Of a DNA stretch of 64,000 nt, positions 1-64,000 are shown piece by piece. Within the stretch, counting starts at the first letter, position 1, and the number at the start of each line of letters is the position of its first letter. Both the position numbers and the translations under genes were made by a program. The notes under the pieces were generated by a model, which saw nothing but the letters and a program-made list of their open reading frames with translations, had not been told where the DNA came from and made no database searches. This stretch comes from Mobilicoccus massiliensis (GTDB lineage: Bacteria; Actinomycetota; Actinomycetes; Actinomycetales; Dermatophilaceae). The DNA lies in the NCBI RefSeq assembly GCF_000826525.2, contig NZ_LN651330.1, positions 62,001 to 126,000 of the forward strand. Reading direction: 5' to 3'.

Positions 1-504
1 GAGATCATGAAGGACGCGATCAAGCAGGTCGCCGACGAGGTCAGCGAGGAGACCGGTATCGACCTGCGCAACGTGCCGATCGGCACGATGATCGAGCTCC
101 CGCGCGCGGCCGTCACCGCCGGGCAGATCGCGGAGTCGGCGGAGTTCTTCTCCTTCGGCACCAACGACCTCACCCAGACCACGTGGGGCTTCTCGCGCGA
201 CGACGTCGAGGGTGCGTTCTTCAGCCGCTACATCGACAAGGGCATCTTCGGTGTCTCCCCGTTCGAGACCCTCGACGTGGTCGGTGTCGGTGCGATGGTC
301 GAGATGGCCGCCAAGGCCGGCCGCCAGACGCGTCCCGAGATGCACCTCGGCGTCTGCGGTGAGCACGGTGGCGACCCCGCGTCGGTGCACTTCTTCGACT
401 CGATCGGCCTCGACTACGTGTCGTGCTCGCCGTTCCGTGTTCCGGTCGCCCGGCTCGAGGCCGGCCGCGCCGCCAACGAGGCCGAGGGCAGCGACTTCCG
501 CTGA
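1..504 (+). CDS. ppdK: Pyruvate, phosphate dikinase, C-terminal part (5' end outside window)
   Basis: This is the last 167 codons of a phosphotransfer enzyme that interconverts pyruvate, ATP and phosphate with PEP, AMP and PPi. The reading frame is open from base 1, so the true start lies upstream. Visible signatures of the PEP/pyruvate-binding C-terminal barrel are GTMIELPRA, FFSFGTNDLTQ and GVCGEHGGDP, whose Cys is the family's catalytic acid. The protein ends in the typical YVSCSPFRVPVARLEA helix. It is followed by a perfect 13-bp hairpin, which fits the end of a transcription unit. The family assignment is secure; PEP synthase and PTS enzyme I share the fold, but the FGTNDLTQ and CGEHGGDP context is that of PPDK. 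Confidence 0.95.
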   Translation, partial: EIMKDAIKQVADEVSEETGIDLRNVPIGTMIELPRAAVTAGQIAESAEFFSFGTNDLTQTTWGFSRDDVEGAFFSRYIDKGIFGVSPFETLDVVGVGAMVEMAAKAGRQTRPEMHLGVCGEHGGDPASVHFFDSIGLDYVSCSPFRVPVARLEAGRAANEAEGSDFR

Positions 505-523
505 GCCTCACCGCCTTCGTACG

Positions 524-564
524 CCGAGGAGCCCCGAACCTGGTCCAGGTCCGGGGCTCCTCGG
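524..564. terminator. Bidirectional terminator hairpin between ppdK and the SDR-TspO gene
   Basis: CCGAGGAGCCCCG (524-536) pairs perfectly with CGGGGCTCCTCGG (552-564) around a 15-nt loop. It lies between the stop of ppdK (+) and the stop of the convergent SDR-TspO gene (-), so it can serve both. There is no long U tract, as is common in high-GC actinobacteria. Confidence 0.75.
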
Positions 565-613
565 TGCGAGCGGGTCGTTCCTCCCCGTGGAGAGGCGATG
601 GCGAACGGCCCCC

Positions 614-2017
614 TCAGTCGCCGCGGTTGCGGGAGGCGATCGCGGCCGTGAGGGCGGTGGCGAAGGCGCACCATGCGGCGTAGGGCGCGAGACCGGCGCC
701 GTGACCGGGGCTCGCCTCGCGGGCCCGGCGTGCGAGGTCGGCGGAGCTGAGCGCGAGCACTCCCGCCTCGAGCGTCGCGAGGTCGAGACGCCGCACCCGC
801 CAGAACAGCACGCTCCAGCCCGCGTTGAGTACGAGATTGGCGGCGAGAGCGCGCCGGTAGTGCTCGGCCTCCTCGGCGCGGCCGTCGTCCTCCAGCGTTC
901 GGATCACCGACGTCGAGATGCCGGCGATCGAGGCGTACAGCGGCGTCCAGACCAGCGGGAACGCGACGGGCGGTGGCTGCCACGCCGGCAGGTCCAACGC
1001 GCGGTACCAGCGTGACTTCGGCGTGGTGGCGAGGCTGCCGACGGCGGCCGCGGCAGCGACGGCGGCCGTCGTCCTCGCGAGCGTGGCCGGTCCGCGTTGG
1101 GGTGGCGCGCCGGCCATCGCCCGGCGGATCGCGTCGTCGTAGCCGGTCGGACCGCCCGGGGGAGGACCGACGAGCTCCTCGAGGTCGTTCTCGCGGCGGA
1201 CGACCTCGTGGACGAGGCTGCCGACCAGCGGCCGGGCGAGACCGGAGGAGACGGGCGTGACCAGCCCGATCCATTGACTCGCGAGCTCCGGGGTGAGCAC
1301 CGGCACTGGCACGATGAGCCGCTTGCGACGGCCGGTGACCGCGGCGAATCGCTGCATCATCTGCTCGTAGGTGAGCACCTCCGGCCCGCCGATGTCGAAG
1401 GTGCGGTTGGCCTCCGGGGGCAGGCCGGCGGCCGCGACGAGGTAGTGCAGCGCGTCGTCGACGGCGATGGGCTGGATGCGGTTGCGCAGCCACGTGGGCG
1501 TGATCATCGCGGGCAGCCGCTCGGTGAGATGACGCAGCATCTCGAAGGACGCCGAGCCGTCTCCGAGCAGGATGGCCGCCTGCAGGCACGCGGCCGGCAC
1601 GGGGGAGTCGAGGAAGATCTCGCCCACCTCGACGCGGGAGGCGAGGTGCTCCGACAGCTTCCCCTCGGGGTGCAGCCCCCCGAGGTAGACGATGCGTTGC
1701 ACCCCGGCCCGGTCGGCTGCCTGCGCGAACCGGCGGGCCATGTCCTTGTCACGATCGGCGAGGTCGCCGCCGCCGTCCATCGAGTGCAGGAGGTAGTAGG
1801 CGACTTCGATCCCGCCCAGCGCGCGGTCGAGGTCGGCGGCGTCGGTGGCGTCACCCTCCACGACGTCGACCTGGTCGGCCCAGGGGCTGCCGTCGAGCTT
1901 GCCGGCGTCACGGACGAGCACGCGCACGCGGTGACCGGCATCGAGCAGCCGGGGGACGAGGAGCCCGCCGACATAGCCGGTGGCTCCGGTGACGAGCACG
2001 GAACGGGGTGGGGTCAT
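614..2017 (-). CDS. NmrA-like SDR fused to a C-terminal TspO/MBR domain
   Basis: A 467-residue two-domain protein. Residues 1 to about 300 form an atypical short-chain dehydrogenase/NmrA-like Rossmann domain: GATGYVGG at 11-18 binds the dinucleotide, and YYLLHS and YLGGLHP are typical of this group. From about residue 315 the sequence becomes a TspO/MBR-type membrane domain: SRWYRALDLPAWQPPP at about 335, then FPLVWTPLY, NLVLNAGWSVLFW and PYAAWCAFATAL, with the tryptophan-rich helices that bind porphyrins or isoprenoid-like ligands in that family. The substrate is unknown; a redox or tetrapyrrole-linked membrane role is inference. The CPBP gene lies 4 bp upstream on the same strand, so the two are probably co-transcribed. 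The start is the ATG at 2015-2017. Confidence 0.85.
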   Translation of the reverse strand: MTPPRSVLVTGATGYVGGLLVPRLLDAGHRVRVLVRDAGKLDGSPWADQVDVVEGDATDAADLDRALGGIEVAYYLLHSMDGGGDLADRDKDMARRFAQAADRAGVQRIVYLGGLHPEGKLSEHLASRVEVGEIFLDSPVPAACLQAAILLGDGSASFEMLRHLTERLPAMITPTWLRNRIQPIAVDDALHYLVAAAGLPPEANRTFDIGGPEVLTYEQMMQRFAAVTGRRKRLIVPVPVLTPELASQWIGLVTPVSSGLARPLVGSLVHEVVRRENDLEELVGPPPGGPTGYDDAIRRAMAGAPPQRGPATLARTTAAVAAAAAVGSLATTPKSRWYRALDLPAWQPPPVAFPLVWTPLYASIAGISTSVIRTLEDDGRAEEAEHYRRALAANLVLNAGWSVLFWRVRRLDLATLEAGVLALSSADLARRAREASPGHGAGLAPYAAWCAFATALTAAIASRNRGD

Positions 2018-2021
2018 GGGT

Positions 2022-2744
2022 TCACCTCAGCAGGTCCAGGAGGGGCGGGAGGAGGAATAGCATGGTCGACGACCAGGCGATATGGACGAGGATCGGGCCC
2101 AGGACACCCCCGGTCACACGCCGCTGCAGCCCGCACACGAGGCCGAGGACCGCAGCGGCGAACACGAGCAGTGGAATGCCGCTCGTCGCCGTGGTCAGCG
2201 TGTAGAGGACGGTCGTCACCGCGACGGCGTGGCGGCGTCCGATCGCGGCGAACAACGCGCCGCGAAAGTACAACTCCTCGCCGATGCCGTTGAGGATCGT
2301 CACGAGCGCCACGACCCACAACGACCCGACGCGCGCGTGATCGAGCAGGGCGTCCACCGGCCCTCGGAGAACGGGGATCCGTGCGACGACGAGCGCACCC
2401 GCGAGGAAGAGCCCGATGAGCAGGGCCGCGAGGGCCGCCGACTGCACGACGGGCCGGCCGATCCCCCCCTGCCGGGTCCACGCGTGGCCCAGGTGCAGCG
2501 GCCCGGAGGCGAGCGCCCCGACGGCCCACACGGCGGCCAACGCGAGCGTGACCGGGTAGAACCCGGGCGCGCCCGCCGGGATGTGCAGACCGACCCCGAG
2601 GAGGATCGTGCCTGCGACCAGCGTCAGCGCCGCCACGACGCGACGACGCACGAGCGCGGTCCGTGACTGCGTGTGATCCCGGGGCACGGGATCGAGCAGG
2701 GCGGCGTGAACGAACGCTCGCAGCTCGCGCACGGGGTCGATCAT
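2022..2744 (-). CDS. CPBP-family intramembrane protein, degenerate active site
   Basis: A 240-residue polytopic membrane protein of the CPBP (CAAX protease/bacteriocin-processing, ABI) family. The family's first motif is clear (EELYFRG, about residue 158). The second motif, normally FxxxH, reads YTLTT here, and the third, normally HxxxN, reads HIAWS. One metal-binding His and the Asn are therefore missing, and proteolytic activity is doubtful. About six to seven hydrophobic segments are visible. It is the first gene of a probable two-gene operon with the SDR-TspO gene and is divergent from the DNA leading to the MarR gene. Maturation of a partner protein would be the family expectation, but nothing here shows the substrate. 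Confidence 0.75.
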   Translation of the reverse strand: MIDPVRELRAFVHAALLDPVPRDHTQSRTALVRRRVVAALTLVAGTILLGVGLHIPAGAPGFYPVTLALAAVWAVGALASGPLHLGHAWTRQGGIGRPVVQSAALAALLIGLFLAGALVVARIPVLRGPVDALLDHARVGSLWVVALVTILNGIGEELYFRGALFAAIGRRHAVAVTTVLYTLTTATSGIPLLVFAAAVLGLVCGLQRRVTGGVLGPILVHIAWSSTMLFLLPPLLDLLR

Positions 2745-2990
2745 CGCGCTGCTCCGGGTGGTGTCATCGAACCCCTTTCGTCGGGCCTCGGGCTGGTCGA
2801 CGGGCGGTCGGGGCGACCGGAGCCCGGCCGCGGCCGAGGTCGGTCGCCACTAGCGAGCTCGTCACCGTCGACGGGATGAACTCGGCGGGACGCATGCGAC
2901 GACCCGGCCGAACACGCCACCGGGTCATCGCCGGCTCCTTCGATGGTGGAAAGACTCGTCGCCGCGAAACTTACCCCCGCTCTGCCGATC

Positions 2991-3497
2991 TCACACGGGG
3001 TCGACGGTCGCGTCATCCTCATCGGCGTCGGCGACCGAAGCGCGCCGGGTCGCCTCGATGAGATCGTCGAGCACGCGCTCGACGAGGGCGAGCTCCTCGG
3101 ACGTGTATCCCGCGAGCGCCTGCGCGTAGCTGCGGTTGAGCGGCCCGAACATCGTTCGGCTGGCGCGCCGTGCCGTGTCGGTGAGGCGCACGACGACGTG
3201 ACGCCGGTCGCTGTCGTGCAGGGCACGAGTGGCGTGCCCGACGCGTTCGAGGCGGTCGACGAGGGCCGTGGCCGCAGCGGCGGAGAGGCGGGTGCGTCGG
3301 GAGAGCTCGCCCGGAGTCAGGGCCTCGCCGCGGCGCCACGCGCTCACGAGGGTGCCGATCGCGGTGACGTCGGTGCGATGCAGCCCGAGAGAGCGGGCGA
3401 CGGCGTCGACGTAGCCGTCGATCTCACCCGTCAGCTCACGGAGCCGATCGCCGATCCCGCGGCCAGGCCGGTGATCCCGTTCTGCTGCGGTGCTCAC
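2991..3497 (-). CDS. MarR-family transcriptional regulator
   Basis: A 168-residue winged-helix regulator. The wHTH lies at about residues 55-105: LTPGELSRRTRLSAAAATALVDRLERVG is the helix-turn-helix and DSDRRHVVVRLTDTARR is the wing with its usual D-R-R. I chose the GTG at 3495-3497 because GGGAGGG stands 5-6 nt upstream and the extra residues of the longer open frame look like non-coding translation. It is divergent from the permease operon that begins at 3783, so it could control that operon or act on small phenolic or drug-like ligands as MarR proteins do. The target is inference. The C-terminus is acidic. Confidence 0.85.
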   Translation of the reverse strand: MSTAAERDHRPGRGIGDRLRELTGEIDGYVDAVARSLGLHRTDVTAIGTLVSAWRRGEALTPGELSRRTRLSAAAATALVDRLERVGHATRALHDSDRRHVVVRLTDTARRASRTMFGPLNRSYAQALAGYTSEELALVERVLDDLIEATRRASVADADEDDATVDPV

Positions 3498-3641
3498 CGT
3501 GCCCTCCCGATCGACCCTTCGACGAACCGGATCGCGGCCGCCCTTCCGCGCCGGGCCGGTCATGCCCGATCGTCGCATGACGGGCGAGCTCGAAGCGGGT
3601 ATCCGGGCGGGCGAGGCTCCGAGCGGTGCCCGCCGACGGTC

Positions 3642-3690
3642 TTTGTGCGGCTCTGCACACGCGCGCCCACAATTTGTGCAGATCGCACGT
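3642..3690. promoter_or_regulatory. Cluster of short inverted repeats upstream of the permease operon
   Basis: Two small dyads sit side by side: TGTGC-N6-GCACA (3644-3659) and CACAATTTGTG (3668-3678, palindromic apart from its central base), followed by TTGTGCAGATCGCAC. They share a TTGTGC word and lie about 30-70 bp upstream of a TAGCGT hexamer (3713-3718) that could be the -10 of the permease operon. The position fits a regulator binding site, for example for the PucR-type protein at the end of the island or the divergent MarR. No direct evidence links them. Confidence 0.4.
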
Positions 3691-3782
3691 AGTCGAGGTC
3701 GAACGCCTCTCCTAGCGTGACCGAATCGCTCCGCTTCCACCCGCGGACGATCTCTCGCCCACACCGACAGGAGGCAGCCGAG

Positions 3783-5144
3783 ATGGATGCTGCACACGAC
3801 GACTACGCGCTCGGCCGGGTCGCGCGGAACGACCGGCGGCACTGGTTCGGCATCGCCGTCCAGCGCTTCGGGCAGGTCTCGGCGCTCTCACAGTTCCTGC
3901 TGGGGGCGGCGCTGGGTTACGGCCTCGGGTTCTGGGACGCGGCCCTGGCGTTCCTCCTCGGCTCGATCCTGCTCGAGGTCATCACCTGCATCATCGGCGT
4001 CATCGGGCAGCGGGAGGGCATGCAGACGGCGCTGCTCGCGCGGTGGACCGGGTTCGGCGAGGTCGGCTCCTCGCTCGTCGGCCTCGCCATCGGCATCAGC
4101 CTCATCGGCTGGTTCGGCATCCAGAGCGGCATCTCGGCCGAGTCCCTCGACAGCCTCATGCCGGGTCTGTTGCCCGTCTGGGCGTGGAGCGTGCTCGCCG
4201 GCCTCGCGGTGACGGCGATCGTCGCGTTCGGGTTCCAGGGCATGCAGTGGCTCGCCAACGTCACGGTGCCGCTGTTCCTCGTGCTCGTGGGCTGGTCGAT
4301 CCTCAGCGAGCTGTCGCGACACTCCCTCGCCGAGCTCATCTCGTCGCCCCCGCCGGGCGAGCCGATGTCGGTCTTCGCGGGCGCGGCGCTCGTCGCGGGC
4401 GGCTTCATCGTCGGCGCGATCGTCACCGCCGACATGACGCGCTTCAACCGCTCCGGGGCCGACGTCGTCAAGCAGACCGTCGTCGGGATCACCCTCGGCG
4501 AGTTCGTCATCGGGATGGCCGGGGTGCTGCTCGCCCACGCGGCGGGCACCGACAACATCGTCGCGATCGTCACCTCGTCGGTCGGCGTCGTCGGCCTGCT
4601 GATCGTGCTCACCGGCACGCTGAAGATCAACGACTGGAACCTCTACTCCTCCGCGCTCGGCCTCGTGAACTTCAGCTCCACGACGTTCGACCGCGCGCTC
4701 CCGCGGCGCGGCACGACGATCGTGCTCGGCGTCGTCGGCACGGCACTCGCCGCCGTCGGCATCCTGCAGAGCTTCACCGACTTCCTCATCGTGCTCGGCG
4801 CCGCGTTCCCGCCGATCGCGGGCATCATGATCGCCGAGTACTTCATCGTCCGGCGTTGGCGTCCCGAGCTCGACGCCACCCGCGACGAGGAGCTGCTGCC
4901 CCCGACCGCGCCGCGTTGGGTGCCCGTCACGCTCGTCATCTGGCTCGTGTCGTCGGTCGTCGGCTACCTGCTCACCTGGGGCATCCCGTCGGTCACCTCG
5001 CTGGTGCTCTCGATGGTGCTCTACGCGGTCGCGGGCAAGCTCGGCCTCGTCCGCGGCGTGGGCGTCGTGCCCACCGACAACGACATCCCCGTCGGCGGTG
5101 CCCCGCCGGTGGCGGTCGACCACGCCCAGCTCCCCACCGACTGA
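3783..5144 (+). CDS. NCS1-family nucleobase/hydantoin-type permease (CodB-like)
   Basis: A 453-residue polytopic transporter with about 12 hydrophobic segments. NCS1 features include the N-terminal RRHWFGIAVQRFGQVSALSQFLLGAALGYG (partly) region, GWFGIQSG, the substrate-loop word GAIVTADMTRFNR and INDWNLYSSALGL. Family members are proton or sodium symporters for cytosine, purines, allantoin or hydantoins. The ATG at 3783 is preceded by CAGGAGG at the right distance; an earlier in-frame ATG gives only 22 unlikely residues. It is the first gene of the island and is followed after 28 bp by a hydantoinase-family gene. A cyclic ureide or hydantoin-like substrate is therefore the natural inference. 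Confidence 0.9.
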   Translation: MDAAHDDYALGRVARNDRRHWFGIAVQRFGQVSALSQFLLGAALGYGLGFWDAALAFLLGSILLEVITCIIGVIGQREGMQTALLARWTGFGEVGSSLVGLAIGISLIGWFGIQSGISAESLDSLMPGLLPVWAWSVLAGLAVTAIVAFGFQGMQWLANVTVPLFLVLVGWSILSELSRHSLAELISSPPPGEPMSVFAGAALVAGGFIVGAIVTADMTRFNRSGADVVKQTVVGITLGEFVIGMAGVLLAHAAGTDNIVAIVTSSVGVVGLLIVLTGTLKINDWNLYSSALGLVNFSSTTFDRALPRRGTTIVLGVVGTALAAVGILQSFTDFLIVLGAAFPPIAGIMIAEYFIVRRWRPELDATRDEELLPPTAPRWVPVTLVIWLVSSVVGYLLTWGIPSVTSLVLSMVLYAVAGKLGLVRGVGVVPTDNDIPVGGAPPVAVDHAQLPTD

Positions 5145-5172
5145 CCCCCCACGGATTCGAGGAACTCAGCAC

Positions 5173-6723
5173 ATGCACATCGGAATCGACGTCGGCGGCA
5201 CCAACACCGACGCCGTGCTCATGGACGGGACGACGGTGCTCGCCGGCGTCAAACGCACGACCAGCGAGGACGTCACGGCCGGGATCGTCGGCGCGATCGA
5301 GAGCATCCGCGCCGAGCGCGAATTCGACCCCGCCCAGATCTCGGCGGTGATGATCGGCACGACCCACTTCATCAACGCCCTCGTCGAGGCCCGCCGCCTC
5401 GCGCCGACGGCGGCCGTGCGTCTCGGGTTGCCCGCGACGCAGGCGCTCCCACCGATGGTCGACTGGCCGGAGCGGCTGCGCCGGGCGATCGGCGGCCACG
5501 CCTTCCTCGCGCACGGCGGTTACGAGTTCGACGGCCGGCCGATCTCCCCGATCGACCACGAGGAGCTGCGGCTCATCGCCGGGCAGATCGGTGACGCGGG
5601 CGTGCGCTCGGTGGCGATCTCGTCGGTCTTCAGCCCCGTCAACCATGACCTCGAGGTCGAGGCGGCGGACGTGATCCGCGGTGAACTCGGTAACGACGTC
5701 GCGATCTCGCTCTCGCACGAGATCGGGCGCATCGGGCTGCTCGAGCGCGAGAACGCGACGATCATCAACGCGGCGCTGCGCGAGCTCGCGGGCGGCATCG
5801 TCGACGGCCTCACCTCGGCGGTGCGCCAGATCGGCATCGAGGCGCCGGTCTACCTCAGCCAGAACGACGGCACGCTCATGGACGACGAGTACGTGCGTCG
5901 TTACCCGGTGGCGACGTTCGCCTCCGGCCCGACCAACTCGATGCGCGGCGCGGCGGCGACGAGCGGCCTGACCGACTGCGCCGTCGTCGACATCGGCGGC
6001 ACGACGGCCGACATCGGGCTGCTCGTCAACGGCTTCCCGCGCGAGACGACGACCGAGGTCACCGTCGCGGGCATCCGCACGAACTTCCGCATGCCCGACG
6101 TGCTCTCGATCGGCATCGGCGGCGGCAGCCTCGCCGACCCCGAGAGCGCGGAGGTCGGGCCGGAGTCGGTCGGCTACCGGCTCACCGACGAGGCGCTCGT
6201 CTTCGGCGGCTCGGTGCTCACCGCGACCGACATCGCGGTCGCCTCCGGGCGGGTCTCCCTCGGCGATCCGCGCCGTGTCGCCCACATCGACAAGGACTTC
6301 GCCGAACGCGTCATCGCCCGCATCGCCGAACGGGTCGCCGACGCCGTCGACCGGATGCGGACCTCTCCCGACCCCATCCCCGTCGTCGCCGTCGGCGGCG
6401 GATCGGTGCTGCTGCCCGACGAGATCCCGATGTTCGGGGCCGTCGAGCGTCCGCAGAACTTCGCCGTCGCGAACGCCGTCGGCGCCTCGATCGCGCAGGT
6501 GGGCGGCGAGGTCGACAAGGTCGTCGCCGTCGACCCGGCCCGTCGCGACGCCATCCTCGACGAGGTGCGCCAGGAGGCGGTCGACAAGGCCATCGCCGCC
6601 GGCGCCCGGCCGCGCACGGTCCAGATCATCGACTTCGACGAGGTCCCCATCCCCTACCTGCCCGGCAACGCGACCCGGGTCCGCGCGAAGGCCGTCGGCG
6701 ACCTCGACATGGGGATGTCATGA
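5173..6723 (+). CDS. Hydantoinase/oxoprolinase-family protein (HyuA-like)
   Basis: A 516-residue protein of the hydantoinase A/5-oxoprolinase A family, an ASKHA-fold ATP-dependent ring-opening group. The N-terminal GIDVGGTNTDAVLMDG (residues 3-18) and the later VVDIGGTTADIGLLVNG are the two phosphate-binding loops; VLSIGIGGGS and VVAVGGGSVLLP follow. It is shorter than 5-oxoprolinase A and no HyuB-type subunit is present, so DUF917 proteins rather than HyuB appear to be its partners. The ATG at 5173 follows a GAGGAAC site; an earlier in-frame start would overlap the permease. The stop overlaps the next start (ATGA), which indicates translational coupling. Confidence 0.88.
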   Translation: MHIGIDVGGTNTDAVLMDGTTVLAGVKRTTSEDVTAGIVGAIESIRAEREFDPAQISAVMIGTTHFINALVEARRLAPTAAVRLGLPATQALPPMVDWPERLRRAIGGHAFLAHGGYEFDGRPISPIDHEELRLIAGQIGDAGVRSVAISSVFSPVNHDLEVEAADVIRGELGNDVAISLSHEIGRIGLLERENATIINAALRELAGGIVDGLTSAVRQIGIEAPVYLSQNDGTLMDDEYVRRYPVATFASGPTNSMRGAAATSGLTDCAVVDIGGTTADIGLLVNGFPRETTTEVTVAGIRTNFRMPDVLSIGIGGGSLADPESAEVGPESVGYRLTDEALVFGGSVLTATDIAVASGRVSLGDPRRVAHIDKDFAERVIARIAERVADAVDRMRTSPDPIPVVAVGGGSVLLPDEIPMFGAVERPQNFAVANAVGASIAQVGGEVDKVVAVDPARRDAILDEVRQEAVDKAIAAGARPRTVQIIDFDEVPIPYLPGNATRVRAKAVGDLDMGMS

Positions 6724-7796
6724 GCCGCGCCATCACCACCGACCTCGTCGCGGACCTCGCCCGCGGTGCCGCCGTGCTCGGCACCGGCGGAGGCGGCGAC
6801 CCCTACATCGGCGGCCTGCTCGCCCGCCAGGCGCTCGCCGAGCACGGCCCGGTGCCGACCGTCGCGCTCGCCGACCTGCCCGACGACGCCTTCGTCGCCT
6901 TGGTGGCGATGATGGGCGCGCCGACGGTCATGGTCGAGAAGCTGCCGGGCCTCGCGGAGGTCGTCGCGCCGGTGCGGGCGATCGAGCGGCTCCACGGCCG
7001 CCGGGTGACGCACGTGCTCTGCGCCGAGGTCGGCGGGGTCAACTCGACGATCCCCATCGCCGCGGCCGCCGCGCTCGGCCTGCCCCTGCTCGACGCCGAC
7101 GGCATGGGGCGGGCGTTCCCCGAGCTGCAGATGATCATCCCCACCCTCTACGGCGTCACGGCCTCGCCGCTCGGGTTCGCCGACGACAAGGGCAACGTGG
7201 GCGTGCTCGAGACCGTCGACAACCTCTGGACCGAGCGGATCGCGCGCGTCGCGTGCGTGGAGATGGGCTGCTCGGTGATGATCAGCGGCTTCGCGATGAG
7301 CGGCGCGCAGGCGAGGGAGGCGCTCGTCGACTCCTCGCTGAGCACGTGTCTGCGCATCGGCGCCGCCATCACGCAGGCGCGCCGCGACAACCTCGACCCG
7401 GTGGCCCGCGTCGTCGACGAGCTCGGGGGCCGGGAGCTGTTCGGCGGCAAGGTGCGCGACGTGCAGCGGGCCACGAGCGCGGGATTCGCCCGTGGCAGCG
7501 CCCGCATCGAGGGCGAGGGCCGCGAGCTGGAGCTGCTCTTCCAGAACGAGAACCTCGTCGCGCTCCTCGACGGCGAGCCGGTGGTGACGACCCCGGACCT
7601 CATCATCGTGCTCGGGGAGGACACCGGAGAGCCGATCACGACCGAGGCGCTGCGGTACGGCCAGCGCGTCCGCGTCGTCGCCGCCCCCGCGGACGAGCGC
7701 TGGCACAGCCCGGCCGGGATCGACTTGGCCGGCCCCCGGTACTTCGGGTACGACCTCGACCCGCTGCGCTTCGACGGCCGGAGGTCACAGCCGTGA
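6720..7796 (+). CDS. DUF917 (S-methyl-thiohydantoin-desulfurase-like) protein 1
   Basis: A 358-residue member of the DUF917 family, which Pfam now, as I recall, names after an S-methyl-thiohydantoin desulfurase. Conserved words are GTGGGGDPYIGG (about residues 21-32), MMGAPTVMVEK, EVGGVNSTIPI, DADGMGRAFPELQ and LFQNENLVALLDGE. These recur in the next gene, showing tandem paralogy. It overlaps the hydantoinase-like gene by 4 bp upstream and DUF917 copy 2 by 4 bp downstream. The chemistry cannot be read from the sequence; a role in metabolising hydantoin or thiohydantoin-like rings is inferred from family and neighbours. Confidence 0.85.
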   Translation: MSRAITTDLVADLARGAAVLGTGGGGDPYIGGLLARQALAEHGPVPTVALADLPDDAFVALVAMMGAPTVMVEKLPGLAEVVAPVRAIERLHGRRVTHVLCAEVGGVNSTIPIAAAAALGLPLLDADGMGRAFPELQMIIPTLYGVTASPLGFADDKGNVGVLETVDNLWTERIARVACVEMGCSVMISGFAMSGAQAREALVDSSLSTCLRIGAAITQARRDNLDPVARVVDELGGRELFGGKVRDVQRATSAGFARGSARIEGEGRELELLFQNENLVALLDGEPVVTTPDLIIVLGEDTGEPITTEALRYGQRVRVVAAPADERWHSPAGIDLAGPRYFGYDLDPLRFDGRRSQP

Positions 7797-8929
7797 CGTG
7801 GCGACTGAGTGCGGACGACCTGCCGGACCTCGCCCGGGGCGCCACCCTGCTCGGCACCGGCGGGGGAGGCGATCCCTACATCGGCCGGCGGCTCGTCGAG
7901 CGCGTGCTCGGTGACGGAAGCATCGAGATCCTCGACCCCGACGAGATCGCCGACGACCTGTTCGTCATCCCGACCGCGCAGATGGGCGCGCCCACGGTGA
8001 TGGTCGAGAAGATCCCCGCGGGCTACGAGGCGACGGCCGCGCTGCGCATCCTCGAGGAGCACCTCGGCCGCACGGCGGAGGCGACGATGCCCATCGAGTG
8101 CGGCGGCATCAACTCGATGATCCCGCTCGTCGTGGCGGCCGAGACCGGGCTGCCGGTGGTCGACGCCGACGGGATGGGCCGGGCGTTCCCCAAGCTGTCG
8201 ATGGAGACGTTCGCCGTCTACGGCGTGCACGGCTCGCCCCTGGCGCTCGCGGGTGAGAACGGCGAGAAGGTCGTCATCGACACCGGCACCGACGACCGCC
8301 GGATGGAGTCGCTGGCGCGGGCGATCACAATCCGCCTCGGCGGGGTCGGGCACATCGCCGAGTACGCGATGACCGGCGCCGACGTGCGACGCACGGCCAT
8401 CCCGCGCACCCTGTCGATGGCCTTGAGCCTCGGCCGGGCGATCCGGGAGGCGCGCGAGGCCAACCGCTCGCCGTACGAGGCGATCGAACAGACGCTCTCG
8501 ACCACGTTGTACCGGTACATGCGGCGCTTGTTCGCGGGCAAGGTCGTCGACGTCGAGCGCCGTACCTCCGAGGGGTTCGCGAAGGGCGTCGCCAAGATCG
8601 CGGCCTCGGACGGCTCCGGCTCGACGCTCGAGCTGCGCTTCCAGAACGAGAACCTCGTCGCGTTGCGCGACGGCGAGTGCGTCGCGATCGTGCCGGATCT
8701 CATCTGCGTGCTCGAGGACGAGAGCGCCGAGCCGATCACGACGGAGGGGTTGCGGTACGGGCAGCGGGTGCAGGTGATCGGCATCTCGACGCCCGACATG
8801 ATGCGCACGCCGGAGGCGCTCGCGGCGTTCGGTCCGGCGGCGTTCGGGCTGAGCGAGCCGTTCCGCCCCGTCGAGGAGCGCGCCGGTGTAACTCGGCAGG
8901 ACGTTGTTGACGCGGGTCTTGAGGCGTGA
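7793..8929 (+). CDS. DUF917 protein 2, 3' end replaced by IS sequence
   Basis: A 378-codon frame starting at the GTG 7793-7795, which overlaps the previous stop (GTGA) and has CGGAGGTC upstream. It carries GTGGGGDPYIGRR, QMGAPTVMVEK, ECGGINSMIPL, DADGMGRAFPKLS and RFQNENLVALRDGE. By alignment with copy 1 the body is complete to about AFGLSEPFRP. The last 13-14 codons (from about 8887) are IS481-type terminal DNA, so the native stop has been lost and replaced by a short foreign tail. Function is probably retained because only the extreme C-terminus differs, but this is inference. The insertion separates it from copy 3. Confidence 0.82.
   Translation: MTWRLSADDLPDLARGATLLGTGGGGDPYIGRRLVERVLGDGSIEILDPDEIADDLFVIPTAQMGAPTVMVEKIPAGYEATAALRILEEHLGRTAEATMPIECGGINSMIPLVVAAETGLPVVDADGMGRAFPKLSMETFAVYGVHGSPLALAGENGEKVVIDTGTDDRRMESLARAITIRLGGVGHIAEYAMTGADVRRTAIPRTLSMALSLGRAIREAREANRSPYEAIEQTLSTTLYRYMRRLFAGKVVDVERRTSEGFAKGVAKIAASDGSGSTLELRFQNENLVALRDGECVAIVPDLICVLEDESAEPITTEGLRYGQRVQVIGISTPDMMRTPEALAAFGPAAFGLSEPFRPVEERAGVTRQDVVDAGLEA
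8885..8914 (+). repeat. Left terminal inverted repeat of the IS481-like element
   Basis: Starts with the terminal TGT at 8887 and runs to TTGACGCG at 8914. It matches the right end over about 22 of 30 positions, with the inner 12 bases identical. Confidence 0.8.
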
Positions 8930-9898
8930 GGCTGGAGGCTTGCCGCCGGCGGCGGTGTGGGGTCGATGGTAGTTGTAGTGGTTGACCCAGATGCTGATGC
9001 CGTTGCGTCGTTGTTGCTCACTGGTCCATGCCCGGGCATAGAGAACTTCGCTGCTCATCAGTCCTTGGTAACGCTCGACCTTGCCGTTGTGCTTGGTCGT
9101 GTAGGGGCGGATCCGCTGGTGGCGTGAGGCGAACGAGGCCAGGTGCCGGGTGAAGTGCTTGGAGGTGTAGGCAGGCCCGTTGTCGGTGACGATCCGCGTG
9201 TAGCGGGTGATGCCGTGAGCCCGGAAGAACACGCGGGCGCGGGAGAGGAAGGCGACGACCGTGGTCGCGGTCTCGTCGTCGTGGCACTCGCTGTAGGCCA
9301 GGCGGGAGAACCCGTCGACCGCGGAGTGGATGTAGGTGTACCCGGCGCGGGTGCCCTTGCGACCGCCTGCGCGGGCGGCGCGGTCGGCTGCCTTGTCTTG
9401 GGCGGATCCGCGTCCGTGGACGCGCCAGCCGCCACCGTCGGGGATTCGGGCGGCTTTCTTGACGTCGATGTGAATCATGTGCCCGGGATATCGGGCGGTG
9501 ATCGTGCCCGGTGCGCGCAGCGGTTCGCCGTCGGCGTCGAGCCATGACAGACGCGGTAGGCCCACGCGGTGCAGGATCCGGGTGACCGTGCACGCCGCGA
9601 TTCGTACGCCTTCGGCCGCCAGATCGGTGGCGATCCGTGTCGCTGAGCGATGCTTCTTGCGTAGCTCGATGATCCGCTCGACCACCACCTGGGATGTCTG
9701 GGTGGGGCGGTGGTGCGGTGCGCTGGAGCGGTCGGCCAGGCCGGCTTGACCGTGTTCGCGGTAGCGGTTGACCCATTTCGACAGGCACTGGCGTGACACG
9801 CCGGCTTCAGCGGCGACGTGGGCGATCGGGCGGTGCTGACAGCGCAGCACGAGCCGGTGACGGCCCTCGATGGTCAGGGGCGCATTACGGTGGGACAC
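8887..9898 (-). CDS. IS481-family DDE transposase without its own stop codon inside the IS
   Basis: About 337 codons from the GTG at 9896-9898 to the left IS end. The N-terminal HTH region (HVAAEAGVSRQCLSKWVNRYREHG) is followed by the integrase-like catalytic core with HIDVKKAARI (first Asp), IVTDNGPAYTS (second Asp) and NGKVERYQG (Glu). The C-terminus is the typical NHYNYHRPHTAAGGKPPASRLKTRVNNVL. No in-frame stop occurs before the IS boundary; the frame runs on antisense through the DUF917 genes to 7148. With the expected CCTAGG flank, TAC ACC would be followed at once by TAG, so the stop is normally supplied by the target site and has been lost here. Catalytic residues look intact. Confidence 0.85.
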
Positions 9899-10015
9899 AG
9901 GGCAGGTCCTTCGAGATCGGCTACACGAGTTGCTTGGTCGCTACTCACGGTGCCGCCGTCGGACCTGCCCGTCCTCAACCCCGGCCACGCGTCAACAACC
10001 TCCTGCACCGCAACA
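8887..10015 (-). mobile_element. IS481-family insertion sequence, about 1.13 kb
   Basis: The ends are imperfect inverted repeats of about 28 bp. The left end begins TGTAACTCGGCAGGACGTTG (8887) and the right end, read inward, begins TGTTGCGGTGCAGGAGGTTG (from 10015); both continue TTGACGCG. A single transposase runs leftward. The right flank is CCTAGG (10016-10021), the NCTAGN-type target known for IS481 relatives. The left flank is CGCCGG, so no target duplication is visible. This asymmetry suggests a deletion or recombination at the left end after insertion. Confidence 0.85.
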
Positions 10016-10017
10016 CC
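9988..10017 (-). repeat. Right terminal inverted repeat of the IS481-like element
   Basis: Complement of the left end. Reading inward from 10015 it begins TGTTGCGGTG and ends TTGACGCG at 9988. It abuts CCTAGG. Confidence 0.8.
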
Positions 10018-10023
10018 TAGGCT
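10018..10023 (+). promoter_or_regulatory. -10 hexamer TAGGCT of DUF917 copy 3, embedded in the IS target
   Basis: TAGGCT ends 6 nt before the ATG at 10030, the same geometry as other leaderless-looking starts in this window. The hexamer begins inside the CCTAGG target at the right IS end, so everything upstream of the -10, including any -35, is now IS sequence. Confidence 0.5.
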
Positions 10024-10029
10024 GAGCGG

Positions 10030-11127
10030 ATGCCCTGGGTGCTCGAACGGTCCGACCTGGACCATTACGCCACCGGCGTCGCCCTCCTCTCCAGTGGAGG
10101 CGGAGGCCGCCTCGCCGGCTCGGTCCGCAGCGCCGCCGCTCGGGTCGACCTGCCGGTGACGGTGTACGCGGCCGACGAGCTCGACGCGTCGACCCCTTGC
10201 ATGGCCGTCGGGCACGGCGGCTCGACGGTCCTGCAGACCGAGCGGTTGCCGAGCCCCGAGCCCTTCGCCCGCGCGATCGCCGCGGTCCAGCGGTGGACGG
10301 GGCAGCGGATCGACGCCGTCTGCCCCGTCGAGATCGGCGGCGCGAACGGTCTGGCGGCCCTGCACCTCGGGGCCCGGTACCGCACCGTCGACGCCGATCT
10401 CATGGGTCGCGCGTTGCCGTGGGTCGACCAGTTCAGCGTGCTCGCCGAGGAACTGCCGGGCCTCGTGCTCGCGACGGCCACCGGCGGCGAGGGGGTGGTC
10501 GTCCACGCCGACCCCCGCCCGGCCGACGCCGAGCGGGTGCTGCGCGCCGCCTTCATGAGCGCCGGTGGCTGGTCGGGTGTCGTCGTCGCCGGGTTCACGG
10601 TCGGCGACCTGCGAAGGCACGCGATCCTCGGGTCGATGGGCCGGGCCCTCGAGGTCGGTCGCGCGTGGGCGTCGGCCGTCGAGCCGGGCGAGCGCGCCGT
10701 CGCGGCCGGCGGGGAACTGCTCGGCGAAGGGCGGATCGAGGACCACGCCCCGGCCGACGACCACGACGTGCACTCGTTCGCGCTGATCCGGCGCGACGGC
10801 GCCGTCGTGCGCGTCGTCGCGGCGAGCGAGTTCCTCTGCGTGCTCGTCGACGGCGAGGTCGTCGCCGCGACCCCTCACATCGTCGACGTCGTCGACGTGC
10901 TCACCGGCGAGGTGCTGCAGGCCGACGAGGTCGCCGTCGGTCGTCAGGTCGCGGTCGTCGCCCTCCCCGGGCCGCAGTGGTGGACGGCCACCCCCGAGCG
11001 GGCCGCGCGGGTCGGCCTTGCGCGCTACGGCCTCGACGACCTCGATGACCCCAATGACATCGGTGCCCTCGGCCTCGTTGACCTCGACGACCCACCCGAC
11101 CTCGTCGGACGGGGGCCTCGTGCCTGA
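10030..11127 (+). CDS. DUF917 protein 3 (divergent paralogue)
   Basis: A 365-residue third member of the DUF917 family and the most divergent. The glycine-rich N-terminal word is SSGGGGRLAG rather than GTGGGGDPYIG. CPVEIGGANGLAAL, DADLMGRALPWVDQ and FLCVLVDGEVVAATPH correspond to the conserved blocks of copies 1 and 2, while the RFQNENLVAL block is lost. This suggests a different substrate or a structural role. The C-terminus carries an Asp/Leu-rich stretch (LDDLDDPNDIG and similar). Its stop lies 8 bp inside the start of the PucR-type gene. The upstream region is IS481 sequence, so its original expression signal may be disturbed. Confidence 0.8.
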   Translation: MPWVLERSDLDHYATGVALLSSGGGGRLAGSVRSAAARVDLPVTVYAADELDASTPCMAVGHGGSTVLQTERLPSPEPFARAIAAVQRWTGQRIDAVCPVEIGGANGLAALHLGARYRTVDADLMGRALPWVDQFSVLAEELPGLVLATATGGEGVVVHADPRPADAERVLRAAFMSAGGWSGVVVAGFTVGDLRRHAILGSMGRALEVGRAWASAVEPGERAVAAGGELLGEGRIEDHAPADDHDVHSFALIRRDGAVVRVVAASEFLCVLVDGEVVAATPHIVDVVDVLTGEVLQADEVAVGRQVAVVALPGPQWWTATPERAARVGLARYGLDDLDDPNDIGALGLVDLDDPPDLVGRGPRA

Positions 11128-12642
11128 CGCGATCACGACCGCGGCCCTCCTGGCCCACCCCGACACCGGCGAGCTCCGCGTCATCGCCGACGCCGACGGC
11201 GCGTGGACGACAGTGCACGTCGGCGAACTGGAGAGCGACCTGCCGCCCGACTCCGGCGGCGCCCTGGCGATCCTCACCCGGCGCGCTCCGTCCAACGCCT
11301 GGCAGGTCGAGGCGATGCTGCGTCGTCTGCGCGACGCGGCTACAGCGGGCTCGCGCTGCCGTGGGAGACCGCGGCGCCCGAGAGCACCCGGACGATGGCT
11401 CGCCGGATCGGCCTCACCCTGCTGGCCGCCGACCGTCCCACCGCGCTCGCCAAGGCGTGTTGGGAGCTGCTCGAGTCGCGCCAGGCGCTCGTGCTCGCCT
11501 ACGTGCACAAGGTCGCGCGCTCGATCGAGTACGCCGCGGCCGACCTGCACGACCTGCTCCGGCACATGGCGAGCGGCGTCGGGCATCCCGTGGCGATCGT
11601 CGACGAACGCGGCGTCCTCCGGCACGCCGGGCCACCGCCGTCACCGGAGCTGTTGGCGCGCGTCGACTTCGGCAGCCCGTGGATCGATCTCGTGCAGACG
11701 CCCGCCGAGTGCGCCGCGAGCGTCCGCGTGCACAGCACCGTGCGCCCCGGGTTGCGGCTGCTCATGAGCGGGCACGGACTCACCGACACGCAGGTCCGGG
11801 CGCTGGGCACCGCGGTCGAGGTCGCGATGCCGGCGGTCGCGGCCAGGCTCATGATCGACGAGGTGCACGCCTGGAGCGACGCCTCGCGCTCCTCCGCCAT
11901 CCTCACGGAGTTGCTCGAGCGCAAGGGCGTGCCCGACGCGGAGCTCGAGCGCCGCCTCGTCGAACGCGGCTGGCGCACCGCGGGCTGGCATCTCGGCGTA
12001 CGCGTCGTCGGTCGCGGGCGTCTCGACGGTCTCGAACTGGCACGCGTCGTCACCGAGCGCCTCCTCGCGCTGCCCGCCGATTCGCACGCGAGCGTGCTCG
12101 GCGAGGGGGTGTCGGGGTGGCTCACCTTCACCCGACGTCCGTCGCCGGAGGTCGTGGAGACGTGGGTGCGGCGGCTGCGCGAGCTTCACGACGACCTGCA
12201 GTCGGAGTTGGAGGTGGCGACCGGCATCGGCTCGCTCGCCCCGGAGGGAGCGGGCCTGGCCGCCACCCTGGCGGAGGCGACCGACGCGGCTCGGCTCGCG
12301 GTGCGACGAGCCTCGACGGGCTGGTTCCTCCACCTCGACCGGCTGGGCCTGACCCAACTTCTCGCGGCCTGGACGGCGAGCGACACCTTCGAGCCCGCCG
12401 CGCGCTCGCTGCTCGGCGCGCTCGGGCCCGAGGAGATCCGCACCCTGGCGGCCTACCTCGACCGGGAGTCCTCCCTCGTCGCGGCCGCGGCCGAACTCGG
12501 GCTGCACCGCAACACCCTGGGCCCGCGCATCCGCCGGATCGAGCAGCTGCTCGCCGTCGACCTCACCGACCCCGACGTGCGCCTCGCGCTCCACCTCGCC
12601 TGCCGGGTCGTCCTCGCCGGCGGCGACTCGCCAGGCCCCTGA
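11120..12642 (+). pseudogene. PucR/CdaR-type regulator with an apparent -1 frameshift near 11340
   Basis: The N-terminal part reads from the GTG at 11120-11122 (VPDAITTAALLAHPDTGELR, then a PucR-like sensor segment) to about LRRLRDA at 11339. The remainder reads one frame away from GYSGLALPWETA to the stop at 12642. One missing base in GACGC/GGCTAC would join them into a protein of about 507 residues. The C-terminal part has the PucR-type HTH (LVAAAAELGLHRNTLGPRIRRIEQLL, about 12475-12555). It overlaps DUF917 copy 3 by 8 bp, so it is the natural regulator of the island. The frameshift could be real inactivation or a sequencing error in a GC run; an internal ATG (11395) could still give a regulator lacking its N-terminal domain. 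Confidence 0.75.
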
Positions 12643-12662
12643 CGGGTCTGCTCGGAGTCTGC

Positions 12663-14516
12663 TCAGAGGCGGGTGACGTCGCGAACGGCGCCCTTGTCGG
12701 CGCTCGTCGCGAGGAGTGCGTAGGCCTTGAGAGCGGTCGAGACCTTGCGGGGGCGCTCGACGTGAGGCGTCCAGGCCTGCGCACCTCGGGCCTCCTCCGC
12801 CTCGCGGCGGCGAGCGAGCTCGGCGTCGTCGACGTCGAGGTGGATGGAGCGGTTCGGGATGTCGATCTTGATGACGTCGCCGTTCTCGACGAGCCCGATG
12901 GTTCCCCCCGACGCGGCCTCGGGGGAGACGTGGCCGATCGAGAGTCCGCTCGTGCCGCCGGAGAATCGGCCGTCGGTGAGCAGCGCGCACGCCTTGCCGA
13001 GCTTCTTGGACTTGAGGAACGTCGTCGGGTAGAGCATCTCCTGCATGCCCGGGCCGCCCTTGGGCCCCTCGTAGCGGATGACGACGACGTCGCCCTCGAC
13101 CACGTCGCCACCGAGGATGCCCTGGCAGGCGTCGTCCTGACTCTCGAAGACCACGGCCCGACCGTCGAAGACGAGGATCGACTCGTCGACACCGGCGGTC
13201 TTGACGATGCAACCGGCCTCGGCGATGTTGCCGTAGAGCACGGCGATACCGCCGTCGGCCGAGAACGCGTTCTCGACGGTGCGGATGCAGCCGGCCTCAC
13301 GGTCGGCGTCGAGATCGGTGTAGCGGGCACTCTGCGAGAACGGTTCGGTGGTGCGCACGCCACCGGGGGCCGCGCGGTACATCTCACGCACCTCCTCCCC
13401 GGCACGTCCCTCGGCGGTGATGTCGTGGTCGGCGATGACCTCGGCGAGCTTCGGGCCGCTCACCGTCGACGTGCCGCCGTCGAGGAGCCCGCCGCGCAGC
13501 AGCTCGGCCATGATGCCGAGCACGCCGCCGGCCCGGTGCACGTCCTCCATGTGGTACTCGGCGGTCGACGGCGCGACCTTGCACAGGTGCGGGACGTGGC
13601 GCGACATGCGGTCGATGTCGGCCATCGTGAAGTCGACACCCGCCTCCTGCGCGGCGGCGAGCAGGTGCAGCACGGTGTTCGACGAGCCGCCCATCGCGAT
13701 GTCGAGGGCCATCGCGTTCTCGAACGCGGCCCGGGTCGCGATGCCCCGCGGCAGGACGGAGGCGTCGTCGTCCTCGTAATACGCCTTCGCGAGCGCGACG
13801 ATGCGGTGACCCGCCCGCTCGAACAGGCGGCGACGGTCGGTGTGCGTGGCGAGCAGCGAGCCGTTGCCCGGCAGCGACAGTCCGAGGGCCTCGGTGAGGC
13901 AGTTCATCGAGTTGGCCGTGAACATGCCCGAGCACGAGCCGCACGTCGGGCACGCGGAGGCCTCCAGCTTGGCGACCTCGGCGTCGGAGACCGTGTCGTC
14001 GGCACCGGCGATCATCGCGTCGACGAGGTCGAGAGCGCGGGTGCCGTCGGGTGAGACGACCTTGCCCGCCTCCATCGGCCCGCCGGAGACGAAGATCGTC
14101 GGCACGTCGAGACGCAACGCGGCCATGAGCATGCCGGGCGTGATCTTGTCGCAGTTGCTGATGCAGACGAGGGCGTCGGCGGTGTGCGCGTTGACCATGT
14201 ACTCGACGGAGTCGGCGATGAGGTCGCGGCTGGGCAGCGAGTAGAGCATGCCGTCGTGACCCATGGCGATGCCGTCGTCCACGGCGATGGTGTTGAACTC
14301 CTTGGCCACGCCGCCCGCGGCCTCGATCTGCTCCGCGACGATGCGGCCGACGTCGCGCAGGTGCACGTGACCGGGCACGAACTGGGTGAAGCTGTTGGCG
14401 ACCGCGACGATGGGCTTGCCGAAGTCGGAGTCCGTCATACCCGTCGCGCGCCAGAGGGCGCGGGCACCGGCCATCGTGCGTCCGGACGTGCTCGTGGCGG
14501 ATCGAAGGATCGGCAT
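12663..14516 (-). CDS. ilvD: Dihydroxy-acid dehydratase
   Basis: A 617-residue Fe-S dehydratase of valine, leucine and isoleucine synthesis, converting 2,3-dihydroxy-acids to 2-oxo-acids in the cytoplasm. Signatures are [21 protein letters not shown] near the N-terminus, [32 protein letters not shown] (cluster ligands), [12 protein letters not shown] and [19 protein letters not shown] near the C-terminus. The length is that of the long E. coli-type enzyme. I chose the ATG at 14516 because AGGAGG precedes it; the longer open frame upstream is spurious. It is a single gene, convergent with the PucR-type gene and divergent from malic enzyme. Confidence 0.97.
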
Positions 14517-14610
14517 GGGGACCTCCTGCTCGGGTCGAGGATGACCGTCGTTCGTCCTCCATGATCCCGCGACCGGCCGGGGGCGATGACGAGGGGGTCC
14601 GACAGGTGAA

Positions 14611-14642
14611 ACGTCCGTCCGAGATGCGGACGTGACGGACGT
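14611..14642. promoter_or_regulatory. Inverted repeat in the ilvD-malic enzyme divergent region
   Basis: ACGTCCGT (14611-14618) and ACGGACGT (14635-14642) form an 8-bp perfect dyad 16 bp apart. Further CCG/CGG pairs lie inside. It lies about 95 bp upstream of ilvD and 62 bp upstream of malic enzyme, so it could be an operator for either gene. Function is unproven. Confidence 0.35.
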
Positions 14643-14690
14643 CCCGCCATCCGCCCTCGGGTCGCGGCCTGAACGCGCCCGGCGGGCCGA

Positions 14691-14696
14691 TACTGT
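14691..14696 (+). promoter_or_regulatory. -10 hexamer TACTGT for leaderless malic enzyme mRNA
   Basis: TACTGT ends 7 nt before the ATG at 14704, and no ribosome-binding site is seen between them. This is the leaderless geometry shared with several other genes here. Confidence 0.5.
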
Positions 14697-14703
14697 CTGC
14701 CTC

Positions 14704-16104
14704 ATGTCAGCCAAGACGCCCAGCCCCGCCTTCTCCGTCCGCATCCGCGTGAGGATCGCCGACCGCCCCGGCGCGCTCGGCCGACTCGCCGTCGCCATCG
14801 GTGAGGCCGGTGGGAACATCAACGCCCTCGAGGGATTCACGGTCACCACGGCCTACCTCGAGGAGGACATCATCGTCTACTGCTCGAGCGTCGAGCATCA
14901 GCAAGAGATCCGGAAGGCCGTCGAGAGCGTCCCGGGCGTCAGCATCCTCGAATGGGAGGACCGCACCCACGCGCTGCACGAGGGCGGCAAGATCGAGGTG
15001 GTCTCCCCGGTGGAGATCCTCGACATGAACACCCTGGCCATGGCCTACTCGCCGGGCGTCGCGCGGGTGTGCACGACCATCGCGAACGACACGGCCGCGT
15101 CGTTCGACTACACGATCCGCAAGAACACCGTCGCGGTCGTCTCCGACGGCACGGCCGTGCTCGGGCTCGGCGACATCGGCCCCGAGGCCGCGATGCCCGT
15201 CATGGAGGGCAAGGCGCAGCTCTTCAAGCAGTTCGGCGGGGTCGACGCGTTCCCGATCTGCCTCGACACCAAGGATCCCGACAAGATCGTCGAGATCGTC
15301 ACGGCTCTGGCCCCCACCTTCGGCGGCGTCAACCTCGAGGACATCTCGGCCCCCCGTGCGTTCGAGATCGAGGAGCGGCTCTCGGCCGGTCTCGACATCC
15401 CCGTGTTCCACGACGACCAGCACGGCACGGCGATCGTCACGGTCGCGGGCCTGGAGAACGCGCTCAAGATCGTCGGCAAGAAGCACGCGGACCTCAAGGT
15501 CATCGTCGCCGGCGTGGGCGCGGCCGGCGTCGCGGTGTCGAAGATGCTGCTCAACGCAGGTGTCACCAACCTCGTCGGCGTCGACCGCAACGGAGCCGTG
15601 CACACCGGGCGCGAAGACCTCAACTCGAGCAAGCAGTGGTTCGCCGAGAACACCAACCCCGAACGGCTCGCCGGCACGATCACCGAGGTCATCAAGGGCG
15701 CCGACGTCTTCCTCGGCCTCGCCGGACCCGACCTGCTCACCGTCGCCGACGTCGAGTCGATGGCGAAGGACCCGATCGTCTTCGCCATGGCCAACCCCGA
15801 CCCCGAGATCCGCCCGGAACTCATCAAGGACATCGCCGCGGTCATCGCCACCGGCCGCAGCGACTTTCCCAACCAGATCAACAACGTGCTCGCGTTCCCC
15901 GGCATCTTCCGCGGCGCTCTCGACGCCCGCGCCACGACGATCTCGGAGAACATGAAGCTCGCCGCGGCCCGTGCCATCGCCGACGTGGTCGGCGACGACC
16001 TGCACCCCCAGTTCATCGTGCCGACCGCCTTCGACCACCGCGTCGCCCCGGCCGTCGCCGAGGCCGTCCGCGCCGCGGCGATCGAGGACGGCGTCTGCCG
16101 CTGA
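14704..16104 (+). CDS. NAD(P)-dependent malic enzyme with N-terminal ACT domain
   Basis: A 466-residue oxidative decarboxylase turning malate into pyruvate and CO2. Residues 1 to about 80 form an ACT-like regulatory domain ([21 protein letters not shown]). The catalytic part starts near [14 protein letters not shown] and includes [25 protein letters not shown], the metal-binding [12 protein letters not shown] and the dinucleotide loop [12 protein letters not shown]. The length fits the small bacterial malic enzyme plus the ACT domain. No ribosome-binding site precedes the ATG, but a TACTGT -10 does, indicating a leaderless mRNA. The gene is followed by the repeat array. NAD versus NADP preference cannot be told by eye. 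Confidence 0.93.
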
Positions 16105-16165
16105 CCGCCGAGACACCCGCGGCCTCCCAGGACAGGCGGTCCCACCGGGGCCCGGCACCCCTGGC

Positions 16166-16240
16166 GCTCGAACAGGCGGTTTCACCCGGCGAGGAGCGTG
16201 CTGTGTCGTCGTGGGAGGGGATGAAACCGCCTGTTCGAGC
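16166..16240. repeat. Palindromic unit 1 of the repeat cluster (perfect 19-bp arms)
   Basis: Arm A at 16166-16184 and arm B at 16222-16240 are exact reverse complements with a 37-nt loop. This is the best-preserved unit. The flank GGGAGTGTGACCACCGTTGC that follows it recurs after the other units. Confidence 0.9.
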
Positions 16241-16282
16241 GGGAGTGTGACCACCGTTGCCGGGGGTCCGGGGTCCTCCGGG

Positions 16283-16355
16283 GCTCGGACAGGCGGTTTC
16301 ATCCGACGAGTAGCGTGCTGTGTCGTCGTGGAGGGGTGAAACCGCCTGTTCGAGC
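16283..16355. repeat. Palindromic unit 2 of the repeat cluster
   Basis: Arm A (GCTCGGACAG variant) is at 16283-16301 and arm B at 16337-16355, with a 35-nt loop. One mismatch in the stem comes from the A-to-G variant in arm A. Confidence 0.85.
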
Positions 16356-16390
16356 GGGAGTGTGACCACCGTTGCCGGGGGTCCGGCGGC

Positions 16391-16523
16391 CTCGGGGCTC
16401 GGACAGGCGGTTTCTCCGGGGTCTCGGCGGCCCTCGGGGCTCGGACAGGCGGTTTCACCGGGGTCTCGGCGGCCCCTCGGGGCTCGGACAGGCGGTTTCA
16501 CCGGGGCCCCGGCGTCCCCTGGA
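16391..16523 (+). repeat. Short tandem series (42-43 bp period) of half-units
   Basis: Three arm-A copies (16397, 16439, 16482), each followed by CCGGGGTCTCGGCGGCCC-like linkers and without arm B, lead into the unit at 16524. This is a true tandem repeat of half-palindromes. Confidence 0.85.
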
Positions 16524-16597
16524 GCTCGAACAGGCGGTTTCACCCGACGAGGAGCGTGCTGTGTCGTCGTGGAGGGGGTGAAACCGCCGGTTCGAGC
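16524..16597. repeat. Palindromic unit 3 of the repeat cluster
   Basis: Arm A is at 16524-16542 and arm B at 16579-16597, with a 36-nt loop and one changed base in arm B (CCGG for CCTG). Confidence 0.85.
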
Positions 16598-16748
16598 GGG
16601 AGCGTGACCACCGTTGCCGGGGGGCCGGGGTCCTCCGGGGCTCGGACAGGCGGTTTCACCCGGCGAGGAGCGAGCGGGAGCGTGACCACCGTTGCCGGGG
16701 GGCCGGGGTCCTCCGGGGCTCGGACAGGCGGTTTCACCCGGCGAGGAG
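16593..16748 (+). repeat. Perfect 78-bp tandem duplication inside the repeat cluster
   Basis: Bases 16593-16670 and 16671-16748 are identical as read. The junction lies in GAGCG, removing the arm-B half of one palindromic unit. The identity points to a recent slippage or recombination event, or to an assembly issue. Confidence 0.9.
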
Positions 16749-16793
16749 CGTGCTGTGTCTCGTCGTGGAGGGGGTGGAACCGCCTGTTCGAGC
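16718..16793. repeat. Palindromic unit 4 of the repeat cluster
   Basis: Arm A is at 16718-16736 and arm B (TGGAACC variant) at 16775-16793. The loop carries an extra CT relative to unit 1. Confidence 0.8.
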
Positions 16794-16853
16794 GGGAGGG
16801 TGACCGCCGGAGTGCCGGAGTGCCGGCGCCGGTTGGCGGCCGGGGTGGCCGGG

Positions 16854-17831
16854 TCAGAGGGTGAGCAGGACCTTGCCGATGTGACTCGACTCCTCGAGCG
16901 TGCGGTGGGCGTCGCGGACGTCGTCGATCGGCATGCGAGCGTGGACGATCGGTCGGACGGCTCCCGATTCGATGAGCGGCCATACGTGCTCGCGGACGGA
17001 GGCGATGATGGCCGCCTTCTCCTCGACCGGCCGCATCCGCAGCGAGGTCGCGATCACGGCGCCGCGCTTGCTCAGCAGCTTGCCGATGTTGAGTTCGCCC
17101 TTGACACCGCCCTGCAGGCCGATGACGACGAGCCGGCCGTTGGTCGCGAGCGCGGAGACGTTGCGGTCGAGGTACTTCGCGCCGATGACGTCGAGGATGA
17201 CGTCGGCGCCGTGGCCGTCGGTGGCCTCCTTGAGCTTCTCGACGAAGTCCTCCTCGCGGTAGTTGATGAGGATCTCCGCGCCGAGTTCCCGGCAGAACTC
17301 GAGCTTCTCCGCCGACCCCGCCGTGACGGCGACGCGGGCACCGACCTGCTTGGCGAGCTGGATCGCCATCGTGCCGATGCCGCTGCCGCCGCCGTGGATG
17401 AGCAGGGTCTGACCCGGCTGGAGGTTCGCGGTCATGAACACGTTGGACCAGACCGTCGCGACGACCTCGGGCAGCGCGGCCGCGTCGACGAGCTCGACTC
17501 CGGCGGGCACCGGCAACACCTGGCCCGCGTTCACCGCGACCTTCTCCGCGTAACCGCCGCCGTCGAGCAGCGCGCAGACCTCCTGGCCGACCTCCCACCC
17601 GGTGACGCCCTCGCCGAGCTGCGCGATCGTGCCGCTCACCTCCAGGCCGGGGAGCTCCGAGGCGCCCTTCGGCGGCGGGTAACCTCCCTGGCGCTGAAGC
17701 AGATCCGCGCGGTTGACGCCCGCGGCGGCGACGTCGATGAGCACCTCGCCGGGCTTGAGCGAGGGGGCGTCCACGTCGGCGAGGACGAGAGCGTCGAGGT
17801 CTCCGAATTCAGGAATCGTCACAGCCTTCAT
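16854..17831 (-). CDS. NAD(P)H-quinone oxidoreductase, zinc-free MDR family
   Basis: A 325-residue medium-chain dehydrogenase/reductase of the quinone oxidoreductase (zeta-crystallin-like) group. AGVNRADLLQRQGGYPPPKG is the group signature. LIHGGGSGIGTMAIQLAK holds the NADPH-binding loop, and VGARVAVTAGSAEKLEFCRELGA follows as in the group. Zinc-ligand cysteines of alcohol dehydrogenases are absent. It probably reduces quinones or enones with NADPH in the cytoplasm. TAGGGT (17838-17843, complement) ends 6 nt before the ATG, so the mRNA is probably leaderless. It faces the repeat array at its 3' end, and the mobA-side hairpin lies upstream. Confidence 0.92.
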   Translation of the reverse strand: MKAVTIPEFGDLDALVLADVDAPSLKPGEVLIDVAAAGVNRADLLQRQGGYPPPKGASELPGLEVSGTIAQLGEGVTGWEVGQEVCALLDGGGYAEKVAVNAGQVLPVPAGVELVDAAALPEVVATVWSNVFMTANLQPGQTLLIHGGGSGIGTMAIQLAKQVGARVAVTAGSAEKLEFCRELGAEILINYREEDFVEKLKEATDGHGADVILDVIGAKYLDRNVSALATNGRLVVIGLQGGVKGELNIGKLLSKRGAVIATSLRMRPVEEKAAIIASVREHVWPLIESGAVRPIVHARMPIDDVRDAHRTLEESSHIGKVLLTL

Positions 17832-17931
17832 GTCGTCACCCTAGGAGTGCGGGCAGGGCGTGCGCCTGTCGACCCGGCCGGGCGCTTCGTGAAGCGGCGT
17901 GCGGTTCGGTCGTCGGTGCCCGGGTTCTGTG

Positions 17932-17963
17932 CACCGTGCACGTCGTCGGCGACGTGCACGGTG
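17932..17963. terminator. Strong hairpin downstream of the MobA-like gene
   Basis: CACCGTGCACGTCG pairs perfectly with CGACGTGCACGGTG around a TCGG loop. It lies 44 bp past the stop of the minus-strand MobA-like gene and about 100 bp upstream of the quinone oxidoreductase start. A terminator of the mobA operon is the simplest reading. Confidence 0.7.
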
Positions 17964-18006
17964 TGCCCAGGCGGCCACGGATGACGGATCGGCCGCGAGC
18001 GCCGTG

Positions 18007-18603
18007 TCAGCGCACGTGGCGACGGGCTTCGTCGAGATCGGCGGGTGTGTCGACGTCGAGAACGGCATGGCCGAGGGGAGCGAGGCCGTCGAGGCGCAGC
18101 CCGGCGAGGGTGCGGTAGACGCCGGCGTCGCGGTGCGGCGCGGAGTTCAGCGCTGAGGCGAGCGGTTCGCGCCGGTAGGCGGCGAGCAGCGGTTGCAGAC
18201 GCCCGTCGGGTTGCCGGGCGGCGACCCCGTCGAGCTCTGGGCGGTCGCGGAGTGCCGCGACGCACGCGGCGGCCGTGGTTCCGGCGAACGGCTGGTCTCC
18301 GGCGAGGGCGACGACGATCGGTGTCGGGCACCGTTCGAGGCCGGCGACGAGGCCTGCCACGGGGCCGCCGAGGGGCGGATCCTCGCGGGCCCACCGCACC
18401 TCGCGCGACAGCTCACGCGGATCACCGACGCAGACCACCGGCCAGTCCGTCGGCAGCGACGCGACGAGCGTCTCGAGGATGCTGCGATCACCGAGGCGCA
18501 TCGCGGTCTTGTCGTCGCCGCCCAGGCGCCGAGAGGTGCCGCCGCACAGCACGATCGCCCCCACGGCGTCATGCGACGACGCGGATGGGACCCGGTTCGG
18601 CAT
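18007..18603 (-). CDS. MobA-like NTP transferase (molybdenum cofactor guanylyltransferase family)
   Basis: A 198-residue nucleotidyltransferase. The N-terminal IVLCGGTSRRLGGDDK (about residues 16-31) is the MobA nucleotide-binding loop (LxGGxSxRMGxDK type), and LAGDQPF is the metal-binding segment. MobA transfers GMP to molybdopterin; the more general group also uses CTP. No other molybdenum cofactor gene is nearby. The start codon shares one base with the stop of the upstream membrane-protein gene (ATG 18603-18601, TGA 18605-18603), so the two are translationally coupled. MobA is the likeliest role, but the group is often misassigned. Confidence 0.82.
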   Translation of the reverse strand: MPNRVPSASSHDAVGAIVLCGGTSRRLGGDDKTAMRLGDRSILETLVASLPTDWPVVCVGDPRELSREVRWAREDPPLGGPVAGLVAGLERCPTPIVVALAGDQPFAGTTAAACVAALRDRPELDGVAARQPDGRLQPLLAAYRREPLASALNSAPHRDAGVYRTLAGLRLDGLAPLGHAVLDVDTPADLDEARRHVR

Positions 18604-19079
18604 CAGAGGAGTCGGGGGTCGGCCACTCGCCGTCGCAGCGCGTGTATCGCATTACGCCCGAGCGTGGCGACGAGCGCCCAGGTCACACAGACGGGCGCGG
18701 TGAGCGCGGCCGCCACGAAGATCCACTTCCACCACACGGCGACCAGCGGCAGGGCGAGCACGAAGAAGAGTGCCGAGGTGAGCAACGCACCCGCCTTGGA
18801 GGAGTACAACAGCCCGACCGGGCCCAGCAGAGCGGCGAGGACGACGGCGACCAGCACCGAACGCGGCGCTCGGACCGGCCTGGCCGACCACAGGTGGGCG
18901 AGGCGGGTTTTCCCGCTCTGCGCGCGGAGCGATCCGCTCGAACACTCGGTGAGCGTGTCCTGAGGGTTGCCGTGGGCGTCGTAGCCACCGACGCGCGGGC
19001 CCGGCGACGCAGGCGGGGCCGTGACGTTCGACGGGGGGAGCGGCGAGATGGGCGGGATCGGGGCCTGGTAGGTGCTCAC
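18603..19079 (-). CDS. Small membrane protein with a proline-rich N-terminus
   Basis: 158 residues from the GTG at 19077-19079, which overlaps the upstream stop (GTGA). The first 60 residues are rich in Pro and Ser (YQAPIPPISPLPPSNVTAPP). They are followed by about three hydrophobic segments (SVLVAVVLAALLGPVGLLYSS, ALLTSALFFVLALPLVAVWW, FVAAALTAPVCVTWALVATL). The LLGPVGLLYSS word resembles the FFLGPLGMIY of the neighbouring gene, so the two are distant paralogues. No enzyme motif is visible and the function is unknown. It is part of a four-gene operon ending with the MobA-like gene. Confidence 0.7.
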   Translation of the reverse strand: MSTYQAPIPPISPLPPSNVTAPPASPGPRVGGYDAHGNPQDTLTECSSGSLRAQSGKTRLAHLWSARPVRAPRSVLVAVVLAALLGPVGLLYSSKAGALLTSALFFVLALPLVAVWWKWIFVAAALTAPVCVTWALVATLGRNAIHALRRRVADPRLL

Positions 19080-19375
19080 CAGCCGTCTCCGCGGACGGCG
19101 AGGATGCGGCGGTGGCGTTCGTTGGTGCGGTGCCCGGCCCACACGCCCCAGATCATGCACAGCGGCCAGACGACCGGCAGGCCGTGGCCGAGGGTGAGGA
19201 CGGCGACGACGAGGGTGAGGCCGGTCATGACGATCGTGCCGAGGAACGTCGTGTAGATCATGCCGAGCGGCCCGAGGAAGAACGTGAGGATCGCCGAGAG
19301 CAGCAGCGACTTGCGCGGAGCGGCGTCGACGTACACCGGGGTGCGTGGATATCGCGGATACGTGGGCGTGGTCAT
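19076..19375 (-). CDS. Small membrane protein (99 residues)
   Basis: Starts at the ATG 19375 with GAGGAGGAGG immediately upstream. A short Pro/Tyr-rich N-terminus (TTPTYPRYPRTPVYV) precedes two to three hydrophobic segments, including LLLSAILTFFLGPLGMIYTTFLG and LTLVVAVLTLGHGLPVVWPLCMIWGVW (both shortened in my reading). This organisation, with a LGPLGMIY motif, occurs in small TM2-like or DUF4190-like actinobacterial proteins; the function is unknown. It overlaps the next gene by 4 bp. Confidence 0.7.
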   Translation of the reverse strand: MTTPTYPRYPRTPVYVDAAPRKSLLLSAILTFFLGPLGMIYTTFLGTIVMTGLTLVVAVLTLGHGLPVVWPLCMIWGVWAGHRTNERHRRILAVRGDGW

Positions 19376-19436
19376 CGGTCCTCCTCCTCGCAGGGACACC
19401 GATGGAACGCCTCGGCGAGGAGATTCGTTCCGCCCG

Positions 19437-20018
19437 TCAACCGACGGGACCGTACCCGGGTGGCCGTCGTGGCGCCGTCGGCGCCGGCGGGGCGGGCCGC
19501 CCCCGCAGCAGCAGGCACATCTGGCCGAACCAGCCGAGCCCGACGCAGATGAGCCCGATGACGACCAGGGCGGAGAACACCTCGCTGTCCGCCGGCGCAC
19601 CCGTGAGTCGTGCCGCGACCGAGGTGGTCGAGCCGGGAGCGTCGCCGAAGTCGGCGAGGCAGAGTCCCACGAGGAACATCCCACCCCAGACCGTCGCCTG
19701 CGCCACCGCCTCGGCCTCGTGCAGGGAGAGCCGGGGCCGCCTGCCCATGCCCTGCGCCGTCACGAAGAGTGCGGGCAGGAAGAGCAGGATCATCGGGATC
19801 GTGCCGTACCCGAGGATGAGGAACGTCATCCAGCCGCCACCCCCGATGTAGGTCCGGCCGATCGTCACCCAGAAGCACGCCAGCAGGGTGCCGGAGGCCA
19901 TCGACCGTGCGACGGCCCTCGCGAACGGGCTCATCGGCTCGCTCGGGCGCACCTCCTCGGGCTCAGCGGCCCTGGTGGCCGAGGTGGAGAGGTGGGGTGC
20001 AGTGGGATCGGGGTCCAT
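19437..20018 (-). CDS. Membrane protein, four predicted helices
   Basis: 193 residues from the ATG at 20018, preceded by GAGGTGA. It has hydrophobic segments near residues 42-60, 66-90, 105-125 and 150-170. One contains GWMTFLILGYGTIPMILLFLPALF, shortened here, and the C-terminal one GLICVGLGWFGQMCLLLRG. The tail is Pro-rich. No conserved domain is recognised. It lies 61 bp upstream of the small membrane protein genes in the same orientation and is probably the first gene of that operon. Confidence 0.65.
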   Translation of the reverse strand: MDPDPTAPHLSTSATRAAEPEEVRPSEPMSPFARAVARSMASGTLLACFWVTIGRTYIGGGGWMTFLILGYGTIPMILLFLPALFVTAQGMGRRPRLSLHEAEAVAQATVWGGMFLVGLCLADFGDAPGSTTSVAARLTGAPADSEVFSALVVIGLICVGLGWFGQMCLLLRGRPAPPAPTAPRRPPGYGPVG

Positions 20019-20151
20019 CGGGTCACCTCGAACGGCGGGGACGAACACCGGCGGCTGCCGGCTTCCCCCAGGCTCGGCCGATCACACCGGCATGTGGGTC
20101 CCGGGAGCCGCGGCCGTCCACAGGCAGGGGGCACGCGACGCCCCCGACTCC

Positions 20152-20541
20152 TCAGCCGCCGAGCACGGTGAACGTGCCGACCGCGTGCGCGATGGGAGCG
20201 TCGTCGACGGGTCGCATGAGGTCGGCCTCGACGAGGACGAGTCTCTTGCCGGCCTTGCGCACCTCGGCGCTCGCGCGCAGGTCGTCGCCCTCCTTCGCCG
20301 GGCCGAGGTAGGTGACGGTCATCGAGACGGTGGCGGTCTCCTGCCCCTCCTCCAGGTGCTCGCGCACGGCATCGCCCATGGCGGTGTCGAGGATCGTCGC
20401 CATGACCCCACCGTGCAGGGTGCCGTTGCGGTTGAGGTGTTCGGCGCCGACGGTGAGCGCCTTGCCGGCGTCGTCACCCGGGCGTGGAGACTCCTGCGGA
20501 GAGGCGGAGGTGATACCGAGTCGGTCGGGAAACGCAGTCAT
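20152..20541 (-). CDS. PaaI-family hotdog thioesterase
   Basis: A 129-residue hotdog-fold protein. LNRNGTLHGGVMATILDTAMG (about residues 36-56) is the PaaI-type catalytic helix and its lead-in, and TVSMTVTYLGPAKEGDDLRASAEV is the following beta region. Members hydrolyse acyl- or phenylacetyl-CoA thioesters. TAAGGG lies 6 nt before the ATG on the coding strand, so a leaderless start is possible. It follows the ABC-Xre genes on the same strand by 37 bp. The substrate is unknown. Confidence 0.87.
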   Translation of the reverse strand: MTAFPDRLGITSASPQESPRPGDDAGKALTVGAEHLNRNGTLHGGVMATILDTAMGDAVREHLEEGQETATVSMTVTYLGPAKEGDDLRASAEVRKAGKRLVLVEADLMRPVDDAPIAHAVGTFTVLGG

Positions 20542-20578
20542 GCTCCACCCTTACCCGCGAGGTGGCCGTTCCAAGAGG

Positions 20579-20872
20579 TCAGGCCGGACGAGAGCGGCCG
20601 ACCGGCGCCGGGGTCGGGTCGTCGCCTCGCTGGGAGCCCAGCCGCGGGAACTCGCGCAACGAGAAGACGACCTCCACGGGCACCTCGAAGTACTCCGCGA
20701 TGCGCAGCGCGACGAACAGGCTCGGTGCGTACTCCCCGCGTTCGAGATACCCGATGGTCTGGTAGTGCACGCCGAGTGCGTCCGCGAGTTGTCTGCGTGA
20801 GACCCCACGCTCGGCGCGCAGCATCGCGATGCGGTTGTGAACCTGCTCGCGGGTGGTGCTGCCGTCGGACAT
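20579..20872 (-). CDS. Xre-family HTH regulator next to an ABC exporter
   Basis: A 97-residue protein with one HTH: IAMLRAERGVSRRQLADALGVHYQTIGYLERGEYAPS (residues 15-51, shortened in reading) is the classical Cro/CI fold. It is followed by a hydrophobic FEVPVEVVFSLREFP segment seen in YozG/YgzD-like small regulators. It lies 33 bp downstream of the permease gene and is probably co-transcribed, so local control of the exporter is likely. The tail is Pro-rich and unstructured. Confidence 0.88.
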   Translation of the reverse strand: MSDGSTTREQVHNRIAMLRAERGVSRRQLADALGVHYQTIGYLERGEYAPSLFVALRIAEYFEVPVEVVFSLREFPRLGSQRGDDPTPAPVGRSRPA

Positions 20873-20905
20873 GGGCCCCTCAGTCCTTCCTGTCGGACAT
20901 GGCCT

Positions 20906-21745
20906 TCAGTATCCCTTGGCCATGACGCGATCCCGCGCGGCGGCCACGACCGACCCCGACTGGCGTCGCACCATGCGCCGCAGGACACCCGGCGTGAGAG
21001 CCAGGCCCACGACGGTCCACACGAGGAGGGCGACGGCGGCCGTGCCGGTGTGGAAGGTTCCGCCCATCTCCAGGGCGGCGGCCTCCGGCGGCAGCATCGC
21101 CGCGCGCAGCCCGACCCCGAGCCAGTACGTCGGCAACACCTGTCCGATCCACTGCAGCCACGTCGGCAGTGACGCGAGCGGGTAGAAGATGCCGCTGATC
21201 GCCATGGTGGCGTAGATGCCCATGCTGACGATGCCGAGCGCGAGGGGGCCGCTCAGGGCGGCGCCCAGCAGGGCACCGGCCGGCATCGTCGCGGCGAGAC
21301 CGAGGGTGCAGAAGGCGAGGAACAGCGCCCATCGCCCCGGCGTCGACGGGGCGATGCCCTCGACGAGGAGGCCGCCGAGGCCGACGAGGGCGATGGTCGG
21401 CAGCAGGCTCACGGCGCCGTAGGTGAGCAGGCCGGACAGCAGGTGGGCACCCATGGCCCCGGGAACCGCCTTGGCCCGAAGGAGCGTGCCGTCCTCCCGC
21501 TCCTGCATGAGGCCGCCGCTGATCCCCATGAGACCGCCGGTGACCAGGTACATCGCGGCGACGCCGGGGATGCCCAGCTGGGCCAGGGAGATCGCGCTGC
21601 CCATGACCGAGGAGTCGCGCAGGAAGAAGAGCACGAAGAGGCCGATGGCCGGCCAGATGAGCCACCCGACCGCCGTCCACGACAGCAACTCGATGCGGGT
21701 CTGGATGCGGGCCTGGCGCAGCGCGCCGGACATCGTCGTGTTCAC
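20906..21745 (-). CDS. ABC-2-type transporter permease
   Basis: 279 residues with six hydrophobic segments in ABC-2 order. GGLMGISGGLMQEREDGTLLRAKAVPGAM is the conserved cytoplasmic coupling region, and SGIFYPLASLPTWLQWIGQVLPTYW is the ABC-2 signature before the last helix pair (both shortened). It is the membrane half of a drug-, antibiotic- or lipid-exporting pump. Its start overlaps the ATPase gene (ATGA, 21742-21745). The substrate is unknown. Confidence 0.9.
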   Translation of the reverse strand: MNTTMSGALRQARIQTRIELLSWTAVGWLIWPAIGLFVLFFLRDSSVMGSAISLAQLGIPGVAAMYLVTGGLMGISGGLMQEREDGTLLRAKAVPGAMGAHLLSGLLTYGAVSLLPTIALVGLGGLLVEGIAPSTPGRWALFLAFCTLGLAATMPAGALLGAALSGPLALGIVSMGIYATMAISGIFYPLASLPTWLQWIGQVLPTYWLGVGLRAAMLPPEAAALEMGGTFHTGTAAVALLVWTVVGLALTPGVLRRMVRRQSGSVVAAARDRVMAKGY

Positions 21746-22713
21746 GGGGCCACCTCGCGATCGGGGGTACGGAGCCAGAGGGCGCCGGCATCGGCCGCGT
21801 CCGCCGGGTCCGCCGCGTCGGCCGCATCGCAGTCACCCGCGCTGCGCCGGACGAGAGACAGGTAGGCGTCCTCGAGGCCGGCACGCCGGACCTCGAGGTG
21901 GCTGATGGGCGACCCCGCGGAGAGCAGGACGTCGCGCAGATAGTCGACCGGGTCCTCGCAGGCATGGACCTCGATCACGCCGTCTCGTTCGAACCGCACC
22001 TCCGACGTGCGCGAGGCGGCCATCCGCAGGGAGTCCGGCGACCCGTCGGCGACGATGACGCCGCGGGCGAGGATCACGACCCGGTCGGCGAGTTTCTCGG
22101 CCTCGTCGAGGTCGTGGGTGGTGAGCAGGATCGTCACGTCCTCGTCGGCCAGCGAGGCGATGAGGTCGTGGAAGTCGCGACGGGCGGCGGGGTCGAACCC
22201 GGCGGTGGGTTCGTCGAGAAAGAGGACCTCCGGGCGCCCGACGATGCCCACGGCCACGTCCAGCCGCCGTCGCTGGCCGCCGGAGAGCTTGGAGATCTGC
22301 GTGCGGGCCTGCTCGGCGAGGCCGACCCGTTCGAGGAGGGCGTCGGTGTCCCACGGCCGGGGATCGTCGGGCGTCGAGTACGGGCGGTAGAACTCCCCGA
22401 GATGAGCGAGGAACTCCCGCACCCGCCACCGGGGGTGATCGCGCCAACTCTGCAGCACGACGCCCACCCGCGCCCGCCACGCCTCGTCGGCCGAGAGCGG
22501 GGTGCGGCCGAGCACCTGCACCTGCCCGGCGGAGGGGGCGCGAAAGCCCTCGAGGATCTCGATGGTCGTCGTCTTGCCCGCTCCGTTGGGCCCGAGGAGT
22601 GCGACGACCTCGCCACGACGAATGGTCAGGTCGAGGCCGTGCAACACCCGATGACTGCCGTAACTCATCTCGAGACCGCGAACGTCGATCGCGACCTCGG
22701 CCGTAGATGTCAT
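21742..22713 (-). CDS. ABC transporter ATP-binding protein
   Basis: A 323-residue ATPase. Walker A is GPNGAGKTT, the signature is SKLSGGQRRRLD, Walker B is VLFLDEPTAGFDP and the switch His is in LLTTHDLDEAEKLADR. DrrA-like C-terminal residues follow, ending in a run of Asp/Ala repeats (DAADAADPADAADAG). I chose the ATG at 22711-22713 because a near-consensus promoter ends just upstream. A longer frame to 22794 would contain that promoter. It forms an operon with the permease and the Xre regulator. Confidence 0.92.
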   Translation of the reverse strand: MTSTAEVAIDVRGLEMSYGSHRVLHGLDLTIRRGEVVALLGPNGAGKTTTIEILEGFRAPSAGQVQVLGRTPLSADEAWRARVGVVLQSWRDHPRWRVREFLAHLGEFYRPYSTPDDPRPWDTDALLERVGLAEQARTQISKLSGGQRRRLDVAVGIVGRPEVLFLDEPTAGFDPAARRDFHDLIASLADEDVTILLTTHDLDEAEKLADRVVILARGVIVADGSPDSLRMAASRTSEVRFERDGVIEVHACEDPVDYLRDVLLSAGSPISHLEVRRAGLEDAYLSLVRRSAGDCDAADAADPADAADAGALWLRTPDREVAP

Positions 22714-22720
22714 GTGAAGG

Positions 22721-22750
22721 AATGTAGTACGACTGCTACGAACGGTGCAA
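22721..22750 (-). promoter_or_regulatory. Promoter of the ABC exporter operon, leaderless, with a dyad in the spacer
   Basis: Reading the minus strand, -35 TTGCAC (22750-22745), an 18-bp spacer and -10 TACATT (22726-22721) are followed by 7 nt and the ATG at 22713. The spacer holds GTAGCA-N4-TACTAC, a near-palindrome (five of six positions) that could be a repressor site, perhaps for the Xre protein of the same operon. Confidence 0.65.
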
Positions 22751-22802
22751 GGGAAGCGCTCGGACTCACCATCGGCGTGGTCCTCGCCGGCCACGTTCCG
22801 GG

Positions 22803-22808
22803 CATGAT
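22803..22808 (+). promoter_or_regulatory. -10 hexamer CATGAT for leaderless thpR
   Basis: CATGAT ends 6 nt before the ATG at 22815 and no Shine-Dalgarno sequence is present. Confidence 0.45.
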
Positions 22809-22814
22809 GAGTCG

Positions 22815-23435
22815 ATGCGGTGCTTCGTGAGTCTTCCCGTGCCCGAGGACGTCCGCGCTCATCTCGACGCGTTCCTCGAGCCGCGCCGGCTGGCGGAGGA
22901 CACCCTGCGGTGGTCGTCGCCCGAGCGATGGCATCTCACGCTGGCGTTCATGCCCGACGTCTCCGAGGTGGATCTCGAGGATCTGCAGGAGCGGCTCGAG
23001 GCGGCCTGTGCGCGCCGGCGTCCGCTCGAGCTGCGCCTGCGCGGCGGTGGTGTCTTCGGGTCCGCACGCAAGGCGCGGGTGCTGTGGGCGAACGTCGCGA
23101 TGCCGGCCTCGGACCGCGAGGAACTCGACCTGCTCGCCGTCGGGGCACGGCATGCCGCCGCGGCCGCGGGGACGGTCGTCGAGGGCGGGCAGTTCGTGCC
23201 CCACCTCACGCTGGCGCGCACACCCCGGCCTCGCGAACTCGGCCATCTGCTGCAGGTTCTCGACGTCTACGAGAGCCCGTCGTGGACGGCGAGATCCGCC
23301 GACCTCGTCGCCTCCGAGCTGACCCCGGTCGTGCGGCACGAGGTGCTCTCCACCCATCGCCTCGGACCACCCGACCCGGACGAGGAGAAGTGGTGGCGTC
23401 GCGGCATCCTCGGACGTCAGGAGCCTGCGGAGTAG
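22815..23435 (+). CDS. thpR: RNA 2',3'-cyclic phosphodiesterase (2H phosphoesterase)
   Basis: A 206-residue 2H-family protein. The two catalytic HxTx motifs are visible as WHLTLAF (about residue 40) and PHLTLAR (about residue 131). The start MRCFVSLPVPEDVR matches the ThpR/LigT N-terminal strand. The family opens 2',3'-cyclic phosphates of RNA, and its role in vivo is unclear. The gene stands alone, divergent from the ABC exporter, with a probable leaderless promoter. Confidence 0.93.
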   Translation: MRCFVSLPVPEDVRAHLDAFLEPRRLAEDTLRWSSPERWHLTLAFMPDVSEVDLEDLQERLEAACARRRPLELRLRGGGVFGSARKARVLWANVAMPASDREELDLLAVGARHAAAAAGTVVEGGQFVPHLTLARTPRPRELGHLLQVLDVYESPSWTARSADLVASELTPVVRHEVLSTHRLGPPDPDEEKWWRRGILGRQEPAE

Positions 23436-23662
23436 GCGCGGCGCCTCCGGAGCGCGCTTGTATCGGGGCCGCGATCGGGCCCAGGAACGCGTCGACCGGC
23501 ATCCCCCCCTTCGCCAGGCCTGCGGCGTGGAACGAAGGCTTGGTCAAGTGCTGACCTGACCGAGGCGAGCCGGTTACCGGGCCGTCGGCCGAGGCGGGGA
23601 TGATTGACGATGCGTCCGAGATGCCCGGACGACGTCGATCGGTCTCAGGGGGAGATCTCACC

Positions 23663-24580
23663 ATGGCCCAGTCCCGCCCGTTCACGCGCCGCAGCCTGCT
23701 CGGCGCAGCTCTGCTCGGAGCGACCGGTGTCGCCGCCGGGTGTGGATCGGCGGGGATCCCACCCGAGCCGGGGATCGGCCGTTCCGGTGGCGAGGCCGCG
23801 ACCCCCGAGACCCCTGGGACCCCGGCCGGCTCCGCCGACTCGTCGCCGTCCGCCACCGCCGAGGCGACGAACGCCGAGATCATCGCCCGCGCCACGGTTC
23901 CCGTGCTCTGCTATCACCAGGTGCGGCCGTACGAGTCGGGCGACACCTCGTACAGCAAGCAGTTGCTCATCATCGAACCGGCGCGCTTTCGCGAGCAGCT
24001 CGATGCGATCAAGGGCGCCGGGTACACGACCATCACGCCCGACGACTACCTCGCACACCTCACCGGCGGCGCGCAGCTGCCCGAGAAGCCCGTCATCCTC
24101 AGCTTCGACGACGGCAAGGACAACCAGCCCGAGGTCGCCCTCGCGGCCGTGGCCGAGCGCGGGATGAAGGCGACGTGGTTCATCATGACCACCGTCATCG
24201 GCAATCCCGGCTGGACGACCAAGGCCCAGATCCGTCAGATGGCAGAGGCGGGCATGACGATCGGTGCCCACACCTGGGACCACCACGACGTGCGCAAGTA
24301 CAAGGGCAAGGACTTCACGATCCAGTTCGACGAGCCGCGCGAGAAGCTGCAGGAGCTCTCGGGTCAACCGGTCGACACCTTCGCCTACCCGTACGGAGCG
24401 TGGAACCCCGCGGCGCTCCCGCACCTGGAGAAGGCCGGTTACCGCACCGGTTTCCAGCTCTCCGACAAGCCGATCGACGGTCGGCACCCCCTCATGACGC
24501 TGAGGAGATCCCTGACGGCGTCCGACTGGACCGGTGAGCAGGTCGTCGCCAAGCTCCGGGAGATCGCTCAGAAGGCCTGA
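23663..24580 (+). CDS. Polysaccharide deacetylase, Tat-type lipoprotein
   Basis: 305 residues from the ATG at 23663, which has GGGGGAG upstream. The N-terminus FTRRSLLGAALLGATGVAAGC combines a twin-arginine motif with a lipobox; Cys27 would be lipidated, so the enzyme is exported folded and anchored outside the membrane. A Ser/Thr/Pro/Ala linker follows to about residue 75. The NodB domain has VLCYHQVRPYE, SFDDGKDNQ (catalytic Asp-Asp), GAHTWDHHD (metal HxxxH) and FAYPYGAWNP. It probably removes acetyl groups from a cell-wall or capsule glycan. An in-frame ATG at 23600 is less likely because it would put 21 residues before the signal. Confidence 0.92.
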   Translation: MAQSRPFTRRSLLGAALLGATGVAAGCGSAGIPPEPGIGRSGGEAATPETPGTPAGSADSSPSATAEATNAEIIARATVPVLCYHQVRPYESGDTSYSKQLLIIEPARFREQLDAIKGAGYTTITPDDYLAHLTGGAQLPEKPVILSFDDGKDNQPEVALAAVAERGMKATWFIMTTVIGNPGWTTKAQIRQMAEAGMTIGAHTWDHHDVRKYKGKDFTIQFDEPREKLQELSGQPVDTFAYPYGAWNPAALPHLEKAGYRTGFQLSDKPIDGRHPLMTLRRSLTASDWTGEQVVAKLREIAQKA

Positions 24581-24612
24581 CGCATCCCATCGCCTACTCG
24601 CCGGTCGGGCCC

Positions 24613-24618
24613 TAGCGT
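24613..24618 (+). promoter_or_regulatory. -10 hexamer TAGCGT for the BAAT-like gene
   Basis: TAGCGT stands 38 nt upstream of the ATG at 24657, leaving room for a short leader with the GGGGGAG ribosome-binding site. Confidence 0.4.
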
Positions 24619-24656
24619 GTGTCGCATACGTGAACGTTCGAGCGGGGGAGTGACAC

Positions 24657-25658
24657 ATGTCGAAGGGTCGTCGCGTCGCCAAGGGATGCGGTCTCGGGTG
24701 CGGCGGGCTGGTGGTGCTGCTGCTCGTCGTGGCCGCCGTGTTGCTGATCTGGAAGCCATGGGCTCCGGAGATCGTCGTCGTCGAACCCGGCCCCGGTGGC
24801 GAACGCGTCAGCGACGCCGGGCTGCTCGGCAACTACTACCGTGCCGACGGTGACGGCCGGCCGGCGGTGCTCGTCCTCGGCGGCTCCGAGGGCGGCATCA
24901 GTGACGGGCCCGACGGCGCCGCACGTGCGCTGCACGAGAAGGGGTACTCCGCGCTCGCGCTCTCGTACTGGGGCGGCCCGGGACAGAAGCCGCGCATGGA
25001 GGATCTGCCCCTGGAGACCTTCGACACCGCGATCGAATGGCTGAAGAAGCAGCCCGAGGTCGACCCGAAGCGCCTCGCGATCATGGGCGCCTCCAAGGGT
25101 GGTGAGGCCTCCGTGGTCGTCGGCTCGCGCCACCCCGACATCAAGGCGACCGTCGGATACGTGCCCTCGCACGTCGTGTGGCAGGGCCTCGACCAGGCCG
25201 AGCCGTGGCGGCTGTTCACCGGGATGAGTTCCACGTGGAGCGCGGCGGGGCAGCCGTTGCCGTACGTGCCCTACAGCGAGGACTTCCGCGGCGGCCCCCT
25301 CGTCGAGCTGTATCGCATGTCGTTGCAGAACCTCCCCGCCCACCAGGACGCGATCATCCCCGTCGAGAAGGCCGCCGGGCCGATGCTGCTCGTCTGCGGT
25401 GGAGTCGACACGATGTGGCCGTCATGCGACATGTCGGACGCCGTCCGCGATCGCGCCGCGGCCGAGAACGGACGCCCGGTCTCGGTGCTCGACTACCCGC
25501 AGGCCGGTCACCTGATCTTCGGTCCGCCACTGCCCGCCGACTCCCCGTTCCGTGCGCGTCTCGCCGAGATGGGCGGCACCGTCGAGAGCAACTCCGCCGC
25601 CCTCGAGGACAGCTGGCCCAAGGTCCTCGTCTTCCTCGAGAAGAACCTGCGCTCGTAG
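24657..25658 (+). CDS. Membrane-anchored alpha/beta hydrolase of the acyl-CoA thioesterase/BAAT C-terminal family
   Basis: 333 residues with one N-terminal membrane helix (LVVLLLVVAAVLLIW, residues 19-33) and a hydrolase domain outside or at the membrane. LGGSEGGISDG is the oxyanion region, MGASKGGE (about residue 143) is the nucleophile elbow with Ser, GGVDTMWPSC carries the acid and AGHLIF the His. This pattern is that of the BAAT_C group, which transfers or hydrolyses acyl-CoA esters. With a periplasmic-side location a CoA substrate is uncertain. GGGGGAG precedes the ATG. Confidence 0.85.
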   Translation: MSKGRRVAKGCGLGCGGLVVLLLVVAAVLLIWKPWAPEIVVVEPGPGGERVSDAGLLGNYYRADGDGRPAVLVLGGSEGGISDGPDGAARALHEKGYSALALSYWGGPGQKPRMEDLPLETFDTAIEWLKKQPEVDPKRLAIMGASKGGEASVVVGSRHPDIKATVGYVPSHVVWQGLDQAEPWRLFTGMSSTWSAAGQPLPYVPYSEDFRGGPLVELYRMSLQNLPAHQDAIIPVEKAAGPMLLVCGGVDTMWPSCDMSDAVRDRAAAENGRPVSVLDYPQAGHLIFGPPLPADSPFRARLAEMGGTVESNSAALEDSWPKVLVFLEKNLRS

Positions 25659-25688
25659 AAGCACCCCGCATCCGTCGCCGCAGGTGGG

Positions 25689-25694
25689 TAGCGT
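25689..25694 (+). promoter_or_regulatory. -10 hexamer TAGCGT for leaderless YciI-family gene
   Basis: TAGCGT ends 6 nt before the ATG at 25701, with no ribosome-binding site. Confidence 0.55.
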
Positions 25695-25700
25695 GACGGC

Positions 25701-25985
25701 ATGGCCTTCTACGTCGTCAACTACACCTACCGCGCCGATGTCGACCTCGATTCGGTGCGGCCCCGACACCGCGAGTTCCTCGGTGATCTCGTCACCCAGG
25801 GGGTGCTGCGCGCCTCCGGGCCCCTCGTCGGCGTCACCCCGCCCGCCGCCGTGCTCATCTGCGAGGCCGACTCCGCCGAGGCGGTCTCCGACGTCCTCGC
25901 CGACGACCCCTTCAAGGCCGCCGACTTCATCGCCGGAGCAGAGATCACCGAGTGGAACCCGGTGCTCGGAGTCTTCGCGCCCTGA
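25701..25985 (+). CDS. YciI-family protein
   Basis: A 94-residue alpha+beta barrel protein. VRPRHREFLGDLVTQGVLRASGP (shortened in my reading; His in RHREFL) is the conserved helix with the family's probable catalytic or ligand-binding His, and DPFKAADFIAGAEITEWNPV is the characteristic second half. YciI-like proteins include chloromuconolactone-type dehalogenases and many of unknown role. It is single, and the DNA behind it carries the palindromic repeat at 26.1 kb. Confidence 0.88.
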   Translation: MAFYVVNYTYRADVDLDSVRPRHREFLGDLVTQGVLRASGPLVGVTPPAAVLICEADSAEAVSDVLADDPFKAADFIAGAEITEWNPVLGVFAP

Positions 25986-26100
25986 CGTCACGGCGAGAAC
26001 CCCGCGGCACACCTCCTGGGTGCACCACCCGTACTCGCAGCAGCTCTGCCGACCCCGGAACCGTCGCGCCCCGGACCCGCACGCTCCCACCCAAGATGGA

Positions 26101-26159
26101 AGATGGGATGGAAGCAGCAGCGGGGTGATCACCCCGGATTCGCTTCCATCCCATCTGCC
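26101..26159. repeat. Dispersed palindromic repeat, copy 1 (convergent gene end)
   Basis: An outer 15-bp stem, AGATGGGATGGAAGC (26101-26115) with GCTTCCATCCCATCT (26142-26156), encloses the 14-bp palindrome GGGGTGATCACCCC (26122-26135). The combination GGGGTGATCACCCC-N10-CCATCCCATCTGCC recurs exactly spaced at 33.1 kb. It lies between the YciI gene (+) and def (-), so it may act as a bidirectional terminator. The surrounding 25986-26271 has no gene. Confidence 0.85.
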
Positions 26160-26271
26160 ACGACGAAGGGGGCGATCTGTGATCCACCCGGAGTCGAGTG
26201 AATCGGGGTGGGGTGGCCCGTACCCGAGATGCCACGCCCTACGTTGACGAGCAGCGCAGTGGGACGCGCGG

Positions 26272-26979
26272 CTACTTGCCGAGTTCGGCGGCGCGGGCGT
26301 CCCACTCGTCCCAGATCTCCTGCTTGTGCTCCTCCATCTCTTCGAGGGCGACCTTGCGGCCCTTCTCGGTGAGGTGGTCGACGTAGAGGGTGCCGTCGAG
26401 GTGGTCGGTCTCGTGCAGGAGGCAGCGGGCGAGCAGACCGGTGCCCTCGATGCGGAGGGGGTTGCCGCGTTGGTCGACGCCGCGGACGACGGCGTAATCG
26501 GCGCGGGTGAGTTCGTAGCCGCCGCCGGGGACCGAGAGGCAGCCCTCCCAGCCGGTCTGGCGGCCGGCGACGTCGTCGGGCAGCTTCTCGACGACGGGGT
26601 TGACGATGTGGCCGGCGTGGCGGATGTCGTACTTGTCGGTGCAGTCGTAGACGAAGACGCGGAGGTCGACGCCGATCTGGGTGGCGGCGAGTCCGGCGCC
26701 GCTGGCGACGGCGTTGGTCGCGAACATGTCGTTGATGAGTTCGCGGAGTTCCTTGGTGCCGAACTCGGTGACCTCGCGGGTGGGGGTGTGCAGCACGTCC
26801 TCGCCGATGACGGTGATGCGGCGGCGTTTGCCGCGTTTCACCTCGGGGAGGATGAGGGGCAGGTGGTCGACGGGGACGCCGTCCAGTCGGGGTCGGCGGT
26901 CGGGCGGGGGCCCGGGACGGTCCTTTCTGGGGCGACGCACGAACGAACCGAGACCACCGAACGCAGACATGCGTCCCAT
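26272..26979 (-). CDS. def: Peptide deformylase
   Basis: A 235-residue metalloenzyme removing the formyl group from nascent proteins. All three motifs are present: GAGLAATQIGVD (motif 1), EGCLSVPGG (motif 2, metal Cys) and LLHETDHLDG (motif 3, HExxH). It is longer than the usual 170-200 residues because of an N-terminal basic extension of about 40 residues. The start may be the ATG at 26979 or the one at 26970; neither has a clear ribosome-binding site. It is a single gene, not next to fmt as in many bacteria. Confidence 0.95.
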   Translation of the reverse strand: MGRMSAFGGLGSFVRRPRKDRPGPPPDRRPRLDGVPVDHLPLILPEVKRGKRRRITVIGEDVLHTPTREVTEFGTKELRELINDMFATNAVASGAGLAATQIGVDLRVFVYDCTDKYDIRHAGHIVNPVVEKLPDDVAGRQTGWEGCLSVPGGGYELTRADYAVVRGVDQRGNPLRIEGTGLLARCLLHETDHLDGTLYVDHLTEKGRKVALEEMEEHKQEIWDEWDARAAELGK

Positions 26980-27036
26980 GATTCCGCAGATCGGCCGGGC
27001 CCGACCAATCAGGCGGTGGCGGGTGGTGCGAGCAGG

Positions 27037-27432
27037 TCAGGCCGTGGCGGGATGGGCGTCGCGTTGCGCCTGTTTCAGCAGGGCGAGGGCGTCGCGGTCG
27101 GAGAGCCGCAGAGCGCGGGACTCGGCGACGAAGGACTCCGCCAACGTGGTGAGGCGCGCGCGGCGTACCTCGTCGGTGGCCTCGGCGCTCTGTTCGACGA
27201 CGGTGGTTCCGCCGCCGCGGCGGGTGACGACGAGTCCGGAGGCCTCGAGCTCGCGGTAGGCGCGGGCGACGGTGCCGTTGGCGAGGTCGAGGGCGGTGGC
27301 GAGCCGGCGCACCGACGACAGTCGGGTACCGGCCTCGAGCTGCCCGGAGGTGATGTAACCGGCGAGCTGCCGGCGCAACTGCTCGTACACGGGAGTGGGG
27401 TCCTCCGGGTCGATGCTGACGGCGATGCTCAT
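27037..27432 (-). CDS. Small GntR-family regulator (YtrA/YhcF-type)
   Basis: 131 residues from the ATG at 27432 with AGGAGG in front; upstream reading gives implausible sequence. The N-terminus PVYEQLRRQLAGYITSGQLEAGTRLSSVRRLATALDLANGTVARAYRELEASGLV (in parts) is a complete GntR winged helix. The rest is a short helical tail without a ligand domain, as in YtrA-type members. Such proteins usually repress themselves and an adjacent transporter; here no transporter is next to it. An operator-like dyad lies 64 bp upstream. Confidence 0.9.
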   Translation of the reverse strand: MSIAVSIDPEDPTPVYEQLRRQLAGYITSGQLEAGTRLSSVRRLATALDLANGTVARAYRELEASGLVVTRRGGGTTVVEQSAEATDEVRRARLTTLAESFVAESRALRLSDRDALALLKQAQRDAHPATA

Positions 27433-27495
27433 GGGCGGACCTCCTCGTGCACGCGTGCCGGCGGGTTGCAGGATCGAACGCAGACTCGCGGGGCG

Positions 27496-27517
27496 TTGTA
27501 TCGAATGACTGACACAA
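27496..27517. promoter_or_regulatory. Candidate GntR operator TTGTRTC-N8-GAYACAA
   Basis: TTGTATC (27496-27502) and GACACAA (27511-27517) form an imperfect dyad (six of seven positions) between the GntR gene (-) and the hydrolase gene at 27598 (+). It is placed to control either promoter. Binding by the adjacent GntR protein is inferred. Confidence 0.45.
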
Positions 27518-27585
27518 TACGACTCGGGCTCGGCGATCGCCCGATTGCCTGGCACGCGCGTCGCCGTGACTCGCGTCTCGGCCCC

Positions 27586-27591
27586 TAGGCT
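27586..27591 (+). promoter_or_regulatory. -10 hexamer TAGGCT for a leaderless hydrolase-like gene
   Basis: TAGGCT ends 6 nt before the ATG at 27598. An in-frame GTG at 27592 is too close to the -10 to be transcribed in full, which supports the ATG. Confidence 0.55.
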
Positions 27592-27597
27592 GTGAAC

Positions 27598-28140
27598 ATG
27601 CTGCTGTTCGAAGGGGATCCGGAACGTGTCGCCACGGTGCTGCCCGACGCGGTGATGTCGCCGGAGCGGCCGATCCTGCACTTCACGATCGGTCTGCTGA
27701 TCGAGGCGGGATGGACGGTGCGACTCGTCGAGTGGCAGTCCGGTGAGGAGACGAACCTCGACGTGGCGGAGCGGCAGGCCGCCCGCGATCTCGATGGTGT
27801 GTCGGCGCCCTTGCATCTCGTCGTCGGGTTCTCCACCGGAACGGCGGCCGCTCCCGCGGCGGTCGACCGGCGTCTGCCCGCGGTGTGGCTGCGTCCGATG
27901 CTGCGCGACGAGCGTGTTCGCGCGGCGCTCGAGGCGTCGCTCGAGCCGGGCCTGCTCGTCGGGGGCACAGGTGACCCGCAATGGGATGGCGAGTTCGCCA
28001 CCTCCACCGGGCTGCAGGTGTGGTCCGTCGATGACGCCGACCGCTCGCTCGAGATCCCGGGCTCGGTCAAGGACACGCTCAAGTCGCTCACCCGCACCAC
28101 GCGGCGCATCGAGGACTTCGTCCGCGGTCTGGAGGTGTGA
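27598..28140 (+). CDS. Alpha/beta-hydrolase-like protein with the catalytic His replaced
   Basis: A 180-residue small hydrolase-fold protein. The nucleophile elbow is VVGFSTGT (Ser79). The acid region GTGDPQWD is present. The C-terminal motif, usually ADHSLE in this actinobacterial group, reads DADRSLEIPG, so the expected catalytic His is Arg149. Enzymatic activity is doubtful, and a binding or structural role may remain. It lies between the GntR dyad and the fused glyQS gene. Function is unknown. Confidence 0.72.
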   Translation: MLLFEGDPERVATVLPDAVMSPERPILHFTIGLLIEAGWTVRLVEWQSGEETNLDVAERQAARDLDGVSAPLHLVVGFSTGTAAAPAAVDRRLPAVWLRPMLRDERVRAALEASLEPGLLVGGTGDPQWDGEFATSTGLQVWSVDDADRSLEIPGSVKDTLKSLTRTTRRIEDFVRGLEV

Positions 28141-28301
28141 GCCCGACGGCATCTGTGCACGCGTGCCGTCCTCCGTGCCCGGGGTCCACGGGGTGCGTCG
28201 AGCACCGTATGCGTGCACGGAGGGTCGATCGGGTGCCTCGGGCGAACGGCCTGGCGCCGGATGACGGCGAAACGCGCGCGAGATCGATACGGGTGGGCCG
28301 G

Positions 28302-28307
28302 TAGCCT
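28302..28307 (+). promoter_or_regulatory. -10 hexamer TAGCCT for leaderless glyQS
   Basis: TAGCCT ends 6 nt before the GTG at 28314. No T-box or other leader structure can fit between promoter and gene. Confidence 0.55.
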
Positions 28308-28313
28308 GGGCGG

Positions 28314-31300
28314 GTGCTGACCATGCAAGACGCCCTCCGCAAACTGTCGGACTACTGGACCTCGCGTGGCTGCCTCACGTGGCAGCCGTTCAATACCGAG
28401 GTCGGCGCGGGAACGATGAACCCCGCCACGGTTTTGCGGGTGCTCGGCCCCGAGCCGTGGGACGTCGCCTACGTCGAGCCCAGCGTGCGGCCCGACGACT
28501 CCCGGTACGGCGAGAACCCCAACCGGTTGCAGACGCACACGCAGTTCCAGGTCATCCTCAAGCCGGAGCCGGGCGACCCGCAGGAGCTCTACCTCGGCAG
28601 TCTCGAGGCCCTCGGCATCGATCTGGACGCGCACGACGTGCGCTTCGTCGAGGACAACTGGCAGCAGCCGGCGATCGGCGCGTGGGGGTTGGGCTGGGAG
28701 GTCTGGCTCGACGGCATGGAGATCACGCAGTTCACGTACTTCCAGCAGGTCGGCGGCCAGGACCTCGACCCGATCCCGGTCGAGCTGACGTACGGCCTGG
28801 AGCGCATCCTCATGGCCCAGCAGGGCGTGACGCACTTCAAGGACATCGCCTACTCCCGCAAGCCCGACGGCGAGATCATCACGTACGGCGAGGCCTTCGG
28901 CCAGCAGGAGTACGAGATGAGCCGGTACTACCTCGACGACGCCGACGTCGAGACGAACAAGGCGCTGTACGCGAACTACGTCTCCGAGGCCACGCGCATG
29001 GTCGAGGCGAGGCTGCCCGTACCGGCGCACCAGTACATCCTCAAGTCCAGCCACGCGTTCAACGTGCTCGACGCCCGTGGGGCGATCTCGACCACCGAGC
29101 GGGCGCAGGCGTTCGCGACGATGCGTCGTCTCATGCGCGACACCGCCACGTTGTGGGTCGAGCGGCGGGAGGAGCTCGGGTTCCCGCTGCTCAAGCAGGA
29201 CGACGCCGCCGAGGCGAAGACGACTGCCGTCGACGTGCCGACGATCCCCGCCGACGCCGCGCCGCGGACGTTCGCGCTCGAGATCGGCGTCGAGGAGCTC
29301 CCGCCGCACGTCCTCCCGCAGACCGTCGAGGCCGTGCGCGAGGCGCTGACCGAGGGGCTGGCCGCCACCCGTCTGGAGCACGGTGACATCACCGTCGACG
29401 GCACTCCCCGGCGGATCGTCGCCGTGGTGAACGACGTCGCGGCCCGCGAGCCCGACGCCACCCAGCTGCGCAAGGGCCCCAAGTGGCAGGCCGCGTTCGA
29501 CGCCGACGGCAACCCCACTCGTGCGCTCGAGGGCTTCATGCGCGGGCAGGGTGTCACCGTCGAGCAGGTCGTCAAGGCCGAGGTGGGCGGCAACGAACAC
29601 GCCTGCGTCGAGGTCGACGCACCCGGTCGCAGCGCGCTCGAGGTGCTCGGCGGGCTCGTCGAACAGATCGTCGGCGGGCTGCGTGCCGAGAAGAACATGC
29701 GGTGGAACGACCCGGGCCTGAGCTTCTCCCGCGCCGTGCGCTGGCTCGTCGCACTCTGGGGCGACGTGGTCGTGCCGGCCCGCATCTCCGGGGTCACGGC
29801 CGGTCGCACCACCTACCTGCAGCGGCTCACCGCCGGAACCCGCGAGGGGGACGGCCGCAGCGGCAACCGCGCCGACGGCGTGCTCGTCGGGTTCGTCGAC
29901 GTCGACAGCGCCGAGGGGCTTCTCGAGGCGATCGAGCGCGGCGGGATCGAGTGGAACACGAAGGCGCGCCGCGAGAACATCGTGGCGCAGGCCACGGCAC
30001 TCGCTCGGGACACCGGCGGCACGATCGACTTCGACGCGAACGCGGCGCTCGTCGACGAGATCACCAACCTCGTGGAGGACCCGCGGGGGGTGCTCGGCCG
30101 CTTCGACGAGCGCTACCTCGAGTTGCCCGAGCGCATCCTCACCTCGGTCATGGCCAAGCATCAGCGCTACCTGCCGGTGCGCGACGCCGACGGCAGGCTG
30201 ATGAACGCGTTCGTCACGATGGCCAACGGGCTGTGCGACGACGACGTCGTGCGCGCGGGCAACGAGTCGGTGCTGCGGGCGCGCTACGAGGACGCGTTGT
30301 TCTTCTGGAACGCCGACCTCGAGACGACGGCGGTCGACGACTTCGTGCCCGGCCTCGACAAGCTCACGTTCGAGAACCGCCTCGGGTCGGTGGGGCAGCG
30401 GGCGCGCCGCATCGCCGATGTCGCGGCAGCACTCGGCGACGAGATCGGTCTCGACGCCGCCCAGCGTGAGACCCTGACCCGCGCCGGTCAGCTCGCCAAG
30501 TTCGACCTCGCCACGCAGCTCGTCGTCGAGATGAGCAGCCTCGCCGGGTTCGTCGCCCGCGAGTACGCCCTGCGCAAGGGGGAGCCGGAGGCCGTCGCCG
30601 ACGCCCTCTACGAGATGGAGCAGCCGCACACGAGCGCCGACGCGGTGCCCGCCTCGGTGCCCGGCGCGCTGCTCGCCCTCGGCGACCGGTTCGATCTGCT
30701 CGCCGCCATGTTCGGTCTCGGCGCGAAGCCGAGCGGCTCGTCCGACCCGTTCGGTCTGCGTCGCGCCGCGCTCGGCGTGATCCGCATCCTTCGCGAGCGC
30801 ACCGAGCTCGCCGGCCTCGGCGTTCGCGCGGGGTTGGAGGCCGCCGCCGCCCGCCTCGCCGAACAGGGCATCACGTGTTCGCCCGAATCTCTCGACGCCG
30901 CCGAGGAGTTCACCATCGGCCGGTACGCACAGCTCATGCGCGACGAGGGGCACGGCGCCGACATCGTCAACGCGGTGCTGCCGGCCGCGGGCCGCCCCGC
31001 AGCGGCCGACGAGCTCGCCCGCGACCTCGAGTTGCTCGTCGCCGACGAACAGTTCCACGAGCTGGTCGAACAGATCGTGCGCATCCGCCGCCTCGTTCCG
31101 GCGGGCACGTCCCCGCAGCACGACGCGGAGTTGCTCACCGAGCCCGCCGAGCGCAAGCTCCGCGAGGCGCTCGAGGCACTGGACCCGCAGGCGCGCTCCG
31201 GCCTCGCGCCGTTCGCCGAACACGGCCGGGTGCTCGTCGGCCCGATCGCGACGTTCTTCGACGACATCCTCGTCATGGCGAAGGAGGAGGACGTCCGCGC

Positions 31301-31385
31301 CGCGCGCCTCGGCCTCCTCGCCGCCGTCGCCGCCGCGACCCCCGAGGGGCTCGACTGGCAGGCGGTGGACGCCGCCACGTCCTGA
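28314..31385 (+). CDS. glyQS: Glycyl-tRNA synthetase, alpha and beta subunits fused
   Basis: A 1023-residue enzyme charging tRNA-Gly. Residues 1 to about 300 are a complete alpha subunit: MQDALRKLSDYWTSRGCLTWQPFNTEVGAGTMNPATVLRVLG (in parts), then EDNWQQPAIGAWGLGWEVWLDGMEITQFTYFQQVGG and ELTYGLERILM. After a linker near PTIPADAAPR the beta subunit begins at FALEIGVEELPPHVLPQT and runs to the end, with KGPKWQAAFD, MAKHQRYLPVR, ENRLGSVGQRARRI and a C-terminal anticodon-binding region. Most actinobacteria use the unrelated homodimeric alpha-type GlyRS, so this bacterial alpha-beta type in fused form is notable. The GTG at 28314 fits the leaderless geometry; the ATG at 28323 is the alternative. 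Confidence 0.95.
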   Translation: MLTMQDALRKLSDYWTSRGCLTWQPFNTEVGAGTMNPATVLRVLGPEPWDVAYVEPSVRPDDSRYGENPNRLQTHTQFQVILKPEPGDPQELYLGSLEALGIDLDAHDVRFVEDNWQQPAIGAWGLGWEVWLDGMEITQFTYFQQVGGQDLDPIPVELTYGLERILMAQQGVTHFKDIAYSRKPDGEIITYGEAFGQQEYEMSRYYLDDADVETNKALYANYVSEATRMVEARLPVPAHQYILKSSHAFNVLDARGAISTTERAQAFATMRRLMRDTATLWVERREELGFPLLKQDDAAEAKTTAVDVPTIPADAAPRTFALEIGVEELPPHVLPQTVEAVREALTEGLAATRLEHGDITVDGTPRRIVAVVNDVAAREPDATQLRKGPKWQAAFDADGNPTRALEGFMRGQGVTVEQVVKAEVGGNEHACVEVDAPGRSALEVLGGLVEQIVGGLRAEKNMRWNDPGLSFSRAVRWLVALWGDVVVPARISGVTAGRTTYLQRLTAGTREGDGRSGNRADGVLVGFVDVDSAEGLLEAIERGGIEWNTKARRENIVAQATALARDTGGTIDFDANAALVDEITNLVEDPRGVLGRFDERYLELPERILTSVMAKHQRYLPVRDADGRLMNAFVTMANGLCDDDVVRAGNESVLRARYEDALFFWNADLETTAVDDFVPGLDKLTFENRLGSVGQRARRIADVAAALGDEIGLDAAQRETLTRAGQLAKFDLATQLVVEMSSLAGFVAREYALRKGEPEAVADALYEMEQPHTSADAVPASVPGALLALGDRFDLLAAMFGLGAKPSGSSDPFGLRRAALGVIRILRERTELAGLGVRAGLEAAAARLAEQGITCSPESLDAAEEFTIGRYAQLMRDEGHGADIVNAVLPAAGRPAAADELARDLELLVADEQFHELVEQIVRIRRLVPAGTSPQHDAELLTEPAERKLREALEALDPQARSGLAPFAEHGRVLVGPIATFFDDILVMAKEEDVRAARLGLLAAVAAATPEGLDWQAVDAATS

Positions 31386-31569
31386 CCGACCCCGACTCCG
31401 ACCCGGCCCCGACCTCGACCACAGCCCCCGTCCCGCCGATTGCGGGTGAGGCGCTCGACGGCACCCGCTCGTGACGCGGGCAGGGCTCCCGGGGCGGTTC
31501 GAGTGGTGGTAGTTTCCGCGTGGCCCGGCGCGGGTGCCGGAACTCCCTCGACCACGAATCGAGCTCATC

Positions 31570-33048
31570 ATGGCAACCAGCAGCGGAGAGCCGTCCGGCG
31601 ACGTGTCGGCCCGGCCCACGGAGGAACTGCACCGGGCACTGCGCCCGCGACACATCAACATGATCGCGATCGGCGGCGCGATCGGCACCGGGCTGTTCGT
31701 GGCCTCCGGCGCGACGATCAGCAACGCCGGCCCGGGCGGTGCGCTGCTGTCGTACGCCGCGATCGGGTTCATGGTGTTCCTGCTCATGCAGAGCCTCGGC
31801 GAGATGGCGACGTATCTGCCGCTCGCGGGCTCGTTCGAGGCGTACGGCACGCGCTTCGTCAGCCCGTCGTTCGGCTTCGCCACCGGCTGGAACTACTGGT
31901 ACAACTGGGCGATCACCGTGGCCGGCGAGCTGGTGGCCGCAGCCGTCGTCATGCAGTTCTGGCTACCCGACACCCCGGGCTGGGTGTGGTCGGCACTGTT
32001 CCTCGCCGTGCTCGTCGCCCTCAACGCGATCAACGTGCGGGCCTTCGGCGAGGGGGAGTTCCTCTTCGCCTCGATCAAGGTCATCACCGTCGTCGTGTTC
32101 CTCATCGTGGGCGTGCTGATGATCCTCGGCATCCTCGGCGGCAGGTCACCCGGATTCTCGAACTGGACCGCTGGGGAGGCCCCGTTCGTCAACGGCTTCT
32201 TCGGCATGATGAGCGTGTTCATGATCGCGGGGTTCTCGTTCCAGGGCACCGAGCTCGTCGGCGTCGCCGCCGGTGAGGCCGAGGATCCCGAGAAGTCCAT
32301 TCCGCGGGCCATCCGCAACGTGTTCATCCGCATCCTGCTCTTCTATATCGGTGCGATCGCCGTCATCGGGTTCCTCCTGCCCTACACCGACCCTCGCCTG
32401 CTCGGTGCGGCCTCGGACGACAACATCACGATCGCGCCGTTCACCCTGATCTTCGAGAACGCCGGCGTGCTCGGCGCCGCGTCGGTGATGAACGCGGTCA
32501 TCCTCACGGCGATCCTCTCGGCCGGGAACTCGGGCATGTTCGCCTCGACCCGCATGCTCTACGCCCTCGCCGTGCAGGGCAAGGCGCCCAAGGTGTTCGC
32601 TCGCGTGACGCGCTCCGGCATCCCGTTGCCGGCCCTCACCGCGACCGCCCTCGTCGGGGCGCTGTGCTTCATCGTCAGCCTCGTCGGCACGGGAACGGCC
32701 TACGAGATCCTCGTCAGCGCCTCCGGCCTCGCGGGCTTCATCACGTGGATGGGCATCGCCTGGTGCCACTTCAACTTCCGGCGCGCGTACGTGCGCCAGG
32801 GGCACGATCCGAACGACCTGCCGTACAAGGCCGCCCTGTTCCCCATCGGGCCCATCGTCGCGCTGATCATGTGCGCCGTCGTCATCGTCGGTCAGAGCTT
32901 GGAGTTCTTCACCGGCGAGGGCGATCTCAAGCACTTCCTGCTCGCCTACCTCGGGCTCCCGTTCTTCCTCGCCCTCTGGGGAGGCCACAAGCTCGTGACG
33001 AGGTCGCAGAAGGTCGACCTCGCGCACGCCGATCTCACGCGCCGCTGA
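31570..33048 (+). CDS. Amino-acid permease of the APC superfamily (AAT/LysP-like)
   Basis: 492 residues and about 12 membrane helices. The N-terminus is typical of the family: LRPRHINMIAIGGAIGTGLFVASGATISNAGPGGALLSY (in parts), followed by FLLMQSLGEMATYLPLAGSFEAYG. GFSFQGTELVGVAAGEAEDPEKSIPRAIRNV and SAGNSGMFASTRMLYALA are also characteristic. It imports amino acids with protons; basic amino acids are suggested by the LysP-like motifs but not proven. The ATG at 31570 gives the usual short cytoplasmic N-terminus; an upstream GTG (31534) is possible. A palindromic repeat follows the gene. Confidence 0.92.
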   Translation: MATSSGEPSGDVSARPTEELHRALRPRHINMIAIGGAIGTGLFVASGATISNAGPGGALLSYAAIGFMVFLLMQSLGEMATYLPLAGSFEAYGTRFVSPSFGFATGWNYWYNWAITVAGELVAAAVVMQFWLPDTPGWVWSALFLAVLVALNAINVRAFGEGEFLFASIKVITVVVFLIVGVLMILGILGGRSPGFSNWTAGEAPFVNGFFGMMSVFMIAGFSFQGTELVGVAAGEAEDPEKSIPRAIRNVFIRILLFYIGAIAVIGFLLPYTDPRLLGAASDDNITIAPFTLIFENAGVLGAASVMNAVILTAILSAGNSGMFASTRMLYALAVQGKAPKVFARVTRSGIPLPALTATALVGALCFIVSLVGTGTAYEILVSASGLAGFITWMGIAWCHFNFRRAYVRQGHDPNDLPYKAALFPIGPIVALIMCAVVIVGQSLEFFTGEGDLKHFLLAYLGLPFFLALWGGHKLVTRSQKVDLAHADLTRR

Positions 33049-33069
33049 GACGCGGCTCCGGTCGCGGTG

Positions 33070-33130
33070 GCAGACGAGAAGGCGGCCGGCGTGGGGTGAT
33101 CACCCCACGTCGACCGCCATCCCATCTGCC
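33070..33130. repeat. Dispersed palindromic repeat, copy 2 (convergent gene end)
   Basis: The core GTGGGGTGATCACCCCAC is a perfect palindrome (extended 33090-33109). CCATCCCATCTGCC at 33117-33130 stands at the same distance from the core as in copy 1 (24 bp start to start). The left flank GGCAGACGAGAAGGCGG pairs imperfectly with the right. It lies between the permease (+) and the lipoprotein esterase (-), again a convergent gene end. Confidence 0.85.
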
Positions 33131-33142
33131 GCCTTCGGCAGG

Positions 33143-34153
33143 TCAGTTCTTGACGTGCGCGTCGAGGAACCGGATGAGCTGGTCCTGGATTGCGGGGTCG
33201 GTGAAGAACTGCTGGTCGCCGTGGGCCGTGTCGATGAGAGTGATCTCGGAGGTGCCGCCGGCGTCCTTGACCGCCTTGGCGAAGCGCTCGGCCTGCGGGT
33301 ACGGCGCCGTGCAGTCCTCGCGCCCCGAGAACAGCAGGACCGCAGGCGAGTCCGCCGCGGCGTAGGTGACGGGACTGGCCGTCTTGGCCGCCTCGTGTCC
33401 CGCGGGAACGTCGGGATCGGTGCCGATGAGCCGCCCGTGGGAGGACTCCGCGCCGGGCTTGCCGCCGCCGCAGATCTCCTTCTGGTCGCGGGTGCGCGCG
33501 GTGAGGTCGTAGATGCCGTAGTAGCCGACGAACGCCTTGACCTTCGCGTCGGTGGACGTGTCGCCGAGCGTGCCCTGCAGATCGGCGCGGTCGGGCGTGA
33601 GCGCCGTCATCGCCGCGAGGTGGGCGCCCGCCGAGTCGCCCATGAGCGCGACGCGATTCGGGTCGATGCCGAGTTCGCCGCCGTGGGCCTTGAGATAGCG
33701 CACGGCCGCGGCGACGTCCTGCATCGGCTGCGGGAACCGGGTGTCGGGCAACAGGTGATAGTTGGGCGCGGCCACGGCGTAACCGCGCGAGAGCATGAGC
33801 TCCTTGGTCTGCACCATCTGGATGTCCTCGGCGCGGCCGATGTCGCTCTTGTCGCCGCCCTTCCATCCGCCGCCGTGCACCCAGATCACCAGCGGGAACG
33901 GCCCGGGGCCCTGGTCCTTGGGCAGGAAGAGATCGACCTTGTGCTCGGTGATGCCGTCACCCACGGTGTCGATGTCGAGCCGCTCGGGCACGACCTCGCC
34001 CGCCGTCGCGCTCTGCGAGGTCTGAGGCGGTGCGCTGCTCGAGGCGGTCGGGCTCGAACCCGTCTCCGGTGTGCTGCCGGAGCCTCCGCATGCGGTCAGT
34101 GCGCCGGCCATCGCCACGCATGTCGCGATCGTCATGAATGCTCGCCACGTCAT
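33143..34153 (-). CDS. Alpha/beta hydrolase lipoprotein (hormone-sensitive-lipase-like)
   Basis: A 336-residue exported esterase. The signal ends in the lipobox LTAC (about residues 19-22) and is followed by a Ser/Thr/Pro-rich linker to about residue 50. WVHGGGWKGGDKSD is the HGGG oxyanion motif, LMGDSAGAHLAA the nucleophile elbow, SGREDCTAPYPQ the acid and DTAHGDQQFF the His. The fold matches carboxylesterases acting on short acyl esters. It is probably surface anchored. GGAGGGGG precedes the ATG at 34153. It shares its 3' region with the convergent permease. Confidence 0.9.
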   Translation of the reverse strand: MTWRAFMTIATCVAMAGALTACGGSGSTPETGSSPTASSSAPPQTSQSATAGEVVPERLDIDTVGDGITEHKVDLFLPKDQGPGPFPLVIWVHGGGWKGGDKSDIGRAEDIQMVQTKELMLSRGYAVAAPNYHLLPDTRFPQPMQDVAAAVRYLKAHGGELGIDPNRVALMGDSAGAHLAAMTALTPDRADLQGTLGDTSTDAKVKAFVGYYGIYDLTARTRDQKEICGGGKPGAESSHGRLIGTDPDVPAGHEAAKTASPVTYAAADSPAVLLFSGREDCTAPYPQAERFAKAVKDAGGTSEITLIDTAHGDQQFFTDPAIQDQLIRFLDAHVKN

Positions 34154-34272
34154 CGCTGGTTCCCCCTCCAGGTCGAACGTCCGTCCCCGTGGACGCCCCC
34201 ACCCTAAGCGGTACCGCCGTACGCGTGCATCGCCTGTTGTCGACAGCGGCGGACTCGGCGACGTCGGGTGGC

Positions 34273-34686
34273 TCAGGCGGTCCCCGAACGCTCGGTGAGG
34301 CGCTTGATCGACCCGAGGACGTCACGCAGCCCACCGCGCACCGACTCGGCGTCGGCGCGTTCGCTGACGATGCTCACGGTGAGGCGGGCGCCGCCGTCGT
34401 AGCGCTCGATCTCGAAGCTGCCCCGGTAGCCGTGACGGCCGCCCACGGCGCCCCAGCTGAACGTGTGCCCGGGGGAGTCGACGCGGGTCCACGCCGTGCC
34501 CGTGACCTCGACCCGGGTGCCGTCGGCCAGGCGCGGAGTGGCCGTGACCTCGACCGCACCGTCCCCGACCTCCTCCGCCCGTTGCAACCGCGGCATGTAG
34601 CGCGGCAGGTTGCCCACGTCGGCGAGGTAGTCGAACAGTGCCTGGGGGTCGGTGTCGATGTCGACGGACTCCACGTACTCAGCCAT
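34273..34686 (-). CDS. SRPBCC (START-like, polyketide cyclase/dehydrase) family protein
   Basis: A 137-residue helix-grip protein. The N-terminal VESVDIDTDPQALFDYLADVGNLPRYMPRL (in part) is the typical first strand and helix pair, TWAWTRVDSP-like central strands follow (GTAWTRVDSPGHTFSWGAVG), and the C-terminal long helix is VRGGLRDVLGSIKRLTERSG. It probably binds a small hydrophobic ligand. TAGACC (34693-34698, complement) ends 6 nt before the ATG, so leaderless initiation is likely. It has no operon partner. Confidence 0.82.
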   Translation of the reverse strand: MAEYVESVDIDTDPQALFDYLADVGNLPRYMPRLQRAEEVGDGAVEVTATPRLADGTRVEVTGTAWTRVDSPGHTFSWGAVGGRHGYRGSFEIERYDGGARLTVSIVSERADAESVRGGLRDVLGSIKRLTERSGTA

Positions 34687-34796
34687 GGGAACGGTCTACC
34701 GGCCCGCTCGCAGCCCCGGCAAGGGACTTCCGTCACGCTCCGCCGTTCTCGAGCCGGAACACGAGCCGGACACGGGTCTGCGTGCGCTCGAACCCC

Positions 34797-35558
34797 TCAG
34801 CTCGCGGTCCACCCGCCGTCGAGGACGTAGGAGCCGCCCGTCATGGTCACCGCCGCCGGGGAGCACAGGAACAGCGCGAGGTCGGCGACCTCGTCGGGCT
34901 CGACCATGACCTTGCGCGCCATGCGGTGGAGCATGACCTTGGCGACCACCTCGTCCTCCGCCATGCCGTGCACGCGGGCCTGGTCGGCGATCTGCTTCTG
35001 CACCAGGGGAGTGCGCACGTAACCGGGGTTGATGCAGTTGCTCGTGACGCCGTGTTCGGCGCCTTCGAGGGCGACGACCTTCGACAGGCCCTCGAGGCCG
35101 TGCTTCGCCGAGACGTACGCCGACTTGAAGGCCGACGCCCGCAACCCGTGCACCGAGCTGATGTTGACGATCCGCCCCCACTCCTGCTCGTACATGCGGG
35201 GGAGCGAGGCGCGGATGAGCATGAACGGTGCCTCGAGCATGACCCGCTGAATCGCCCGAAAGACGTCGGGCTCGAACTCGTGCACCGGCGAGACGCGCTG
35301 GAACCCGGCGTTGTTGACGATGATGTCGGCCGTGACGTCGAGGCGGTCGAGCACGGCGGAGTCGGAGAGGTCGGCCCCGATGCCGCGTCCGCCGAGGGGC
35401 TCGGCCACCGAGGAGGCGGCCTCCTCGTCGAGGTCGATGACGACGACCTCGGCGCCGGCGCCGGCCAGGGCCTGCGTGCACGCGAGGCCGATGCCGCTCA
35501 CTCCGCCGGTGATGATCGCGGTGCGTCCTGACAGGTCGACGTTGACGAGGTCGCTCAT
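34797..35558 (-). CDS. 3-hydroxybutyrate dehydrogenase
   Basis: A 253-residue classical short-chain dehydrogenase. TGGVSGIGLA holds the NAD loop, NNAGFQRVSPVHEF and SSVHGL carry the active-site Ser, and YVSAKHG the Tyr and Lys. The specific words NPGYVRTPLVQKQIADQA and GMAEDEVV resemble D-3-hydroxybutyrate dehydrogenases, which oxidise 3-hydroxybutyrate to acetoacetate. That is the expected last step of PHB breakdown and fits the PHA genes that follow. The ATG at 35558 is chosen because GGAG precedes it at good spacing; an in-frame GTG at 35564 overlaps the site. Confidence 0.9.
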   Translation of the reverse strand: MSDLVNVDLSGRTAIITGGVSGIGLACTQALAGAGAEVVVIDLDEEAASSVAEPLGGRGIGADLSDSAVLDRLDVTADIIVNNAGFQRVSPVHEFEPDVFRAIQRVMLEAPFMLIRASLPRMYEQEWGRIVNISSVHGLRASAFKSAYVSAKHGLEGLSKVVALEGAEHGVTSNCINPGYVRTPLVQKQIADQARVHGMAEDEVVAKVMLHRMARKVMVEPDEVADLALFLCSPAAVTMTGGSYVLDGGWTAS

Positions 35559-35744
35559 GTCCACTCCGTTCGTGGGAATCCGGGAGGTTCGGCAGGGGGT
35601 TCGTCACCGACTCTAGGCCCGCGCCCGGCCCGCCGGTGCCCGAGCGATCGTGCGGACCGTGCGGATCGGCATGCGAACGGCATCGACGTGACGGGGGAAC
35701 GAATCGGGCCCCGTCGAGACGGCGTGAAGGGTGGGGGCACGGGA

Positions 35745-35774
35745 AAGGGCCCACCCCGTTTGGGGTGGGCCCTT
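35745..35774. terminator. Terminator hairpin downstream of the phasin gene
   Basis: AAGGGCCCACCCC and GGGGTGGGCCCTT form a perfect 13-bp stem with a GTTT loop. It is 28 bp past the phasin stop (minus strand). Confidence 0.85.
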
Positions 35775-35802
35775 CACTCCGGATGACCGGCGAGAGCGTG
35801 GA

Positions 35803-36522
35803 TCAGGCCTGGGCCTCGTGCTCACGCAGGCGGGTGCGGAGCTCGTCGAGCGAGCCGCTGGTGTCGAGACCCTTGGCCGCGAGCTCGGACTTGAGCTGAG
35901 CGGTGTTCATGAGGTTGTAGTTGCGCTTGGTCTGCTCGTTGGCAGCGTCGGCGACGGTCTCGGTCTGCGCCTTGGCGGCGTCGGTCGCGCGCTCGGTCTG
36001 CGCCTTGGCGGCGTCGGTGGCGCGCTGGGTCTGCTCGGTGGCGACGCTCGTCATGCGCTTGGTCTGCTCGGCGGCGGCGTTGGTGAAGCGCTCGGCCTGG
36101 TCGCGGGACGCGGCCTGGGCCTCGGCGACCTTCTCCTCGACGACCTGACCGAACTGCAGGGCCTGCTCGCGGGCGGAGTTCGCGAAGGACTCCATCTGCT
36201 GGCGGGCGGTCTCGGTCATCGTCTTGGCCTGCTCACGCCACGCGGCGTAGAACTCCTCGGCCTGCTGGTTCCACTGGCTGCCGACCTGCTGGTTGGCGTC
36301 GAGGATCTTGTGCGCGGTCTCACGCTGAACGGTGAGGGCCTTGGCGTAGAAGTCGAAGAGCTCGTCGACGACCTTGCGGGGGTCGACCGTGCTCGACGGC
36401 GTCATCATCGCGGTGGGGCGCTCGAGCTGCTGGGAGAACTGCGAGGTCATCGCGTCCACGGCGGAGAACCAGTTCTCCTGCATCTTGCGGGTGGCCTCGA
36501 TGTACTGGCTGGTGATCGACAT
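35803..36522 (-). CDS. Phasin-like PHA granule protein with C-terminal SAP-like motif
   Basis: 239 residues from the ATG at 36522, which has AAGGAG upstream. Residues 1-130 are amphipathic helix typical of phasins (QYIEATRKMQENWFSAVDAMTSQF, in part). Residues 130-200 carry Ala/Glu/Gln/Thr repeats such as QRATDAAKAQTERATDAAKAQTE, predicted coiled coil. The last 38 residues (NLMNTAQLKSELAAKGLDTSGSLDELRTRL, in part) match the SAP/HeH helix-extended-loop pattern that binds DNA or RNA. Phasins coat PHA granules; a tail of this kind could tether granules to the nucleoid, as PhaM and PhaF do elsewhere. That role is inferred. A strong promoter with a flanking dyad lies upstream and an Xre regulator next to it. 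Confidence 0.82.
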   Translation of the reverse strand: MSITSQYIEATRKMQENWFSAVDAMTSQFSQQLERPTAMMTPSSTVDPRKVVDELFDFYAKALTVQRETAHKILDANQQVGSQWNQQAEEFYAAWREQAKTMTETARQQMESFANSAREQALQFGQVVEEKVAEAQAASRDQAERFTNAAAEQTKRMTSVATEQTQRATDAAKAQTERATDAAKAQTETVADAANEQTKRNYNLMNTAQLKSELAAKGLDTSGSLDELRTRLREHEAQA

Positions 36523-36575
36523 GAGTGACTCCTTCGGGTCGGTGTCGTCGGCAGTGCCCGTCATCGCCGGACACT

Positions 36576-36617
36576 CTGCTTGAAATAGTACGCACCAGTG
36601 TTTGGCATGTCAAGCAG
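36576..36617 (-). promoter_or_regulatory. Near-consensus phasin promoter flanked by an 8-bp perfect inverted repeat
   Basis: On the minus strand TTGACA (36613-36608), a 17-bp spacer and TACTAT (36590-36585) form a near-ideal housekeeping promoter about 62 bp upstream of the phasin ATG. CTGCTTGA and TCAAGCAG (36610-36617 and 36576-36583) are exact inverted repeats overlapping the -35 and the transcription start region. This is a typical repressor arrangement; the adjacent Xre protein is the obvious candidate. Confidence 0.8.
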
Positions 36618-36773
36618 TCGGGCGATGCGGTGTGACGTCGACTCTCCGGTACCCGAAAGGCATCCGGATGACGCGGGGGTGGCCGTGGGGTGGCCACCTC
36701 GAGGGTGAGGGATCGCGTTCGCGGTCGCGCGAGGCGGGTCGCGCGAGTCGGAGTGTGCCCCGCCGAGACGGAT

Positions 36774-37172
36774 TCAGGCCTCGACGTGGCGCTCGACGAA
36801 GGTGCGGTAGAGGGCGAGGAGGGCCTGCTTCTCCTCCGCGCTGAGCACGGGGTCGTGGTCGATCGCGTCGACGACGGCGGGGGAGGCGGCGTCCTCGCCG
36901 GCCTCACCGTCTCCCCGGGCCTTGCGCAGGTTGGTGGCGCCGGCCGACATCATCCCGGCCTGGGTGAGCAGGTGTTCGGTGGAGATGTCGAGTGCGTCGG
37001 CGATCGAGCCGAGCACCTTGAGCGACGGCTGGTGCAGGCCACGCTCCACCTGGCTGAGGTAGGCGTTGGAAACGTTCGAGAGCCCGGCGAGCTGGCGCAG
37101 CGAGAGATCGGCGAGCTGGCGCTGGGCCCGGATGTAGGACCCGAGCACCGATGGCGGCTTCTCCTGCGTCAT
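36774..37172 (-). CDS. Xre-family regulator, likely controls phasin expression
   Basis: 132 residues from the ATG at 37172 with GAGGAGGGG upstream. The HTH is LGSYIRAQRQLADLSLRQLAGLSNVSNAYLSQVERGLHQPSLKVLGSIADAL in parts (residues 10-60), a full Cro/CI-type domain. The remainder contains IDHDPVLSAEEKQALLALYRTFVERH, a C-terminal helix pair common in actinobacterial regulators beside phasin genes. It lies between the phasin and the synthase genes. By analogy with PhaR-type control it may sense granules or free polymer, but its ligand is not visible. Confidence 0.85.
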   Translation of the reverse strand: MTQEKPPSVLGSYIRAQRQLADLSLRQLAGLSNVSNAYLSQVERGLHQPSLKVLGSIADALDISTEHLLTQAGMMSAGATNLRKARGDGEAGEDAASPAVVDAIDHDPVLSAEEKQALLALYRTFVERHVEA

Positions 37173-37519
37173 GGCCCCTCCTCGTGATGGTGGACGTCGT
37201 GGCGGTCGTTTCGGTGGACGGGCCGTGCCTCGGGTCGATCGAATCGAGGGAGTGCCGCCCGGTCCGGGTGCGTCCGTCCCAGGATACGGGACGAGGGTCC
37301 TGGCGCCCGGAGTGTCGCATTCGCCCGTTCGTGGTTCTGTACGGATTCGGCCCTCGTCACGTGCATCTCGACATGCGTCGTCATCTGTCTTCGTCGGTGC
37401 CGGACTCGCCGGTAGGGCCGTGCATCGGGTTAGGGTCACATCGAGTGTCCGAGGTCACACATCTTCGTGCCTGCCATCGGGCGTTCCGCACTACGCCCCA
37501 CCGACAAGCGAGGAATGTC
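37173..37519. promoter_or_regulatory. 347-bp divergent region between the Xre gene and the PHA synthase operon
   Basis: No gene is seen. TAGGGT (37431-37436) is a possible -10 for the synthase operon, leaving an 83-nt leader. GGTCACA occurs twice (37434 and about 37455) as a direct repeat and could be a regulator site. GTCCC-N7-GGGAC near 37276-37292 is a small hairpin. None of these is strong. Confidence 0.3.
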
Positions 37520-38023
37520 ATGGCTCAGCAGCAACCGGCCGAGCAGAAGCTCCGCGAGGCCTACGACAAGACCGAGAAGCAGGTGTCGCGCGCATCGGAG
37601 GAGCTCGTCGCCAGCCAGGGATTCGCCGAGGTCCTGGCGACCCTCACGAGCAACGCGGTCGCGCTGAGCCGCGTCGTCTCGATCGGGCTCGACCAGGCCG
37701 TCCGGGCGACCCGGTTCGCGGGTCAGCGCGACATCCAGCGGCTCGGTCGCCAGCTCAACCGCACCGAGGACAAGCTCGAGCAGGTTCTGCAGGTCGTCGA
37801 GAACCTCGAGGACGAGCTCGCGGCCACCCGCGCCGAGCGCGACGAGGCGCTGCGTGAGGCCCGGCCGCGTCGGGCCGCGGCCGGTCGCGCGTCCGCCGCC
37901 GAGGTCTCCGACCGTTCGACGCGTGCCCGGCGCACCGCGCGCACGGCCAAGACCGCCCGGGCGGCCAAGAGTGCCTCCGCCGCCCGTTCCGCCTCGGTCA
38001 CGCCGGAGGGATCGGAGCAGTGA
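37520..38023 (+). CDS. Coiled-coil PHA-synthase partner protein with basic Ala/Lys/Arg tail
   Basis: 167 residues from the ATG at 37520 (GAGGAA upstream). Residues 1-115 are predicted helix and coiled coil (QKLREAYDKTEKQVSRASEELVA; IQRLGRQLNRTEDKLEQVLQVVENLEDELAATR, in part). Residues 120-160 are Arg, Ala and Lys rich (RRTARTAKTARAAKSASAAR), like histone-H1-type tails of PhaF and AlgP. Its stop overlaps the phaC start by 4 bp (GTGA), so it is made together with a synthase of class III/IV size. It is therefore a candidate PhaE/PhaR-equivalent subunit or a granule-to-DNA linker. No family is recognised with certainty. Confidence 0.65.
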   Translation: MAQQQPAEQKLREAYDKTEKQVSRASEELVASQGFAEVLATLTSNAVALSRVVSIGLDQAVRATRFAGQRDIQRLGRQLNRTEDKLEQVLQVVENLEDELAATRAERDEALREARPRRAAAGRASAAEVSDRSTRARRTARTAKTARAAKSASAARSASVTPEGSEQ

Positions 38024-39144
38024 CGATGCTCCAGTCGATGCTGCGGCTCCCGCAGACCGTCCTGCAGACCTCGAACATCCTGCTCACCACCGATGACGCG
38101 GTCATTGGTGCGACGCCCAAGGATGTCGTGTGGACGCACCGCAACACCACGCTCTACCGGTACCGCAGCAACAAGCGCCGCTTCCCCGTGCCCGTGTTGC
38201 TCGTGTTCGCTCTCATCAACCGGCCGATGATCTTCGACCTGAGGCCGGGCAACTCGTTCGTCGAGTTCCTGCTCGAGCGCGGCTTCGACGTGTTCCTGCT
38301 CGACTGGGGCGTGCCGTCGAGCTCCGACGACGACATGGGCATCGACGACTACGTGTGCGACGAGCTCACGTGGGCGGTGCGCGAGGTGCGCCGGGCGAGC
38401 GGCAGCGACGAGATCTCCATGATCGGCTGGTGCATCGGTGCGGCACTCACCGCCATGTACGCCGCCCTCGAGAACGACGGACCGGCACGCAACCTCGTGC
38501 TGCTGACGATGCCCGTCGACACGCAGGGGTCGTTGTACGAGAAGTGGGTCGGTCAGGACGCGTTCGACGAGGACTTCGTCGTCGAATCCGTCGGCAACCT
38601 CGCGGGCCGCGCGGTCGACTGGGCCAACAAGCTCATGAAGCCCGTGCAGAACCACGTCGTCACCAAGCGTCGGCTGTTCGAGCAGGTGCACGACGGCACG
38701 GTCAACAAGGTGGCCTACCAGGCCATGAGCAAGTGGGTCAGCGACAACCCGCCGTTCCCCGGCCGTGCGTTCGCCCAGTGGATCCGCTGGATGTATAAGG
38801 AGAACCGGCTGGTCCGCGGCCGGATCATCCTGCGCGGCCGCCGCGTCGACCTGCGCAATCTCACGCAGAGCATCCTCGTGGTCACGGCCAGCGCCGACCA
38901 CATCGCGCCCCGCGAGTCCACCCTGCCGCTGCTCGACCTCATCGGCAGCGACGACGTCGAACACATGGACCGCAAGGGTGGCCACATCGGTCTCATGGCG
39001 GGATCCAAGGCCCGTCGGGAGATCTGGCCCGACATCGCCGACTGGCTCGAGCCCCGCTCCCAATGGGAGCCGATCCACCTCGTCGACGAGATCGACGCGA
39101 TCGATGAACTCGACGAGATCGACAGCGCCGACCTCGTCGAGTAA
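38020..39144 (+). CDS. phaC: Poly(3-hydroxyalkanoate) synthase, class III/IV size
   Basis: A 374-residue polymerase joining 3-hydroxyacyl-CoA units into PHA on the granule surface. The lipase-like box is GWCIGA (Cys138), the acid is Asp293 in TASADHIAP and the His is His322 in GGHIGL. DLRPGNSFVEFLLERGFDVFLLDWG is the typical N-terminal lid region (in part). The length is that of class III or IV synthases, which need a second subunit, here probably the upstream coiled-coil protein. The C-terminal tail is acidic and repetitive (EIDAIDELDEID). The GTG at 38020 overlaps the upstream stop; the ATG at 38026 is an alternative start. Confidence 0.93.
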   Translation: MTMLQSMLRLPQTVLQTSNILLTTDDAVIGATPKDVVWTHRNTTLYRYRSNKRRFPVPVLLVFALINRPMIFDLRPGNSFVEFLLERGFDVFLLDWGVPSSSDDDMGIDDYVCDELTWAVREVRRASGSDEISMIGWCIGAALTAMYAALENDGPARNLVLLTMPVDTQGSLYEKWVGQDAFDEDFVVESVGNLAGRAVDWANKLMKPVQNHVVTKRRLFEQVHDGTVNKVAYQAMSKWVSDNPPFPGRAFAQWIRWMYKENRLVRGRIILRGRRVDLRNLTQSILVVTASADHIAPRESTLPLLDLIGSDDVEHMDRKGGHIGLMAGSKARREIWPDIADWLEPRSQWEPIHLVDEIDAIDELDEIDSADLVE

Positions 39145-39230
39145 CGCCCCCGGCGGTGTACGCCCTCGCCGCCGGCCCGACCTCCTGCACCACCAGCACG
39201 AACCTCACTCAGCACCGAAGCGATGCCCAC

Positions 39231-39256
39231 GGCCCTCCCGCTGCCACGGGAGGGCC
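39231..39256 (+). terminator. Hairpin in the phaC-phaB gap, just ahead of the phaB ribosome-binding site
   Basis: GGCCCTCCCG pairs with CGGGAGGGCC around CTGCCA. It sits 132 bp region-internal to the phaC-phaB gap and ends 6 nt before AGAAGGAG. It may reduce read-through or adjust phaB level; it has no U tract. Confidence 0.5.
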
Positions 39257-39276
39257 ACCACCAGAAGGAGAGTTCG

Positions 39277-40140
39277 ATGACCGCAGAGACCACCACCGTA
39301 TCCGCCGAGGAGACGATGCCCACGAGGCTCGGCGCCGCACCCCGCGGCGGCAAGCTGGCCGGTCGCGTCGCCTTCGTCACCGGAGGAACGCGTGGCATCG
39401 GCGCCGCGATCAGCAGCAGCCTCGCGCGTCAGGGTGCCACGGTCGCCGCCGGCTACGCCGGCAACACCGAACGCGCCGAGGAGTTCCTCGCCGACCTCGA
39501 GGAGCACTGGGGCGGCGACGGCCGCGAGTTCAGCATCCACCAGGGCAACGTCGGCAACCCGGAGGACTGCCGGCGCACCATCGAGGAGGTCATCGCCAAG
39601 CACGGCCGCCTCGACATCCTCGTCAACAACGCGGGCATCACCCGTGACCGGGTCGTCTCCAAGATGACCGACGAGGACTGGCAGTCCGTCATCGACGTCA
39701 ACCTGTCGGGCGCGTTCTACCTCTCGCAGGCCGCCCTCAAGCACATGCTCGAGCGCGGCACGGGCCGCATCGTCAACGTGAGCTCGGTCATCGGCGAGAT
39801 GGGCAACATCGGCCAGGCCAACTACGCGGCGTCCAAGGCCGGTCTGTTCGGTCTCACCAAGACCCTCGCGCGAGAGGCCGCGTTCCAGCTCGCCCGCGAC
39901 GGCAAGCTCACCGAGGACACGATCGGTGTCACGGTCAACGCCGTCACGCCCGGTTACGTGCTCACCGAGATGGTGCAGGCGGTGCCCGAGAAGGTCCTCG
40001 ACAAGATCAAGGGCAACATCCCCGTTCACCGCCTCGCGCGTCCGGAGGAGATCGGTCGCGTCGTGCACTTCCTGTGCGCCGACGAATCCGGCTTCATCAC
40101 GGGCCAGGTCTGGGGCGTCAACGGCGGTCAGGACATGTGA
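39277..40140 (+). CDS. phaB: Acetoacetyl-CoA reductase
   Basis: A 287-residue NADPH-dependent SDR reducing acetoacetyl-CoA to (R)-3-hydroxybutyryl-CoA, the PHB monomer. AFVTGGTRGIGAAI is the coenzyme loop, NNAGITRDRVVSKMTDEDW and VNVSSVIGEMGNIGQANYAASKAG give the Asn, Ser, Tyr and Lys and the FabG/PhaB-specific word. An N-terminal extension of about 25 residues before the Rossmann fold is unusual. AGAAGGAG precedes the ATG at 39277. The last 26 bp of the gene are included in a tandem duplication with the terminator downstream. A FabG role is possible, but the PHA context favours phaB. Confidence 0.93.
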   Translation: MTAETTTVSAEETMPTRLGAAPRGGKLAGRVAFVTGGTRGIGAAISSSLARQGATVAAGYAGNTERAEEFLADLEEHWGGDGREFSIHQGNVGNPEDCRRTIEEVIAKHGRLDILVNNAGITRDRVVSKMTDEDWQSVIDVNLSGAFYLSQAALKHMLERGTGRIVNVSSVIGEMGNIGQANYAASKAGLFGLTKTLAREAAFQLARDGKLTEDTIGVTVNAVTPGYVLTEMVQAVPEKVLDKIKGNIPVHRLARPEEIGRVVHFLCADESGFITGQVWGVNGGQDM

Positions 40141-40157
40141 TCGTCCGACTCCACACC

Positions 40158-40199
40158 CGCCGGTGGGCGGGGAGCCGTCGTGCTCCCCGCCCACCGGCG
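40158..40199. terminator. phaB terminator, copy 1
   Basis: CGCCGGTGGGCGGGGAGC and GCTCCCCGCCCACCGGCG form a perfect 18-bp stem with a CGTCGT loop, 18 bp past the phaB stop. Confidence 0.9.
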
Positions 40200-40292
40200 T
40201 GTCCAGGGGTGGATGTCGTGACTGATTCTGTGACCGATGCTGCGACGGGGCGTCAGCGGGGGTCAGGACATGTGATCGCCCGTCCCCCCCCC

Positions 40293-40334
40293 CGCCGGTG
40301 GGCGGGGAGCCGTCGTGCTCCCCGCCCACCGGCG
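40293..40334. terminator. phaB terminator, copy 2
   Basis: The same 18-bp stem and loop as copy 1, 135 bp downstream. The rest of the gap (40335-40602) has no gene or further structure that I can support. Confidence 0.9.
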
Positions 40335-40602
40335 TGTCCAGGGGTGGATGTCGTGACTGATTCTGTGACCGATGCTGCGACTGACTCAGGGCGATTCCCG
40401 CCTGACCCCGGGCGAGGTCTGAGTGGTGTGCCGGGGGCCTGACGGGTGCCTTCTCCTGGCCTCTCAGGACGGCCCGTCTCAGGTGACGGTCGCGACCCCG
40501 GCGATCGCGTGCGCCGGCTCAAGTGCGCGGTCGCCGCGCCGATGGACAGACGGGTGTCGCCGACGCCGGCGATGCCTCCTGCCCGTCACGAGAGGACCCT
40601 CC

Positions 40603-42204
40603 ATGAGCCGTCGCGGCGCCTGGTCGCGAGTCAGTGAACGTCTGCGACGGTCGGTCTCCGGCTCGGGCCGCGACTCGAGCTCGGGTACGGGAGGGCTCAC
40701 GCGCGCCAGACAGGCGACCGTCGTGGGTGCCGCGTCGACGATCGCGCTGGCCCCTCTGGCTGCCGGGGCGCCGCCGGAGTTCGGCCTGTCGAGTTCGGAG
40801 CTGCCGCGGCCCGTCGGTGTCGTTAGCGTCGCCGGGCCCCGCACTGCGGTTCCGGCCTCGTTGCCGTGGCTGGGAGTGGCGCGGAACGGCTCGGGACTGC
40901 CGGCCGTCTTCGCGGGGCTGACGGCGGCCAGTCCGACGGGCATCCCCGCGCCGGTGGCGGCGGCCTATCGGTCCGCCGAGGCGTCGCTGGTCAGGACGCA
41001 GGCGGGCTGTCACCTGCCGTGGTGGTTGCTCGCGGGCATCGGTCACGTCGAATCGGGTCACGCCGGTGGGCGGGTCGACGGCGACGGCCGCACGCAGGGG
41101 GTGATCTACGGTCCGGTGCTCGACGGGTCCACGCCGGAGACCGCGGTCGTGCCCGACACCGACCGCGGCGCCCTCGACGGCGACACCGCGTACGACCGCG
41201 CCGTGGGTCCGATGCAGTTCCTCCCCTCCACGTGGCGATCCTTCGGCGCCGACGGGGACGCGGACGGCAAGGCCGACCCCCACGACATCGACGACGCCGC
41301 GCTCAGCGCCGGACGCTACCTGTGCTCCGGCGGTGACGATCTGCGTGATCGGGCCGCCCTGCGCACCGCGATCCTGCGCTACAACCCCTCGGAGACCTAC
41401 GTACACAACGTCCTCGCCGCGGGGGAGGCCTACCGCGACGGCCGTACGCCGCCACCGCTGTGGATCCCGCCGGTCGGGGCGGGCGACTCCCCGCGAGCCG
41501 CGGTGCCTCCGACCGTCGTCGCCGCCGGGCCGCCGGCGAGGAGTGCTACCGCCCCCGCCGCCCCACGCAGTGGGACGAACGCGATTGCCCCGCGGGAAGG
41601 GACCGGCACGTCGGCGGCGACCCGTCGCGGCGCGTCGACCTCACCCACCGTGACGCGCATGCCGAGCGCCCCGCGCCCGGCCGCGTCTGCGCTCCCCACC
41701 ACGCGCCGCACGACGGCGCGACCGACCGGATCGCCCCGGGAGTCGACGCCGACACGTCCTTCGTCGACGACGCCGCCGACACCCATCACGGACACGGCGC
41801 CGGATTCGCGCCCGGACGCCACCACCGCCCTGCCTCCGTGCGTGCTCGACCCGAGCCCCACGTCGACGACCACGACGACCCCAGCGCCGACCCCGACGAC
41901 GACCTCGACGACGACGCCCGTTGTCCCGACGCCCGCTTCCACCTCTGCGGCTCCCGTCCCACCGGTTGCCACGCCCACCGCCCCCGTGCCGCCGGCTTCG
42001 GGGACGACGCAACCGAACGGGACGGCGACCCCCGGTGGTCCTCTGCCGAGTCCGACCTGCACCCTCCCGGCGATACCCGCGACCCCTTCGGAGCCACAGA
42101 CGCCACAGACGCCAACGACGCCGGCGACCCCCACGCCGACGTCTCCGGCCACCACCTCGGCCGCTTCTCCCACTACCACATCGACGGCCGAAAGCGCGCG
42201 CTGA
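40603..42204 (+). CDS. Exported lytic-transglycosylase-like protein with long Pro/Thr/Ser tail
   Basis: 533 residues from the ATG at 40603 (AGAGGA upstream). The N-terminus has a basic stretch and a hydrophobic segment near 36-55, a signal or anchor. Residues 135-270 form an SLT/RlpA-associated (MltB-like) domain: LPWWLLAGIGHVESGH with catalytic Glu150, GRTQGVIYGPVLDG, RAVGPMQFLPSTW and DDAALSAGRYLCSGG. From about residue 290 the protein is low-complexity Pro/Thr/Ala/Ser, probably spanning the wall. It should cleave peptidoglycan glycan strands. A shorter paralogue lies just downstream. It follows the PHA cluster but has no obvious link to it. Confidence 0.87.
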   Translation: MSRRGAWSRVSERLRRSVSGSGRDSSSGTGGLTRARQATVVGAASTIALAPLAAGAPPEFGLSSSELPRPVGVVSVAGPRTAVPASLPWLGVARNGSGLPAVFAGLTAASPTGIPAPVAAAYRSAEASLVRTQAGCHLPWWLLAGIGHVESGHAGGRVDGDGRTQGVIYGPVLDGSTPETAVVPDTDRGALDGDTAYDRAVGPMQFLPSTWRSFGADGDADGKADPHDIDDAALSAGRYLCSGGDDLRDRAALRTAILRYNPSETYVHNVLAAGEAYRDGRTPPPLWIPPVGAGDSPRAAVPPTVVAAGPPARSATAPAAPRSGTNAIAPREGTGTSAATRRGASTSPTVTRMPSAPRPAASALPTTRRTTARPTGSPRESTPTRPSSTTPPTPITDTAPDSRPDATTALPPCVLDPSPTSTTTTTPAPTPTTTSTTTPVVPTPASTSAAPVPPVATPTAPVPPASGTTQPNGTATPGGPLPSPTCTLPAIPATPSEPQTPQTPTTPATPTPTSPATTSAASPTTTSTAESAR

Positions 42205-42285
42205 CGCGAACCCTTTACTCGCTCCTGCAGATCGGCGGTGTTACCGTGTGCAAGTCGGACAGTCGACTTGGGGGCGGGGTTCGAA

Positions 42286-43431
42286 GTGAAGCGTCAACTG
42301 GATGCCGACGGCTACGACATCACCGATGAGACCGAGCCGCGCAGGTCACGCCTGCCCGTCGTCCTCGTCGGAGTCGGGTCGGCCGTCGTCGTCACCGCCT
42401 CGGCGGGGCTCGTGGCCTACACGCTGACGCGCCCCGTCGGCGGCTCCGAGCACACCGCCCGGGCCGCCGAGGCGCACATCGTCACCTCCCTAGGTCACGC
42501 CGTCACGGCGGACGCGGCGTCGGTGGATGCCGCCCGGCCGACGGCGCAGGCACTGTTCGACGACACGATCGGCAGGCCGCCGGGTCTCGCCGCGGGCGCC
42601 ACCGACACCATTCCCCCGCGCGTGCTCGACTCCTACCGCCGCGCCGAGGCCACGCTCGCGGGCTCGAACGAGTCTCCGAAGTGCCGGCTGCCGTGGTGGC
42701 TGCTCGCGGGAATCGGCAAGGTGCAATCCAACCACGCCGCCGGCGGCCAGGTCGACGCGAACGGCACCTCGACCGTCCGCATCGTCGGCCCGCGTCTGGA
42801 CGGCACCACGGTCGGCGCCGAACTCGTCCGAGACACCGACAAGGGCGCCCTCGACGGCGATCTCACCTTCGACCGGGGCGTGGGTCCGATGCTCGTCGTG
42901 CCGCAGACCTGGGAGAAGATCGGCCGTGACGGCGACCAGGACGGTCGCACCGACGTCTCCGACTCCGACGACGCCGCGCTCGCGGTCGGGACGTTGCTGT
43001 GCTCGGCCGGCTCGGACCTCTCCACCCCCGACGGCCTCGCCGAAGGGCTCGTCCGACTCGACGACACCGCGGCCTTCCCCGCCGACGTGCTGCCCTGGGC
43101 CGCCCACTACCGCGCCGGAGCGACCCCGCCACCGGCCTCGAGCGCCTCGCCCTCGAACGGCGCCACCCCGACCCCGGGTGCTCCGGCCACCGCGACGCCC
43201 GGCATCCCCGGGCCCGAGACGACGACTCCCACCCCGGCGGCCGGGGGCCTCGGATTCACCACGCAGCCCACCACGGCGCCACCGCCCGCCTCGCCGGTCA
43301 CGGCCGAGGCGGGGCGGGGCGCCGACGACGCACCCAGCGGCAGGGGTCGCGGCACTGCCGGCGAGCGCGGCAACGACAGCGGCCGCCGCGGGGACGACGG
43401 CAACGCCGGCGGCAGCAACGTCGACGACTGA
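42286..43431 (+). CDS. Lytic-transglycosylase-like paralogue with the catalytic Glu replaced by Gln
   Basis: 381 residues from the GTG at 42286. One hydrophobic segment (LPVVLVGVGSAVVVTASAGLV, in part) near residues 23-45 is a signal anchor. The domain copies its neighbour (LPWWLLAGIGKVQSNH, GPRLDGTTVG, DKGALDGDLTFDRGVGPM, DDAALAVGTLLCSAG), but the catalytic Glu is Gln147, and GPMQFLPSTW has become GPMLVVPQTW. It is probably inactive and may bind glycan. Its low-complexity tail ends in Gly/Asn/Asp/Arg repeats. The gene lies 81 bp after its paralogue, a tandem duplication followed by loss of activity. Confidence 0.82.
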   Translation: MKRQLDADGYDITDETEPRRSRLPVVLVGVGSAVVVTASAGLVAYTLTRPVGGSEHTARAAEAHIVTSLGHAVTADAASVDAARPTAQALFDDTIGRPPGLAAGATDTIPPRVLDSYRRAEATLAGSNESPKCRLPWWLLAGIGKVQSNHAAGGQVDANGTSTVRIVGPRLDGTTVGAELVRDTDKGALDGDLTFDRGVGPMLVVPQTWEKIGRDGDQDGRTDVSDSDDAALAVGTLLCSAGSDLSTPDGLAEGLVRLDDTAAFPADVLPWAAHYRAGATPPPASSASPSNGATPTPGAPATATPGIPGPETTTPTPAAGGLGFTTQPTTAPPPASPVTAEAGRGADDAPSGRGRGTAGERGNDSGRRGDDGNAGGSNVDD

Positions 43432-43614
43432 ATCCCGAACCGGCACCTCGCCGCGCTCGGCACCGACTCCTGTCCGACGCGAACCCCCCTGTGGCGGTAG
43501 CGAGGCCTCGCCTCACCGCCGGTCTCGTCGGTCCTACCCCGCGATCGACGCCGTCGACTTTGGTCAGGACAGGTGCCGCCCTTCGGCCGATTCCGCGCCA
43601 GGCGTGGTGATTGT

Positions 43615-43620
43615 CAGGAT
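43615..43620 (+). promoter_or_regulatory. -10 hexamer CAGGAT for leaderless CPBP gene
   Basis: CAGGAT ends 6 nt before the ATG at 43627 and no ribosome-binding site is visible. Confidence 0.45.
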
Positions 43621-43626
43621 GGGACC

Positions 43627-44571
43627 ATGCGCGAACCCGTCCTCACCCCGGCCCGTCCGTTGTCCCTGCCCCTGATCGGAGCGTCCTACGGCGAGGTCCT
43701 GCGAAGCCCTCGCTGGCGATGGTGGAACCCGGTCGTGGCGTGGGTGCTGGCGATCGTCCTCGGCCTGGTGGCCGTGTTCGTGCCGATGCTCGTCTACGGA
43801 TTCACGGTCGCGGCGACGACCGGCGCCGAGGCGTTCTCCACGGACATGGAGATGACGCCGTCGATGACCTTCGTGCTCAACGTGTCGTTGGCCCTGCTCA
43901 TCGTGGTGTCGCTGGCGGCGGTGGCCATCGGGTTCCCGGTCGCGGCGAGGTTCCTCCACTCGGTCGAGGGGCGCGTGCGGTGGGCGTGGCTGATCCGGTG
44001 CGTGCTCGTCCTCCTGCCGCTCTTCGTCGTCTACGTCGTCGGCGTGTGGGCGCTCGACGGCGCCCGCAGCCTCGGTCCCTCGCAGGGCTGGCCGGCGTTG
44101 CTCGCGATGGCGGTGTTCATGACCCCCCTGCAGGCGGCGGGGGAGGAGTACCTGTTCCGCGGGTTCGTCCTCGCCTCGATCGGGTCGTGCTTCCGGCGAC
44201 CGATCGTCGGGCTCGTCGTCGCGGGAACGCTGTCGACGGTTCTCTTCGCCGCGGCCCACGGCTCCATGGACCCGTGGATCCTCATCGACCTCGGCGGCAT
44301 CGCAGTCGCGTGCGTCTACCTCACGTGGCGCACCGGAGGGCTCGAGGCCGCCGTCGCCCTCCACACCACGAACAACGTCGTCGTGTTCTTCCTCGGCATC
44401 CTCACCGGAACGGTCTCGGAGAGCTACGTGGACAACACGACGACCGGGACGCCGGAGCAGGCGCTCGTCTCGGTGGCGGTGTCCGCGCTCGCGACCGTGC
44501 TCCTGCTCTGGCAGGCCAAGCGGGTGGGCGTCCACCGTGCGGTGCCCGCCTCCGTCGGCGCCCGGCCCTGA
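43627..44571 (+). CDS. CPBP-family intramembrane metalloprotease
   Basis: 314 residues, about eight hydrophobic segments. All three family motifs are intact: GEEYLFRGF, FAAAHGS and HTTNN. This contrasts with the degenerate CPBP protein at 2.0-2.7 kb. The fold is that of CAAX proteases and bacteriocin-processing enzymes; the substrate is not evident. It starts at the ATG 43627 behind a leaderless-type -10. It stands between the lytic-transglycosylase pair and the aminotransferase. Confidence 0.88.
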   Translation: MREPVLTPARPLSLPLIGASYGEVLRSPRWRWWNPVVAWVLAIVLGLVAVFVPMLVYGFTVAATTGAEAFSTDMEMTPSMTFVLNVSLALLIVVSLAAVAIGFPVAARFLHSVEGRVRWAWLIRCVLVLLPLFVVYVVGVWALDGARSLGPSQGWPALLAMAVFMTPLQAAGEEYLFRGFVLASIGSCFRRPIVGLVVAGTLSTVLFAAAHGSMDPWILIDLGGIAVACVYLTWRTGGLEAAVALHTTNNVVVFFLGILTGTVSESYVDNTTTGTPEQALVSVAVSALATVLLLWQAKRVGVHRAVPASVGARP

Positions 44572-44695
44572 CGAGCCTCGCCGATTCCTGTTCCGGGTGA
44601 GGGCCGGACATGCCATCGTGTGTGGACGCGTGGAGAAGACCGGCCCGAGGCCCGGGTCCCGCGCACCCAGGACCACGGCCAGGCAAGGAGCCACG

Positions 44696-45808
44696 ATGAC
44701 CGAAGTACACGGCGAGAGCGACGTCGAGACCGGAGTGGTGCGCCTGCGGGATGCCCTACAGGGTGTGCCGACGTACAAACCGGGCCGGCCGCCGACGCAG
44801 TCACCGGACTTCGTCTCGTACAAGATGAGCAGCAACGAGAACCCCTACCCGCCGCTGCCCGGGGTCATCGAGGCTGTCGCGCGTTCCGCCGAACAGCTCA
44901 ACCGTTACCCCGACATGGGAACGGCCGCGCTGCGGGAGGCGATCGCCTCCGACGTCGGCGTGAGCGCGGAGGAGATCGTGCCGGGCACGGGGAGCTCCGG
45001 CGTCCTCAGTGCCATCGTGGGCGCGACGTGCGAGGCCGGCGACGAGGTGGTCTACGCCTGGCGCAGTTTCGAGGCCTACCCGATCATGGTGGCGCTCTCG
45101 GGTGCGCGGTCGGTGCAGGTGCCGGTCACCGAGGACGGCCGCCACGACCTCGACGCGATGGCCGACGCGATCACCCGCGACACCCGACTCGTCATCGTGT
45201 GCAGCCCGAACAATCCCACCGGCCCGGTCGTGCACACCGGCGAGCTCGAACGGTTCCTCGAGCGAGTGCCGGCCGATGTCATCGTCGTCCTCGACGAGGC
45301 CTACCTCGAGTTCGTCCGCGACGCCGAGGCCCCCGACGGCCTGGCCGTCTACCGCGCCCACCCCAACGTCGTGCTTCTGCGCACGTTCAGCAAGGCGTAC
45401 GGGCTGGCGGGCCTGCGCGTCGGGTACGCCGTCGCGCGTCCCCAGATCGCCGGGCCGCTGCGCTCGTGCGTCATCCCCTTCGCCGTGAGCGACCTCGCCG
45501 CGAAGGCCGCGATCGCCTCCCTGGAGGCCAAGCCGGAGTTGCTCGAGCGCGTGGAGGCCCTCGTGGGCGAACGCACGCGAGTGCTGCAGGGCCTGCGCGA
45601 ACTCGGCTACGACGTTCCGGAGACCCAGTCCAACTTCGTGTGGCTGCCGCTGGGTTCGAGGACCCAGGAGTTCGCCGAGGCCGCCGACGCGGTCGGTCTG
45701 TCGGTGCGGGCGTTCGGCGACGAGGGGGCGCGGGTCTCGGTCGAAGCCCCCGAAGCCAACACGCGCCTGCTGCAGGTGGCCCGGGAGTTCGCCGAGCGGC
45801 TGCGCTGA
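44696..45808 (+). CDS. pat: HisC2/Pat-type aromatic aminotransferase
   Basis: A 370-residue class II-fold PLP aminotransferase. MSSNENPYPPLPGV, NRYPDMGTAALREAIA, YAWRSFEAYPIMV, CSPNNPTGPVV and the PLP-lysine word TFSKAYGLAGLRVGYA are present, and the end reads SQNFVWLPLGSRTQEF-like (QSNFVWLPLGSRTQEFAEAA). The WRSFEAYP and FVWLPLGSRTQ words resemble the mycobacterial Pat (HisC2) group, which transaminates aromatic amino acids, better than histidine-pathway HisC. No his gene is near, which supports Pat. AAGGAG precedes the ATG at 44696. Confidence 0.85.
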   Translation: MTEVHGESDVETGVVRLRDALQGVPTYKPGRPPTQSPDFVSYKMSSNENPYPPLPGVIEAVARSAEQLNRYPDMGTAALREAIASDVGVSAEEIVPGTGSSGVLSAIVGATCEAGDEVVYAWRSFEAYPIMVALSGARSVQVPVTEDGRHDLDAMADAITRDTRLVIVCSPNNPTGPVVHTGELERFLERVPADVIVVLDEAYLEFVRDAEAPDGLAVYRAHPNVVLLRTFSKAYGLAGLRVGYAVARPQIAGPLRSCVIPFAVSDLAAKAAIASLEAKPELLERVEALVGERTRVLQGLRELGYDVPETQSNFVWLPLGSRTQEFAEAADAVGLSVRAFGDEGARVSVEAPEANTRLLQVAREFAERLR

Positions 45809-45843
45809 TCCGGCGGTCCGGACGCGGAAACCGGCCGGGTCTC

Positions 45844-46359
45844 TCAACCCGCGTCGCGCGAGTCGTGGCCCCAGGCGTCGCCTCGATCCACGTCGAGATC
45901 GAGGTCGACGTCGTCGTAGTCGGCGAGACGGTCGCCCTCGCGCAGCACGGTGGGCAGCCAGCGCGCGGACCCGAACGACATCGCGACGGCGAACGCCGCG
46001 AGAAGCGCCGCGTCCACCCACGGCCGCCACCCGGCGACCGCGACCGCGCCGTCGCCCGTCAGCCACAAGGGAACGACGTCGCCGGTGGTGACACCGATGA
46101 GACCGGGGCGGTCGATGTCGCTCGTCTCGACCCGCCCGGAGGGTGCGGCGTAGCGCACGACGCAACCGCTGATGACCTCGGCACTGCACGAGACGACCTC
46201 ACCGGTCGCTCTCTCGGCCGTCGCGCTCATCAGCGCGTTCGCGCCCGTCTGCCACACCGCCGACCCCCAGAGAAGCAGCGCGAGCGATGCGGTGACGACG
46301 AGGGCTACGAGGGGGAACACCCGGCGGCGTGCGGGCGGGCGGAGGCGATCCGGCGACAT
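45844..46359 (-). CDS. Two-helix membrane protein (DUF3592-like)
   Basis: 171 residues. There are two hydrophobic segments, VFPLVALVVTASLALLLW (residues 14-31) and WVDAALLAAFAVAMSFGSAR (about 113-132). Between them is an extracytoplasmic beta-rich domain with Cys in VVSCSAEVISGCVVRYAAP. This order (helix, domain of about 80 residues, helix) is that of DUF3592-type proteins of unknown role. The tail is rich in Asp. It is divergent from the 2-oxoacid dehydrogenase operon and convergent with pat. Confidence 0.7.
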   Translation of the reverse strand: MSPDRLRPPARRRVFPLVALVVTASLALLLWGSAVWQTGANALMSATAERATGEVVSCSAEVISGCVVRYAAPSGRVETSDIDRPGLIGVTTGDVVPLWLTGDGAVAVAGWRPWVDAALLAAFAVAMSFGSARWLPTVLREGDRLADYDDVDLDLDVDRGDAWGHDSRDAG

Positions 46360-46547
46360 GCCCTCCTATCGGCCCGACTACACGCGAGTTCAGACGCCCG
46401 CCCAACTCATGGCCACAGTGCCTCCGACGGGCGTGATGTGGGTTACCGTCTTCCGGACACGCCCAGGCCGACGGCATCGGGGACAGGTGCGGCACCCACC
46501 CCACGCCGGACCTGCCGGTCCGTCCCACTCTCCACGAAGGAGTGCGT

Positions 46548-47750
46548 ATGAGCGACAACGGAGTTGCCCGAGCTTTCGATTTCGAGGTCGAAGGCGTCAA
46601 ACATCATGAGTCGACCGTCGGCTCGCCGTTCTACGACGGCGGGCCCGAGGCGATCCGGTTCATCGACAAGGACGGGAACCGGATCCGCAACGAGGTCAAC
46701 CTGCCCTACGACAAGTACGTCGACGCGTTGACCGAGGAGGACGGCCGTCGCCTCTACCGCGACATGGCCCTGATCCGGCGCCTCGACGCCGAGGGCACCG
46801 CCCTGCAGCGACAGGGTGAACTCGGCCTGTGGCCCGGCCTGCTCGGCCAGGAGGCCGCGCAGATCGGCATCGGCCGGGCGATGAAGCCGCAGGACTACGC
46901 CTTCCCGGCCTACCGCGAACACGGAGTGGCCTGGTGCAAGGACGTCGACCCCCTCGCGATCATGGGGATGTACCGCGGCTGCAGCCACGGCGGGTGGGAC
47001 CCCGACGAGAAGCGGTTCCACATGTACACGATCGTCATCGGCAACAACGCCCTCCACGCGGTCGGATACGCGATGGGTGTGCAGCGCGACGGCGACTACG
47101 GCACCGGCGATCCCGAGCGCGACACCGCCGTCGTCACGTTCTTCGGCGACGGCGCCACGGCGCAGGGCGACATCATGGAGTCGTTCGTGTTCGCCGCGGT
47201 CAACCAGGCGCCGGTCGTCTTCTACTGCCAGAACAACCAGTGGGCGATCTCCGAGCCCAACGTGCGCCAGACCCGCAACCCCCTGTACGAGCGCGCCTCC
47301 GGCTTCGGGTTCCCCGGCGTGCGGGTCGACGGCAACGACGTCCTCGCCACCTACGCCGTCTCCCAGCACGCGCTCGAGCACGCCCGCAGCGGCCAGGGCC
47401 CGTTCCTCATCGAGGCCTACACCTACCGCATGGGTGCGCACACCACCTCCGACGACCCCACCAAGTACCGCGACTCCGCGGAGGTCGAACTGTGGCGTGA
47501 GCGCGACCCGCTCATGCGGCTCAAGAACTTCCTGCTCTCGCTGCACGAGACCGAGGAGGCGTTCTTCGACGAGGTCGACCGCGAGGCCGACGAGCTCGCC
47601 GCCAAGGTCCGCGCCGGGGTCCAGCAGATGCCCGATCCGCCGACGTCGATGCTCTTCGAGAACACCTACGTCGACCCGCACGAGCCGCTCGAGCAGCAGC
47701 GTGCGGAGTTCGAGGAGTACATGGCCGGCTTCGAGAACGAGGAGGCGTGA
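46548..47750 (+). CDS. 2-oxoacid dehydrogenase E1 component, alpha subunit
   Basis: A 400-residue thiamine-diphosphate enzyme subunit. GDGATAQGDIMESFVFAAVNQAPVVFYCQNNQWAISEP (in parts) contains the ThDP-binding GDG-N-N motif, followed by the RMGAHTTSDDPTKYR phosphorylation-loop region. GRAMKPQDYAFPAYREHG is the typical E1 alpha start. The three-gene E1 alpha-E1 beta-E2 arrangement and lengths fit branched-chain 2-oxoacid dehydrogenase better than the single-chain AceE pyruvate dehydrogenase common in actinobacteria, although pyruvate cannot be excluded. GAAGGAG precedes the ATG at 46548. The stop overlaps the next start by one base. Confidence 0.9.
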   Translation: MSDNGVARAFDFEVEGVKHHESTVGSPFYDGGPEAIRFIDKDGNRIRNEVNLPYDKYVDALTEEDGRRLYRDMALIRRLDAEGTALQRQGELGLWPGLLGQEAAQIGIGRAMKPQDYAFPAYREHGVAWCKDVDPLAIMGMYRGCSHGGWDPDEKRFHMYTIVIGNNALHAVGYAMGVQRDGDYGTGDPERDTAVVTFFGDGATAQGDIMESFVFAAVNQAPVVFYCQNNQWAISEPNVRQTRNPLYERASGFGFPGVRVDGNDVLATYAVSQHALEHARSGQGPFLIEAYTYRMGAHTTSDDPTKYRDSAEVELWRERDPLMRLKNFLLSLHETEEAFFDEVDREADELAAKVRAGVQQMPDPPTSMLFENTYVDPHEPLEQQRAEFEEYMAGFENEEA

Positions 47751-48733
47751 TGAGCACCAAGCTCACGCTGGGCAAGGGCATCAACACCGGCCTGCGACGC
47801 GCGATGGAGAACGACCCCAAGGTCATCGTCATGGGCGAGGACGTGGGCAAGCTCGGCGGCGTGTTCCGCATCACCGAGGGGCTGCAGAAGGACTTCGGCG
47901 AGGACCGGGTCATCGACACCCCGCTCGCGGAGTCCGGCATCGCGGGCACGGCCATCGGTCTCGCGCTGCGCGGGTACCGCCCGGTGGTCGAGATCCAGTT
48001 CGACGGGTTCATCTACCCCGCGTTCGACCACATCACGAGCCAGCTCGCCAAGATGCCGGCCCGCTCGCACGGGCACGTCCGGCTGCCCATCGTCGTGCGC
48101 GTGCCCTACGGCGGCGGCATCGGTGCCGTGGAGCACCACAGCGAGTCCAACGAGTCCTACTTCCTCCACAGCGCCGGTCTGCGGGTCGTGACGTGCAGCA
48201 ACGCCGAGGACTCCTACTGGATGATCCAGCAGGCCATCGCCTCGGACGACCCGGTGATGTTCTTCGAGCCCAAGCGCCGCTACCACGAGAAGATGGAGGT
48301 CGACCTCGACGCGACGAGCGCGCCTCGTTCGATGGAGGAGCCGCGGCTCGTGCGCGAGGGCACCGACGTCAGCCTCGTCGCGTGGGGCCCGATGATGAAG
48401 ACCGCCCTGCAGGCCGCCGCCGCGGCCGAGGCGGAGGGCACGTCCATCGAGGTCGTCGAGCTGCGCGGGCTCAACCCGCTCGGCATCGACGCGATCACCG
48501 ACTCGGTCGAGAAGACCGGCCGACTCGTCGTCGTCCACGAGGCGAGCAAGTTCCTCGGCCTCGGCGCCGAGATCGCCGCCCAGGTGCAGCAGCGCTGCTT
48601 CTACCACCTCGAGGCGCCCGTCGAGCGCGTCACCGGCTACGACATCCCCTACCCGCCGAGCAAGCTCGAACACCTCCACCTGCCCGACCTCGACCGCGTG
48701 CTCGACGGCGTCGACCGCGTGCTCGCGTACTGA
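47750..48733 (+). CDS. 2-oxoacid dehydrogenase E1 component, beta subunit
   Basis: A 327-residue transketolase-like subunit pairing with E1 alpha. MGEDVGKLGGVFRITEGLQKDFG and DTPLAESGIAGTAIGLALRGYRPVVEIQFDGFIYPAFDHI (in parts) are the conserved N-terminal region, VRVPYGGGIGAVEHHSESNES contains the catalytic region, and the transketolase C-terminal domain ends YDIPYPPSKLEHLHLPD. It is translated in coupling with E1 alpha (TGATG, shared A at 47750) from a GGAGG site inside the upstream gene. Confidence 0.93.
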   Translation: MSTKLTLGKGINTGLRRAMENDPKVIVMGEDVGKLGGVFRITEGLQKDFGEDRVIDTPLAESGIAGTAIGLALRGYRPVVEIQFDGFIYPAFDHITSQLAKMPARSHGHVRLPIVVRVPYGGGIGAVEHHSESNESYFLHSAGLRVVTCSNAEDSYWMIQQAIASDDPVMFFEPKRRYHEKMEVDLDATSAPRSMEEPRLVREGTDVSLVAWGPMMKTALQAAAAAEAEGTSIEVVELRGLNPLGIDAITDSVEKTGRLVVVHEASKFLGLGAEIAAQVQQRCFYHLEAPVERVTGYDIPYPPSKLEHLHLPDLDRVLDGVDRVLAY

Positions 48734-48759
48734 CCGCGCCACGGAGAGGACGCATCGAC

Positions 48760-50643
48760 ATGGGTACGAAGACGTTCAACCTCCCCGATCCCGGTGAGGG
48801 CCTCACCGAGGCCGAGATCGTGTCGTGGAAGGTCAAGCCGGGCGACGCTGTCAAGGTCAACCAGATCGTCGTCGAGATCGAGACGAGCAAGTCCCTCGTC
48901 GAGCTGCCGATCCCGTGGGACGGCACCGTGGGTGAGCTGCTCGTCGAGGAGGGCACCGAGGTCGAGGTCGGCAAGCCGATCATCACGATCGAGGTCGCCG
49001 GCGCGGGAGACCCGGTGCCCGATGCCGGTGACGCCGCTCCGCCCACCGACGCCGGCGACGGCTGGGGTGGCACGGCGGCTCCCGAGAGCACCGGTCGCTC
49101 CCGGGCGACGAAGGTCACCGACGGGGGCACGGCGGGTGCGACCGGTGGGTCGGCCGGGTCGGCCGGGTCGACGTCGGGGTCGTCCTCGGGTGGTGGCTCG
49201 ATCAAGACGTTCAACCTCCAGGACCCGGGTGAGGGCCTCACCGAGGCCGAGATCGTGTCGTGGAAGGTCAAGCCGGGCGACGAGGTGAAGGTCAACCAGA
49301 TCGTCGTCGAGGTCGAGACGAGCAAGTCGCTCGTCGAGCTGCCGATCCCGTGGGCCGGCACCGTCGTCGACATCCTCGAGTCCGAGGGCACCGAGGTCGC
49401 CGTCGGGGCGCCGATCATCACGATCCGCGTCGCCGGCGCTGAGGGCGACGCGGCCGGCGCGGGAGAGGACGACGCCAAGCGTGAGCCGAACCTCGTCGGC
49501 TACGGCGAGATCGCCGGCTCGACGACGCGTCGTAAGCGGCGTGGTGCGGGGGCTGCCGGCGGTGCCGCCGGCGGCGCTCCCGTGGCGCCGGCTGCGAGCG
49601 CGGCACCCGCCTCCGCCGCACCCCAGCAGGCAGCACCGCAGCAGGCAGCACCGCAGGAGACCGCGGCGCAGAGCGACCGGACCTCGGCCCGGGCCTCCGC
49701 GGGTCGCCCGCTCGCCAAGCCGCCGGTGCGCAAGCTCGCCAAGGACAACGGCATCGATCTGGCCCAGGTCAGCGGCTCGGGCAAGAACGGGATCATCACC
49801 CGCGCCGACGTCGAGGCGTACATCGCCGGTGGCGCTCGCGACGCGGGCGAGCAGGCCGCAGCTGCCGACACGACGGCAGTGGCCGCGTCCTCCGGGGCCG
49901 CGACCTCCCGTGCTCAGGGCGAGCGTGAGACCCGCATCCCGGTCAAGGGCGTGCGCAAGATGACGGCGCAGGCGATGAGCGCGAGCAAGTTCACCGCTCC
50001 GCACGTCACCGAGTTCGTCACGGTCGACGTCACTCCGATGATGGAGCTCGTCGAGCGGCTCAAGGCCGACCGTGAGTTCCGCGACGTCAAGGTCACCCCG
50101 CTGCTCGTCGTCGCCAAGGCCCTGCTGCTCGCGTGCCGCCGTAACCCCGGCGTCAACGCACAGTGGGTCGACGAGCCCGACGGCTCGGCCACGATCGTGC
50201 AGAAGAGCTACGTCAACCTCGGCATCGCCGCGGCCACCCCGCGCGGGCTCATCGTCCCGAACATCAAGGACGCCGACGCGATGTCGATGCGCGAGCTCGG
50301 CGAGGCCATGGGCGCGCTCGTCGACACGGCACGTTCGGGCCGTACTCAGCCTGCGGACATGTCGGGCGGCACGATCACGATCACGAACGTCGGTGTGTTC
50401 GGTGTCGACACCGGTACGCCGATCATCAACCCGGGCGAGTCCGCGATCTTCGTGTTCGGGGCGGTTCGTCGTCAGCCGTGGGTCGTGGGGACGGGCGCCG
50501 ACGAGCGCATCGAGCCTCGCTGGGTCACCCAGCTCGGTCTGAGCTTCGACCACCGGCTCATCGACGGCGATCTGGGCAGCCGGTTCCTCGCCGACATCGC
50601 CGCGATCCTCGCCGATCCGGCCAGGGGCCTCGTCTGGGGCTGA
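48760..50643 (+). CDS. 2-oxoacid dehydrogenase E2 with two near-identical lipoyl domains
   Basis: 627 residues, the core acyltransferase of the complex. Lipoyl domain 1 covers about residues 4-80 (lipoylated Lys44 in ETSKSLVE) and domain 2 about 149-225 (Lys189). A Gly/Ser/Ala linker and an Ala/Pro/Gln linker separate the parts. The peripheral-subunit-binding domain is near 325-360 (RPLAKPPVRKLAKDNGIDLAQ, in part). The catalytic domain ends in LSFDHRLIDGD with the active-site His. The two lipoyl coding stretches (from 48769 and 49204) are about 95 % identical in DNA. No E3 gene is near. A GGAGAGGA site precedes the ATG at 48760. Confidence 0.93.
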   Translation: MGTKTFNLPDPGEGLTEAEIVSWKVKPGDAVKVNQIVVEIETSKSLVELPIPWDGTVGELLVEEGTEVEVGKPIITIEVAGAGDPVPDAGDAAPPTDAGDGWGGTAAPESTGRSRATKVTDGGTAGATGGSAGSAGSTSGSSSGGGSIKTFNLQDPGEGLTEAEIVSWKVKPGDEVKVNQIVVEVETSKSLVELPIPWAGTVVDILESEGTEVAVGAPIITIRVAGAEGDAAGAGEDDAKREPNLVGYGEIAGSTTRRKRRGAGAAGGAAGGAPVAPAASAAPASAAPQQAAPQQAAPQETAAQSDRTSARASAGRPLAKPPVRKLAKDNGIDLAQVSGSGKNGIITRADVEAYIAGGARDAGEQAAAADTTAVAASSGAATSRAQGERETRIPVKGVRKMTAQAMSASKFTAPHVTEFVTVDVTPMMELVERLKADREFRDVKVTPLLVVAKALLLACRRNPGVNAQWVDEPDGSATIVQKSYVNLGIAAATPRGLIVPNIKDADAMSMRELGEAMGALVDTARSGRTQPADMSGGTITITNVGVFGVDTGTPIINPGESAIFVFGAVRRQPWVVGTGADERIEPRWVTQLGLSFDHRLIDGDLGSRFLADIAAILADPARGLVWG

Positions 50644-50653
50644 CCTCGGTCAC

Positions 50654-50695
50654 CGACGACGCCGCAGGATCCACCCGGATCCTGCGGCGTCGTCG
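50654..50695. terminator. Strong terminator hairpin after the 2-oxoacid dehydrogenase operon
   Basis: GACGACGCCGCAGGATCC and GGATCCTGCGGCGTCGTC, extended by one C-G pair, give a 19-bp perfect stem with an ACCC loop, 11 bp after the E2 stop. Confidence 0.9.
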
Positions 50696-50800
50696 TATCT
50701 GTGGCAGCTCTGACGCTGAACGGTCACCGTGTGTGCCGGGCCGGCAGCGACCGCCGGCGCACGACCGCGATGGTGACGAGGGGAGACCTGCCTGCGCGGA

Positions 50801-51289
50801 CTAGACCTGGCGCTGGGTGAACGCCGGCAGGGAGATGTCCAACTCCTGCTCCCCGGGCTCGCCTTCGACGCGGTACGTCACGCGGACCACGGGCTTGGTG
50901 CCGGTGGAGTACCCCTCGAGCAGGAGGCGCGCGTTGTCGCCGGCCGGAGTCGCGTCACCATGCTCGGCGTCCTGCTCGCACACGACGCCGACCCGCACGG
51001 TGGAGTCGTCGGTGCCGCTCGGCATGCCGAACTCCCGCAGCACTGGGCCGGGGTCGACGACCTCGGCGTCGGTGACCGTGGCCACTCCGGGCTTGTCGAG
51101 GCACAAGGTGACGAACCACGAGTACGGGGCGTTGACCGGTGGGTGGTACACGCCATGAGAGTGACCGGTGCCGTCGTCGGCGACGACGAGGCGTGGGCCG
51201 GGCTCGGGCATGAAGGCGACCGCGGCGGCGAGGAGACAGGCGAGGAGTCCGCCACCGACGACGAGGGCAGCGGAGTTGGGCTTGCTCAT
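50801..51289 (-). CDS. Exported or anchored protein of unknown function
   Basis: 162 residues from the ATG at 51289. An N-terminal hydrophobic helix (SAALVVGGGLLACLLAAAVAF, in part; residues 6-27) is followed by an extracytoplasmic domain with two Cys (TLCLDKPG, VVCEQDA) that may form a disulfide. HSHGVYHPP near the helix is His-rich. No family is recognised. The His-rich word and the neighbourhood of the CopD/CtaG gene hint at metal or respiratory relevance, but this is weak. The upstream in-frame extension is unlikely to be translated. Confidence 0.6.
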   Translation of the reverse strand: MSKPNSAALVVGGGLLACLLAAAVAFMPEPGPRLVVADDGTGHSHGVYHPPVNAPYSWFVTLCLDKPGVATVTDAEVVDPGPVLREFGMPSGTDDSTVRVGVVCEQDAEHGDATPAGDNARLLLEGYSTGTKPVVRVTYRVEGEPGEQELDISLPAFTQRQV

Positions 51290-51380
51290 GTGCCGATTGT
51301 CGTCCGAACCGGGGCGAGCAGAAGGGTCTTCGGTCCCGCAGGTTTCGGCGAGCCGGCCTGCGCGCCGGCGGGCGTCGACG

Positions 51381-52262
51381 TCAGGGGGTGATGACGAGCG
51401 AGTCGAGAACCCGGCGAGCCACGTCGTCGTCACCGTGGACGGAGTAGTGGAGGTCCTCGGTGCTGCGGCGGCCGGCGGCGCGGCGGGTGAACGCCTCGGT
51501 GCTCATCTGGATGCTCGTCGTCTTGCCGATGACCGGGATGGGGCCGGTCTCGTCGACGCCCCCGGTGAACATGAGGCTGCCGTGGGGCTTGCCGTCCTCG
51601 TCCTCCTCGACACGAACGCCGCTGCGGGCGACGACGGGGCCCGTGAGCTCGATCATGACGACCCGGCCGGTGGGGACGCCGGCGCGTTTGACGACGATCA
51701 TCGGCAGCGCGTCGAGCACGGTCTGCGTGAAGTTGGCGGCGCCCAGCGAGTCGAGGTTGCCCGGGCGGCCGAGGGCGGCGCGGATGTCCTGTTCGTGGAC
51801 CCACAGGTCGTTGATCCGGATGCGCAGGGCCCGAAGCAGCGGCATCTGCTTGCCGCCCGGCATGTCGACGACGATGGCGTCGACCTCTTCGGGGTCGAGC
51901 TCCTTGAGGTCCTTGAGCTGTCCGAGCCGTCGGGCCATGACCTGCTGCAGTTCCTGGACCACCTCGGCGCCGGGCCGGGGGCGGCGCAGTTCCACGCCCT
52001 GCTCGATGCCTCGGGCGAAGTCGCTGTGGAGGTGGTCGTGATCGGGCACCTCGACCTCGGGGTCGGGGCGGCCCATGAGCCCGGCCTCCAACGCGACGAC
52101 GTGGGAGAGCTGGTCCTTCACCGTCCAGCCGGGGCACTCGGTGGGCTTGTCGAAGTCGCGGTCCGAGCAGGGGAACGCGAGGTCGATGATCGCCTGCGCG
52201 GTCTGGGTGTAGGCGTCGACGAGCTCGGACAGTTCTTCGGGCGCGGCCGGGTGCATAGGCAT
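51381..52262 (-). CDS. Mycothiol-dependent-enzyme/maleylpyruvate-isomerase family protein (DinB fold)
   Basis: A 293-residue four-helix-bundle protein. PTECPGWTVKDQLSHVVALE (residues 40-59) carries the N-terminal domain's His, and RINDLWVHEQDIRAAL the DLWxHxxD-type metal-binding His pair of the family. Members use mycothiol as cofactor in isomerisation or transfer reactions, which fits an actinobacterium. The substrate is unknown. TAGGCT (52269-52274, complement) ends 6 nt before the ATG at 52262. It is divergent from the CopD/CtaG gene with 27 bp between start codons. Confidence 0.87.
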   Translation of the reverse strand: MPMHPAAPEELSELVDAYTQTAQAIIDLAFPCSDRDFDKPTECPGWTVKDQLSHVVALEAGLMGRPDPEVEVPDHDHLHSDFARGIEQGVELRRPRPGAEVVQELQQVMARRLGQLKDLKELDPEEVDAIVVDMPGGKQMPLLRALRIRINDLWVHEQDIRAALGRPGNLDSLGAANFTQTVLDALPMIVVKRAGVPTGRVVMIELTGPVVARSGVRVEEDEDGKPHGSLMFTGGVDETGPIPVIGKTTSIQMSTEAFTRRAAGRRSTEDLHYSVHGDDDVARRVLDSLVITP

Positions 52263-52289
52263 GACCTCAGCCTAACTAGGGTGGGCGTC
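52263..52289. promoter_or_regulatory. Compact divergent promoter region, 27 bp between two start codons
   Basis: It contains TAGGCT (minus strand, 52274-52269) for the mycothiol-enzyme gene and TAGGGT (52277-52282) for the CopD/CtaG gene. Each lies 6-7 nt from its start codon. Both -35 regions must then lie inside the opposite coding sequences, so the two promoters overlap and can hardly fire together. Confidence 0.6.
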
Positions 52290-54371
52290 ATGGCCATCTC
52301 GGAACGGGTCCGTACTTCTGTCACCCCTTCGCCGCGGGTCGCCGTGGTGGGGGCGGCGGTCGCGGTCGCCCTGGTGGCGATGGTCCTCGCCGGTCGGGTG
52401 GGTGGCATCTTCGCCGAGTTGCCGGGGTTCTCCGACGGCGGGGCGCTCGCGCGCTGGGGCGTCCCGGCGTCGCGGGTGGTGCTCGACGTCTCGGCGGCCG
52501 TCACCATCGGGTTGCTGCTGCTCGCGGGAACGATCGTCCCCGAGCGCACCTCGACCGATCGTCGTCGCACCGCGTGCCGGCTCGCGGTCCTCACGGGCAG
52601 TGTCTGGGTGCTGGCCTCCCTCGCGTTGCTGGTCTTCTCGGTCTCGAACATCTCGGGCGTGCCCGTCGGCGACCCGATGTTCGGGGCGCAGGTGGCCTCG
52701 GTGGTCTGGGATTTCGAGTTCTTCCGCACGATCCTCATCAGCACGCTCGTCGCACTCGGCGCGGTGCTGCTCGCCCTCGGCGCGCGCACCCCGACGTCGA
52801 TCACGTGGTCGGCCGCGCTGGCGATCGTCGCGGTGCTCGTCCTCGCGCTCATCGGCCACTCCGGCGGCGCGGCGGCTCACGACACGGCGGTCAACTCGAT
52901 CGCGGTGCACATGGCCGCGGCCGCGGTGTGGATGGGAGGCCTGGCCGGTCTCGTCGTCCTGCGACCGACCCTCGGCAAGGATCTGCCCGTCGTCGTCGCG
53001 CGGTACTCCCACCTCGCGCTGTGGGCGTACTGCGGCATCGCGATCTCGGGCGTGCTCAACGCGACGCTGCGCATCTCGTCCTTCGCCGGGCTCGCCACCC
53101 CGTACGGGGCGTTGCTGCTCGTCAAGGTCGCCGCCTTCGTCCTGCTCGGCGTCGCCGGGTGGCGCATGCGCGCCGCCGTGGTGGGGCGCTTGCAGGCCGA
53201 TCACGCCGACGGGCGCGCCTTCGCGACGCTGGCGGTCGGCGAGATCGTGGTCATGGCGCTGGCGTACGGCGTGGCCGTCGCGCTCTCACGCACCCCGCCG
53301 CCGGTCCCGCAGACCGAGTCGCCCGACATCGTCACCTCGCTCACCGGCTACCCCGACCCGGGCGGTCCGCCCACCGGGGCCGACTGGTTCACGATGTGGC
53401 GGCCCGACTGGATCTTCCTCACCGCCTCGGCCCTCGCGATCGGCCTGTACGTCGCGGGCGTCGTACGTCTGCGCCGGCGCGGCGACGCGTGGCCGATCCA
53501 CCGCACCCTGTTGTGGATCCTCGGCTGGCTCGTCTTCGTGTGGACCACGAGCGGCACCCCGGGCATCTACGGGCGGCTCACGTTCTCGGCCCACATGGTC
53601 ATGCACATGACGCTGACGATGGGCGCGCCCGTGGTCATGGCGTTCGGTGCGCCGCTGACCCTCGCCTCGCGGGCGCTCAAGGCCCGTAAGGACAAGACGC
53701 TCGGCCCGCGGGAGATCCTCCTTGCGACCGCACACTCGCGGTGGATGAACTTCTGGGCCAACCCCGTCGTGGCCGGGTTCAACTTCGCGGGCAGCCTCTA
53801 CATCTTCTACTTCACACCGTTGTTCGAGCTCGGGCTGCGCACCCACGTCGGGCACATGATCATGGTCGTCCACTTCATGCTCGCCGGGTACGTGTTCGCG
53901 TGGTCCCTGGTCGGCATCGACCCCGGCCCGCGCCGCTGGCCGCCGTCGCTGCGTCTCGTGTTGCTGTTCGCCACGATGTCGTTCCACGCGTTCTTCGGCG
54001 TCATCATCATCTCGATGACGACCCTGCTCGGGCACGACTACTTCACCCAGCTCGCCCTGCCGTGGGTCGGCAACCTCCTCGACGATCAGCGTGTCGGCGG
54101 AGCGATCACCTGGGGCATCGGTGAGTTCCCCATGCTCGCGCTCGCGTTGCTCGTCGCCGGCACGTGGATGCGCTCCGACGAGCACGAGGCCCGTCGGCTC
54201 GACCGGCAGGCCCTGCGCGACCACGACGCCGAACTCGAGGCCTATAACGAGGCCCTGCGCCGGCGTGGTGAGGCGATGCGCCGGGCGCAGGAGGCCGAGG
54301 AGGCCCGCTATCGCGCCCGCCAGGAGGGGCGACGCGACCGCCGCGAGGACGGCCACCCGCGCGCGAAGTGA
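52290..54371 (+). CDS. CopD domain fused to a CtaG-type cytochrome c oxidase assembly domain
   Basis: 693 residues and about 14 hydrophobic segments. The first half (to about 340) is a CopD-type copper-resistance membrane domain, with HSGGAAAHDTAVNSIAVHMAAAAVWMGGLAGL (in parts) carrying conserved His. The second half is a Caa3-type CtaG domain: FSAHMVMHMTLTMGAPVVMAFGAPLTL, TPLFELGLRTHVGHMIMVVHFMLAGYVFAW and FHAFFGVIII (in parts). A basic, Glu-rich C-terminal helix follows. Both domains handle copper outside the membrane, so delivery of copper to cytochrome oxidase is the likely job. The ATG at 52290 follows a leaderless-type -10. Confidence 0.88.
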   Translation: MAISERVRTSVTPSPRVAVVGAAVAVALVAMVLAGRVGGIFAELPGFSDGGALARWGVPASRVVLDVSAAVTIGLLLLAGTIVPERTSTDRRRTACRLAVLTGSVWVLASLALLVFSVSNISGVPVGDPMFGAQVASVVWDFEFFRTILISTLVALGAVLLALGARTPTSITWSAALAIVAVLVLALIGHSGGAAAHDTAVNSIAVHMAAAAVWMGGLAGLVVLRPTLGKDLPVVVARYSHLALWAYCGIAISGVLNATLRISSFAGLATPYGALLLVKVAAFVLLGVAGWRMRAAVVGRLQADHADGRAFATLAVGEIVVMALAYGVAVALSRTPPPVPQTESPDIVTSLTGYPDPGGPPTGADWFTMWRPDWIFLTASALAIGLYVAGVVRLRRRGDAWPIHRTLLWILGWLVFVWTTSGTPGIYGRLTFSAHMVMHMTLTMGAPVVMAFGAPLTLASRALKARKDKTLGPREILLATAHSRWMNFWANPVVAGFNFAGSLYIFYFTPLFELGLRTHVGHMIMVVHFMLAGYVFAWSLVGIDPGPRRWPPSLRLVLLFATMSFHAFFGVIIISMTTLLGHDYFTQLALPWVGNLLDDQRVGGAITWGIGEFPMLALALLVAGTWMRSDEHEARRLDRQALRDHDAELEAYNEALRRRGEAMRRAQEAEEARYRARQEGRRDRREDGHPRAK

Positions 54372-54545
54372 CCGGTCGTCCCGTCACGGGCCGGGGTGGA
54401 CGGGCACGCTTTCACGAGGTGGGAGCTGACGACCCGCGTTCTCGGGACGCTGCTCCGACGCCTCGAATAGGGTCGGAGGTGAGGCGCAGCCCGCAGGGCG
54501 ACCACGGCCCGACCACGGCAGGACACGACACGAAGAGGTGCTTCC

Positions 54546-55628
54546 ATGACCGACCGTCCTCTCCTCTGGCTGCGTCACGAAGTGCGTCCCGGGGAGGGGC
54601 GAGCCGCCATCTCGCCGCGGACGGCGCGCGAACTGCGCGAGGCCGGGTTTCGTGTCGTCGTCGAGGAGAGTCCGCAGCGCGCGTTCCCCCTCGCCGAGTA
54701 CACGGCGGCGGGCTGCGAGACTGCGGCGACCGGTACGTGGCCGGAGGCGCCGGACGATGCGATCGTCGTCGGGCTCAAGGAGCTTCCCGACGGTGACTCC
54801 CCGCTGCGGGACCACGTCTACTTCGGGCACGCCTTCAAGCACCAGCACGGTGCGCGGCACCTGCTCTCGCGGTTCGTCGAGGGCGGCGGCACCCTGCTCG
54901 ACCTCGAGTACCTCGTCGACGAGGACGGACGTCGCGTGGCGGCGTTCGGTTACTGGGCGGGGTACGTCGGCGCCGCCCTCGCCGTGCTCGAGTACCGCCG
55001 ACAGCTCGAACCGGGCATGGCTCCGCGCGGCAAGGCCGAGCTCGACGCGTTGCTGCGCGAGGGTCAGGCGGGGGAGCGGCCGACCGCCCTCGTCATCGGG
55101 GCCCTGGGTCGCAGCGGCCGGGGTGCATGCGACGCACTCGAGGCCGCCGGAGTGACCACCACGAGGTGGGACGTGGCCGAGACCCTCGAGCTCGACAAGC
55201 CGGCGTTGCTCGGCCACGACATCCTCGTCAACTGCGTCATGGTGAGCACGCCCGTGCCCCCGTTCGTCACGGAGGGCGACCTGGACGAAGAGGGTCGCAG
55301 GCTGTCGGTGATCTCCGACGTGACCTGCGACGTCACCTCCGACTGCAACGTGCTGCCCGTCTACGACGCGATCACGACGTGGCAGGAGCCGGTGCGTGAG
55401 CTGCGGCCGGCCGATCCGGCCCGGGGTCGCCCCGCGGTGCGCATCGTCGCGATCGACAACCTGCCGTCACTGCTGCCCGCCGAGGCCGCCGGCACCTACG
55501 CACGCGACCTGCTCCCCACGCTGCTGACGCTCCCCGACGGGCCGGTGTGGCAGCGGGCACGAACGCGGTTCGCACTCGCGCTCGCCGACGAGGGTCTCGA
55601 TGCGCCGGGGGCGACTGAACCGGTGTGA
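54546..55628 (+). CDS. Saccharopine dehydrogenase-like protein (LYS1 type)
   Basis: 360 residues of the alanine-dehydrogenase/LYS1 fold. LLWLRHEVRPGEGRAAISPRTARELREAGFRVVVEESPQRAFP (in parts) is the N-terminal catalytic-side domain. FGHAFKHQHGARHLLSRF and LLDLEYLVDEDGRRVAAFGYWAGYVGAAL match LYS1 proteins, and ALVIGALGRSGRGACDAL is the NAD-binding loop. In fungi this enzyme makes lysine from saccharopine; most actinobacteria make lysine through diaminopimelate, so another role (lysine breakdown or a different opine) is likely. AAGAGG precedes the ATG. Confidence 0.85.
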   Translation: MTDRPLLWLRHEVRPGEGRAAISPRTARELREAGFRVVVEESPQRAFPLAEYTAAGCETAATGTWPEAPDDAIVVGLKELPDGDSPLRDHVYFGHAFKHQHGARHLLSRFVEGGGTLLDLEYLVDEDGRRVAAFGYWAGYVGAALAVLEYRRQLEPGMAPRGKAELDALLREGQAGERPTALVIGALGRSGRGACDALEAAGVTTTRWDVAETLELDKPALLGHDILVNCVMVSTPVPPFVTEGDLDEEGRRLSVISDVTCDVTSDCNVLPVYDAITTWQEPVRELRPADPARGRPAVRIVAIDNLPSLLPAEAAGTYARDLLPTLLTLPDGPVWQRARTRFALALADEGLDAPGATEPV

Positions 55629-55642
55629 CGGTGGCGCCGAGG

Positions 55643-55680
55643 CCGGCGTCCTCCCCGATGACGTTCGAGAGGGACGCCGG
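55643..55680. terminator. Hairpin between the convergent LYS1-like and LLM genes
   Basis: CCGGCGTCC pairs with GGACGCCGG over 9 bp with a 20-nt loop. It lies between the stop at 55628 (+) and the stop at 55701 (-). Confidence 0.55.
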
Positions 55681-55700
55681 ACGCGGCGCATGCCCGGCGA

Positions 55701-56750
55701 TCAGCGGGGAGACAGGCCCCACGCGTCGGCGAGCAACTCGTAGCTGCGGCGGCGCAACGTCGGGTCCCACGTGTAGGTCGCGACGATGAGCTCGTCGAGG
55801 TCGTAGCGCTCGACGAGCTTCTCGAGGTGAGCGACGGCCTCGTCGGGCGTGCCGGCCACCGAGAACGACAGGTCGACGCCGCCGCCGGTGGGGGCGAAGG
55901 CGGGTCCGCCACCGAGTCCCTGTGCGGGCCCGGCCGGGCCTTCACCGGGCGGGTCGAGAGGCGCGAGCCGCCCGGTCATGATCCGGGTGCGCATGGCCTG
56001 TGCGGTCGTGGCGAGGTGCTCGGCCTCCTCCGTGGTCGGGGCGCAGATGACGTTGACGCCCGCCATGACGTAGGGCTTGTCGATCTGCGCGGTCGACGCC
56101 TCGGTGCTGAACCGGGTGCGGTAGACCTCGAAGGCCTGGTCGATCGCCTGGGGGGCGAAATGGGAGGCGAACGAGAACGGCAGCCCGAGTGCGGCGGCGA
56201 CGCTCGCCCCGCCGAGCGAGGAGCCGAGCATCCACAGCGGCACCTTCGTGCCCTCGCCGGGCAGCGCGCGCACGCGCAGGCCGTCACGGCCCGGCGTCGG
56301 CCGATCGCCGAGCAGCAACGAGAGCTCGGCGACGTCGCTCGCGAAGTCGCGCAACTCGCCGGAGCCACGAGAGAGCGCAGCCGCGGTGACGGGGTCGGTG
56401 CCGGGAGCACGGCCGAGGCCGAGGTCGATGCGGTCGCCGTAGAGCGTGGCCAGGGTGCCGTAGTACTCGGCCACCATGAGCGGCGCGTGGTTGGGCAGCA
56501 TGACACCGCCGGAGCCGACGCGGATCGACTCGGTGTGGCCGGCGACGTGGCCGAGGAGCACGGCCGTGGCCGAGCTCGCGAAGGTGACGCTGCCGTGGTG
56601 CTCGGCCATCCAGAAGCGCTCGTAGCCGGCCTTGTCGGCGGTCTGCGCGAGCAGCGTGCTGTCACGAAGGGCATCGGCCGCGGTGGAACCCGCGCTCACC
56701 GGTGCGAGATCGAGAATGGAAAGGGGGACGCGACGTGTACTCACGTTCAT
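55701..56750 (-). CDS. LLM-class flavin-dependent oxidoreductase
   Basis: A 349-residue luciferase-like monooxygenase of the LuxA-like MsnO8 subgroup. [44 protein letters not shown] (in parts), [42 protein letters not shown] and [28 protein letters not shown] are the family blocks in order. It should be a cytoplasmic FMN-using enzyme; the substrate is unknown. The start at 56750 or the in-frame GTG at 56744 are both possible. Confidence 0.92.
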
Positions 56751-56880
56751 GGCAACGTTCGCACAGCACCCGGATATTGCCTCCGGCTAAGCAATTCGCC
56801 GTGTTTTCGCCCGGCCTCCTTGGAGTTGGGGCATCATCCGCCGATGATCGAAGCAGGACACCGACACTCACGGAGGCACC

Positions 56881-57102
56881 ATGTCCATCGGCTTCGGCAT
56901 CTTTCTCATCGCCCTCGGCGCGATCCTCTCGTTCGCGGTCAAGGACTCGGTCCCCGGCATCGACCTGACGATGATCGGCTACATCCTCATGGGGGCGGGG
57001 CTCGTGACGGCCATCGTGTCCATGGCCATGATGAGCCGCTCGCGCACCGGTGTCACCCGCCGCACCACCACCGTCGAGGACCCGCGCGACCCGCGCGTCT
57101 GA
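56881..57102 (+). CDS. DUF6458-like small membrane protein
   Basis: 73 residues. Two hydrophobic helices, IGFGIFLIALGAILSFAV and TMIGYILMGAGLVTAIVSMA, are separated by the loop KDSVPGIDL, followed by a basic Thr/Arg-rich tail. This pattern (GxGxFLIAxGAIL, VxGxDLxxIGxILMxxG) is typical of a widespread small actinobacterial family of unknown role. It is single, with GGAGGC upstream. Confidence 0.85.
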   Translation: MSIGFGIFLIALGAILSFAVKDSVPGIDLTMIGYILMGAGLVTAIVSMAMMSRSRTGVTRRTTTVEDPRDPRV

Positions 57103-57180
57103 CGCCTCTGGCAGTGATCGCGTCCGGCGGTTCCGACGCGTCCGGTGGCTCTCTCTACGCACCCCTGCACCGCCGACGTC

Positions 57181-57222
57181 ACGACGCTGCCCGACCCGGT
57201 GGACCGGGAGGGGCAGCGTCGT
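57181..57222. terminator. Bidirectional terminator between the small membrane protein and the acyl-CoA dehydrogenase
   Basis: ACGACGCTGCCC (57181-57192) pairs with GGGCAGCGTCGT (57211-57222), and inside, CCCGG pairs with CCGGG around TGGA. It lies at a convergent gene end. Confidence 0.85.
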
Positions 57223-57243
57223 CGTGCGTGCTCGCAGCGCGGC

Positions 57244-59121
57244 TCAGAACGCGGATTCCGGCACGTCCATGAGGGAGTTGTCGGTCATCTCGCAGCTCAC
57301 CCGCTCGGCCGCCATCCGGGGCAGGACGGTGCGGGTGAAGAACCGGGCCGCCGCGATCTTTCCGGTGTAGAAGTCGGCGTCGGCGCCGGTGGCACCGGCC
57401 TCGAGCGCGGCCGTCGCGACGTCCGCCTGGCGCAGCAGTAGCCACCCGACCATGACGTCGCCCGCCGCGAGCAGCAGGCGGGTCGTGTTCTGGCCGACCT
57501 TGTAGAGGTTGGCGAGGTCGCCGCCCTCCTGCCGCGGGTCGGACTTCATGAGCTCGCCGATCATGTAACCGCCGATCGCGGTGATGTCCTCGACGGCCTT
57601 GCCCAGCAGCTCGCGCTCCTTGGCCAGCGGGTCGTCACCGAGTGCGGAGCCGGCGAGCACGGTGGCCATGACCTGCTCCGACATCCAGGTGAGGGCCTTG
57701 CCCTTGTCGCGCACGATCTTGCGAAAGAAGAAGTCCTGGCCCTGGATGGCCGTCGTGCCCTCGTAGAGGGTGTCGATCTTGGCGTCGCGCACGTACTGCT
57801 CGACCGGGTAGTCCTGCAGGAACCCGGAGCCGCCGAAGATCTGCAGCGACTCGCTGCCGAGGAGCACCCAGGCCCGTTCGGAGCCGACGCCCTTGACGAT
57901 GGGCAGGAGCAGGTCGTTGACGCGGGCGGCCATGTCGGCCTCCGAGCCCTTCTCGAAGTCCATCGAACCCGACTCGAGGTAGGCCTGATCGACGATGTCC
58001 TGCTGCATCGCGGTGAAGAGCACGACGGCACGCAGACCCTCGGCGTAGGCCTTCTGCAGCATGAGGGAGCGACGCACGTCGGGATGGTGGGTGATCGTGA
58101 CCCGCGGGGCGCTCTTGTCGGCCATTTGGGGGAGGTCGGCGCCCTGCACGCGCTCCTTGGCGTACTCCAACGCGTTGAGGTACCCGGTCGAGAGCGTCGC
58201 GATGGCCTTGGTGCCCACCATCATCCGCGCGTACTCGATGACGCGGAACATCTGGGCGATGCCGTCGTGCACGTCGCCGACGAGCGTGCCCACGGCGGGG
58301 TGCTTCTCGCCGAAGCGCACCTCGCACGTGGTCGACACCTTGAGGCCCATCTTGTGCTCGACGTTGGTGACGTAGACGCCGTTGCGCTCGCCGAGATCGC
58401 CGGTCTCGAGGTCGAACATGTACTTGGGCACGGCGAACAGCGAGAGGCCCTTGGTGCCGGGCCCGGCGCCCTCGGGGCGGGCGAGGACGAGGTGCATGAT
58501 GTTCTCGCTCAGGTCGTGCTCACCCGAGGTGATGAAACGCTTGACGCCCTCGATGTGCCAGGTGCCGTCGGGCTGCTGGACGGCCTTGGTGCGGCCGGCA
58601 CCCACGTCTGAGCCTGCGTCGGGCTCGGTGAGCACCATGGTCGAGCCCCACTGGCGCTCGATCATGTGCCGGGCCATCGTCTTCTGGTCCTGGGTGCCGA
58701 GTTCGTGCAGAACGCGCGCGAAGCCGTAGCCCGCGGAGTACATGTACACGGCCGGGTTGGCGCCGAGGATGAGTTCGGCCACGGCCCAGTTGAGCGTGGG
58801 AGGGACGACGGTGCCACCGAGTTCGGCCGGCACGTTGAGCATGCCCCAGCCGGCCTCGGTGTACGCCTTGTACGACTTCTTGAACGATTCGGGCAGGGTG
58901 ACCTCGCCGGTCTCGGGGTCGAACACCGGGGGGTTGCGGTCGGAGTCGAGCAGGCTGTCGGCGATCTCGTTCTCGGCCAGGCGGGCGACCTCGTGAAGGA
59001 TCTCGCGGGCGGTGTCGGCGTCGATCTCCTCGTAGGGCCCGGAGCCGAGAACGTCGCCGCGTCCGAGCACCTCGAACAGGTTGAACTCCAGGTCGCGCAG
59101 GTTGCTCTTGTAATGGCTCAC
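57244..59121 (-). CDS. Acyl-CoA dehydrogenase, long (about 625 residue) type
   Basis: 625 residues from the GTG at 59119-59121, which has GAGGAG upstream. The N-terminal domain, the FAD-binding [17 protein letters not shown] and [24 protein letters not shown], and the catalytic-base region [23 protein letters not shown] are clear. A C-terminal extension of about 130 residues ([12 protein letters not shown] onward) is typical of the FadE5-like subgroup. It oxidises fatty acyl-CoA with electrons to ETF. A TetR-type palindrome lies 61 bp upstream, so control by a fatty-acid-responsive regulator is likely. No ETF genes are near. Confidence 0.93.
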
Positions 59122-59181
59122 CGTCGGAATCTCCTCATGTCGTGACCGTGGATCCCGCCGTGGTCCGGGGCGACATCGCAC

Positions 59182-59197
59182 ATTACTGATCGGTAAT
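59182..59197. promoter_or_regulatory. TetR-type operator palindrome upstream of the acyl-CoA dehydrogenase
   Basis: ATTACTGATCGGTAAT is palindromic except for one base pair (ATTACYGATCRGTAAT) and lies 60 bp before the acyl-CoA dehydrogenase start. The length and composition fit operators of TetR-family fatty-acid or lipid regulators. Unusually AT-rich bases in this GC-rich DNA make chance less likely. Confidence 0.7.
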
Positions 59198-59356
59198 CAG
59201 GATGGCGGACGGGGTGGGTGCCCGCAAGCAGTGGTGTGCCGCGTCACAAACGGGCAGGGTGGGGACGAAGCCGCCTCGTCGGGGGCTGGTGACCGTGCCG
59301 GCGACGTGGGAAAATGACTGCTGGATGACATCGAGTTGAACGAGAGGTGAACGACG

Positions 59357-60985
59357 ATGGGTGCAGGGGCCGAGGCGTCCGAGGCGACGAGCACGGCGTC
59401 CGAGAAGAGCGCGACCGGCGTGACGGAGGAGAACGCGGCAGCCGACGACAGCACGACGAGCACGCTCGGGGAGATGGCCGTCGAGACCGAGACCGAGGTC
59501 AAGCTCGAGTGCCCGCGCCGGTGGACGATGCCGCGGCTGGACGGGATCGGGCGGGTCGCGACGGTGCGCGGGCCCCAGCGGATGACGCAGACCGCCACCT
59601 ACCTCGACACCCTCGGTCTCGATCTGCTGCGCAACAAGCACACGCTCCGGCGACGCACCGGTGGCAGTGACGCCGGTTGGCACCTGAAGACGCCTGGCGA
59701 CGACTCCGCGGAGGAGTCCGGGCGGGTCGAACATCGCCTGGCGCTCGGCCGCTCGGCCGCGCTCATCCCCTCCGAACTCATCGAGATCGTCGCGCCCTTG
59801 ATCGACGGAGCCGTGCTGCTGCCCGTCGCGACCCTGCGCACCCGCCGCACGCGTCGCGAGCTCTGCGACGAGGCGGGCACGGTGCTCGTGCTGGTCGAGG
59901 ACGACGTCGTGGAGGCCACGACCTACGTCGACGGCGAGCGGGTCCACCGCTGGCGTGAGGTCGAGGTCGAGGTCGTCGACGGCGCCGGTGAGGATCTCGC
60001 CGCGGTGGTCGATGCGCTCGTCGCCAAGGGACTCATGCTCTCCGACAGTCCCAGCAAGCTCTCCCGCGCACTCGCCGAGCCGATGGCCGCGTCGAGCGGC
60101 AAGAAGGGCCGCACGGCCGGAGAGGTCGTCCTCGACTACCTCTCCCAGCAGGCCGGGGTGCTGCAGGCGAGTGAGCAGCGCCTGCGTGAGGACGCTCCGG
60201 ACTCCGTGCACAAGGCGCGAGTGGCGACGCGGCGCCTGCGCAGCACCCTCAAGACGTACCGACCGCTGTTCGAGCGCGTCGACACCGACCCCGTGCGCGA
60301 TGAGGTCAAGTGGCTGACGGGGGCGCTCGGCGAGCCCCGTGACGCCGAGGTCATGCAGGAGCGCATCGGTGGGCTACTCGACACCCTCGAGCCCGACCTC
60401 GTCGTGGGCCGCGCCGACGTCCACATCCGTGCGGCGCTCGAGGCCGAGCACGAGCGGGCGCACGCGCACATGGTCAAGGCGCTCGACTCGACCCGTTACG
60501 AGCGCATCATGGGCGACCTCGTCGAGTTGCTCCTGCACCCGCCGTTCTCGGTGATGGCGCACGAGCCGGCGTCCGACGTGCTGCCCGATCTCGTCGCCGC
60601 GGCCTCGGACAAGGTGGGCAAGCAGGCGAAGCGCGCCGCGGCGATGCCGGAGGGCGCCGAGCGCGACGAGGCGGTCCACGAGATCCGCAAGCTCGCCAAG
60701 GCCGCCCGGTACGCCGCCGAGGCCGCGGGCAAGGCCTCCGGTGGCTCGGCCAAGCAGATCGCCTCCGCCTACGCCGAGTTGCAGGAGGCCCTCGGTGACC
60801 ACCAGGACAGCGTCGTCTCTCGCGACGTCGTCATGCGGCTGGCCGGCGACGCCCGCCGGGCCGGTCAGGAGACCTTCACCTACGGCGTTCTCGCCGAGCG
60901 CGAGTACGCCGGCGCCCGGGCCGTGGAGGAGCGTTACGTGCCGCTGCTCGAAAGCGCCCGTAAGGCCGCCAAGAAGATCGGTTGA
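59357..60985 (+). CDS. CYTH-CHAD domain protein
   Basis: 542 residues from the ATG at 59357 (GAGAGGTGA upstream). A Ser/Thr/Glu-rich N-terminus of about 40 residues precedes a CYTH domain (TETEVKLECP is the ExExK motif; residues about 43-250). A CHAD domain follows (VHKARVATRRLRSTLKTYRP at about 285, VHEIRKLAKAARYAAEA near 440, DHQDSVVSRDV near 480), with the conserved His, Lys and Arg that bind polyphosphate. CHAD proteins sit on polyphosphate granules; CYTH proteins act on triphosphates. A role in phosphate polymer handling is therefore expected. A terminator follows. Confidence 0.93.
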   Translation: MGAGAEASEATSTASEKSATGVTEENAAADDSTTSTLGEMAVETETEVKLECPRRWTMPRLDGIGRVATVRGPQRMTQTATYLDTLGLDLLRNKHTLRRRTGGSDAGWHLKTPGDDSAEESGRVEHRLALGRSAALIPSELIEIVAPLIDGAVLLPVATLRTRRTRRELCDEAGTVLVLVEDDVVEATTYVDGERVHRWREVEVEVVDGAGEDLAAVVDALVAKGLMLSDSPSKLSRALAEPMAASSGKKGRTAGEVVLDYLSQQAGVLQASEQRLREDAPDSVHKARVATRRLRSTLKTYRPLFERVDTDPVRDEVKWLTGALGEPRDAEVMQERIGGLLDTLEPDLVVGRADVHIRAALEAEHERAHAHMVKALDSTRYERIMGDLVELLLHPPFSVMAHEPASDVLPDLVAAASDKVGKQAKRAAAMPEGAERDEAVHEIRKLAKAARYAAEAAGKASGGSAKQIASAYAELQEALGDHQDSVVSRDVVMRLAGDARRAGQETFTYGVLAEREYAGARAVEERYVPLLESARKAAKKIG

Positions 60986-61010
60986 CCCGTCGACGACCCG
61001 AGCATGAGAA

Positions 61011-61054
61011 GACGCGTTCGCCGCCCCGGCCTGAGTCGGGGCGGCGAACGCGTC
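61011..61054. terminator. Terminator hairpin between the CHAD gene and tRNA-Gly
   Basis: GACGCGTTCGCCGCCCCG (61011-61028) pairs perfectly with CGGGGCGGCGAACGCGTC (61037-61054) around 8 nt. It can end both the CYTH-CHAD mRNA and the minus-strand tRNA transcript. Confidence 0.9.
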
Positions 61055-61057
61055 GTG

Positions 61058-61131
61058 TGGAGCGAGTGACGGGAATCGAACCCGCGTATCAAGCTTGGGA
61101 AGCTTGTGTTCTACCATTGAACTACACTCGC
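61058..61131 (-). tRNA. tRNA-Gly, anticodon CCC
   Basis: On the minus strand the 7-bp acceptor GCGAGTG/CACTCGC, the D arm GTTC/GAAC, the anticodon stem CAAGC/GCTTG with loop TTCCCAA (anticodon CCC), and the T arm GCGGG-TTCGATT-CCCGT are all present. A discriminator T and an encoded CCA (61060-61058) follow. It reads GGG codons. The gene stands alone between the CHAD and dacB regions. Confidence 0.95.
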
Positions 61132-61257
61132 GTTTTCGCAGGTCAGCGCCGCTTTTGGTCGTCTCGCCGTTCTTTCGTGAAGAGCGGTGGATCGCCGCCG
61201 GCGTGGCCGCGTGGTTCTGCAGTCTACGACACCGTCGCGTCATCTCGTGCACACGGT

Positions 61258-61296
61258 CCCGGAGCCGCGCCCGGGCGATGCGGGCGCGGCTCCGGG
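61258..61296 (-). terminator. Terminator hairpin downstream of dacB
   Basis: CCCGGAGCCGCGCCC and GGGCGCGGCTCCGGG form a 15-bp perfect stem with a 9-nt loop, 51 bp past the dacB stop. Nothing else is recognised in 61132-61346. Confidence 0.75.
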
Positions 61297-61346
61297 AGTC
61301 TCGCGAGGTGCGGGCCGCGTTCGACGGCCGGGCCCGACGACCGGGC

Positions 61347-62654
61347 TCAGCGGCAACCGACCACGGCGGTGGCCATCGTGTCGACCGCGCTGCGCACCGA
61401 CGCGGTCCTCGTGTTGCCGTTCTGGATGAACGCGAAGGCGCGGATACGACCGTCGCTGCCGCGGGCGACCCCGGCGAGCGCGACGGCGTCGCCGAGAGTG
61501 CCCGTCTTGGCCATGACCTTGCCGACCGCGCACCGCTGCCCGGCGGCCTTGAAGCGGCTGCGCAGCGTGCCGGTCTGACCCGAGCGCGGCATCGCACCGT
61601 AGGCGAACGTCACCTGTCGCATCGCGGGGTCGTCCCACATGTGGTCGACCGCGGCGACGAGGGCGCGCACCGGCATCCGGTTCGACCGGGAGAGGCCCGA
61701 GCCGTCCTTGTTGACGTACCCGGTGAGCGGGACGCCGGCGCGCGAGAGGACGGCGCGCTGGTGGGCCAGGGAGTTCGTCCACGTCGGCCGAAGCCCCGCC
61801 TCGAGCGCGGCGACGCGCAACAGGTACTCGGCGTAGTCGTTGTCGCTCACCGAGAGCATGTGGGCGACGAGCGAAGACACGGGCGCCGACCAGCTCGCGC
61901 TGAGCTCGTTCGCGCCCTTCGACGTCGCCGCCGCGCCGGCGTACCGCGCGCTGATCCCGGCCTTCTTCAGCGACGCGGCGAAGGAGGACGCGGCCGCGGT
62001 GGTGCCGTTGGCCCCGCCTCGGTGGTGGGCGAGGGTCAGGCCGCGGACAGGCTGCACCTCGCTGCCTACGTAACTCCGCTTCCAACCCGTGGCGCTCGTC
62101 GGCGCGGGAAAGACCGTGGCGTCGGCGTAGAGGGTCACCGAGCGCAGCCCCTGAGCGCGCAGGCTCGCGGCGGTGCGCTGGGCGAGCGTGCTCAACTTCG
62201 AGGCCGTCAGCGAGGGATCTCCCGCGCCCTTGAGGTAGACGTTCGTCGGAACCGCGGAGCTCTGATAACTGCGGGTCACGAGCTGGGTGTTCGGCGACGT
62301 CGACGAGAGCACGGTGATCGCGGTCATGACCTTCTGCGTCGACGCCGGCATGCGGGTCGTGCCGGTGCGGCTGGACCACAGCGTGGCGCCGGTGGACTCG
62401 TCGAGCACGAGGCCGGAGAATCCGCTGCCCAGGTAACGGCTCTGCGCGCCGGTCCGCAGGCGGGAGGTCATCGCCTTCGTCGCCGTGGCGGAGGCGGGGC
62501 TGGTCCTCGCTCGTGACGCGGTGGTGGCAGAGGTGGCCGCCGCCGTGGAGGCGGCGGCCGCGGACGCGCCGTGGGCGACCGGGGCGGTGGCGAGGGTGGG
62601 GACGGAGAGGGTGGTCGCCGCGACGGCGGCCGTGACGCAGGTGCGCAGACGCAT
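61347..62654 (-). CDS. dacB: D-alanyl-D-alanine carboxypeptidase/endopeptidase (PBP4 type)
   Basis: 435 residues from the ATG at 62654 (GAGGAAA upstream). A signal peptide (about residues 1-30) and an Ala/Ser/Thr-rich stretch precede the penicillin-binding domain. The three motifs are PASTQKVMT (SxxK, Ser105 and Lys108), SVSDNDYAE (SxN) and AKTGTLGDA (KTG). PBP4 proteins trim or cleave peptide cross-links in peptidoglycan outside the cell. The length and the SDN/KTGT order fit DacB. It is divergent from dcd. Confidence 0.93.
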   Translation of the reverse strand: MRLRTCVTAAVAATTLSVPTLATAPVAHGASAAAASTAAATSATTASRARTSPASATATKAMTSRLRTGAQSRYLGSGFSGLVLDESTGATLWSSRTGTTRMPASTQKVMTAITVLSSTSPNTQLVTRSYQSSAVPTNVYLKGAGDPSLTASKLSTLAQRTAASLRAQGLRSVTLYADATVFPAPTSATGWKRSYVGSEVQPVRGLTLAHHRGGANGTTAAASSFAASLKKAGISARYAGAAATSKGANELSASWSAPVSSLVAHMLSVSDNDYAEYLLRVAALEAGLRPTWTNSLAHQRAVLSRAGVPLTGYVNKDGSGLSRSNRMPVRALVAAVDHMWDDPAMRQVTFAYGAMPRSGQTGTLRSRFKAAGQRCAVGKVMAKTGTLGDAVALAGVARGSDGRIRAFAFIQNGNTRTASVRSAVDTMATAVVGCR

Positions 62655-62882
62655 GGATTTCCTCGGATGCTCGCTGGGACGAAACGCGAGACCCCCTGCG
62701 TCACAACGATCGTCACGTGGACGAGACCTTTTCGTGATGCACTCGCAGCCCCCTCTTCGGCCGCGGGGGTGCCCGGCTTGAGCAATCCGGGGCCTTTGCC
62801 TGCTCACAGTGATCCGCCGCGCACCTGCAGCGGACGCCCTCGTCCACCCTCGACGAGGACCTCCGCAGGGCCGCGGGACAGG

Positions 62883-62888
62883 TAGCGT
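62883..62888 (+). promoter_or_regulatory. -10 hexamer TAGCGT for leaderless dcd
   Basis: TAGCGT ends 6 nt before the GTG at 62895 (MLLSDRD). An in-frame GTG at 62889 lies directly on the -10 edge and is too early. Confidence 0.6.
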
Positions 62889-62894
62889 GTGTCC

Positions 62895-63470
62895 GTGCTG
62901 CTCTCCGATCGTGACATCAAGGCCCAGGTGGACGCCGGGCGCGTACGCCTCGACCCCTACGACGCGGGCATGGTGCAGCCCTCGAGTATCGACGTGCGTC
63001 TCGACCGCTTCTTCCGGCTGTTCGACAACCACAAGTACCCCTACATCGACCCCGCCGAGGAGCAGCCCGACCTCACGCGACTCGTCGAGGTCGAGCACGG
63101 TGAGGCGTTCGTGTTGCACCCGGGGGAGTTCGTGCTCGGGTCGACCTACGAGAACGTGTGCCTGCCCGATGACGTGGCCGCGCGCGTCGAGGGCAAGTCC
63201 TCCCTCGGCCGGCTCGGGCTGCTCACGCACGCGACGGCCGGATTCGTCGACCCCGGGTTCGACGGTCACGTCACCCTCGAGCTGAGCAACGTCGCCACCC
63301 TGCCCATCAAGCTCTACCCGGGCATGAAGATCGGCCAGCTCTGCTTCTTCCAGCTGTCGTCCGCGGCCGAACACCCCTACGGCAGTGCGGTGTACGGCTC
63401 GCACTACCAGGGCCAGCGGGGACCCACGGCGAGCCGGTCGTTCGCCGGGTTCACCTGCATCGAGGTCTAG
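62895..63470 (+). CDS. dcd: dCTP deaminase
   Basis: A 191-residue enzyme converting dCTP to dUTP, possibly bifunctional (to dUMP) as in mycobacteria. [22 protein letters not shown] is the conserved start and supports the GTG at 62895 (shown in part). [32 protein letters not shown] (in part) contains the trimer-forming and catalytic Ser-Arg and Glu region. [12 protein letters not shown] and [12 protein letters not shown] complete the family pattern. The length of 190 or so is normal. The next gene starts 10 bp later. Confidence 0.96.
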
Positions 63471-63480
63471 GCGACGCGCG

Positions 63481-64000
63481 ATGGCCCGCATCGTCCGGCG
63501 TCGTCCGCTCACCCGCGCGCGGCACACCGTCGAACGCGGACGGCGGCCCGTCGAGGCAGCCGTCGTCATGCTCCACGGCGGCCCGGAGCGCGGCTTTCGC
63601 GAGACCCCCAGGTGGAGCGCTCCCTACCTGCGCCTTCGCCCGTTCGGCCGCCGGATCCGTGAGCTGTCCGACGACCGCATCGCCATCGTGCGCGTGCAGC
63701 ACACCCAGACGGGCTGGAACGGCGGCGAGCGCACGACCCTCGCCCAGGCCCGCCTCGTGCTCGCCGACCTCACCGAGCGGCGCCCCGACCTCACGATCGG
63801 ACTCCTCGGACACTCCCTGGGAGGCCGCACCGCCCTCGCCGCCGCCGATCACGACAAGGTGCGCAGCGTCGTCGCCCTCGCTCCGTGGGTCACCCCGTAC
63901 GACGACGTGGAGCACCTCGTCGGCTGCGACGTCCTCGTCGTCCAGGGAGAGCGTGATCGCGTGTGCCCGCCGCGGGATTCGGAGGCCTTCGTCGCTCGGC
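63481..64000 (+). CDS. Alpha/beta hydrolase, N-terminal part (runs off the window)
   Basis: 173 codons from the ATG at 63481, open to the last base of the window. VVMLHGGPERGF is the oxyanion region and LGHSLGGRTALAAA the nucleophile elbow with Ser. LVVQGERDRVCPP carries the acid position, and the His would lie outside. It is a dienelactone-hydrolase/lysophospholipase-like small hydrolase. It starts 10 bp after dcd and may be co-transcribed. The substrate is unknown. Confidence 0.8.
   Translation, partial: MARIVRRRPLTRARHTVERGRRPVEAAVVMLHGGPERGFRETPRWSAPYLRLRPFGRRIRELSDDRIAIVRVQHTQTGWNGGERTTLAQARLVLADLTERRPDLTIGLLGHSLGGRTALAAADHDKVRSVVALAPWVTPYDDVEHLVGCDVLVVQGERDRVCPPRDSEAFVAR

What the first reader, a model, noticed from the sequence alone, without database searches (positions are those of the whole stretch)
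16105..16853. A 749-bp array of palindromic and tandem repeats built from one 19-bp core
The gap between two convergent genes holds eight direct copies and four inverted copies of a GCTCGAACAGGCGGTTTCA-type core. Four pairs make hairpins with 35-38-nt loops that are themselves conserved. Other copies form a 42-43-bp tandem series, and 78 bp are duplicated perfectly. It is not a CRISPR (unequal, repeated spacers) and not an IS (no transposase). It could be a REP/BIME-like family, an array for a DNA-binding protein, a stack of bidirectional terminators, or a source of structured RNA. I do not recognise it as described.
Basis: partly seen in the sequence, partly recalled or inferred. Interest (0 to 1): 0.8.

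Follow-up and report, generated by a model that had tools for sequence, protein, structure and literature searches.

The report
Helix-phased repeat arrays after bacterial genes
An actinobacterium carries about five hundred copies of a 23-letter DNA word, mostly just after the ends of genes and spaced by whole turns of the double helix, which suggests rows of docking sites for an unknown DNA-binding protein.

Summary
The array is real: 12 cores (8 direct, 4 inverted) plus one weak core between two convergent genes. It is not a one-off. The 3.84-Mb genome holds 506 sites of RRACAGGCGNTTYC (at most 1 mismatch; control 13); of 63 clusters examined, 61 overlap no called gene. Exact sites number 223 here but 0-6 in each of 185 other genomes of the taxonomic family. 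Two same-genus species have only 39 and 51 bp in the same gene gap. No Y1 (RAYT-type) transposase was found.

The unit is a 23-bp core, CGCTCRRACAGGCGNTTYCACCC, with linkers that are mostly not conserved. Neighbouring cores lie near multiples of 10.4-10.5 bp, the DNA helical repeat, in all three relative orientations (the -+ class offset by 2-3 bp). Arms of close inverted pairs vary independently, so hairpins seem not to be what is conserved. Clusters lie a median 25 bp from gene 3' ends.

A same-genus species has an unrelated gene-end element with lengths in ~10-bp steps. All three IS110 copies abut a core half in register.

Best reading: a REP/BIME-like dispersed family whose selected property is rows of protein-binding sites on one helix face. 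The protein and its function are unidentified.

The parts
16125..16147 (+). weak core (13th)
   Evidence: one mismatch to RRACAGGCGNTTYC at 16130
16165..16187 (+). core 1
16219..16241 (-). core 2
16282..16304 (+). core 3
16334..16356 (-). core 4
16396..16418 (+). core 5 (start of 42/43-bp series)
16438..16460 (+). core 6
16481..16503 (+). core 7
16523..16545 (+). core 8
16576..16598 (-). core 9
16639..16661 (+). core 10
16717..16739 (+). core 11
16772..16794 (-). core 12
16593..16750 (.). perfect 78-bp tandem duplication, two copies
   Evidence: 100% matches
14704..16104 (+). upstream gene: ACT plus malic enzyme domains
16854..17831 (-). convergent gene: zinc-binding dehydrogenase/quinone-oxidoreductase-like

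Best explanation
It is one locus of a species-specific dispersed family of gene-end arrays of a 23-bp DNA site. The most likely working unit is the single site, bound as duplex DNA by a sequence-specific protein; neighbouring sites are kept a whole number of helical turns apart so that bound proteins lie on one face and contact each other. Placed mostly just after stop codons with outward-facing end sites (first core +, last core -), such a row of proteins would act as a barrier at gene ends, to RNA polymerase read-through and/or to supercoil diffusion between neighbouring genes. Shown here: copy number, intergenic 3' anchoring, helical phasing, mostly unconserved linkers, independent variation of inverted arms, lineage restriction. 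Inferred: that a protein binds, that binding is cooperative, and the barrier role.
For: Phasing: after removal of pairs with similar linkers, 107 of 267 adjacent pairs remain, R=0.63 at 10.45 bp (nR^2 about 42), and each orientation class is phased on its own. In all-pairs analysis of 56 clusters the best period between 6 and 20 bp is 10.40-10.55 bp in 11 of 12 class/range combinations and 11.10 in the twelfth (-+, 15-70 bp, n=28); the jittered-null maximum is exceeded in all 12, only just for -+ at 100-300 bp (0.34 against 0.33). One pair per cluster gives R=0.82 (n=56), and 0.71 (n=30) without the 30-32 bp mode. Core: conservation over 23 columns, linker columns mostly under 0.4 bit; first cores of 48 loci are 78% identical on average, while of 6 linker classes only one is clearly above shuffled identity. 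Arms: close +- neighbours agree at variable core positions no more than random pairs (0.537 per locus against 0.524), whereas direct neighbours do (0.64-0.69). Place: median 25 bp from 3' ends (71 distances, 50 within 50 bp) against 130 bp from 5' ends (43 distances, 6 within 50 bp); 20 of 23 codirectional clusters lie nearer the upstream 3' end; first core + in 44 of 49 and last core - in 42 of 49 clusters of two or more; 3 of 335 cores fall in called genes. Recurrence: same-genus G002 has an unrelated gene-end element whose 31 non-nested lengths fall at 90-91, 99-101 and 109-111, none elsewhere in the 83-113 bp that the pattern could see.
Against: No binding protein was identified, and no binding or expression data were available. 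Two-core clusters are mostly +- (12 of 14), which a hairpin would also explain, and in 13 isolated +- pairs the arms agree somewhat more than random (0.625, p 0.03). One linker class (+-, 9 nt, 23 loci) has identity above shuffled (0.374 against 0.296), and another (direct, 19 nt, 10 loci) slightly (0.339 against 0.306), so some units may be copies of one another with inherited lengths. The 12 adjacent spacings of the window array alone do not single out 10.5 bp (R 0.68 at 10.5, 0.80 at 11.5). Ten of 57 clusters with a called gene on each side are divergent, not at 3' ends. The Flexivirga sister family has nearly fixed spacings and adds little to the phasing case.
Confidence: 0.6

Rival explanations
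1. REP/BIME-like selfish repeats spread by an unknown transposase or by duplication; phasing is an inherited by-product of a few ancestral unit lengths or of the copying machinery, with no host function.
For: High copy, intergenic, species-specific, arrays of mixed orientation, tandem duplications; direct neighbours resemble each other; one linker class is related between loci; IS110 uses the core as target, as reported for some IS elements and REPs (PMC1525189, abstract).
Against: No Y1 transposase (PF01797) match in the genome although the same search rings in 5 of 14 control genomes; most linker classes are near chance identity, yet lengths stay phased in three orientation classes; the core has no hairpin of its own.
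Confidence: 0.25
2. Strong gyrase (or other topoisomerase) sites: arrays downstream of genes wrap DNA and absorb positive supercoils, like E. coli BIME-2.
For: 3'-end and convergent positions. Passages of PMC6379681 report a gyrase motif with 10.75-bp periodic GC content, and gyrase cleavage sites enriched downstream of highly transcribed operons and in BIME-2.
Against: The E. coli motif is described as degenerate, whereas a well-conserved 23-bp word that differs between related species does not fit an essential conserved enzyme; inference, not a test.
Confidence: 0.12
3. RNA-level hairpins: bidirectional transcription terminators or mRNA 3'-end stabilisers.
For: Outward + ... - arrangement close to stop codons; the window RNA folds better than 20 shuffles, z -5.3; 12 of 14 two-core clusters are +-; isolated +- pairs agree slightly more than random.
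Against: Many arrays are mostly direct; non-redundant neighbour orientations are 56 direct, 27 +-, 24 -+, close to random; arms of close inverted pairs do not co-vary; no T run longer than 3 in the gap; hairpins do not require helical spacing of direct copies.
Confidence: 0.12
4. Intrinsic DNA curvature from phased short T-tracts, with no dedicated protein.
For: Period equals the helical repeat.
Against: The 23-bp core is far more conserved than curvature needs and holds only 2-4 consecutive T.
Confidence: 0.04

Closest known systems
REP sequences and BIMEs
   Same: Short repeats, hundreds of copies, extragenic, often in arrays with alternating orientation, species-specific, IS targets (PMC2817692 passages; PMC1525189 abstract).
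   Different: Core does not fold on itself, no RAYT found, inter-core distances are quantised by the helical turn. The PMC2817692 passage on Stenotrophomonas BIMEs says inter-REP segments lack homology and vary substantially in length; the passages I saw mention no helical rule.
E. coli RIB/RIP and BIME-2 elements bound by IHF or gyrase
   Same: Extragenic repeat elements that bind proteins (passages of PMC2817692 and PMC6379681; the 3'-end position of RIBs from a reference title in the former).
   Different: Different sequence and lineage; the partner here is unknown.
Iteron or phased operator arrays (plasmid iterons, AraC/OmpR-type sites; recalled, no call)
   Same: Repeated protein sites in helical register.
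   Different: Those lie at one or a few loci, not at many gene ends.
IS elements that insert specifically into REPs, such as ISPpu9/ISPpu10 (abstract of PMC1525189; their IS110 membership is recalled)
   Same: All three IS110-family copies found in this genome abut a CGCTC that stands where a core would be in register.
   Different: They use the repeat and are not its source; the right end is visible in one copy only, and the bridge RNA was not analysed.

Membership tests
REP/BIME | more than 100 extragenic copies per genome | tested here: met
   506 sites against 13 control; 61 of 63 examined clusters overlap no called gene; 3 of 335 cores in called genes
REP/BIME | each repeat is an imperfect palindrome able to form a hairpin | tested here: not met
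   three core variants folded as DNA: -1.3 to -1.5 kcal/mol, 108-142 of 200 shuffles fold at least as well
REP/BIME | cognate RAYT (Y1 transposase, PF01797) in the genome | tested here: not met
   0 matches; controls ring in 5 of 14 genomes; the assembly has 21 contigs, so a gene in a gap is possible
REP/BIME | clusters of repeats in alternating orientation | tested here: inconclusive
   some arrays alternate (+-+-+-), others are all direct
REP/BIME | preferred target of particular insertion sequences | tested here: met
   3 of 3 IS110-family matches abut a core's CGCTC, 54, 31 and 42 bp after the previous core; right end seen in one
CRISPR | regular same-orientation repeats with unique spacers of near-constant length | tested here: not met
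   mixed orientation, several spacings, duplicated linkers; cas genes were not searched for
Intrinsic terminator | stem-loop followed by a T-tract | tested here: not met
   longest T run in the gap is 3; consensus scan 0 found, 0.4 expected, but that scan only allows loops of 3-8
Described RNA family (Rfam 15) | match above gathering score | tested here: not met
   only a tRNA in the window
Protein-binding site array | helical register of sites | tested here: met
Protein-binding site array | specific binding of a protein | not testable with these tools
   needs pull-down or ChIP

The most novel reading that the evidence does not exclude
A general, undescribed class of bacterial gene-end elements: short site words with free linkers whose lengths are set by the helical turn, each species having its own word read by a fast-evolving DNA-binding protein, together forming gene-end nucleoprotein barriers independent of RAYT transposases. 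Cases here are this species and a same-genus species with an unrelated word; Flexivirga endophytica, with a partly shared word, is a possible third.
Probability: 0.3. Interest if true: 0.85.

Novelty: new variant of a known kind. Interest (0 to 1): 0.63.

Why it matters
What extragenic repeats do, and what preserves them, is a long-standing question; most are treated as selfish or as hairpins. Here a simple statistic (spacing modulo 10.5 bp, with mostly unrelated linkers and independently varying arms) says that the preserved thing is the rotational position of a duplex-DNA site. That makes the question testable: a protein should bind, and a half-turn change should break the effect while a full-turn change should not. 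If the same rule holds for unrelated words in related species, there may be a rapidly evolving system of gene-end DNA-binding proteins.

Tried and rejected
Single-locus function: rejected, 506 sites genome-wide. RAYT mobilisation: PF01797 not found. Horizontal spread by phage or plasmid: no match to the array in the plasmid or phage records and none for an inverted-pair pattern in viral contigs. Same word in relatives: GAACAGGCGGTTTC at most 1 mismatch, 0-3 in each of 57 others; RRACAGGCGNTTYC exact, 0-6 in each of 185 other family genomes (the 6 are the Flexivirga sister family); inverted ACAGGCG pairs 61 against 0-3 in each of 395 other order genomes. Genome-collection scan with an inverted-pair pattern: 3 stretches, of which Flexivirga proved a sister family, Frigoribacterium a lone hairpin and a Paracoccaceae bin a lone pair. 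An analogous family in same-genus G001: no clear intergenic word in 13 stretches of one contig. In Flexivirga the word GTATGRCGA is enriched but gave no close pairs, and several copies straddle start codons. RNA fold of 16 matches of the G002 element: I saw no consistent inner structure (by eye). Two 237-aa genes beside the 15-core array: no Pfam family, look secreted by eye, no partner candidate. Prior art: 10 paper searches listed nothing that by title or abstract start describes this core or helically phased dispersed repeats; the library holds only openly licensed papers, so this is weak evidence of novelty. Papers seen: PMC1525189 (outline and abstract), PMC2817692 (passages), PMC6379681 (passages), PMC6907758 (passages, not used); others only as listings.

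Full report
THE OBSERVATION. The gap 16105-16853 lies between convergent genes with ACT/malic-enzyme domains (14704-16104 +) and zinc-binding-dehydrogenase domains (16854-17831 -). It holds 12 cores, 8 on + and 4 on -, against 0.08 expected, and a weak 13th at 16130. Four inverted pairs, a 42-43-bp tandem series and an exact 78-bp duplication are confirmed. No Rfam family matches the array.

A DISPERSED FAMILY. In the same genome (3,842,609 bases, 21 contigs) GAACAGGCGGTTTC with at most 1 mismatch occurs 109 times (control 0). RRACAGGCGNTTYC with at most 1 mismatch occurs 506 times (control 13), and exactly 223 times (control 0). I fetched 48 stretches around copies. They hold 335 such sites in 63 clusters, against 1 site for the reversed pattern; the remaining 171 sites were counted but not examined. 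Of the 63 clusters, 24 are convergent, 23 codirectional, 10 divergent, 4 at contig or stretch edges and 2 inside called genes. Only 3 of 335 cores fall in called genes, which make up 311,095 of 391,551 bases.

ANATOMY. Aligning 321 distinct copies shows conservation over 23 columns, CGCTC-RRACAGGCGNTTYC-ACCC, with linker columns mostly under 0.4 bit. First cores of 48 loci are 78% identical on average. Linkers of 6 length/orientation classes were compared between loci, one per locus: one (+-, 9 nt, 23 loci) is clearly above shuffled identity (0.374 against 0.296), one (direct, 19 nt, 10 loci, two of them identical) slightly above (0.339 against 0.306), the rest within about one standard deviation of it or below. 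So the word is conserved and most of what lies between is not. The single core has no hairpin of its own.

HELICAL PHASING. Adjacent spacings pile up at 31/32, 41-43, 52-54 and 62-64 (direct), 21, 30-31, 40-42 and 51-52 (+-), and 44-45, 53-55, 63-66 and 74-76 (-+). After removing pairs with similar linkers (267 to 107) R is 0.63 at 10.45 bp, with each class phased separately (R 0.63, 0.86, 0.65). Using all pairs within 56 clusters, the best period between 6 and 20 bp was 10.40-10.55 in 11 of 12 combinations and 11.10 in the twelfth; direct and +- pairs stay clearly phased at 100-300 bp (R 0.47 and 0.54; null maxima 0.13 and 0.20), while -+ pairs there barely exceed their null (0.34 against 0.33). 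One pair per cluster gives R 0.82 (n=56), and 0.71 (n=30) when the dominant 30-32 bp mode is dropped. The window's own 12 spacings are too few to single out 10.5 bp.

DUPLEX SITE OR HAIRPIN. If hairpins were kept by selection, the arms of close inverted pairs should agree at the variable core positions. They do not: 0.537 per locus (34 loci) against 0.524 for random pairs from different loci, while direct neighbours agree more (0.64-0.69), as tandem duplication predicts. In 32 arrays with both kinds, inverted 0.522 and direct 0.680 (p 0.0003). Thirteen isolated +- pairs are a partial exception (0.625, p 0.03) (all). Non-redundant neighbours are 56 direct, 27 +- and 24 -+, close to random orientation, although two-core clusters are +- in 12 of 14.

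PLACE. Distances from clusters to 3' gene ends have median 25 bp (71 values, 50 within 50 bp), to 5' ends 130 bp (43 values, 6 within 50). Of 23 codirectional clusters 20 lie nearer the upstream gene's 3' end. In 49 clusters of two or more the first core is + in 44 and the last is - in 42. This outward-facing order also holds in most divergent clusters (first + 9 of 10, last - 7 of 10, single cores included), so it belongs to the element and is not set by transcription. The same two genes are adjacent and convergent in two same-genus species: the dehydrogenase-like protein is 83% identical in G002 and 80% in G003 and the malic-enzyme-like one 84-90%. The gap there is 39 and 51 bp (gene calls) against 749 here, so the array is most likely a lineage-specific expansion at an old junction. 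In G001 no such dehydrogenase gene was called in the stretch that follows.

DISTRIBUTION AND SISTER FAMILIES. Exact sites number 223 here and 0-6 in each of 185 other genomes of the family; inverted ACAGGCG pairs number 61 here against 0-3 in each of 395 other genomes of the order. Viral contigs, plasmid and phage records gave none (records very near the window's genome may be left out by the tool). Two relatives carry their own gene-end elements. Flexivirga endophytica (L079; its genome G208 has the same counts and listed places as family member G079) has CGAGAGGACAGGCGATT units, mostly ++-- with direct spacing 19-20 and +- spacing 41-42, once 51; two apparent 60-61 distances come from skipped degenerate units, so this case says little about phasing. 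Same-genus G002 has GAACAACACSGACRACAT...CAGGTCAG...inverse: 33 pairs there, none in G000, G001, G003 or G079. Its 31 non-nested matches measure 90-91 (5), 99-101 (20) or 109-111 (6), and no other length between 83 and 113, the range the pattern could see; linkers are largely unconserved among nine 100-bp copies. At least one of the two 91-bp rows (L186) starts or ends at an inner copy of a 9-bp subrepeat and is really a 100-bp element. A sample of G001 (13 stretches of one contig) showed no clear family. So length quantisation recurs with a different word in one relative, which argues for a rule about DNA geometry.

MECHANISM. I read each core as the site of a sequence-specific DNA-binding protein, with neighbours held on one helix face for contact, building a gene-end barrier. 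The site, phasing and place are shown; the protein, its cooperativity and the barrier role are inferred. Gyrase is a serious rival because a gyrase motif in E. coli has 10.75-bp periodic flanks and BIME-2 elements are gyrase sites (PMC6379681, passages). A purely selfish origin is also open, but no RAYT was found in the assembly.

AN INDEPENDENT SIGN OF REP-LIKE STATUS. The genome has three PF01548 (IS110) matches. All three left ends directly follow a CGCTC that stands 54, 31 and 42 bp after the previous core, where the next core would be in register. In the only copy with both ends present the right end is followed by GGGACAGGCGTTTTC. The element therefore appears to use the core as target, as ISPpu9 and ISPpu10 use REPs (PMC1525189, abstract); the exact element ends are inferred.

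VERDICT. The new part is the helical register. Novelty: new variant of a known kind, with a possible general class behind it.

Noticed in passing
L041:4714-5757 (G000:C5), L188 and L189 (ends of C3 and C18): Three IS110-family copies, each directly after a CGCTC in core register; the two at contig ends are cut off by the assembly. A bridge-RNA target loop matching the core is predicted but was not analysed.
   Followed up: partly
L062:4632-5807: A Mutator-family transposase gene (PF00872) lies between two repeat arrays.
   Followed up: no
G002 loci L172-L186: A different gene-end element with three conserved modules (terminal inverted 20-mers and a central CAGGTCAG) and mostly free linkers, about 90, 100 or 110 bp long.
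   Followed up: partly
L092-L105 (G079, Flexivirga endophytica): Gene-end ++-- elements of CGAGAGGACA units sharing GGACAGGCGNTT with the window's core.
   Followed up: partly
G079 stretches L152-L171: The 9-mer GTATGACGA is enriched in called intergenic sequence (12 of 219 regions, 0.27 expected); several copies of GTATGRCGA straddle start codons, so it may be start-codon context.
   Followed up: partly
window 40112-40381: A 135-bp tandem duplication, 94% matches.
   Followed up: no
L072:3961-4367: A nine-core array lies between divergent genes with Ku and ATP-dependent DNA ligase domains; another array (L041) lies next to a second ATP-dependent ligase gene.
   Followed up: no
G000 contigs C1, C3, C17, C18: Repeat arrays lie near contig ends, so array sizes there may be incomplete.
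   Followed up: no
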